Below, piece after piece: positions 1 to 29,464 of a stretch of DNA of 29,464 nt. The notes under the pieces are model-generated. The model worked only from the letters and a program-made list of their open reading frames with translations. It had not been told where the DNA came from and searched no databases. The position numbers and the translations under genes were made by a program. Source of the DNA: a virus; the IMG/VR virus record IMGVR_UViG_3300032213_001281, positions 1-29,464 of that record, one strand, 5' to 3'. Numbering within the stretch: the first letter of the stretch is position 1; every line of letters begins with the position of its first letter.

Positions 1-432
1 GTGTTTACTAGCCCAACACTATACATAGACCTAGACACTGTGATTTGCAATAACATTGATCAAATAATCAAACACATACAAGATCAACATTTTGTGATGT
101 GGATCGAAGCAGATAAAAATATACACTCCAGTGCTGTTATGTACTGGCAAGGTGACCACAGTTATCTTTGGGATACGTTTATCAGTAAATCAGTACACGA
201 ATGGGAGTCACTATACAGTGTTCCGCCACTGTACGGTGATCAAGCAATTATAAGTGAAAATACCCAGCACACTGTACTAACCGATCACTGCCCACCAGAG
301 TGGTTTCATATTGCATCAAAGAATGATGAGTATATTGACCTTGCCGCAGTAAAAATACTAATGTTTAGAAAAGTATCACAGAAGCCCAGCACTATGGGAC
401 ATAACTCATTAGTGCAAACACACTGGATTTAA
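1..432 (+). CDS. Glycosyltransferase-like protein, 5' part missing
   Basis: The frame is open from the first base, so the visible GTG is probably not the true start and the N-terminal part lies outside the window. Residues 7-14 read LYIDLDTV, a D-x-D signature (D10, D12) of nucleotide-sugar glycosyltransferases; further on LYGDQAIISE resembles YRGDQDLISD of the glycosyltransferase at 1914-2636. The two therefore look like diverged paralogues, and by that comparison about 80 N-terminal residues are missing here. It would transfer a sugar from an activated donor, acceptor unknown. Its stop shares the TTAA palindrome at 429-432 with the stop of the convergent gene on the other strand. Family call is by motif and paralogy only. 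Confidence 0.65.
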   Translation: MFTSPTLYIDLDTVICNNIDQIIKHIQDQHFVMWIEADKNIHSSAVMYWQGDHSYLWDTFISKSVHEWESLYSVPPLYGDQAIISENTQHTVLTDHCPPEWFHIASKNDEYIDLAAVKILMFRKVSQKPSTMGHNSLVQTHWI

Positions 433-1115
433 TCAATAGTTCGTTGCAAACAGTATTCAGTTAGGATACGTTCGCGATGCCATTCGCTACCTTGTGGGGT
501 GCCAGCAAACTCTTCAAAGCACGGTGTGCCAAGTGTGTAATGTAATAGCTTGGCATTGAAATTTTCGCCGTACTCATCAGGCAACCAGTTCCACTCTCGA
601 GGCAACTCACCTACACGTTCATCATCTAACCAAGAGAAGCGGTGAAGGAAACTGCCTGTGGATTGTTCAACAAACTCTGGAGTAAGTTTTCTATTAGGAA
701 AGCTATTACAATTCCAAAGTATAACACTACTCCAGTTTTTTCTAGGATAGTCTTCATTCTTTGCCCCTAGATACTTCACAGGCATTTTTGTTTTGTAATC
801 ATGTTTGACTACCATAACGTCGTTATAGGGATTTTTTAATTCCCACAGCTCGGCAATATCTCCGCGAACTATCATATCGCCGTCAATAAAAATAGCCCAC
901 CCGGTGTAGTCTGTCAAGTGCGGTACGAGGAAACGACTGTAGATAAACTGATTACTACCATCAGTGTGTGTTTCTTTGTAGTCTTGGAATAAATTCAGCG
1001 CCAATGGGATAATAGCAACAGGGCGACTGGCCTGTCGTATAATTGAATTAGCACACACATGGAATGCAATTGCTTCTCTAGGGTCATACCCAATAAACAC
1101 TGGTATTGGTTTCAT
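429..1115 (-). CDS. Glycosyltransferase, GT8-like
   Basis: A 228-residue protein with the layout of family 8-type glycosyltransferases: N-terminal VFIGYDPREAIAFHV (donor-binding strand and helix), FIDGDMIVRGDI at about 76-87 with the metal-binding D78-G-D80, and LHYTLGTPC near 191-199, whose His and Gly match the C-terminal H-x-x-G element of this fold. It should transfer a hexose from a UDP-sugar in the cytoplasm; the acceptor cannot be read from sequence. Its ATG overlaps the stop of the upstream gene (1112-1876, same strand) as ATGA, so the two are probably translationally coupled and serve one sugar-modification route. Confidence 0.8.
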   Translation of the reverse strand: MKPIPVFIGYDPREAIAFHVCANSIIRQASRPVAIIPLALNLFQDYKETHTDGSNQFIYSRFLVPHLTDYTGWAIFIDGDMIVRGDIAELWELKNPYNDVMVVKHDYKTKMPVKYLGAKNEDYPRKNWSSVILWNCNSFPNRKLTPEFVEQSTGSFLHRFSWLDDERVGELPREWNWLPDEYGENFNAKLLHYTLGTPCFEEFAGTPQGSEWHRERILTEYCLQRTID

Positions 1116-1876
1116 TTGCGTTCTATGTCCTCTTCTACACAGTTTTCACCGTACTGAATCTCAATTAACTTCAGTGGTTGATCAGTTTCGTTGCACAGCA
1201 TGTGCCACTGATTTTTAGGTATCCAAATGTGTTCATGTAGACCAAAGTGTCCCACAAGATCATGATCACTGCCAGAGTCCAATGTATAAACTGCGGCCTC
1301 GCCCTCGGCCACAAACCAAAACTCTGCACGGTGCTCATGTCGTTGCATGCTCAGGCATGTTTTGGGTGCCACTGTTAGTTCTTTGAGTTTGGTACGTGAT
1401 CCGACTTCGTGTAACACACGATAATATCCCCAGGCCCGACCAGTCTTGGGTTTCTTCCAATCTTCGAGTATCCAACTACTGCTGTTGGCCTTGTTCTCGC
1501 CGCCTATACCAAATACAAAACTCAGTCTGGGATCGGTGATCTTCATCTCGGGGATATTTTCTTGAGTTCGGTCACCACCATTGGCAAAAATAATTTCATC
1601 GTTGGGAAACAGAGCAAGGGTTTCTTTAATGAATGTGCTACAACTATTGTCTGGGTCATCTGCCACCATTACAGTCATGTCAACCATTTTTAAGTTTCTA
1701 ATGATGACATCACGTTCCCAGATGGGCATAAATGCTCGACCTTTTTTGCGAGCAAGCCACTTGTCTGAGTTAAGGCCGACCACAAGTTTATCGCCTAGTT
1801 TTTTTGCTGACTGAAAGTAAGCAAGGTGCCCGGAGTGTATGGGATCAAACCCACCTGTTACAAGTACAATTTTCAT
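1112..1876 (-). CDS. HxGH nucleotidyltransferase fused to a PMI-type cupin
   Basis: Two domains in 254 residues. Residues 1-140 are a cytidylyl/adenylyltransferase-like domain: GGFDPIHSGH gives the nucleotide-binding HxGH (H14-H17), with a WERD element at 53-56, as in RfaE2/TagD-type enzymes that activate a sugar or polyol phosphate. Residues 146-250 are a cupin: RAWGYYRVLHEVGS, then QRHEHRAEFW (H180, H182, E185 likely metal ligands) and KNQWH, closely like the C-terminal cupin of type II mannose-6-phosphate isomerase/GDP-mannose pyrophosphorylase. The protein likely isomerises and activates a sugar for the neighbouring glycosyltransferases; substrate unknown. It begins 5 bases after an ATAAATA late-type motif and has no clear ribosome-binding site. 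Confidence 0.75.
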   Translation of the reverse strand: MKIVLVTGGFDPIHSGHLAYFQSAKKLGDKLVVGLNSDKWLARKKGRAFMPIWERDVIIRNLKMVDMTVMVADDPDNSCSTFIKETLALFPNDEIIFANGGDRTQENIPEMKITDPRLSFVFGIGGENKANSSSWILEDWKKPKTGRAWGYYRVLHEVGSRTKLKELTVAPKTCLSMQRHEHRAEFWFVAEGEAAVYTLDSGSDHDLVGHFGLHEHIWIPKNQWHMLCNETDQPLKLIEIQYGENCVEEDIERK

Positions 1877-1881
1877 AAAGA

Positions 1882-1888
1882 TATTTAT
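1882..1888 (-). promoter_or_regulatory. T4-type late promoter motif (ATAAATA)
   Basis: On the minus strand ATAAATA stands 5 bases before the ATG at 1876, with no Shine-Dalgarno sequence between. It matches the core of T4-type late promoters. It pairs divergently with the plus-strand TAAATA at 1904-1909. Confidence 0.5.
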
Positions 1889-1903
1889 GTATGTACATAA
1901 CGG

Positions 1904-1909
1904 TAAATA
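1904..1909 (+). promoter_or_regulatory. T4-type late promoter motif (TAAATA)
   Basis: GGTAAATA ends 4 bases before the ATG at 1914. It matches the T4 late core without its first bases. Transcription starting about 6 bases downstream would give a leaderless message. Confidence 0.45.
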
Positions 1910-1913
1910 TCAA

Positions 1914-2636
1914 ATGATGCTCGATACTGAACCGCTAGATTGTGCCTGTGTGATACACGGCAACGGATATACATGGGATTATGTAGAACGGTTATACAGC
2001 ATGTTGTGCAGAAATCTAAGTCGGCCAGTAAGACTGCACGTTTACACAGAATCAGATCGGGCAGTGCCAGATCACATGATCAAACATGCTCTAGTTGATT
2101 GGGGATTTGCTGGTCCTAAAAAATCCTGGTGGTATAAACTACAGTTGTTCAACCACGAACATCATTGCGGCCCGCTGTTGTATTTTGATTTGGACATTGT
2201 TGTTACAAAAAACATTGATTGGATTTGGCATTTACCACAGAAATATTTTTGGGCAGTAAGAGATTTTAAGTATCTATGGAAAAATACCTGTACAGTATCA
2301 AACACCAGTGTGATGTGGTGGAACACAGAACATTACCAGCATGTTTGGAAAGAAGTTGTTGACCATGACATTAATAAATTTACCAGTAAGTATAGAGGTG
2401 ACCAAGACTTGATTTCAGACTTAATACCAATTGGGAATCGTAAATTTTTTAACACTGATTGGATTAAAAGTTGGCGATGGCAGTGTTTAGACGGCGGCTT
2501 TAATTTTTCAAAACGCAAGTACTTGTCCCCTGACACTGGGACTGTGGTAGATGACAATACCAGTGTGTTGGTGTTCCACGGCAGTCCCAAACCACATGAA
2601 ATCACAGACCCTGCTATACTAAACCACTGGCAGTAA
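1914..2636 (+). CDS. Glycosyltransferase-like protein with DLD motif
   Basis: Read from ATG 1914 the protein has 240 residues. LLYFDLDIVVTKNIDW carries D92-L-D94, the D-x-D metal/nucleotide-sugar site, followed by SNTSVMWWNTEHYQ, YRGDQDLISDL and a C-terminal VFHGSPKPHEI with a His fitting the glycosyltransferase C-terminal ligand. The frame stays open upstream to 1839, but that extension overlaps the divergent gene starting at 1876; ATG 1887 is possible, but ATG 1914 directly follows a TAAATA motif. It is a paralogue of the partial gene at 1-432 and belongs to the same sugar-modification cluster, though divergently transcribed. Acceptor and sugar unknown. Confidence 0.75.
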   Translation: MMLDTEPLDCACVIHGNGYTWDYVERLYSMLCRNLSRPVRLHVYTESDRAVPDHMIKHALVDWGFAGPKKSWWYKLQLFNHEHHCGPLLYFDLDIVVTKNIDWIWHLPQKYFWAVRDFKYLWKNTCTVSNTSVMWWNTEHYQHVWKEVVDHDINKFTSKYRGDQDLISDLIPIGNRKFFNTDWIKSWRWQCLDGGFNFSKRKYLSPDTGTVVDDNTSVLVFHGSPKPHEITDPAILNHWQ

Positions 2637-2643
2637 ACTCAGG

Positions 2644-2672
2644 TTGACCCAAAATTCCCAATTTGCTATAAT
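2644..2672 (+). promoter_or_regulatory. Strong sigma70-like early promoter
   Basis: TTGACC (2644-2649), 17-base spacer, TATAAT (2667-2672) with extended -10 TGC just before it. It drives the 69-residue gene at 2703, which has AAGGAG at 2691-2696. Confidence 0.85.
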
Positions 2673-2702
2673 AGTGGCATAGTAAGTAAAAAGGAGCACA
2701 AG

Positions 2703-2912
2703 ATGGGTTACAAGGTTGTTGACACAATGGACCAGATGCGAGTCAAGTATGGTCCTCGCCCTGGTTTAGAAGGTCCGTTTAACTTTTCCGGACAAGTGTT
2801 GTATTATGACAACAAAGAGGGGCAGTACTATGATCCCACCACAGACTTCTACGTAGAGCAAGCGGAAATGGACGTAATCAACAACAGACTGTACGAATTG
2901 CTTAAAAAATAA
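2703..2912 (+). CDS. Small early protein, unknown function (69 aa)
   Basis: A 69-residue protein with no recognised domain. It is soluble and rich in Tyr and acidic residues (GQVLYYDNKEGQYYDPTTDFYVEQ), with a charged C-terminal helix ending in LYELLKK. The start is fixed by AAGGAG six bases upstream and by a near-consensus sigma70 promoter at 2644-2672. With the next two genes it forms a set of separately promoted early genes, each with promoter, AAAAAGGAG and ORF. The strong early promoter suggests a host-takeover or early regulatory role, but that is inference from position only. Confidence 0.75.
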   Translation: MGYKVVDTMDQMRVKYGPRPGLEGPFNFSGQVLYYDNKEGQYYDPTTDFYVEQAEMDVINNRLYELLKK

Positions 2913-2948
2913 GCAGTTTTTGTTGTAAAAAAGCCACAATTTGTGTGG

Positions 2949-2977
2949 TTGACCAATAAACCCCCTTTTGCTATAAT
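2949..2977 (+). promoter_or_regulatory. Strong sigma70-like early promoter
   Basis: TTGACC (2949-2954), 17-base spacer, TATAAT (2972-2977) with extended -10 TGC. It resembles the promoter at 2644 beyond the boxes (GCATAGT downstream, then AAAAAGGAG), suggesting duplication. Confidence 0.85.
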
Positions 2978-3006
2978 ATAGCATAGTTTAACAAAAAGGA
3001 GACACA

Positions 3007-3186
3007 ATGCAAATAGCCACAGCAATCAAAGTTATACAAAAAGATGCAGAATTTTTGGGTATGGGATTTTTGGAAATGATGCAGTTCATTCAAAAGAGTC
3101 CGCTTGCCCAAACACAAAAAACCATGGAAGCATATCGTGCAGTCATAGAATCGGGTAGCAAGATGTTTGCCCCGGTTGACGCCTAA
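3007..3186 (+). CDS. Small early protein, unknown function (59 aa)
   Basis: A 59-residue ORF starting MQIATAIKVIQKDAEF and ending FAPVDA. It is preceded by AAGGAG at 2996-3001, six bases from the ATG, and by the promoter at 2949-2977, so its expression is well supported despite its size. The peptide looks mostly helical, with a Met/Phe-rich middle (GMGFLEMMQFI) and no transmembrane run or recognised motif. The TTGAC of the next promoter overlaps its last codons (Val-Asp-Ala). Function unknown. Confidence 0.75.
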   Translation: MQIATAIKVIQKDAEFLGMGFLEMMQFIQKSPLAQTQKTMEAYRAVIESGSKMFAPVDA

Positions 3187-3204
3187 TTCTACATCTGCTA
3201 TAAT
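3176..3204 (+). promoter_or_regulatory. Strong sigma70-like early promoter inside the end of the preceding gene
   Basis: TTGACG (3176-3181), 17-base spacer, TATAAT (3199-3204) with extended -10 TGC. The -35 box lies in the last codons of the 59-aa gene. It drives the AAA+ ATPase, which has AAGGAG at 3223-3228. Confidence 0.85.
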
Positions 3205-3234
3205 ACAATTTTAACGCACAAAAAGGAGCCAACT

Positions 3235-4266
3235 ATGAGTGCCATTCGTATTGTCAACGGTGAGTATCGTAAGAACCCCGTCCGTAACACCGCTTTTACT
3301 CTTGTGTCGGGTTTTACATCCGGTGCCAAGGGCAATTATGTTACTGTAAAAAACAACGGTAACTTTCCCGACTGCCCTGATACCATCCGTATCCGAGTAA
3401 GTTCTATTAGAGATATTGAATATGTAAATGGAGACACCGTGAGTACTGCACCTACAGCCGAGATTGAGAACCCCACCCCAGTGGTGTCTGAGACAGATGA
3501 CGAAGCTATGGATCGTATCCGTGAACGCTTTGACATCCTGCACGAGATGACCAAGGCCACTGTGAGTGGTGACATCCGTGCTATGATTGTGAGTGGTCCT
3601 CCTGGTGTAGGTAAAAGTTACGGTGTTGAGACAGAAATTGACAAGGCTTGTTTGTTTGATAAACTTGCAGGCAAACGACTCCGTGCCGAGGTAGTCAAAG
3701 GCAGTGCCACTCCAATTGGCCTGTACCAAACCCTGTACAAATACAGTGACGCTAACAGTGTCATTGTGTTTGATGACTGTGACAGCATCTTGTTAGATGA
3801 CGTTGCACTTAACTTGCTTAAAGGTGCATTGGACTCCGGCAAGAAACGTGTGATTAGTTGGTTGAGTGAGAGCAGTGCCTTGCGCCGTGAGGGCATTCCA
3901 GAACGTTTTGAGTTTAAAGGCAGTGTAATTTTTATTACTAATCTTAAGTTTGACAAGATGAAGAGCCAGAAGTTGCGGGATCACTTGGATGCGTTGCAAA
4001 GTCGTTGTCACTATCTGGACTTGACTTTGGACACCATGCGCGACAAGTTGTTGCGTATCAAGCAGATTGCCAAAGATGGTGTGTTGTTTGCAGACTACGA
4101 CTTTGACGAGTATGCACAAGATGACATTATTGACTTTATGCACGGCAACAAAGATCGGTTGCGTGAGGTATCTTTGCGCATGGCGCTTAAAATTGCAGAC
4201 TTGCGCAAGAGCTTTCCTGGCAACTGGAAACGCATGAGCGAGACAACCTGTATGAAGAGTGCCTAA
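3235..4266 (+). CDS. AAA+ family ATPase
   Basis: A 343-residue protein. Residues 1-85 form a non-catalytic N-terminal region. The ATPase core follows: Walker A GPPGVGKS at 121-128, Walker B VIVFDDCD at 176-183, and a sensor-1-like FITN at 233-236, with an Arg/Lys-rich C-terminal helical lid. The motifs are intact, so it should hydrolyse ATP and remodel or load a protein or nucleic-acid partner. It resembles single-module AAA ATPases seen in marine T4-like phages, whose target is not established. It is the third gene of the early promoter series and leads a run of tiny ORFs (4268-4650) that ends at terminators. It is not the clamp-loader ATPase gp44, as no clamp-loader SRC motif was seen. Confidence 0.85.
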   Translation: MSAIRIVNGEYRKNPVRNTAFTLVSGFTSGAKGNYVTVKNNGNFPDCPDTIRIRVSSIRDIEYVNGDTVSTAPTAEIENPTPVVSETDDEAMDRIRERFDILHEMTKATVSGDIRAMIVSGPPGVGKSYGVETEIDKACLFDKLAGKRLRAEVVKGSATPIGLYQTLYKYSDANSVIVFDDCDSILLDDVALNLLKGALDSGKKRVISWLSESSALRREGIPERFEFKGSVIFITNLKFDKMKSQKLRDHLDALQSRCHYLDLTLDTMRDKLLRIKQIAKDGVLFADYDFDEYAQDDIIDFMHGNKDRLREVSLRMALKIADLRKSFPGNWKRMSETTCMKSA

Positions 4267-4267
4267 T

Positions 4268-4360
4268 ATGGCCTGGATAGGTGTTCTAATGTTGCTAATG
4301 TTAGGACACCTGTGGTGGTCCGTGTTTTTAGCATTTTTAATTTTAGCGTTTGGAGATTGA
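4268..4360 (+). CDS. Tiny single-pass membrane peptide (30 aa)
   Basis: A 30-residue ORF starting 1 base after the stop of the ATPase gene: MAWIGVLMLLMLGHLWW continuing to FLAFLILAFGD. Nearly the whole chain is hydrophobic, so it would be a single transmembrane segment. No separate Shine-Dalgarno is obvious; translation may be coupled to the ATPase gene. Its last codons carry the GGAG for the next gene. Such micro-membrane proteins occur among phage early genes, but the role here is unknown. Confidence 0.5.
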   Translation: MAWIGVLMLLMLGHLWWSVFLAFLILAFGD

Positions 4361-4361
4361 T

Positions 4362-4535
4362 ATGGGTGGAAAAGCCAAGTCGGTTCATTTGTCAGTGATG
4401 CCCAAGGGCCAGTTTACATCAGTGTTCCGCAAAACGTTTTTTGATGCTAAAGCATACAATGAGTATGTCAAGTCAGAAGAGTTCCGGGCAAAATGGCCTG
4501 CGGAACAATACGATTTTGTAAAAGAAACTTATTAA
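4362..4535 (+). CDS. Small conserved-looking protein (57 aa)
   Basis: The start at ATG 4362 is preferred over the upstream in-frame TTG at 4350 because GGAG at 4352-4355 lies six bases before it. The 57-residue product begins MGGKAKSVHLSVMPKG and contains FFDAKAYNEYVKSEEF, a basic, aromatic-rich segment. No family recognised. It lies in the same early transcript as the AAA+ ATPase. Confidence 0.65.
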   Translation: MGGKAKSVHLSVMPKGQFTSVFRKTFFDAKAYNEYVKSEEFRAKWPAEQYDFVKETY

Positions 4536-4548
4536 TTAGGAGTGCCCG

Positions 4549-4650
4549 ATGTACAAGATTTATGATGGTGAGTTGTTTTTGTTTGCCGTGGACACCCAGT
4601 ATGAAGCAGACGAACAGCGTGATCAAGGTTTTCGTGTGGTAGTTGGTTAG
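4549..4650 (+). CDS. Tiny ORF (33 aa), last gene of early transcript
   Basis: A 33-residue ORF, MYKIYDGELFLFAVDTQYE to VVVG, with AGGAG at 4538-4542 six bases before its ATG. Two terminator-like hairpins follow within 60 bases, which supports it as the final gene of the transcript from 3176. The composition (alternating aromatic and acidic residues) suggests a small beta-rich fold; function unknown. Confidence 0.55.
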   Translation: MYKIYDGELFLFAVDTQYEADEQRDQGFRVVVG

Positions 4651-4669
4651 TTCATTTTTTCTCCTTTTT

Positions 4670-4701
4670 CCCGGGAGTAGGTTGGCTCCGGCCCGGGTTT
4701 T
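4670..4701 (+). terminator. GC-rich hairpin terminator
   Basis: CCCGGG (4670-4675) pairs with CCCGGG (4692-4697), loop of 16, followed by TTTT. It is the first of two hairpins ending the early transcript; an alternative inner stem uses CCGGGAG/CTCCGG. Confidence 0.5.
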
Positions 4702-4705
4702 ATGG

Positions 4706-4737
4706 CAGACGCCCTTAAAAAGGTGTCTGTCTTTTTG
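4706..4737 (+). terminator. Intrinsic terminator
   Basis: CAGACGCC (4706-4713) pairs with GGTGTCTG (4722-4729), with one G-T pair and loop CTTAAAAA, followed by TCTTTTT. It separates the early block from the radical SAM gene. Confidence 0.65.
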
Positions 4738-4763
4738 ACTTTAGTAAAACAGTAGTGCATAAT
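4735..4763 (+). promoter_or_regulatory. Sigma70-like promoter overlapping a late-type motif
   Basis: TTGACT (4735-4740), 17-base spacer, CATAAT (4758-4763). A TAAATA late-type motif follows at 4768-4773, so the radical SAM gene may be read both early and late. Confidence 0.5.
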
Positions 4764-4767
4764 AACG

Positions 4768-4773
4768 TAAATA
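4768..4773 (+). promoter_or_regulatory. T4-type late promoter motif (TAAATA)
   Basis: TAAATA ends 6 bases before the ATG at 4780, and no Shine-Dalgarno is present. A late transcript would be leaderless or nearly so. Confidence 0.45.
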
Positions 4774-4779
4774 CCTAAT

Positions 4780-5901
4780 ATGACTTTTTGCTATTCTCCT
4801 TGGACCAACGTTGATATCAGTCCTCAAGGCGACATCTCGCCTTGCTGTAAGTTTCGAATGGTCAAGTATGATCAGAAATTCAACATACAAACTGACGCAC
4901 TCAGTGACTATGTTGACAGTGCCTTTTTATCAGAAATTAAACAGGATTTTGTTCAAGGCAAATGGCCCCAAGGATGTGAACGCTGTCAGATAGAAGAACA
5001 AAATAAAATTGAAAGCAAGCGGCAATTGGATTATCAACGCTGGCAACAGTATTACGATCAATACCAACTGACTGACAATCAATTTATCACAGCAAGTATT
5101 GCATTTGGAAACACTTGCAATCTTAAATGTATCACATGTAATTCACACAGTAGCAGTCGCTGGCAGCAGGAATACAGAGAAATATATGATATTGATGTTG
5201 ACAATGTGCAGTTTTATCGTGACAACTTTGTTGCTAAGTTTATTGAGCAGGCCCCCAATGTAATACATTTAGATGTTCCCGGCGGAGAACCGTTCCTTAG
5301 CGGGGTGCCCGAACAGCAACAGTTATTAAAACACTATGTAGACTCCGGCCAAGCAAAAAATATTACTCTACATTACACTACCAATGCAACAGTATTTCCC
5401 GATTCAGCATGGTGGGAGTTATGGCAACATTTTAAAGAAGTTGACATGCAACTCAGCATCGATGGTATTGGCGCCAGATATGAATACATACGTTATCCTG
5501 GTAATTGGGATACTTTAGTTTCGAATGTATTGCAATACCTTACACATCAGTCTGACAGTTTTAGGTTAAGTGTAAGTCATACTGTCAGTGCGTATAACAT
5601 CTATTATCTTGACGAGTTTGTTTCTTGGTGCTATAATCAAGGACTACCAAGGCCATGGATGGGGCGTGTACATAATCCGCCACATATGAGACCAACTGTT
5701 TGGGAACCAATGGTTAAACAAAAAATTGTAAATTATTTAAGTAGTAGTTCTGATAAGGATGTACAAAACTGGGCCAAGTTACTTGAACAAAACGACGACA
5801 GTGATATGTTTGAGGAATTTTGTCTACGGTTGCACCAGCACGACCAATATAGAAACACAAATTTTGCCACAACGTTTCCAGAATTAGCACTGTACATATG
5901 A
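4780..5901 (+). CDS. Radical SAM protein with N-terminal Cys cluster (twitch/SPASM-like)
   Basis: A 373-residue radical SAM enzyme. Residues 110-121 read GNTCNLKCITCN, the CxxxCxxC (C113, C117, C120) that binds the SAM-cleaving 4Fe-4S cluster; GGEP at 168-171 is the SAM-binding motif, and MQLSIDGIG further on fits the core barrel. The N-terminus carries C4, C22-C23, C66 and C69 (CERC), likely ligands of an auxiliary Fe-S cluster, here placed before the core rather than after it as in most SPASM proteins. Substrate unknown. It is followed by an ATGA-coupled SGNH-like hydrolase and has a paralogue of the same layout at 17459-18484. Family call firm; reaction not inferable. Confidence 0.85.
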   Translation: MTFCYSPWTNVDISPQGDISPCCKFRMVKYDQKFNIQTDALSDYVDSAFLSEIKQDFVQGKWPQGCERCQIEEQNKIESKRQLDYQRWQQYYDQYQLTDNQFITASIAFGNTCNLKCITCNSHSSSRWQQEYREIYDIDVDNVQFYRDNFVAKFIEQAPNVIHLDVPGGEPFLSGVPEQQQLLKHYVDSGQAKNITLHYTTNATVFPDSAWWELWQHFKEVDMQLSIDGIGARYEYIRYPGNWDTLVSNVLQYLTHQSDSFRLSVSHTVSAYNIYYLDEFVSWCYNQGLPRPWMGRVHNPPHMRPTVWEPMVKQKIVNYLSSSSDKDVQNWAKLLEQNDDSDMFEEFCLRLHQHDQYRNTNFATTFPELALYI

Positions 5902-6689
5902 AAACATTAATAGTAGGATGCAGTTACGCAAACGGCCATGGATTAAATCTAGAAATAGATGATCCAATTTTGTGGGCAAACCAATTAATTGAACACATTG
6001 CTCCAGGCAGTCAAATATTCAACCTGTCGTGTTCGGGAAAAAATAATCATTGGATTTTCACAGAAGCATGCACTGCGCTGACTCGAGATGAATATGACAC
6101 TGTATTAGTTGCCTGGACTAATCAATCTCGTTTAAATTTTGAGATAGGGTTAGAAACTTATACTACTAGTACTATGCTCAATGATACCAATGTAAACATA
6201 AATCCAGGAATAACGGTGTCTGGTAAACACTTGTTGAGCATTGGCAATGAGTTAAGAAAATTACAAAATGACCATTGGACTCTACTAGACCTAGTCAAGT
6301 ACGTGAATATCTTATACGACGCACAGGTAAAACAGCGCGGCAAAACATTACTATGTGTAAATAGTCTTTTACATATTCCAAAAAATTATTTTGTTGAACA
6401 ACAATTTACGTTACCAGGTGAATTATCAGATTTTCATCAGATGATGTTTTCGGCTGATACTCGGGACGATCAAGAAGTAAAAGAATTATATAATCTTACC
6501 CATCAGAGCTACCGTTACTACGGGGGAATCAGGTCTGAGGTATGGCTTAATCTATATCAGTCGTTGCACTCAATGAAAGTAGATTGGGCATCGGATATAG
6601 ACCCTCATCCTGGCAAAGTTAGCCAGAACTCTTTTGCAAAATATCTGATAGATCAATATAATGAAACAAGCAACAATACAAATACGTGA
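5898..6689 (+). CDS. SGNH/GDSL-like hydrolase
   Basis: A 263-residue protein. Its N-terminus MKTLIVGCSYANGHGL matches SGNH block I, with S9 as the likely nucleophile; NLSCSGKNNHWI at 42-53 fits the block II Gly and block III Asn region; near the C-terminus DIDPHPGK (about 233-240) provides the D-x-x-x-H catalytic pair. SGNH enzymes of this type remove or transfer acyl groups (for example O-acetyl) on glycans. ATG overlaps the stop of the radical SAM gene as ATGA, so the two are coupled and may act on one substrate. The C-terminal 29 bases overlap the uvsW start. Its base composition is visibly AT-richer than uvsW. Confidence 0.65.
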   Translation: MKTLIVGCSYANGHGLNLEIDDPILWANQLIEHIAPGSQIFNLSCSGKNNHWIFTEACTALTRDEYDTVLVAWTNQSRLNFEIGLETYTTSTMLNDTNVNINPGITVSGKHLLSIGNELRKLQNDHWTLLDLVKYVNILYDAQVKQRGKTLLCVNSLLHIPKNYFVEQQFTLPGELSDFHQMMFSADTRDDQEVKELYNLTHQSYRYYGGIRSEVWLNLYQSLHSMKVDWASDIDPHPGKVSQNSFAKYLIDQYNETSNNTNT

Positions 6690-8121
6690 CGAGGTCAATA
6701 TCAAGATTGAAGGGCTTGAACTTGATGCTCGTCGTGCGCTAGTTAATGCATTTAAATATGATGTTCCGGGCGCACGTTATCTGCCGGCAGTTAGACTTGG
6801 CAGATGGGACGGTAAGGTCAGTTACTTTCAACTTGGTGGCAGTACCTATGTAAACTTGCTGCCTGAGATTATTCCTATACTAGAAAAGTTCAATTACGAT
6901 ATTGAACTAGACGACCAACGTGAGTATTCTACTGTGTTTGACTTTACACAGATCAAAGAGGATTCGTTTGCGCACAAGACGTGGCCAAAGACTCACCCAA
7001 TAGCAGGTGAGCCTGTGGTACTGCGTGACTACCAAGTTGAGATTATCAACAACTTCCTAGGCAACCCGCAATGCATACAAGAAGTGGCCACCGGCGCAGG
7101 CAAGACGTTGATCACCGCCGCACTGAGTTTAAGCATAGAATCTTATGGACGTAGCATTGTTATTGTGCCCAACAAGAGTTTGGTAACACAAACAGAAGCA
7201 GACTACAAGAACTTGGGTCTGGATGTGGGTGTTTACTTTGGTGACCGTAAAGAACATGGCCGGGCACATACAATTTGTACATGGCAAAGTTTAAATGTGT
7301 TAATGAAGAACACAAAGAACGGTGTAGCAGATGTTACTATCCAAGACTTCATTGAGGACGTGGTATGTGTAATCGTAGATGAAGTACACATGGCCAAGGC
7401 CGATGCACTTAAATCCTTGTTGACAGGCATCATGGCCAGAGTGCCGATTCGATGGGGTCTAACAGGAACTGTGCCTAAAGAGCCGTTTGAATTCCAAGCA
7501 CTAAAGTGTAGTCTTGGCCCTGTTATCAATCAACTCAGTGCAAGCGAATTGCAGGATCGTGGAGTGTTGGCGCAGTGTCATGTGAACATTGTGCAGTTGG
7601 TGGACCACGCAGAGTTCTCAAATTATCAAAGTGAGTTGAAGTTCTTGCTAGAAGAACCAGACAGACTCACTGCCATTGCCAACTTGGTGTCGCACGTTAA
7701 CGACACAGGCAATACACTTGTATTGGTGGACCGTGTAGCAGCCGGTCATGCTTTGATTGAACGCCTGGGCGATCGAGCAGTGTTTGTATCAGGTGCAACC
7801 AAAGCAAAGGATAGACAAGATGAGTATGATGAAGTTGCCACCAGCACTGGCAAGATTATTGTGGCGACTTACGGTGTGGCCGCTGTGGGTATTAATATTC
7901 CAAGGATTTTTAATTTGGTTCTTGTGGAGCCCGGAAAGAGCTTTGTCCGCGTTATACAATCAATTGGCCGCGGCATTAGAAAAGCGGAAGACAAAGACCA
8001 TGTCCAGATCTGGGATGTAACCAGCACTTGCAAATTTGCCAAGCGACACCTGACCAAACGCAAACAGTTTTACAAAGAAGCCAACTATCCATTTACACAA
8101 GAGAAACTGGAATGGAAATAG
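6661..8121 (+). CDS. uvsW: UvsW-like DNA/RNA helicase (SF2)
   Basis: A 486-residue superfamily 2 helicase, close to the length of T4 UvsW. Residues 1-100 correspond to the small N-terminal domain (RLGRWDGKVSYF). RecA-like domain 1 has VATGAGKT (142-149, Walker A) and DEVH (240-243, motif II), followed by GLTGT (motif III). Domain 2 has LVLVDRV and motif VI QSIGRGIR (433-440). UvsW unwinds branched recombination intermediates and R-loops and helps switch replication from origin-dependent to recombination-dependent modes. The start overlaps the SGNH gene by 29 bases; no separate promoter was seen. Motifs are intact. Confidence 0.93.
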   Translation: MKQATIQIRDEVNIKIEGLELDARRALVNAFKYDVPGARYLPAVRLGRWDGKVSYFQLGGSTYVNLLPEIIPILEKFNYDIELDDQREYSTVFDFTQIKEDSFAHKTWPKTHPIAGEPVVLRDYQVEIINNFLGNPQCIQEVATGAGKTLITAALSLSIESYGRSIVIVPNKSLVTQTEADYKNLGLDVGVYFGDRKEHGRAHTICTWQSLNVLMKNTKNGVADVTIQDFIEDVVCVIVDEVHMAKADALKSLLTGIMARVPIRWGLTGTVPKEPFEFQALKCSLGPVINQLSASELQDRGVLAQCHVNIVQLVDHAEFSNYQSELKFLLEEPDRLTAIANLVSHVNDTGNTLVLVDRVAAGHALIERLGDRAVFVSGATKAKDRQDEYDEVATSTGKIIVATYGVAAVGINIPRIFNLVLVEPGKSFVRVIQSIGRGIRKAEDKDHVQIWDVTSTCKFAKRHLTKRKQFYKEANYPFTQEKLEWK

Positions 8122-8122
8122 T

Positions 8123-8851
8123 ATGATCTATGTAAACGAATTAAATGCATATGATCCTAATCATTGGGCAGAATATTTTTTTAGCAACACACGTTATAAG
8201 CAGATATCCAAACATTACCAAAAGACTATTTTTACTTATAAAGAAATGACATTATTAAAAGCAGCGTTGCATGATACTGTGTATGAACAACCTAGACTTT
8301 TTTTAAAAAATTACAATATACTTGATGCGGTTCCATACTATTACATAAATTTTTTATTAGAAAAAACTCCAGGTACAATAGTTGACATAGGGTGTGGCGT
8401 TAATTATTTTAAACCACATTTTACAAATTTAATTGGAATTGATGCCGATCCAAAAGCAAATTTTGATATTTTTGATCATTTTGATAAAGATTTTGCAGAT
8501 AACCATCAGCACAGTTACGACGCATTAATTTCCATCAACACTATACATTTTGCATCTATAACTGCGATTACAGAACAATTACTATTGATTTCAAAATTAA
8601 TTAAACCCGGTGGTCGAGGATTTGTTTCTTTTAATTTTGAAACTTGGCTAATGCACACTAACCAAGATCAAATTAATATATTATTTGGCCAGTATCCAGC
8701 ATTTGATGATATTGTAAATTATACGAATGAACAAATTTTACAAACTAAATTAGATTTTATTGTAGTGGATTGGCCAGTATTGCATATTACCAATAATTCA
8801 ACTGTGCGTGATGATTTAAACGGTAATATACGGCTAGTGTTTAATGTATGA
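8123..8851 (+). CDS. Class I SAM-dependent methyltransferase-like protein
   Basis: A 242-residue protein with SAM-binding motif I TIVDIGCGVNYF (V87-G92) and an acidic loop LIGIDADPKANF after strand 2; a later segment, KPGGRGFVSFNFE, matches the post-motif strand of small-molecule methyltransferases. It starts 1 base after the uvsW stop and overlaps the next gene by ATGA. It is AT-richer than uvsW, with homopolymer A and T runs, suggesting separate acquisition as an accessory module. Substrate unknown; with its P-loop partner it probably decorates a glycan or lipid. Confidence 0.75.
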   Translation: MIYVNELNAYDPNHWAEYFFSNTRYKQISKHYQKTIFTYKEMTLLKAALHDTVYEQPRLFLKNYNILDAVPYYYINFLLEKTPGTIVDIGCGVNYFKPHFTNLIGIDADPKANFDIFDHFDKDFADNHQHSYDALISINTIHFASITAITEQLLLISKLIKPGGRGFVSFNFETWLMHTNQDQINILFGQYPAFDDIVNYTNEQILQTKLDFIVVDWPVLHITNNSTVRDDLNGNIRLVFNV

Positions 8852-9498
8852 AATATATTTCAATTTCTTTCCTACCAGGTAGCGCCGGTAATTTTTTTTC
8901 AAGATGTTTAAATTTATTGTCTAATGCTTATTGTTTTGGACGGTCAATGCCGTTGCCCACAACACTTGAAAAAAAATTAGAAATGTTAAATTATAATTCA
9001 GTGTTGGGTCGATCAATGGATTCTGTCGATTGGGTTAAATTTGAAAATCAACTGATTCCGCATGGTCGACTGATTGAGCATTATACTTTGCCATCAAACT
9101 CATATTCAATTTGGTTTGGGCATTTATTAAAAGATGCTGCTCAACTAGCAGGCCCAGATGATCAATTTTTTAATTTTCACATAGACCCAACCGACAACTT
9201 TGAATGGGTATGCATGAATGCCTTGTATAAAAATAGTTATTTAAAGGTAGAATGGTTTATAAACAACAAAAAATTATTGAGTGATCCAACTGTTTACAAA
9301 ATTAATCTTGGAAATTTTCTTAAAGATTGGAAGATTTTTTTTCTAGAATTCAAAAAAGTAACAGATGTGATCGGTCATACTCTATCAGATTCTGAAGTCC
9401 AAGCGGTAAAAACATTGCACGACCAATGGAAAACAACCATTCTTGAACACAAGGATATAGAAACTTTTAAAAAAAATATTGGGTTTTTATGTAACTAA
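8848..9498 (+). CDS. P-loop protein, possibly sulfotransferase-like
   Basis: A 216-residue protein opening with MKYISISFLPGSAGNFFSRCL: a beta strand, then a G-S-A-G-N loop at 11-15 and a helix, like the PAPS-binding loop of sulfotransferases rather than a classical Walker A (the Lys is absent). The rest is rich in Trp, Phe and Asn and ends in a helix pair. It follows the methyltransferase with an ATGA overlap. A second protein of similar size with a related opening lies at 18481-19206, also after a modification enzyme, so the association is repeated. Sulfotransferase is a guess; a P-loop kinase-like or non-enzymatic role is possible. Confidence 0.45.
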   Translation: MKYISISFLPGSAGNFFSRCLNLLSNAYCFGRSMPLPTTLEKKLEMLNYNSVLGRSMDSVDWVKFENQLIPHGRLIEHYTLPSNSYSIWFGHLLKDAAQLAGPDDQFFNFHIDPTDNFEWVCMNALYKNSYLKVEWFINNKKLLSDPTVYKINLGNFLKDWKIFFLEFKKVTDVIGHTLSDSEVQAVKTLHDQWKTTILEHKDIETFKKNIGFLCN

Positions 9499-9501
9499 AG
9501 G

Positions 9502-9529
9502 TTGCATCTATTAAAAAATCTGTTATAAT
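9502..9529 (+). promoter_or_regulatory. Sigma70-like promoter abutting a start codon
   Basis: TTGCAT (9502-9507), 16-base spacer, TATAAT (9524-9529) with extended -10 TGT. The ATG at 9536 lies six bases after the -10 box, so transcription should begin at or beside the start codon. Confidence 0.65.
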
Positions 9530-9535
9530 AAATTT

Positions 9536-10036
9536 ATGCGTATACTTACATTAGACAACCATCCATTTGATTTAGATCATCTTCCAGAAGAAGTAGATGA
9601 TATGCGTTTTGCTATTTTTGACAACAGCGATCCAAAGGATCCTGACTATCATTACATTCCGCTTATCTTTCTTGAAAGTTTTAACGCACCTGCGCTGGTA
9701 TTACAAATCGGCGATCACAAAATACGCATGCCCATGGACTGGCAGATACTGATCGGTGAACCCGAAGTGGGTGACTTGGAAGTACTACCATTGACCAGTA
9801 TCAATGATCGCGGATTTAAAGTATTCCAGTTCAATCCGTTGAGCAGTTTCCGACCAAGTTTCCCAACTGTTGAAATTGTAGACGTGTATCACGAAGTGGC
9901 TTGGTATGCTCCTAAACTAAAAAATGGTCAGATGTTGTGTATTCCCCTGAGTGATGATCCCAAGCCGGACTGTGTGTATTTTGTAAAAGACATCAGTCGT
10001 AACTGTGAGATTGTGGACTATCAAAAGGCCTGGTAA
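9536..10036 (+). CDS. Hypothetical phage protein (166 aa)
   Basis: A 166-residue protein of phage type that I cannot assign. It is acidic, beta-rich and Pro-rich: LDNHPFDLDHLPEEVDDM at the N-terminus, then KIRMPMDWQILIGEPE, FNPLSSFRPSFPTVE and PKPDCVYFVKDISR. There is no signal peptide or transmembrane segment. It heads the operon from the 9502 promoter, which also carries FkbM, clamp-loader-like, zinc-finger and DnaE-like genes, so a replication-related or regulatory role is possible but unproven. Its last base overlaps the next ATG (TAATG). Confidence 0.7.
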   Translation: MRILTLDNHPFDLDHLPEEVDDMRFAIFDNSDPKDPDYHYIPLIFLESFNAPALVLQIGDHKIRMPMDWQILIGEPEVGDLEVLPLTSINDRGFKVFQFNPLSSFRPSFPTVEIVDVYHEVAWYAPKLKNGQMLCIPLSDDPKPDCVYFVKDISRNCEIVDYQKAW

Positions 10037-10770
10037 TGTTAACACTACAACAGCAAAAAATTGAAGCAGAATTAACTGCCTCTTGGGCAGAGCAGATAGG
10101 GTGGCCCAGCAAAAACGTAGATTTTTTTAGGACAAATTATGAAATGTATCAAACGACAAATCAAATTAAATTTTATGAATTTGGACACTACCAAGAACTC
10201 GATGATGATGTTGTAAGTAATTTTTTTAGATTAAGAAAACGCAAAGGAAGATTTTTGTGCATAGGCGCGGCAAATGGAATAGACCAAACATATTCATTGT
10301 TGCGTAAAGGATGGTCGGCCGTATATTGCGAACCAGACCCGGTTGCATTATCGTCTATTGACGGACACGGATTATTAAAAGTTACAGAAAATTTTAGAGA
10401 CAATGCCATTATTGTCAATGCCGCCATTACCCCACTAAGTGGTATATGTGATTTTTATATTAATAATACAATAGCATTATCAACTACAAAAAAAGAATTG
10501 TCGGATAGTACGTCAATTCCTGTTATAATAAACACAATCGGATTTAATCAACTGTTGGATTATGTAGGCGAGGACTTTGACTATGTACAAATTGACTCAG
10601 AAGGTAACGATGTAGAGCTTATACAAAGTATTGATTGGGGTAAGAGATTGCCAAACTGCAAAATGATTTGCGTTGAGCTTGGCATAGGAGTATGGGCACA
10701 ACTGTTAGCGCAAGGGTATATAATGTCCGAGGTAACCGAACATAACATATACTTTACACGGATGGAATAA
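10036..10770 (+). CDS. FkbM-family methyltransferase
   Basis: A 244-residue protein matching FkbM methyltransferases: motif I FLCIGAANGIDQT at 73-85, acidic SAM-ribose ligand in YCEPDP (E99), a middle VNAAITPLSGICDFY, and the family signature FDYVQIDSEGNDVELI at 181-196. These enzymes O-methylate sugars or related hydroxyls. The gene is inserted within the clamp-loader/zinc-finger operon through a TAATG overlap and is AT-richer than those neighbours, consistent with a gained accessory gene. It probably methylates the same surface glycans as the other modification enzymes in the window; that link is inference. Confidence 0.8.
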   Translation: MLTLQQQKIEAELTASWAEQIGWPSKNVDFFRTNYEMYQTTNQIKFYEFGHYQELDDDVVSNFFRLRKRKGRFLCIGAANGIDQTYSLLRKGWSAVYCEPDPVALSSIDGHGLLKVTENFRDNAIIVNAAITPLSGICDFYINNTIALSTTKKELSDSTSIPVIINTIGFNQLLDYVGEDFDYVQIDSEGNDVELIQSIDWGKRLPNCKMICVELGIGVWAQLLAQGYIMSEVTEHNIYFTRME

Positions 10771-10772
10771 AG

Positions 10773-11222
10773 ATGAGTGACAAGTTAAACATTGCCAACG
10801 AAATGCGACAGTTTGATCGTAAGGATCGTAATTTTTATAAAGATTTAACAGACGAAGAACGTAAAAAGTTCAGCAACTATCTTATGATACGTTGGGGTAG
10901 CGCAGTTGAAGGATCTCGAGAGCTACAAGAGTTCTATCTCATTGCCACAAATGAACGTTTTAACAAACACTTCTTTACACTAAGCCGGCATCCAGAATTA
11001 CAATGGTTGTGTGCTACAACAGTAAGTCCAGACATGGGCACACCTCGACATACGTGGATTGCTCCTAAGAAAAAAGAACCTGGTGCTAGTGGTATACGCA
11101 AGCAGTTGGCAGAACTGTATCCACATCTTAAAGACGATGACATTGCAGTACTGGCATCGATCACTACTAAAAAAGAAATTGACGAGCACTTGAAGTTGTT
11201 GGGCCAAGAAACTAAAAAATGA
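10773..11222 (+). CDS. Probable clamp-loader small subunit (gp62-like)
   Basis: A 149-residue, mostly helical, highly charged protein: NEMRQFDRKDRNFYKDLTDEE, then YLMIRWGSAVEG, NERFNKHFFTLSRHPELQWL, HTWIAPKKKE and a C-terminal helix ending LKLLGQETKK. Size, pattern and replication context recall the phage clamp-loader A subunit family (T4 gp62), which with gp44 loads the sliding clamp at primer ends. The partner gp44 is not in the window. I rely on remembered family features, not an alignment, so the name is provisional. Its stop overlaps the next start (ATGA). Confidence 0.5.
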   Translation: MSDKLNIANEMRQFDRKDRNFYKDLTDEERKKFSNYLMIRWGSAVEGSRELQEFYLIATNERFNKHFFTLSRHPELQWLCATTVSPDMGTPRHTWIAPKKKEPGASGIRKQLAELYPHLKDDDIAVLASITTKKEIDEHLKLLGQETKK

Positions 11223-11893
11223 GCTACACCTGTCAGTACTGTCGGAAAGACTTTGTCAAGGAAACAAGCCTGACTGTGCATAGTTGTGAACCACGTCGTC
11301 GTAGACAAGAACGTTCCGAGCGTGGAGTAGAACTGGGCTTCCAAGCGTACATTAAATTTTACGAAATGACACAAGGCAGTGCCAAATTAAAAACATTTGA
11401 TGACTTTGCCGACTCACCATATTACCGAGCATTTGTAAAGTTTGGACGTTACTGTGTGAGCATACGTGCTATTAATCCTGCACGTTTTATGGAATGGGTT
11501 CTCAAACAAAACAAAAAGATTGATCACTGGTGTCGTGATGCAGTGTACACAGACTACTTGATATACTATCTGCAAGTAGAAAACATCAACGATGCACTAG
11601 CCCGTGCAATGGAATACAGTATTGACTGGGCAGAGAAAACAGGCAATCCTTCACAAGACTGTTTGCGATATGGTGGTACCAATGCCACTGTGTATGCAGT
11701 AACCACAGGACGTATTAGTCCTTGGGTAATATATAATAGTGAGTCTGGACAAGGGTTTTTGAGCACGTTAGATGCAACACAAATAGCAATGGTATGGCCA
11801 TATATTGATTCGGATGTATGGCAAAAGAAGTTTAGCGATTACTCTGCAGATCAAGAGTACGCTAAAGAAATATTAACGCAGGCAGGATGGTAA
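11219..11893 (+). CDS. Zinc-finger protein of unknown function (224 aa)
   Basis: The N-terminus contains a single finger-like C-x2-C-x12-H-x-C (C5, C8, H21, C23) followed by a basic stretch PRRRRQERSERG, a combination suited to nucleic-acid binding. The remaining 190 residues are helical and aromatic-rich (FMEWVLKQNKKIDHWCRDAVY, ALARAMEYSIDWAEK), with no known catalytic motif. It overlaps the clamp-loader-like gene by ATGA and is followed by the DnaE-like gene, so a role at the replication fork or in late-transcription coupling is plausible but unproven. Confidence 0.7.
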   Translation: MSYTCQYCRKDFVKETSLTVHSCEPRRRRQERSERGVELGFQAYIKFYEMTQGSAKLKTFDDFADSPYYRAFVKFGRYCVSIRAINPARFMEWVLKQNKKIDHWCRDAVYTDYLIYYLQVENINDALARAMEYSIDWAEKTGNPSQDCLRYGGTNATVYAVTTGRISPWVIYNSESGQGFLSTLDATQIAMVWPYIDSDVWQKKFSDYSADQEYAKEILTQAGW

Positions 11894-11894
11894 C

Positions 11895-12473
11895 ATGAGT
11901 GCAGATATTGACATAGATTTTGCAGACCGCAGTCAACTACTGGAATTAATACGACATACACCCGCACGACAAACAGTCCAAGGTCAAGTGCGTCGTCATA
12001 ACTCCGGTGTGTATGTAACAGACATTCCGGTGGATCCTGTGAATCTATGTGCGTCCATAGACTATGAAGAAGCAGAACAGTTGGGTTATTTTAAAATTGA
12101 CTTTTTAAACATGAGTGTTTACCAGTTGATTACTGGCCCAGAACACTATGCCACAGCAGTCACCACAGACCCAGAGTGGTCAAGACTATGGCAAGACCCA
12201 GACTGGGCTCGGCAGTTGGCACACATTGGCAACTACACTGATTTATTAAAAGATATGAAGCCGGATAGTATCCCACGTATGGCAGCGTTTATCAGTATTA
12301 TTCGCCCAGGTAAAGCACACTTACAACGACAGCCTTGGGATGTGGTGTTCGACTCTGTGTGGGATGGTGATGAAAGTCGGGGCTACACATTTAAGAAAAG
12401 CCACGCAATCTCTTACGCAGCCTTGGTAGCATTACATATGAACTTGCTCAGTCCATCCGCCGCACCAGCGTGA
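11895..12473 (+). CDS. Miniature DNA polymerase III alpha (DnaE)-like palm protein
   Basis: Only 192 residues, yet it retains, in order, the core motifs of bacterial PolIII alpha. ADIDIDFADR (3-12) matches PDFDVDF, with D6 and D8 as the catalytic pair. RRHNSGVYV (33-41) matches the KHAGGVVI block. ASIDYEEAEQLGYFKIDFL (53-71) matches the QFDK...VKFDFL block, giving the third Asp as D69. DLLKDMKPDSIPRMAAFISIIRPG (116-139) matches the DLIKRLQPD...RPG block. GYTFKKSHAISYAAL (163-177) matches GYGFNKSH. Comparison with E. coli DnaE is from memory. The PHP, thumb-insert, C-terminal clamp-binding and OB regions are absent. It may be a reduced polymerase, a regulator or a relic; its compact intact frame argues against decay. 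The 3' end overlaps the convergent gene by 26 bases. Confidence 0.7.
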   Translation: MSADIDIDFADRSQLLELIRHTPARQTVQGQVRRHNSGVYVTDIPVDPVNLCASIDYEEAEQLGYFKIDFLNMSVYQLITGPEHYATAVTTDPEWSRLWQDPDWARQLAHIGNYTDLLKDMKPDSIPRMAAFISIIRPGKAHLQRQPWDVVFDSVWDGDESRGYTFKKSHAISYAALVALHMNLLSPSAAPA

Positions 12474-12825
12474 TACTTTTTCGTTTGCCTTTTTTCAGTG
12501 CAATGTCAGCAAGACTGCACACAGGCCCGTGCAGTATTTCCAAGTCTTTGTTGGCAAATGTGCGCAGGCAAGGCTTGAATATTTCCCAGTCTTTTTTTAG
12601 GAAAATGTTGATAGGAATACTACGGTTACTTTCCCACCACCAAGTGTTGGCCAACTCCAAGAACCGTTGCTTTAGTGCAGGTTCGTGAATACCACCAAAG
12701 TCGTATATGGTAGTAACAGTGGCGTCTTGATTCTGTACAATCCCTACATACTCCGTAGAAGCATATACACACAGTGTAATAAAGGGATATTGGTCGCTTA
12801 GTTTAGTAAAGATATCATTGGCCAT
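12448..12825 (-). CDS. Hypothetical phage protein (125 aa)
   Basis: A 125-residue minus-strand protein: MANDIFTKLSDQYPFITLC, VGIVQNQDATVTTIYDFGG, ANTWWWESNRSIPINIFLKKDW and a basic C-terminus KKGKRKSITLVRRMD. It looks like a compact alpha/beta domain with no recognised active site. A late-type ATAAATA lies 6 bases before its ATG, and CCACC between them is no Shine-Dalgarno. It is divergent from the virion gene at 12894, sharing a bidirectional late promoter region, and is convergent with the DnaE-like gene. Confidence 0.7.
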   Translation of the reverse strand: MANDIFTKLSDQYPFITLCVYASTEYVGIVQNQDATVTTIYDFGGIHEPALKQRFLELANTWWWESNRSIPINIFLKKDWEIFKPCLRTFANKDLEILHGPVCSLADIALKKGKRKSITLVRRMD

Positions 12826-12831
12826 CGGTGG

Positions 12832-12838
12832 TATTTAT
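12832..12838 (-). promoter_or_regulatory. T4-type late promoter motif (GTATAAATAC)
   Basis: TATAAATA on the minus strand, the full T4 late consensus, 6 bases from the ATG at 12825. Together with the plus-strand motif at 12881 it forms a divergent late promoter pair. Confidence 0.6.
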
Positions 12839-12880
12839 ACCGTGCGTTTTTGGCTAAATTTAAAGGTTGTCATTTGTCGC

Positions 12881-12886
12881 TAAATA
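12881..12886 (+). promoter_or_regulatory. T4-type late promoter motif (CTAAATA)
   Basis: TAAATA ends 7 bases before ATG 12894, which decides that start over the upstream in-frame TTG at 12867. No Shine-Dalgarno is present. Confidence 0.5.
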
Positions 12887-12893
12887 CAACCAT

Positions 12894-14003
12894 ATGTATT
12901 CAACCACTGTTTATCTTTACCAACAAGTAACTCGAGTTATAGTAGCCGACACCAGTGGTGCTTATTTCAATTTGAGGTACAATCCTGTGTATGCTAAAAA
13001 ATTAACAATTAACAAAGGTGTTGACAATGTGATCCTGTTTGAGTTCATTAACCAAGACGAAAAACCAGTGAATATCACCGGCAGCGCACTGACATTCAGA
13101 ATGGTTAGCCAAAATGGCGATGCACTGTTGGTTCAAAAAGACATGGTTGTTATCAACGCACAATATGGTCGTGCCAAGGTAACACTGACCACAGCCGAAC
13201 TTGCCACAGTGTTGGCACAGCCCGCTGCCTACAGTATCATGCGAGCCAGTGGTAACCTAATAGAAGCAGTGTACACAGATGCACAAAGTGGTGCTCGTGC
13301 TCCGCTTGATGTGGTAGACAGCGTGTACCCTCAGTATGTCCCCAGTGCCAACCTAACAATCCCCACAACAGACATCACAGCCCAGGCCGGGTACGGTGGC
13401 TCAAGCAGTAGTGTCTACCCAGATTGGGCATTAAACGCCGGTAGTCCAATAAACAACTATAGTCCTTATCAATCAACAGAATTCTACAGCAGTTTCATTG
13501 AGCCAGTGGGCGCTGTAACAACAATACAAATGGACTTGATTGGATACACAGGAAGTATTAAAGCGCAAGGTGCAGAAAACTACCAAAGTATTTGGTACAA
13601 CGTGACAGAATCAACCCAGTATCTGAACCGAACTGAAACTATCCACATGAATGTAATTGGATGGCACCCAATACTGCGTTTGTGTTTTAACAACAGCATA
13701 TACACCACTGGCACAAATGGTCAATCATTTGGAAATCCGGGGCAAGCAACTGCCACAGTGGCCAATGGCATAGTCACAGGGGTAACTGTTTCTAATCCGG
13801 GGTTTGGATATCTGGCTCCTCCATTGATTGAGTTTGTGGGCGAAGGTGCCGGCGCCGCTGCCACTGCCAGTATATCTGATGGATCAATCAGCGGCATTAC
13901 ACTGGTTGCCGGCGGTTCAGGATACCGTCCTATTCCGCCTACTATGCAATCAGTTCAAGTTATTGTTTCTACTGGACATGTGGTAAACTTGAAGTACCGT
14001 TAA
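12894..14003 (+). CDS. Virion structural protein, tail/fibre type
   Basis: A 369-residue protein. Residues about 35-95 (LTINKGVDNVILFEF, PVNITGSALTFRMVSQNGD, KVTLTTAELATVL) resemble the beta-sandwich N-terminal domain of baseplate/receptor-binding proteins such as BppU. The C-terminal 90 residues hold two glycine-rich turns of a repeat seen in phage fibres, GIVTGVTVSNPGFGYLAPP and GSISGITLVAGGSGYRP, separated by GAGAAATAS. It is Ser/Thr/Gly-rich with few charged residues, as typical of exposed virion proteins. A late-type promoter motif directly precedes it. Likely part of the baseplate or a fibre. Confidence 0.7.
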   Translation: MYSTTVYLYQQVTRVIVADTSGAYFNLRYNPVYAKKLTINKGVDNVILFEFINQDEKPVNITGSALTFRMVSQNGDALLVQKDMVVINAQYGRAKVTLTTAELATVLAQPAAYSIMRASGNLIEAVYTDAQSGARAPLDVVDSVYPQYVPSANLTIPTTDITAQAGYGGSSSSVYPDWALNAGSPINNYSPYQSTEFYSSFIEPVGAVTTIQMDLIGYTGSIKAQGAENYQSIWYNVTESTQYLNRTETIHMNVIGWHPILRLCFNNSIYTTGTNGQSFGNPGQATATVANGIVTGVTVSNPGFGYLAPPLIEFVGEGAGAAATASISDGSISGITLVAGGSGYRPIPPTMQSVQVIVSTGHVVNLKYR

Positions 14004-14014
14004 GCCAAAATAAG

Positions 14015-14043
14015 TTGCGTTGTTTCAAAAAACATGTTACAAT
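14015..14043 (+). promoter_or_regulatory. Sigma70-like promoter abutting the primase start
   Basis: TTGCGT (14015-14020), 17-base spacer, TACAAT (14038-14043) with extended -10 TGT. The primase ATG at 14050 begins 6 bases later, predicting a leaderless message. Confidence 0.6.
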
Positions 14044-14049
14044 AGTAGC

Positions 14050-15018
14050 ATGATTGACGTGTTAGCATTTTTACCAGGCAAAAGAAAACAGTCTGGTTCT
14101 GGATGGATTTCCTTTAACGCACCTTGTTGCGTTCACAATGGTAACACACCGGACAAGCGTGGACGTGGTGGCATCAAACTATCAGATCAAGGCTGGAGCT
14201 ATCATTGCTTTAACTGCGGCTATACTGCAAGTTTTATCCTGGGCCGTAACATTGGATTCAAAGCACGACGCTTGCTTGAATGGATAGGTGTTCCTGAGAA
14301 CGACATTAATCAAATCAATCTTGAAAGTATGCGCCATCGCAACATGGAAGGCATGATAGAAGATCGTCAGCGTGTTTGGAATAACTTAGCACCGATTGAA
14401 TTTACGGAAACAGAGTTGCCCGACTTCGTAGATTTTGTAACACCAGACCGATCAGAGCATTGGGCATATCTTAGGAGCAGACATGTGCCCGAAGACTATC
14501 CCGTCATGGTAGCTGCCACAACGCGAGCAGGTGTAGTTGTGCCGTTTACATACAACAATCAAGTGGTAGGCAGTACAATACGTTTCCTAGACGATCGCAA
14601 TCCACGTTACATTAACGACATGCCTAAGGGCTATGTGTTTGGTATAGATCTACAGCAAGCAGGCTGGCAACATGTGATTGTTACAGAAGGTATCTTTGAT
14701 GCACTCTGTATCAATGGACTGGCTGTGATGCACAACGAAATAAGTGATGATCAAGCAAGACTAATACGCAGTCTAGGACGCAATGTCGTTGTAGTTCCAG
14801 ACCAGGATCAAGCAGGTGTAGAGTTAATTGACCGTGCTGTAGAACTGGGATGGAGTGTAAGCGTTCCCACCTGGCCAGAGGGTGTTAAGGATATCAACGA
14901 TGCTGTGAAACTCTGGGGCAAGTTAACAACTTTGCTAACTATAATGCAATCGAGCGAGAGCAGTAAAATTAAAATAGAACTAAGGAAGAAACAACTTGTT
15001 AAAAGATTACGGACTTGA
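14050..15018 (+). CDS. DNA primase (gp61-like, zinc ribbon plus Toprim)
   Basis: A 322-residue primase, near the size of T4 gp61. The N-terminal zinc ribbon has APCCVH (C26/C27, H29) and FNCG with C53 and C56. The Toprim domain has VTEGIFD (E213) and PDQDQAG (D251, D253), the metal-binding residues for RNA primer synthesis, then GVKDINDAV. The start at ATG 14050 is chosen because a promoter lies at 14015-14043; the frame is open upstream to 14020 but that would lie inside the promoter. The 3' end overlaps the helicase gene by 23 bases; together they would form the phage primosome. Confidence 0.88.
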   Translation: MIDVLAFLPGKRKQSGSGWISFNAPCCVHNGNTPDKRGRGGIKLSDQGWSYHCFNCGYTASFILGRNIGFKARRLLEWIGVPENDINQINLESMRHRNMEGMIEDRQRVWNNLAPIEFTETELPDFVDFVTPDRSEHWAYLRSRHVPEDYPVMVAATTRAGVVVPFTYNNQVVGSTIRFLDDRNPRYINDMPKGYVFGIDLQQAGWQHVIVTEGIFDALCINGLAVMHNEISDDQARLIRSLGRNVVVVPDQDQAGVELIDRAVELGWSVSVPTWPEGVKDINDAVKLWGKLTTLLTIMQSSESSKIKIELRKKQLVKRLRT

Positions 15019-16435
15019 AGTCCAACGATTATTCTTAGAAATGATGTTAGAAGACGCAAGTAGTTATGTGCGTGTTCAAAATATCTACAATCCGCAAAAC
15101 TTTGACAAGAGTCTGCGTCCTGCAGCCGAGTTCATTAAAGAACATAGTGACAAGCATAAAACTATGCCTGACAGGACGCAGATCAGTGCAACCACAGGAA
15201 TCAAACTACAGGCCGTGCCCGACTTAAATGACGGACACTTTGATTGGTTCATGACCGAGTTCGAAGGCTTTACCAAGCGTCAAGAACTTGAACGTGCTAT
15301 TTTAAAGTCGGCAGACTTGCTCGAGAAGGGTGAGTTTGAGCCAGTTGAGAAACTGATCAAAGATGCAGTACAGATATCACTCACTAAAGACATGGGCACA
15401 GATTATTTTGCTGATCCGGGCGCTCGTATTAACAAGTATTTTAACTCAGGTGGGCAAGTAAGTACAGGCTGGCCACAGTTGGACAAGTTGTTGTATGGTG
15501 GATTTAGCCGCGGTGAACTAAACATCTTTGCAGGTGGATCCGGATCTGGTAAGTCGTTGGTTATGATGAACATTGCCCTTAACTGGTTGCAACAAGGACT
15601 ATCTGGCGTGTATATTACACTAGAACTCAGTGAAGAACTTACCAGTTTGCGTACAGATGCCATGTTGACCAACATGAGCACTAAAGATATCCGCAAGGAC
15701 ATTGACACCACAGAACTCAAAGTTAAACTGGTTGCTAAAAAATCTGGACAGTATCGTGTCAAAGCATTGCCAGCGCAAAGCAACATCAATGACATCCGCA
15801 GTTACATTAAAGAAGTACAGATCCAAACAAGCATTAAAGTAGACTTCCTGATGATTGACTACCTGGACTTGTTAATGCCAGTGAGTGCTAAAGTTAGTCC
15901 CAACGACTTGTTTGTCAAGGACAAGTATGTTTCAGAAGAACTGCGTAACTTGGCCAAGGAACTTGGCGTGTTAATGGTTACTGCTTCGCAGTTGAATCGT
16001 AGTGCTGTGGAAGAAATTGAATTTGACCACTCACACATTTCTGGTGGTATCAGTAAAATTAACACGGCAGATAATGTGTTCGGTATCTTTACTAGTCGTG
16101 CTATGAAAGAGCGTGGCAAGTATCAGATACAATGTATGAAATCTCGAAGCTCGACCGGCGTTGGTCAAAAAATTGATTTGGAGTATAACATTGAAACTAT
16201 GCGCATTACTGATGAAGGCGGGGACGAAGGAACAGGGTACAACCGACCCCAAAGTTCACTTATGGACTCAATCAAAGCAAAAAGTCAACTCAAGCCTGCT
16301 AACACCGCAGAAGACAAATCGCCGCCATGGGAAAAAGCCACAGGAACTCCTGCTTGGGAACAGCCAGCCAAAGTAACTGGAGATGTGCAAAGTGCTAAAT
16401 TAAAACAATTGCTTGGACAAATTAAGCAGTCATGA
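14996..16435 (+). CDS. Replicative DNA helicase (gp41/DnaB-like)
   Basis: A 479-residue DnaB-type (SF4) helicase matching T4 gp41. The N-terminal helical domain (1-150) includes LRPAAEFIKEH; the RecA core has GGFSRGELNIFAGGSGSGKS with Walker A at 180-187, LELSEE (H1a-like Glu), Walker B FLMIDYLDLL with D288, and TASQLNRS as the H3 element. The C-terminal tail (about 405-479) is Pro/Lys/Gln-rich and probably flexible. The start is TTG 14996, with AAGGA at 14982-14986. It should unwind DNA ahead of the fork with the upstream primase. Its stop overlaps the next ATG (ATGA). Confidence 0.9.
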   Translation: MLKDYGLEVQRLFLEMMLEDASSYVRVQNIYNPQNFDKSLRPAAEFIKEHSDKHKTMPDRTQISATTGIKLQAVPDLNDGHFDWFMTEFEGFTKRQELERAILKSADLLEKGEFEPVEKLIKDAVQISLTKDMGTDYFADPGARINKYFNSGGQVSTGWPQLDKLLYGGFSRGELNIFAGGSGSGKSLVMMNIALNWLQQGLSGVYITLELSEELTSLRTDAMLTNMSTKDIRKDIDTTELKVKLVAKKSGQYRVKALPAQSNINDIRSYIKEVQIQTSIKVDFLMIDYLDLLMPVSAKVSPNDLFVKDKYVSEELRNLAKELGVLMVTASQLNRSAVEEIEFDHSHISGGISKINTADNVFGIFTSRAMKERGKYQIQCMKSRSSTGVGQKIDLEYNIETMRITDEGGDEGTGYNRPQSSLMDSIKAKSQLKPANTAEDKSPPWEKATGTPAWEQPAKVTGDVQSAKLKQLLGQIKQS

Positions 16436-16920
16436 TTGATCATAGCCGCTGGCGCGACCAACAGTTAAATGGATTTTCAAGACTTGCTGGTAACGCTATC
16501 CTGGTACAAGAACAGTTGATGTTAGATTTTGTAACCCAATATCCGGATGTTTCTTGGAAATGGGCAGGTAACAATACAAATTTTAAAAATATATGTCGTA
16601 ACTACATTAATATTGATGATGCAACATCTCAAGGGATAATTATTTTTGGGCAATCTCTCAATCAATCAACCAGCAAATCGTTAATTAATAAGCTAACAAC
16701 CGCTATGCATAATTTTAACTATGCATATGTTGCAATCAATCGTTATGAATTAATTGTACACGATCTTGATTTTGACTTACCTGATGCAATAGAAGCCTCT
16801 ATAGACACAATTATGATTCATTGTCATCCAGGATTTAAACGACTGCACACATTTGATCAAGTTGATGGTAATCACATGGTGGCAGCACACCCAATGGATT
16901 GTTACGGTTTATGCAAATAG
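16432..16920 (+). CDS. Unknown protein, AT-rich cassette (162 aa)
   Basis: A 162-residue protein not recognised. Features: DVSWKWAGNNTNFKNICRNYI, a mid strand GIIIFGQSLNQ, YVAINRYELIVHDLDFDLPDAIE, and a C-terminus of paired His and Cys, MIHCHPGFKRLHTFDQVDGNHMV then AAHPMDCYGLCK. The His/Cys content of the last 40 residues could bind a metal. It is coupled to the helicase by ATGA and to the next gene by a 10-base overlap; its codon and base use is far more AT-rich than the helicase. Two genes downstream lies a radical SAM enzyme, so a shared pathway is likely. Confidence 0.65.
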   Translation: MIDHSRWRDQQLNGFSRLAGNAILVQEQLMLDFVTQYPDVSWKWAGNNTNFKNICRNYINIDDATSQGIIIFGQSLNQSTSKSLINKLTTAMHNFNYAYVAINRYELIVHDLDFDLPDAIEASIDTIMIHCHPGFKRLHTFDQVDGNHMVAAHPMDCYGLCK

Positions 16921-17462
16921 TATCTGGATATAGTACAGACCTTGGCACAATACGTCTGATTCAACAAGTTAGATTATATCAGTTGGCACGGCCAGCAGTT
17001 AAAAAATGGCGAGCAATTCGTCGTGGAATTCCATACCGAATGGATGCAACAGATCAGTGGATCCTGAATAATTTACAAGACACTAAATTGGTAGCGGTTG
17101 ATTTTGCAGGATGGTATTTTCAAGAATTTAACATCAAAACAACTTGTTTAGAAAGTGAATTGTTGTCTAAAAGATATTTTCCGGAGTGTTATGTGGAGCC
17201 CGACATCTTCACACACAGGCCAACATATATTCCTGACAACGAAATGGTAGTTTTTAAATATCCTTGGTTTTTAAAATATGCTACCTTGGACCAGTTTGTG
17301 AATTTTTTAAACATCTGGGTAAAATCAAATACGGTGTTAAACTTTAATCCCATTTTGATACAGCATAATCATTTAAAATTTTCCTTAGAGACGCTGGTAA
17401 AGCGCCGTGTCAACTTAAATATACAAAAGATCAACGCACAATTATGGGTAGCTTCTCCATGA
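16911..17462 (+). CDS. Unknown protein, AT-rich cassette (183 aa)
   Basis: The start at ATG 16911 is preferred over an in-frame TTG at 16899; it overlaps the previous stop by 10 bases. The 183-residue product begins MQIVSGYSTDLGTIRLIQQ and includes a basic LARPAVKKWRAIRRGIPYR, then LVAVDFAGWYFQEFNI and VVFKYPWFLKYATLDQF. No family recognised; strand-helix alternation suggests a small alpha/beta domain. It is joined to the following radical SAM gene by ATGA, so the two are probably functional partners. Confidence 0.65.
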   Translation: MQIVSGYSTDLGTIRLIQQVRLYQLARPAVKKWRAIRRGIPYRMDATDQWILNNLQDTKLVAVDFAGWYFQEFNIKTTCLESELLSKRYFPECYVEPDIFTHRPTYIPDNEMVVFKYPWFLKYATLDQFVNFLNIWVKSNTVLNFNPILIQHNHLKFSLETLVKRRVNLNIQKINAQLWVASP

Positions 17463-18484
17463 CTAAGTGTGTATTAATAAAACACGGGTTAACATTTAAT
17501 TCTAGCAACAACTATGGTACTTGTTGTTATAATCCAACAAATCCTTTGAAATACACGTCCAACAACATTGATCCGGTAGGCTGTCGCGCCTGCATAGATC
17601 AAGAAGCCAATGGTATATTTTCTTACCGCCAAGGCGCCAATCAAAAATATGGACTAGAACATGACCATCAGTTACCCATAGTCTTAGATGTAATACCTAA
17701 TAAAAATTGTGATCTAGCTTGCAAAATATGCAATCCGGCATCTAGCTCAACCTGGGCAAAACTTAGTAATATTAAAATTGACTCAACGTATAATGTTAAT
17801 TTATTAGATTTTAAAAATGCATTTAATCATGTTGATTTATCTCAAGTTCAAGAAATTAATTTTTCCGGTGGCGAACCATTTTTAAACAATAATATACAAA
17901 GATACATAAACCAATTGTCAGACCGCGTTGATTTTTCTAAAATAACTTTACGTTTCAGTACAAACGGATCACATCAATTAAATGCAAAACTAACAAATTT
18001 CTTCTTACAGTTTGCACTGGTACAAGCTCGATTTAGTCTAGATGATATTAACGAAGGACACGAGTATCAACGTTGGCCATCAAAATGGCCGCAATGGGAA
18101 GCCAACTGGAAACTGTTCTTAGAACGTATGCCACATAATACAATGCCCAGCATCAATCGCACAATTAGTCTGCTTAATATTAATCGTCTACATCTATTAG
18201 ATAATTGGCACCAACAATACCAAACTAATAAATTTGGCGATCCCATAGAACTAATAGATCACTATGCGTTTGGATCATATAGTCTCAACAACTTACCCGC
18301 TGCCTTAAAAGAATATATTAGCAAAAATCGTGACATTCATGCTCGGGCATGGGGTGCTGTTAAAAATAGGCCAGCAACTACAAATATTATTAACCTTAGA
18401 CAAACAATCATAGAACACGATCAACTGCACAAAACGTCGATGAACGAATTTAACCCTGATTTATATAACATTATATTTTTATGA
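17459..18484 (+). CDS. Radical SAM protein with N-terminal Cys cluster, second copy
   Basis: From ATG 17459 (ATGA with the previous stop; an in-frame ATG at 17444 is the alternative) the protein has 341 residues. The core motif is KNCDLACKICNP (CxxxCxxC), followed by NFSGGEPFLNN (GGEP) and RFSTNGS. The N-terminus has C4, TCCYNP and GCRACID, the same cysteine layout (C, CC, CxxC) as the radical SAM protein at 4780-5901, so the two are paralogues with an auxiliary Fe-S site before the core. It lies between two unknown genes and a P-loop protein in a fully coupled AT-rich cassette. Substrate unknown. Confidence 0.82.
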   Translation: MTKCVLIKHGLTFNSSNNYGTCCYNPTNPLKYTSNNIDPVGCRACIDQEANGIFSYRQGANQKYGLEHDHQLPIVLDVIPNKNCDLACKICNPASSSTWAKLSNIKIDSTYNVNLLDFKNAFNHVDLSQVQEINFSGGEPFLNNNIQRYINQLSDRVDFSKITLRFSTNGSHQLNAKLTNFFLQFALVQARFSLDDINEGHEYQRWPSKWPQWEANWKLFLERMPHNTMPSINRTISLLNINRLHLLDNWHQQYQTNKFGDPIELIDHYAFGSYSLNNLPAALKEYISKNRDIHARAWGAVKNRPATTNIINLRQTIIEHDQLHKTSMNEFNPDLYNIIFL

Positions 18485-19206
18485 AAACACTTATAGTATT
18501 TCGGGAAGGGCAGAGTGGGCACTATTTAAAGTCTATTATTTTAAATGATGAATCTAAAAATGTTGGATTCAGAATGTCAGAACGCTACCCAGCAAACAAT
18601 GTAACATTAACACACGACAATAATTACAAAAAACATAAGCTAGAATTTGATCAGGTCCTACGCATCTTACCCACAAACCGAATCTATTCAGCAGTCTACA
18701 ATAACTTTATGAAAAAGCTAATAGCAGAAGAGTATTCTGACGCAATTTTAGATAACTGGCTTTCTAATCCAATATACTGGCACGATAGATGTTACTATAA
18801 TATTGTAGAATACTATGGACTTATTACAGAAGATATACAAACTAACCTTTACCCTGACATCATTGACTTTGATCAATTATTAAACAGAGATTATTTGAGT
18901 AGCATTCTTGTTAGGTATTTTCAATCTGAGTTTGGTGAAAATCAAGAAAGAATTAGAAAAACTTATGAAGAATTGCAGTTAACTCTAGATCTAGATCAAG
19001 ACAGCACTAGCATGATAGACATAGTTAATATAGTCACCGACGAGTTGTTAATGAAAAATCCGTGGTTTTTCTCTTATTGCATACACAAATACGAACTGGC
19101 CAACAACCTTACACCCGAAAACAGGCTGTGGTCAATCAATAACATTGATCAAATACCAACTAAACAATTGCTATTGGCGCTGGCGCAACAATATGAATTT
19201 GATTAA
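18481..19206 (+). CDS. P-loop-like protein, second copy (sulfotransferase-like?)
   Basis: A 241-residue protein opening with MKTLIVFREGQSGHYLKSII, a strand-loop-helix resembling the start of the protein at 8848-9498 and of phosphosulfate-binding folds, but without a Walker A Lys. The rest is helical, rich in Tyr, Asn and Leu (IYWHDRCYYNIVEYYGL, NPWFFSYCIHKYELANN). It overlaps the radical SAM stop by ATGA and ends the cassette before a late-type motif. Enzymatic assignment is tentative; no catalytic His or Lys could be identified with confidence. Confidence 0.45.
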   Translation: MKTLIVFREGQSGHYLKSIILNDESKNVGFRMSERYPANNVTLTHDNNYKKHKLEFDQVLRILPTNRIYSAVYNNFMKKLIAEEYSDAILDNWLSNPIYWHDRCYYNIVEYYGLITEDIQTNLYPDIIDFDQLLNRDYLSSILVRYFQSEFGENQERIRKTYEELQLTLDLDQDSTSMIDIVNIVTDELLMKNPWFFSYCIHKYELANNLTPENRLWSINNIDQIPTKQLLLALAQQYEFD

Positions 19207-19223
19207 ATCTACTTACCTATCCG

Positions 19224-19230
19224 ATAAATA
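19224..19230 (+). promoter_or_regulatory. T4-type late promoter motif (ATAAATA)
   Basis: GATAAATAAT lies 22 bases before the ATG at 19253, leaving room for a short leader that contains AAAGGG. It heads the block 19253-22849. Confidence 0.55.
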
Positions 19231-19252
19231 ATACAAAGGGTTCGGGACTAAA

Positions 19253-19501
19253 ATGCAAAAGAAAACTCGCAGTTTACTAGAAGAATTAGATAGCATGTAT
19301 GTGGAGCGCGACTCCCGCTATGTTATCGAAAATCGTGCTAGTAACATCATAGCCAGTGCTATACGCTTGCTAGAGCAGATTGACTCCAGTTACGAGCCCG
19401 AGGCAGCTAAAAATTTGCAACGCAAGTTGATCAATGCTATTAACCTGCGCGATCCTGGCAAATTTACAAGAACTGTGAGAAAAACTGATGCAAATTCATG
19501 A
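19253..19501 (+). CDS. Small helical protein (82 aa)
   Basis: An 82-residue charged helical protein: MQKKTRSLLEELDSMYVERDSRYV, NRASNIIASAIRLLEQID, then LQRKLINAINLRDPGKF. It could form a helical bundle or coiled coil and has no enzyme motif. It is the first gene after the late-type ATAAATA, and its end overlaps the following gene by 14 bases. It is probably a virion- or assembly-linked accessory by its position ahead of the head-like block; function unknown. Confidence 0.7.
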   Translation: MQKKTRSLLEELDSMYVERDSRYVIENRASNIIASAIRLLEQIDSSYEPEAAKNLQRKLINAINLRDPGKFTRTVRKTDANS

Positions 19502-20984
19502 GTTAAATCGTAAGCGTCCTACCAACGAAGGCGTTCTAGGTGCAATAGGTACAGCATTGGGCCAGGCCGTATCTCCGGTGGCAACACAAGCATCGAGTGC
19601 AGGCATTCTTGTTCCTGACCAAAAATTAGCCGCTGTGATGAAAAATCCAGCCATGGTTAAACTAGCAACACAGTATGCCGACGAGTGGGTGAAATCACAA
19701 CCATCACAAGCACCAGCGGTCACTACAGCACCAGCCACTACAGCACCTGCACCTGCTGGAGAGACCCCAGAGCAAAAACGTATTAGATTACAAAAAGCCG
19801 CACAGCAAAACATTGATAAAACTGCTGTATCAACACCTCAGGCTCCGACACAACCTGCCGCGCAAACTCCGGCTGATATTAGAAAAGCCAAACAAACACA
19901 AGCAGGCCAAGCCGCACAGTCTCAAATGGCTCCTTTTAGTAATTTGCCCGCAGACCAGGCAGCAACACAAGCTGCCAATATTAGAAAAGCCAAGCAAGCA
20001 CAAGCCGCACAGGCAGCGCAAAATCAAATGGCAGTAAAAGAAGATACCGCAGTAGCCACGCCCGGCACATACAATAAAAAAACTGGCGCGGCAAAGTTAG
20101 GTGGTAAAACAATGACCGCATTGTCTGACTTGCCTCCGAATGTGCAACAACAAATACAAGCAAAGCAAGATCTGGAGCAACAAACTGGTCGTGCTAATCC
20201 GTATATGACACCGGCAGCACAACAACCTGAGCCTGCTGCCAAAACAACAGCACCAGCACCTGCCACCGCTCAAGGATTTAACGCTGGTAATGTAAACAAG
20301 TTACCGGGCATGGGACAACAAAAGCCTGCACCAGCACCTGCTGCCAAAACAGCAAACTTTGCTGGACCAGCAGGGTATAGTAGTACAACTACTTCAACAC
20401 AACCAGGTACAACAACACAGCCATCGGCAAAGACAGCACCTGCGCAACAACAATCACCTGCTGCCCAATCGCCAGATTATATTAAAAACTTTTTGCAGTT
20501 TGCCAATCAAAAGACTGCCATGCGAGATTCGACCACTTACCGTACTCTTGGATTGGCAGACGCTGAAAAATCTAAGTTAAAGCCGCAACTAGATGCAGCC
20601 AAACAAAAAGTAATAGGTGCCCAAGGCAATCCTGCCGCGACTAAAGAAGCAGTTAAAAATTATATTTTGACTGCTATGGCCGCTTTGCAACTTGTAGCGT
20701 CAGAAAATAAAGTAGCAGCCTCATCAACCCAAGCACCTGCATATGGACAACAAGGCAACGCACAGTCTAATGCTACAAACCCAGCCGCTGGGCAGACTAA
20801 TGCCACTAATCAAAGTCAACCCATTGATGTGAACGCTTTGATGAAAGCTGCCGGGTTGGCTCCGGACGCATTGACAAAAGCAGGCCCAATTATACAGAAA
20901 GCCACAGGCAACGGCAACTTATCTGCTACAGGCGATGACGCAATTGACGGCATGTTGCAATTGATGGGATATAACGTATCATGA
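19488..20984 (+). CDS. Pro/Ala/Gln-rich disordered protein with internal repeats
   Basis: A 498-residue low-complexity protein. The N-terminus MQIHELNRKRPTNEG carries I-H-E, a match to the (L/I)-x-E site of T4-type prohead protease. Residues about 70-340 are Ala, Pro, Gln and Thr-rich, with a 34-residue tandem repeat (DIRKAKQTQAGQAAQSQMA / NIRKAKQAQAAQAAQNQMA) and several PAPAAKT runs. More ordered segments follow: SPDYIKNFLQFANQKTAM, a helical KSKLKPQLDAAKQKVIG, and a C-terminal LMKAAGLAPDAL/DGMLQLMGYNV. It is coupled by ATGA to the NTase/ligase-like gene. It could be a head-internal or scaffold-type protein; this is inference from composition and N-terminus. Confidence 0.75.
   Translation: MQIHELNRKRPTNEGVLGAIGTALGQAVSPVATQASSAGILVPDQKLAAVMKNPAMVKLATQYADEWVKSQPSQAPAVTTAPATTAPAPAGETPEQKRIRLQKAAQQNIDKTAVSTPQAPTQPAAQTPADIRKAKQTQAGQAAQSQMAPFSNLPADQAATQAANIRKAKQAQAAQAAQNQMAVKEDTAVATPGTYNKKTGAAKLGGKTMTALSDLPPNVQQQIQAKQDLEQQTGRANPYMTPAAQQPEPAAKTTAPAPATAQGFNAGNVNKLPGMGQQKPAPAPAAKTANFAGPAGYSSTTTSTQPGTTTQPSAKTAPAQQQSPAAQSPDYIKNFLQFANQKTAMRDSTTYRTLGLADAEKSKLKPQLDAAKQKVIGAQGNPAATKEAVKNYILTAMAALQLVASENKVAASSTQAPAYGQQGNAQSNATNPAAGQTNATNQSQPIDVNALMKAAGLAPDALTKAGPIIQKATGNGNLSATGDDAIDGMLQLMGYNVS
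19875..20033 (+). repeat. Two-copy tandem repeat, 102-bp period
   Basis: The block at 19875-19931 recurs at 19977-20033, in frame. Both copies encode (D/N)IRKAKQxQAxQAAQxQMA. The period of 102 bases equals 34 codons; the DNA copies differ mostly by single substitutions. Confidence 0.75.
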
Positions 20985-22849
20985 TATTAAAAGAAGGCGG
21001 CAATGTTTTTAAAGACGCATCAGGGCGTATACTAACGCAACGTATTAATCAAGCGGACGTTGCTCCTACCCTGGCCTGGCTTGACTTGATGTTGCCCGGC
21101 TTAGATTTACAAAACAATACTCTGGGTTCTACTGGTAAAAAACCCACATCTGGCGACTTAGATTTAGCAGTAGATGCTAACCAAGTTACCAAAGAACAAT
21201 TGGTAGCACGATTAACACAATGGTGTCAAAGCCACGGATTCAAACCAGAAGAGTACATTAAAAAGTCTGGTATCTCTGTACACTTTAAAACTCCTATCAA
21301 TGGTAACCCAAAGTCTGGTTATGTGCAGTCTGACTTCATGTTCTTGACCAATGTGCCATTTTCAAAGTTTGTATTGAGTGCGGCACCTGACAGCACCTAC
21401 AGTGGATCAGCACGTAATGTGCTAATGAACAGCATTGCCAAGAGCATGGGCTACAAGTTGAATCAAAACGCCGGCATTGCTGACCGTGCAACCAACGAAG
21501 TCATCACTGACAATCCCGATAAGATTGCTAAACTGTTGTTGAATAAAAGTGCAACGGCCAAAGACTTACACAGTGTAGAAACCATTGTGGCTGCACTGGA
21601 ACGTGATCCCAAGCGTGATGCCAAGTTGGCGGATGCACGTGAACACTTTGCTAAGATTGGTGTGCCTTTTATGGAAAGCGAAGAACCCCTGTACAAAGAA
21701 TACAACGAAGTAAACTTCTTGGGTCGACTGCGTGATCGCATTGTGAACCAAGGCATGAGTGTTATTGTGGAAGGTGCCAAAGATGCACGTATCGAACACT
21801 TGGAAGATTTGGTGTTTGAAAAAGGCACACGAGGAATTCGTGATGCAGTTGAAATCATGCGTCATGCCGCTGAAGACACACGTGGTACAACCACAGTCAA
21901 GTGGGATGGCAAGCCTGCAATCATATTTGGCCGCAAGCCCGATGGCACGTTTGTGCTCACAGACAAAAGCGGCTTTGGTGCCAAAGGCTATGATGGACTG
22001 GCAACATCGCCTGAGCATATTGCTCGCATGATGGCCATGCGTTCTGGCGATCGTACAGAATTAATTGGCATTTATCAAAAGTTATTTCCCTTGTTACGTG
22101 CTGCCACCCCGGACAACATGCGTGGATTTGTACAAGGCGATTTACTCTATACCAACACACCACCGGAAGTGGCCGGCGCTTATGTGTTCCGCCCAAACTT
22201 TGTTGAATACAAGATCCCAGCCAGCAGTAAACTAGGACAGCGCATTGGCAACAGTGAAGTGGGCGTTGCTGTACACACACGTTATCGCGATGTTGATGCC
22301 GCCCCTGAAGCAATCAAACAGGTCACACTCAACGAAGTTCCAGGGCTGTTGTTGATTGAGCCCAGTGTCAAAGACATTCGCAATGTTGAATTAAATGCCG
22401 GGTTGGTTAAACAACTAAGTCAAATTGTGTCTACACAAGGTGCTGCCATTGACAGCTTGTTTAACCCTGCTGACCTACGTGCGGCTGGCATCACTGATTT
22501 GCCACAGTTGTGTAAACGTTACATTAACTCTAGAATCACCAGTAACTACGACAACTTGTTGCACGGGTTTGGCGATTGGCTAAAAACCAATGTAACGCCA
22601 CGCAAGTTCAACAACATTGTGGAATACCTGCAAAGTCCGCGCACAAACATGGCGGGTATTACTGCGGCATTTACTGCATTCTTGTTGTTACACGATATCA
22701 AAACAGACATGCTGGCACAGTTGGATCGTCAACAGCCCGGCCAAGAAGGCTGGGTATTAGCTACTCCTGCAGGCCGTGCTAAACTGGTAAATCGCTTTGG
22801 TTTTAGCGCCGGAAATCGTGCTCTAAATAACCCAGATCAAACAGCCTAA
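20981..22849 (+). CDS. Two-domain protein: pol-beta-type nucleotidyltransferase plus nucleic-acid-ligase-like domain
   Basis: A 622-residue fusion. The N-terminal domain has LGSTGKKPTSGDLDLAVD (G49-S50, then D59 and D61), the GS...DxD of pol-beta-type nucleotidyltransferases. The C-terminal domain has VKWDGKPAIIFGR with K307-W-D309-G310, like motif I (KxDG) of ATP-dependent ligases and capping enzymes, then VLTDKSGFGAKGYDG, and FVQGDLL (383-389), which fits the motif III position. The ligase-like half resembles a family found in many marine phages and labelled DUF6267, function unknown. It begins MILKEGG, so L-K-E then G matches a prohead-protease site. It could adenylylate or seal nucleic acid; activity is unproven and motifs IV-V are not clear. 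Confidence 0.7.
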   Translation: MILKEGGNVFKDASGRILTQRINQADVAPTLAWLDLMLPGLDLQNNTLGSTGKKPTSGDLDLAVDANQVTKEQLVARLTQWCQSHGFKPEEYIKKSGISVHFKTPINGNPKSGYVQSDFMFLTNVPFSKFVLSAAPDSTYSGSARNVLMNSIAKSMGYKLNQNAGIADRATNEVITDNPDKIAKLLLNKSATAKDLHSVETIVAALERDPKRDAKLADAREHFAKIGVPFMESEEPLYKEYNEVNFLGRLRDRIVNQGMSVIVEGAKDARIEHLEDLVFEKGTRGIRDAVEIMRHAAEDTRGTTTVKWDGKPAIIFGRKPDGTFVLTDKSGFGAKGYDGLATSPEHIARMMAMRSGDRTELIGIYQKLFPLLRAATPDNMRGFVQGDLLYTNTPPEVAGAYVFRPNFVEYKIPASSKLGQRIGNSEVGVAVHTRYRDVDAAPEAIKQVTLNEVPGLLLIEPSVKDIRNVELNAGLVKQLSQIVSTQGAAIDSLFNPADLRAAGITDLPQLCKRYINSRITSNYDNLLHGFGDWLKTNVTPRKFNNIVEYLQSPRTNMAGITAAFTAFLLLHDIKTDMLAQLDRQQPGQEGWVLATPAGRAKLVNRFGFSAGNRALNNPDQTA

Positions 22850-22871
22850 TCGGAGTTTTTTTCTTAGCGGC

Positions 22872-22878
22872 ATAAATA
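22872..22878 (+). promoter_or_regulatory. T4-type late promoter motif (CATAAATA)
   Basis: ATAAATA about 40 bases before ATG 22919. The gene has a strong AAGGAG (22907-22912) and a downstream terminator, so it forms a strongly expressed late single-gene unit. Confidence 0.65.
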
Positions 22879-22918
22879 AATGCAGGTCCAAAGCGACCAT
22901 ACACTAAGGAGATTTAAA

Positions 22919-23329
22919 ATGGCTTATATTACACAAGTAAACGGCAACTTTCAACCAGTTGTCAACATGGATGCTGGTACAACACCTTCGTCACCTGGCG
23001 CAGGCTGGAACAGTGGTGCTAACACAGTAACCAGTGGTGCAACAGTTAACGTTGCAGGTCCTAAGTTAGACTTCGGTACAGTTACTTTCACTGGTAACGC
23101 TACTGTGAGTGCTACTTCTTTGGGTCAAGCATTCTTGACAATCCAAACACAATGCACAATCGCTATGTACGAATTCACAACAGTGGGTTCTAACCAAGCT
23201 ACATTGGCTTTGGCTACATACCCAACTGGTGCATGGAGTTACACTAACGGTGGCGATCTAGACGTGGCATTGACTGCCGCTCTAGGCTATGCTGTTACCA
23301 CAGCTGCCACAGCAACATTCACAAACTAA
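22919..23329 (+). CDS. Probable major virion/decoration protein (136 aa)
   Basis: The start is ATG 22919, seven bases after a strong AAGGAG; an in-frame ATG at 22880 abuts the promoter motif and is rejected. The 136-residue product is almost free of charge and rich in Thr, Ala, Gly, Asn and Val: MAYITQVNGNFQPVVNMDAG, a Gly/Ser turn region, GATVNVAGPKLDFGTVTFTG, then alternating strands to TAATATFTN. This all-beta, low-charge profile suits a capsid decoration, tail or other virion protein. A late-type promoter, strong ribosome site and a TTCG-loop terminator surround it, consistent with high late expression. Exact role unknown. Confidence 0.75.
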   Translation: MAYITQVNGNFQPVVNMDAGTTPSSPGAGWNSGANTVTSGATVNVAGPKLDFGTVTFTGNATVSATSLGQAFLTIQTQCTIAMYEFTTVGSNQATLALATYPTGAWSYTNGGDLDVALTAALGYAVTTAATATFTN

Positions 23330-23351
23330 TCTAATTAGTTTGTAAAATAAA

Positions 23352-23374
23352 AACCTGCTTCGGCAGGTTTTTTG
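23352..23374 (+). terminator. Intrinsic terminator with TTCG tetraloop
   Basis: AACCTGC (23352-23358), TTCG loop, GCAGGTT (23363-23369), then a T run. A perfect stem closed by the very stable C(UUCG)G loop. Confidence 0.92.
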
Positions 23375-23422
23375 TTGGGCTAATTTTACACTGCTAAGTA
23401 AACATGCTCGTGTAGCAATCTT

Positions 23423-23441
23423 GTCCTGCATAGGGCGGGAC
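23423..23441 (+). other. Hairpin in the leader of the 75-aa gene
   Basis: GTCCTGC (23423-23429) pairs with GCGGGAC (23435-23441), one G-T pair, loop ATAGG, and no T run. It sits about 30 bases before the ATG at 23474 and may stabilise the mRNA. No promoter was identified with confidence between the terminator and this gene. Confidence 0.4.
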
Positions 23442-23473
23442 TTGATCAACACACACATACACAGGAGAAAAAC

Positions 23474-23701
23474 ATGAGCAAAACACCTTACGAGATCCGT
23501 CTCGAACTTCTCACCTTGGCCAAGGAAATCCTCCAAGCGCCAATTTACGAAAAACGCAGTCAACTTGTCAATGAATATCATTCCAAGTTAACCGACGCCA
23601 ATCGTGATAGTTTACCGTTTCCAACTTTGCCTGACTTTCCGTCAACAACGGCTATTGTATCTGAGGCGGAAGCACTCAAGAAGTTTGTAGACCAAGCGTA
23701 A
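23474..23701 (+). CDS. Small conserved-type phage protein (75 aa)
   Basis: A 75-residue protein, MSKTPYEIRLELLTLAKEIL, then YEKRSQLVNEYHSKL, a Pro-rich linker LPFPTLPDFP, and a C-terminal helix. AGGAG at 23462-23466 fixes the start. It is a single-gene unit between two terminators, with a hairpin in its leader, suggesting strong and separate expression. It resembles short hypothetical proteins of T4-like marine phages by recall; function unknown. Confidence 0.75.
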   Translation: MSKTPYEIRLELLTLAKEILQAPIYEKRSQLVNEYHSKLTDANRDSLPFPTLPDFPSTTAIVSEAEALKKFVDQA

Positions 23702-23706
23702 AAATA

Positions 23707-23728
23707 AAAGCCCCGAAAGGGGCTTTTT
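23707..23728 (+). terminator. Intrinsic terminator with GAAA tetraloop
   Basis: AAAGCCCC (23707-23714), loop GAAA, GGGGCTTTTT (23719-23728). A perfect stem with a GNRA loop, ending the 75-aa gene. Confidence 0.92.
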
Positions 23729-23762
23729 ATTGACTTTAATATAGGGTCTTGCGTTGATGACT

Positions 23763-23768
23763 TAAATA
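23763..23768 (+). promoter_or_regulatory. T4-type late promoter motif (CTTAAATA)
   Basis: TAAATA ends 7 bases before ATG 23776. No Shine-Dalgarno is present; it heads the coupled run 23776-26408. Confidence 0.45.
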
Positions 23769-23775
23769 CTTCATC

Positions 23776-24030
23776 ATGATGGTGAGCAAAATAACTGAAG
23801 TAACAATATTTGAAAGTCCCGACGGCGGACGAACAGTGTATGCCCGCCAACCCGGTAGCAGTTCAAAATCCCTGCACTACCAAGACCCCAAACTCAAACA
23901 AGAACTTGAAGAACTTGAAAACAAACGCCGCTGGGCCGAAATATTTGAATCACGCCACAACAATGTGGCACTGGATGAACTATGCGACAAAGTTGAAGTG
24001 CTGTATGAACTAATTAAAAAGACGCCATGA
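23776..24030 (+). CDS. Small hypothetical protein with helical C-terminus (84 aa)
   Basis: An 84-residue protein. A beta-like N-terminus, ITEVTIFESPDGGRTVYARQPG, is followed by long charged helices, PKLKQELEELENKRRWAEIF and DELCDKVEVLYELIKK. It is the first gene of a late-type unit directly after TAAATA and couples to the next gene by ATGA. No family function recognised; its position ahead of other head- or virion-like genes suggests an assembly role. Confidence 0.7.
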   Translation: MMVSKITEVTIFESPDGGRTVYARQPGSSSKSLHYQDPKLKQELEELENKRRWAEIFESRHNNVALDELCDKVEVLYELIKKTP

Positions 24031-24476
24031 GATTTGTAGTACAAACTTTCTTTGACATAACTGCCACTGGTGTCACAGGACACTACAAACCTGCCCGTGT
24101 TCCCTTTCGTGATCATGCTGGCAATGTAATAACTGATGAGTTGGACTGGGGCCGCGCAAGAAATCAACAGCGTAATTGGGAAACGCTGACACAGATACTG
24201 GGTTTACGTACACAGTTGTTCCGCATACAAGAGCCGTCAATAGACACATTGAATCGTGCCTGGATGTTTGAATTTGAAACAGAAACTGACAACATTTATG
24301 GATTAAATGATGACTTGACTGCTGTGCTACGTGCAGACGCAGAAGGTGTTCCCATGCTGTTAGGACTAGATAATAGACCAGAAATGCAGTCCGTAATAGT
24401 GACACACGGCACACAACAGAACATATGGTTCGCTCCAATAGCCATAAATAATGCATTGGAGACCCAACATGGTTGA
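24027..24476 (+). CDS. Hypothetical phage protein (149 aa)
   Basis: A 149-residue protein: MRFVVQTFFDITATGVTGHY, then NVITDELDWGRARNQQRNWETLTQILGLR and the beta-rich AWMFEFETETDNIYG. RNQQRNWETLTQILGLRTQ suggests a helix-loop segment; no enzyme signature was found. Both ends are tightly packed, ATGA at the start and an 8-base overlap with the next gene. Likely a conserved phage protein of unknown role. Confidence 0.7.
   Translation: MRFVVQTFFDITATGVTGHYKPARVPFRDHAGNVITDELDWGRARNQQRNWETLTQILGLRTQLFRIQEPSIDTLNRAWMFEFETETDNIYGLNDDLTAVLRADAEGVPMLLGLDNRPEMQSVIVTHGTQQNIWFAPIAINNALETQHG
24444..24450 (+). promoter_or_regulatory. T4-type late promoter motif (CATAAATA) inside a gene
   Basis: ATAAATA within the end of the 149-aa gene, 18 bases before ATG 24469. 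It may give the coiled-coil membrane protein its own late transcript. Confidence 0.4.
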
Positions 24477-24732
24477 TACCACTGCTATTGAGAAAAAAAG
24501 TTTAGAAGCACACGTAGAACTGTGTGCAGAACGCTATAGTCAATTAGAACTGCGTTTAGATAATGTAGATGCTAAAATTGCCAGCCTGGAGCAGATGGTT
24601 TCACAGATACGTGATATGGTCAGAGACATGGCGGCCAAACGTAACGATCAATTGATTTCATGGGGACTCGGTATTATCAGTCTGTTAACTGCATCAACTG
24701 GTTGGCTGCTTGTAACTTATGTTTTTAAATGA
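24469..24732 (+). CDS. Coiled-coil protein with C-terminal membrane anchor (XhlA-like)
   Basis: The start is ATG 24469, chosen because GGAG at 24458-24461 lies seven bases upstream; an ATG at 24451 abuts an ATAAATA motif. The 87-residue protein has an N-terminal heptad-like coiled coil (LRLDNVDAKIASLEQMVSQI) and one C-terminal transmembrane segment, ISWGLGIISLLTASTGWLL. This layout matches XhlA-type phage proteins, which act with holins at the inner membrane, and could also suit a membrane anchor for assembly. The lysis role is inference; no holin or endolysin lies nearby. Confidence 0.6.
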   Translation: MVDTTAIEKKSLEAHVELCAERYSQLELRLDNVDAKIASLEQMVSQIRDMVRDMAAKRNDQLISWGLGIISLLTASTGWLLVTYVFK

Positions 24733-25226
24733 AAATAGATAAAGAAATTTCTCGAGAAATACTTAAAGAATTCCCCACCCTAGAACACAATAGTATCTGG
24801 AAAAATTCTGATGGCGACTACACAGTGTTTGGAAAATACAGCATTGTTAAAGAAAGCATTGGTTACAGAGTACACTGTTCTTTAACTGATGTTGGCGTTT
24901 TTTACAGCACTAAATCAGCATTGAGTTGGTGCATTGCTGATAAGTTTAAACAATACAATGTAGCCCGCGATTTAATGCAACTAGACAGCAATTTACACCA
25001 TTTAACTGTGGATATCGGCGCCAGAGCCGCCATTGGTGATCGTACTAAAAACACTGAACAACGTGAAATCATTCTAACCAAGTTAGAAAATAAGATTTTA
25101 AAGAAAAAAGAAATAGAAAATAGATTAGCCAAATGTGTGAATTGGGCTAAATATTATCAACAACGAGGATTCGATAATGAAACTGCAAGAATTGGCCGTG
25201 CTGCCGCAAACAAAACAAGTCGCTAA
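24729..25226 (+). CDS. Hypothetical phage protein (165 aa)
   Basis: A 165-residue protein with an N-terminal alpha/beta domain (MKIDKEISREILKEFPTLE, GDYTVFGKYSIVKE, STKSALSWCIADKFKQY) and a basic helical C-terminus (LTKLENKILKKKEIENRLAK ending in RGFDNETARIGRAAA). It is coupled to the XhlA-like gene by ATGA, and its last 50 bases overlap the next gene in another frame. It looks like a conserved T4-like marine phage protein of unknown role. Confidence 0.7.
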   Translation: MKIDKEISREILKEFPTLEHNSIWKNSDGDYTVFGKYSIVKESIGYRVHCSLTDVGVFYSTKSALSWCIADKFKQYNVARDLMQLDSNLHHLTVDIGARAAIGDRTKNTEQREIILTKLENKILKKKEIENRLAKCVNWAKYYQQRGFDNETARIGRAAANKTSR

Positions 25227-26067
25227 AGTATTTGAAAGTTACTTTGGTAAAAGCATTACCTTTGAATCAATTTCAAAGCGTCAAGCACATGCCATGTTGG
25301 GTCGAGTGCGTGGATTACTGGGTGAGCATCGCCGCACACCAGAATTCCATTCTAGCGAGAAAAACTCTGCTTACTTAAAACTAGTAATGCTAGAGCAGGT
25401 ATTGACTAAAAAAATCAAAGAAGAGATTCCGGCAAATACAACCTTGGGAATGCCAGATCCTAACAAAACAAAACAGGCTCTTAGTAAGATTTCAGATCCC
25501 AAGCTCAAGTCAGCAATGACTAAGAGTGCTGCCGGCCAGACACTATCACCAGACGAACAAAAAATGGTACAAGGTGCCGCGCTATCTGCCGCAATGACTG
25601 CTGAAACTCGTCGCAGAACAGGCCGTCGCTTGTCTGAGAGTGAAGTTCAACAAGCACAGGTTATCCTGGCCAGTCAAGACATGGTTGATCAAGTTCAGCG
25701 CATGATTGAACAAGTTACTTCTATCCAGTTCAAAGACTTGCCAGCACTGGTTGATCAAATCCGTAATGAAATTGGTTACGACCAAGCCACTAAATTCAAT
25801 GCAGATGCCACAGCCGCACTGGGCGGAATGGTACAGAACCTACAGCAATCTAAGATTCAACTAGAAACTGCTATGGGCACAGTGACAGGTCAAGCACCTG
25901 TAGTCCCGGGTGAAACTGCTCCGGACGTTGGTGCAGAAATGCCTCCAATGGATGCCGGTGCAGAAATGCCTGGAGAACCAGGCGATGAACTAGATGCACT
26001 TGCTGCCGATGCAGAAGCAGATCTTGAAGAGCCTGTTAAAACTGGTCTAGGGCGCGAGCGCAGATAA
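25177..26067 (+). CDS. Helical, acidic-tailed protein; possible head core/scaffold protein
   Basis: A 296-residue protein. It begins MKLQELAVLPQ with L-Q-E, a match to the T4-type prohead-protease site. The middle is almost all helix (AHAMLGRVRGLLGEHRRTPE, NSAYLKLVMLEQVLTKKI, QAQVILASQDMVDQVQRMIEQ), and the C-terminal 55 residues are Pro/Glu/Asp-rich and disordered (GAEMPPMDAGAEMPGEPGDE). A helical, charged protein with an acidic tail is typical of scaffold or internal core proteins, but no function is established. It overlaps the previous gene by 50 bases, and its stop overlaps the next ATG (TAATG). Confidence 0.65.
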   Translation: MKLQELAVLPQTKQVAKVFESYFGKSITFESISKRQAHAMLGRVRGLLGEHRRTPEFHSSEKNSAYLKLVMLEQVLTKKIKEEIPANTTLGMPDPNKTKQALSKISDPKLKSAMTKSAAGQTLSPDEQKMVQGAALSAAMTAETRRRTGRRLSESEVQQAQVILASQDMVDQVQRMIEQVTSIQFKDLPALVDQIRNEIGYDQATKFNADATAALGGMVQNLQQSKIQLETAMGTVTGQAPVVPGETAPDVGAEMPPMDAGAEMPGEPGDELDALAADAEADLEEPVKTGLGRERR

Positions 26068-26408
26068 TGCGTCTACGTGAGTTTGATGAGTCTGCCAACA
26101 GCGCCCTTAAACTAGCGGCGCTGAGTCAATTTCTCAGCGACCGGGCTGAAGACGAAGCAGCCTCAAAACAAATTAGTCAAGCAGCCTTTATTGACCTAGC
26201 ACAGTCAATGGGTGTCAATGTAACTGATCAAAATCTTGGTGACATGATTAGTTCTGAACCACTGAGTAACCTGCTTGAGCCACTTGACCCAAATTCAGGT
26301 GTGGTCAGATTTAAAGGCAACACCGAAGCCATCACAGGCATGAGTGTTGACCAGGCACGTGAAGTAGTTGACAGCAATGCCAAATCGGCTATGAAGCGTC
26401 GCCAATAA
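26067..26408 (+). CDS. Small protein sharing the MRLRE-type N-terminus (113 aa)
   Basis: A 113-residue protein starting MRLREFDESANSALKLAAL; L-R-E matches the pattern also seen in the 25177 and 19488 proteins. It continues with helices (QFLSDRAEDEAASKQISQAAFIDLAQSMGV), then EPLSNLLEPLDPNSGVVRFKG and ends basic, AKSAMKRRQ. The small size, N-terminal tag and location after the scaffold-like gene suggest an internal head protein. No enzyme motif was found. It ends the coupled run before the late-type motif at 26435. Confidence 0.65.
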   Translation: MRLREFDESANSALKLAALSQFLSDRAEDEAASKQISQAAFIDLAQSMGVNVTDQNLGDMISSEPLSNLLEPLDPNSGVVRFKGNTEAITGMSVDQAREVVDSNAKSAMKRRQ

Positions 26409-26434
26409 AAACATCCTCCGCCACCTACTGGCAT

Positions 26435-26440
26435 TAAATA
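26435..26440 (+). promoter_or_regulatory. T4-type late promoter motif (TTAAATA)
   Basis: TAAATA ends 7 bases before the radical SAM ATG at 26448; no Shine-Dalgarno is present. Confidence 0.45.
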
Positions 26441-26447
26441 TCGCTAT

Positions 26448-27341
26448 ATGACACAAAGAATCTTGATTGACAAGTTAGAATTCTACATCACCAACGTGTG
26501 TAATTTAACCTGTGACGGTTGTAATCGCTACAACAACTACAAATTCAGCGGCTGGCAAAGTTGGGACGAAGCTGAACCCATTCTCACCCGCTGGGCAGAA
26601 AAAATAGACATACGACATCCTGTGATACTCGGAGGCGAGCCCTTGCTTAACCCAGACATTGTCAAGTGGATCAAAGGCGTTAATAAACTATGGCCCGACC
26701 ACTCGGGTACACAGGTACAAAGCAATGGTACTAGAATTGACTGTGTTAAGGGACTTGAAGAAGCACTTGATCCTAGTGCAGGAAATTGGTTAGGCATCAG
26801 CATACACAACCCAGATGATCGAGAAGAGATATTTGCCCGTGTGCGTAATTTTCTAGGTCCAACCGTAATTGCAACTCAACGCAAAGATGATCCAATTGGC
26901 AGTGACTATCAATTTATTAATAGTAATAAAATACAAATTCATGCATGGATGAGCAACAAGTTTGTGCAGAGTAACATCATCGAACGACTAGACGGCAAGT
27001 ACACACTGTATCAAAGTGATCCAGCACGGGCACACGAAAACTGCACCTTCCGCAGATTTAAAAACTATCACATGATCAATGGTAAGATTTACAAGTGCGG
27101 ACCGGCTGCATTAATGCCCGAATTTGATGATCAATACCATTTTGAAATAAGTGACGAAGATCGCGCTATTCTACACAGTTATAAACCGTTGACCATTGAT
27201 GAGTTCGATATGCGTGGCAAAGAGTTCATTGACACAATTGACAATCAAATTGATCAATGTAAGTTTTGTCCTGAGGACTATGAATACAAACCAATTACCT
27301 TTAGCGATCGTAAAAAGCCCTGGATTAAAGAGCCAAAATGA
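26448..27341 (+). CDS. Radical SAM protein, third type
   Basis: A 297-residue radical SAM protein. ITNVCNLTCDGCNR gives CxxxCxxC (C18, C22, C25), and ILGGEPLLNPD at 61-71 is the GGEP motif. Later Cys residues sit at ENCTFRRF, KIYKCGPA and QCKFCPEDYEY, a C-terminal SPASM/twitch-like arrangement that probably holds an auxiliary cluster. Unlike the other two radical SAM proteins here, its extra cysteines follow the core, so it belongs to a separate lineage. It starts right after a TAAATA motif and precedes the exported His-rich protein, cold-shock, IscU and IscA genes. Substrate unknown. Confidence 0.85.
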   Translation: MTQRILIDKLEFYITNVCNLTCDGCNRYNNYKFSGWQSWDEAEPILTRWAEKIDIRHPVILGGEPLLNPDIVKWIKGVNKLWPDHSGTQVQSNGTRIDCVKGLEEALDPSAGNWLGISIHNPDDREEIFARVRNFLGPTVIATQRKDDPIGSDYQFINSNKIQIHAWMSNKFVQSNIIERLDGKYTLYQSDPARAHENCTFRRFKNYHMINGKIYKCGPAALMPEFDDQYHFEISDEDRAILHSYKPLTIDEFDMRGKEFIDTIDNQIDQCKFCPEDYEYKPITFSDRKKPWIKEPK

Positions 27342-27344
27342 TAG

Positions 27345-27370
27345 TAAATACATGCAGAATGTAGTATAAT
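27345..27370 (+). promoter_or_regulatory. TATAAT box with overlapping late-type TAAATA
   Basis: TAAATA at 27345-27350 and TATAAT at 27365-27370; no good -35 box is seen 17 bases upstream. It precedes the His-rich gene, which has AAGGA at 27386-27390. Confidence 0.45.
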
Positions 27371-27397
27371 ACATTTTGTGTATGCAAGGATACAAAT

Positions 27398-27694
27398 ATG
27401 AAAAAAATTCTTTTAGTCGTATTAATGACAATCACAACAGCCGCGTTTGCTCAACACGGCCACTTTCGTCACGGGCACCATCACGGTGGCCATTGGCAAC
27501 GTGGCTACAGTGGCAACTGGGTTTGGATGGTACCTGCAATCATCGGGGGTGCAATTGTGTATGAAGCATCACGACAACCACCTCCGCAAACCTTAATTAT
27601 TCAACAACAGTCAGTTGACACAAATTGTAGCCCTTGGACAGAAACACAAAATCCCGACGGCACAATAACCAGAACAAGAACTTGTACTAAGTAA
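27398..27694 (+). CDS. Exported His-rich small protein
   Basis: A 98-residue protein with a clear signal peptide, MKKILLVVLMTITTAAFA, cleavage likely after AFA. It is followed by HGHFRHGHHHGGHW, eight His in a short stretch that could bind metal ions. A short hydrophobic glycine-rich segment, WMVPAIIGGAIVYE, may insert in a membrane. The C-terminus NCSPWTETQNPDGTITRTRTC carries two Cys that may form a disulfide. Similar small exported proteins occur in proteobacteria, so it was probably taken from a host. AAGGA lies 7 bases before the ATG. Role unknown; periplasmic or envelope-directed. Confidence 0.7.
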   Translation: MKKILLVVLMTITTAAFAQHGHFRHGHHHGGHWQRGYSGNWVWMVPAIIGGAIVYEASRQPPPQTLIIQQQSVDTNCSPWTETQNPDGTITRTRTCTK

Positions 27695-27734
27695 TTGTAA
27701 ATCAGTAAATTAAAATAGAAAGTAGTAGTAGTAT

Positions 27735-27938
27735 ATGGCATTAGGTAAAGTAAAATGGTTCAATGAAACCAAAGGTTTTGGGTTTATTACTCCAGACGAA
27801 GGCGGCGAAGAATTGTTTGCGCATTATTCAGCAATTCAAACGCAGGGTTTTAAAGTCCTTAAAGAAAATCAACGTGTAACATACGATGTGGTTCAAGGAC
27901 AAAAAGGCCTGCAGGCATCTAACATTAAACCAGAGTAA
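27735..27938 (+). CDS. Cold-shock domain protein (CspA family)
   Basis: A 67-residue single cold-shock domain, the usual size for the family. [15 protein letters not shown] holds RNP1 (KGFGFI, 13-18), and ELFAHYSAI holds RNP2. It should bind single-stranded RNA or DNA and melt secondary structure. The usual VFVH of RNP2 is LFAH here, a mild change. No good Shine-Dalgarno is visible; four AGT repeats (27721-27732) lie just before the ATG. It is the first of three closely spaced genes with iscU and iscA. Confidence 0.93.
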
Positions 27939-27944
27939 ACACAC

Positions 27945-28337
27945 ATGTCTTACAGCAAAAAGGTAGTTGATCATTATGAAAATCCCAGGAATGTCGGATC
28001 TTTTGACAAGAGCGATACTGATATTGGCACTGGCATGGTTGGCGCACCTGCTTGCGGAGATGTCATGAAATTACAAATAAAGGTGGATCATGATACAGGT
28101 ATTATTACAGATGCACGTTTTAAAACGTATGGCTGCGGCTCGGCTATTGCGAGCTCGAGCCTTGTTACAGAGTGGGTCAAAGGCATGCACATCGATCAAG
28201 CCAGTAAACTCAAAAACTCTGAAATCGCCGAAGAATTAGCTCTTCCTCCTGTAAAGATACACTGTTCAATTCTAGCGGAAGACGCAATCAAAGCCGCAGT
28301 AGAAGATTATCGCAAGAAGCATGATCACGTTAACTGA
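27945..28337 (+). CDS. iscU: IscU Fe-S cluster scaffold protein
   Basis: A 130-residue IscU with all key residues: PACGD (C37, D39), YGCGSA (C64) and IHCS (H106, C107), which build a 2Fe-2S cluster and pass it on. The LPPVK motif at 100-104, recognised by the HscA chaperone in bacteria, is intact. The sequence resembles proteobacterial IscU through its whole length (VVDHYENPRNVGSF, GTGMVGAPACGDVMKLQIKV). It overlaps the following iscA by 17 bases, in the same order as bacterial isc operons, but iscS is missing here. It would rely on host IscS for sulfur. It may supply the three radical SAM enzymes in the window. Confidence 0.95.
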   Translation: MSYSKKVVDHYENPRNVGSFDKSDTDIGTGMVGAPACGDVMKLQIKVDHDTGIITDARFKTYGCGSAIASSSLVTEWVKGMHIDQASKLKNSEIAEELALPPVKIHCSILAEDAIKAAVEDYRKKHDHVN

Positions 28338-28647
28338 TGTTGCCTATCAAAAAATTCAAAAAACATTAACTCGCCGTGGACGTGGCAAGGGAATCAGACT
28401 TGGAGTAAGAACCACTGGCTGCTCTGGTCTTGCTTATGTACTTGAATTTGTAGATGAGTACACACCGGAACAAGGCGTTATAAACTATGCTCAAAAAGAT
28501 TTTGTGGTTCTAGTAGATGCCAAAAGTCAAGTCTATCTCAATGGAGTGACTATTGACTATGTACGTCAAGGATTAAACGAAGGCTTTGAGTTTCGAAACC
28601 CTAATGAGCGTGATCGTTGTGGGTGTGGAGAAAGTTTTCGAATATAG
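28321..28647 (+). CDS. iscA: IscA-type Fe-S carrier protein
   Basis: A 108-residue A-type carrier with the three conserved Cys: TTGCSGLAY (C34) and RCGCGESF (C100, C102). It binds Fe or a cluster and helps deliver 4Fe-4S clusters to target enzymes. It matches proteobacterial IscA closely in length and ends (GVRTTGCSGLAYVLEFVDEY, GLNEGFEFRNPNERDRCGCG). Its ATG lies inside the 3' end of iscU, so the two are coupled and were probably gained together. IscA-like genes alone are known in phages; the iscU partner is less usual. Confidence 0.93.
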   Translation: MITLTDVAYQKIQKTLTRRGRGKGIRLGVRTTGCSGLAYVLEFVDEYTPEQGVINYAQKDFVVLVDAKSQVYLNGVTIDYVRQGLNEGFEFRNPNERDRCGCGESFRI

Positions 28648-28676
28648 TTGACAACAGGACTATAATTGTCTATAAT
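28648..28676 (+). promoter_or_regulatory. Sigma70-like promoter for the nuclease gene
   Basis: TTGACA (28648-28653), 17-base spacer, TATAAT (28671-28676), a consensus promoter. The expected start is a few bases before the ATG at 28688, so the leader is very short. Confidence 0.8.
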
Positions 28677-28696
28677 AGACTATAATTATGTATAAT
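28661..28696 (+). repeat. Four TATAAT boxes at 10-bp intervals
   Basis: TATAAT begins at 28661, 28671, 28681 and 28691. The intervening bases vary (TGTC, AGAC, TATG). The ATG at 28688 falls between the third and fourth box, and the fourth encodes Tyr2-Asn3. Confidence 0.9.
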
Positions 28697-29407
28697 CCCA
28701 AATTCAACTACGCCCCTGTGCCCAGAGTAGAAGTAAATGGCAAACGTTTTTATGCCACACCCGACGGCAACAAGTTACCCAGTGTGACCACAATCCTAGA
28801 CAAAACCAAGCCAGAAGAAAAGAAATTAATTCTTGAACAATGGCGCCGACGTGTTGGCCATGAAAAGGCACAGCAGATCACCACTGAGGCCGCCAATCGT
28901 GGTACACGTATGCACACGTATCTAGAACACTATGTAAAGAATGGCGAGCTTAAAGATCGCGGAACCAACCCATTTGGGTGGGCCAGCCATGCCATGGCAC
29001 AGGTGGTAGTTGATCAAGGTATTACCAACCGTGTGAATGAGTTCTGGGGCTACGAAGTCCCACTGTATTTTTCCCGGGTATATGCAGGCACAACAGATGC
29101 TGCCGGTGTACACATGAAAGAAGAAGCGATCCTGGACTACAAACAAACCAACAAGCCTAAAAAGCGTGAATGGATTGATGACTACTTTTTACAACTATGC
29201 GCCTACGCAGAAGCACACAATGAGTTGCATGGCACGCGAATTAAAAAGGGTGTTATTTTAATGTGTGTTAAACCTGCCACAGATGACATGGGCAATGTGC
29301 TTAGTGCGCCTGAATACCAGGAATTTGTGTTAGAAGGCGATGAGTTTGAAAAATATCGCGGACTTTGGTGGAAAAGGGTAGAGCAGTATTATATGCTAAA
29401 TAGTTAA
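28688..29407 (+). CDS. PD-(D/E)XK exonuclease, MGME1/RecB-like
   Basis: A 239-residue nuclease. LPSVTTILDKTKPEEKK and the helix LEQWRRRVGHEKAQQ, followed by NRGTRMHTYLEHYV, match the N-terminal part of MGME1-type nucleases. YAGTTDAAGV gives the active-site Asp, and AILDYKQTNKPK supplies the D-x-K; YFLQLCAYAEAHN is the following helix with Gln. It should cut or trim single-stranded DNA ends, in replication, recombination or host DNA breakdown. It has its own early-type promoter with an unusual TATAAT ladder; no Shine-Dalgarno is seen. It does not look like the T4 gp46/47 exonuclease. Confidence 0.82.
   Translation: MYNPKFNYAPVPRVEVNGKRFYATPDGNKLPSVTTILDKTKPEEKKLILEQWRRRVGHEKAQQITTEAANRGTRMHTYLEHYVKNGELKDRGTNPFGWASHAMAQVVVDQGITNRVNEFWGYEVPLYFSRVYAGTTDAAGVHMKEEAILDYKQTNKPKKREWIDDYFLQLCAYAEAHNELHGTRIKKGVILMCVKPATDDMGNVLSAPEYQEFVLEGDEFEKYRGLWWKRVEQYYMLNS
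29397..29402 (+). promoter_or_regulatory. T4-type late promoter motif (CTAAATA)
   Basis: TAAATA overlaps the nuclease stop region and lies about 24 bases before the TTG at 29426; AGAGGA at 29412-29417 follows it. Confidence 0.45.
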
Positions 29408-29425
29408 TCACAGAGGACAACTAAA

Positions 29426-29464
29426 TTGGCTATTGTACAAATTTCGCGAATTACCCAGCGTAAA
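29426..29464 (+). CDS. Start of a probable tail/fibre protein (cut by window end)
   Basis: Only 13 codons are visible, from TTG 29426: (M)AIVQISRITQRK. AGAGGA lies eight bases upstream and a late-type TAAATA motif further up. The N-terminal VQISRI pattern recalls phage tail and receptor-binding proteins whose first strand binds the baseplate (the VQIRRG-type opening). The TTG start is unusual but supported by the ribosome site. The rest lies beyond the window. Confidence 0.5.
   Translation, partial: MAIVQISRITQRK

Follow-up and report, generated by a model that had tools for sequence, protein, structure and literature searches.

A 192-residue member of the split Pol III alpha family in the replication gene cluster of an uncultured phage

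Gene content of the locus

The window, meaning the whole 29,464-nucleotide stretch of viral DNA analysed here, contains an intact open reading frame (ORF) that starts with ATG and encodes 192 residues, in agreement with the original prediction. The ORF lies within a conserved cluster whose gene order (UvsW helicase, small genes, the polymerase-like ORF, a convergent small gene, primase and DnaB) is kept among related loci with consistent strands (Table 1). This synteny was assessed over 238 loci, several of which end early, and some contigs are counted twice. The convergent small gene gave no Pfam match.

Table 1. Features of the polymerase-like ORF and of its conserved neighbourhood, in window coordinates
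Feature	Coordinates	Strand	Basis or conservation
UvsW-like DNA helicase, upstream, same cluster	6661..8121	+	169/238 loci
Conserved upstream neighbour, phrog_11058, function unassigned; ends 1 base before the ORF ATG	11219..11893	+	227/238 loci
Predicted C-terminal subunit of a split minimal Pol III alpha (metal-binding palm and reduced fingers), phrog_11778 family	11895..12473	+	homology, invariance, fold
DIDID motif; D4, D6 and D8 equivalent to E. coli DnaE D401, D403 and D405	11904..11918	+	invariant in 198 sequences
KIDFL motif; K67 and D69 equivalent to E. coli K553 and D555	12093..12107	+	both residues invariant
IIRPG motif, residues 135-139, equivalent to E. coli LFRPG 637-641; fingers	12297..12311	+	motif comparison
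FKKSH motif, residues 166-170, equivalent to E. coli FNKSH 756-760	12390..12404	+	motif comparison
Conserved convergent small gene overlapping the ORF 3' end	12448..12825	-	231/238 loci, always on the opposite strand
DnaG-type primase (T4 gp61-like), downstream	14020..15018	+	188/238 loci
DnaB-like replicative helicase (T4 gp41-like)	14996..16435	+	151/238 loci

Elsewhere in the window, three radical SAM proteins are encoded (4780-5901, 17444-18484 and 26448-27341), one of them with a SPASM domain, and an FkbM-type methyltransferase (10036-10770) and another methyltransferase (8123-8851) are found near these genes.

Homology, catalytic residues and predicted fold

The best match of the ORF among phage protein families is phrog_11778, annotated "DNA polymerase" (E 4.3e-53), and phrog_405, the long DnaE family, is matched as well (E 8.4e-8). 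Relatives were detected by tblastn in 90 phage records, with 37-45% identity among the 60 matches listed, and belong chiefly to Rak2-like coliphages and their relatives, PA5oct-like Pseudomonas phages, Atu_ph07 and Phosso. At least 571 related loci are present in IMG/VR, the closest among the matches listed having 89% identity. At least four matches occur among 84,980 bacterial and archaeal genomes; the four among the matches listed comprise two weak ones and two located in MAG contigs that are possibly viral, and a cellular origin of the family was rejected on this basis. The pN/pS ratio, obtained by comparison with six close relatives, is 0.15-0.16; together with the residue invariance described below, this value rules out a chance ORF or a decayed host dnaE.

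Searches with the single sequence were weak: Pfam returned PF17657 alone (E 0.17), and the PDB returned nothing but a spurious cystatin match, so that profiles were needed. With a profile of 61 homologues, the first PDB match is the Pol III alpha chain of M. tuberculosis (E 7.6e-4), and most of the matches after it are likewise to Pol III alpha chains. The homology originally proposed from the sequence is thus confirmed by the phage family match, by the PDB profile search and by the fold comparison given below.

Comparison with E. coli DnaE shows that all five conserved blocks named in the original prediction are present in the expected order. The motifs DFDVDF, KFDFL, LFRPG and FNKSH, which begin at residues 401, 553, 637 and 756 of the E. 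coli protein, correspond to DIDIDF, KIDFL, IIRPG and FKKSH beginning at residues 4, 67, 135 and 166 of the ORF. Across 198 distinct homologues, the invariant columns include D4, D6, D8, K67, D69, R137, F166, H170 and Y174 (ORF numbering). The catalytic aspartates of E. coli DnaE, D401, D403 and D555, align with D4, D6 and D69. The trio first proposed (D6, D8 and D69) therefore consists of residues that are indeed present, with an assignment that was off by one aspartate and without consequence.

The AlphaFold2 model of the ORF, built from 57 sequences, is confident (mean pLDDT 93.0, pTM 0.82). In a Foldseek search of this predicted model against the PDB, ranks 1-13 are all Pol III alpha, with E-values from 2.7e-4 (the best match, TMq 0.52) to 0.036, and nothing credible appears below rank 13.

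Relative to the bacterial enzymes of E. coli, Taq (2HPI/3E0D) and M. tuberculosis (5LEW), the ORF keeps the order and identity of the motifs, the palm fold and part of the fingers, whereas it has roughly one sixth of their length and the polymerase is distributed over two genes. In a full bacterial DnaE, PHP, the full palm, thumb, fingers, HHH/OB and tau regions are found in one chain; in the phage form, PHP, most of the thumb and of the fingers, and the HHH/OB/tau parts are missing. The spacing from D401 to D555 falls from 154 residues in E. coli to 65 in the ORF, that from R639 to H760 falls from 121 to 33, and the fingers segments YQEQVM (686) and RRAMGKK (709), within E. coli 686-715, are absent. 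The collapsed distances between blocks and the loss of the PHP and clamp-binding parts had been correctly anticipated, and the tau-binding parts are gone as well. A third gene for the lost fingers was not detected above the cut-off, with the exception of a different, single-chain DnaE in contig G009. Because the YQEQVM/RRAMGKK segment is absent and no separate gene for it lies above the cut-off, templated polymerisation by the two halves together is not assured.

These losses also bear on the suggestion that the protein acts as a decoy for the host Pol III holoenzyme or inhibits it. Homology to the core of the host polymerase would suit such a role, but the epsilon-, clamp- and tau-binding domains through which host partners would be engaged are absent, and a decoy would have no need of catalytic aspartates that are invariant in 198 sequences. 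Furthermore, no conserved clamp-like motif occurs at the C terminus: a search for a clamp-binding motif, prompted by the DPFKLFS tail of Paride, matched none of 237 with the pattern applied. The decoy reading, raised in the original prediction, is accordingly disfavoured and appears very improbable.

The separate gene for the N-terminal half

In DnaE, the first part of the palm, which carries GRGS and binds the nucleotide (E. coli 359-393), precedes DFDVDF. The ORF begins only three residues ahead of DxDxDF, and the GRGS part is wholly absent from it. This part is encoded by a separate gene of about 175 codons (PF07733), detected in Phosso, Paride and RaK2. The PDB profile search places the N half at E. 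coli DnaE 321-393 and Taq 382-455, with its end at RFLN. The split point is therefore defined by an N half that ends at about E. coli residue 393 and a C half that resumes at 401; since the N-half profile ends at RFLN, the two halves abut without overlap, with about seven linker residues missing. G-x-G-R-G-S is invariant among 80 N-half sequences. The AlphaFold2 model of the N half has a pLDDT of 87.7, and its fold matches are mostly to Pol III alpha, including the best one, with probabilities up to 1.00 but weak E-values (0.1 at best).

Both halves occur together in 22 of 22 large genomes, namely 7 named phages and 15 contigs with lengths of 266 kb or more; G001 is one of the latter, nine were reached starting from the N half and five from the C half. 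All contigs in which one half is missing are no longer than 262 kb and may be fragments. Where it was computed, the distance between the halves is 34-224 kb, and about 15 kb in XacN1. None of 237 C-half ORFs and 87 N-half ORFs was a fusion of the two. The search found no N half within the 29-kb window fragment; it is seen in relatives at 73-78% identity. In several loci (L091, L092, L004-L006, L089 and L090), the N-half gene is followed by an uncharacterised protein of about 110-190 residues and by a protein of about 105-130 residues that is GroES-like by eye (gp31-type).

The reading of the 192-residue protein as a stand-alone miniature polymerase, raised at first, is not sustained by these data. 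Its confident folding alone in AlphaFold2 would be compatible with an independent enzyme, but the GRGS part of the palm is a separate gene in every one of the 22 large genomes, and the break falls between E. coli residues 393 and 401. That the protein alone constitutes the enzyme is consequently most improbable, and the ORF is to be regarded as the C-terminal half of a split polymerase.

A "minimal, split Pol III alpha" has been described computationally in group 2.2 jumbo phages, and a heterodimer with polymerase activity was also predicted (Iyer et al. 2021, PMC7824862). Earlier, a 172-residue "truncated" Pol III alpha, corresponding to the N half, was noted in the CBB genome paper (2017, PMC5259590). 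Given these two papers, the view that no form this small had been described is not upheld. In text searches of open papers, which were not read exhaustively, no experimental follow-up of the split enzyme was found. The group 2.2 phages also encode a family B polymerase, DnaB, a DnaG-type primase and UvsW, and no other Pol III domains (PMC7824862). The ORF differs from their split Pol III alpha in nothing essential: like the C half described there, it is a protein of about 190 residues that starts from DxDxDF and carries the palm aspartates and the fingers motifs, and it belongs to an uncultured member with 36-44% identity to five aligned named-phage proteins. It is thus a new member of an already described family. 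The present analysis adds the co-occurrence numbers, the residue invariance, the structural check, the precise split point and the occurrence of the same split point in the DnaE of Cbastvirus.

In the Cbastvirus phages phi13:1 and Larrie, DnaE is split between FLN and PDIDxDF, the same position as in the jumbo phages. In contrast to the jumbo-phage pair, the two genes are adjacent and encode a full-length DnaE with PHP, fingers and HHH. The adjacent genes lie at L340:2146-5726 in Tenacibaculum phage Larrie and at L345:1103-4703 in Cellulophaga phage phi13:1, with FLNSGR and ..PDIDxDF at the junction and a PF07733 break at 98/100. A conserved tail of about 50 residues in the first piece and a head of about 18 residues in the second resemble split-intein remains by eye; the tail, which also occurs in phiST and phi19:2, gave no intein match in Pfam or NCBIfam.

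Possible roles of the two-gene pair

A family B polymerase (PF00136) was found in 7 of the 7 large relatives tested (W01-W05, G001 and G002); it is seen in relatives at 73-78% identity and not in the window. The coexistence with a family B enzyme, presumed from the T4-like character of the phage, is thereby upheld for the phage group. HHH_6 of DnaE (PF14579) was detected in 0 of 9 relatives, with the controls giving a signal, and these nine lack a full DnaE. Contig G009 (337 kb), which contains both split halves, additionally encodes a single-chain, PHP-less DnaE of 557 residues with palm, thumb and fingers (L330:730-2403, minus strand), adjoining a rubrerythrin-like gene.

Taken with the data on both halves, the ORF probably contributes the C-terminal subunit to a minimal family C nucleotidyltransferase that T4-like jumbo phages encode in two genes, and whose halves would act in trans as an accessory polymerase. 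The C half would supply the three metal-binding aspartates of the palm and shortened fingers, and the N half of about 175 residues, encoded elsewhere, would supply the GRGS loop that holds the triphosphate of the incoming nucleotide. Assembly of the two would give one palm, in a polymerase core that totals about 365 residues and is devoid of PHP, of most of the thumb and of clamp- or tau-binding domains. Since the C-half gene is located in the UvsW-primase-DnaB cluster and a family B replicase is present, we infer that the pair is most likely an accessory polymerase used during replication or recombination-repair, for example in primer extension, gap filling or recombination-dependent replication.

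Given the loss of much of the fingers and thumb, a non-templated activity is conceivable, though rather unlikely. Here the halves would likewise assemble, forming a repurposed family C nucleotidyltransferase that, for instance, adds nucleotides to ends without a template or nucleotidylates another substrate. The contracted spacings, set beside invariant metal- and triphosphate-binding residues, are consistent with this proposal, as is the presence of a family B replicase that already serves to copy the genome. However, invariance is as strict in RPx and FKKxH, the fingers motifs, as in the aspartates, and the C-half gene stays in the replication cluster. The severe truncation and the presence of the phage family B enzyme might also suggest a structural or regulatory subunit in which the fold is kept and catalysis is unused, but the catalytic residues are fully invariant in both halves, which makes this quite improbable.

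More tentatively, proteins of about 175 and 190 residues could together form the smallest working family C polymerase, a dedicated second polymerase beside the family B enzyme, for instance for primer extension. The break point may then represent a recurrent weak point of DnaE, shared by Cbastvirus and perhaps a scar of a lost intein; this extended proposal is plausible, with the balance slightly against it. The question can be tested directly, as both proteins are small, easy to produce and predicted to fold well. Should the pair prove to be an active polymerase, it would set the minimal catalytic core for the family of bacterial replicases, and this in a group of phages that maintains two DNA polymerases of unrelated kinds.
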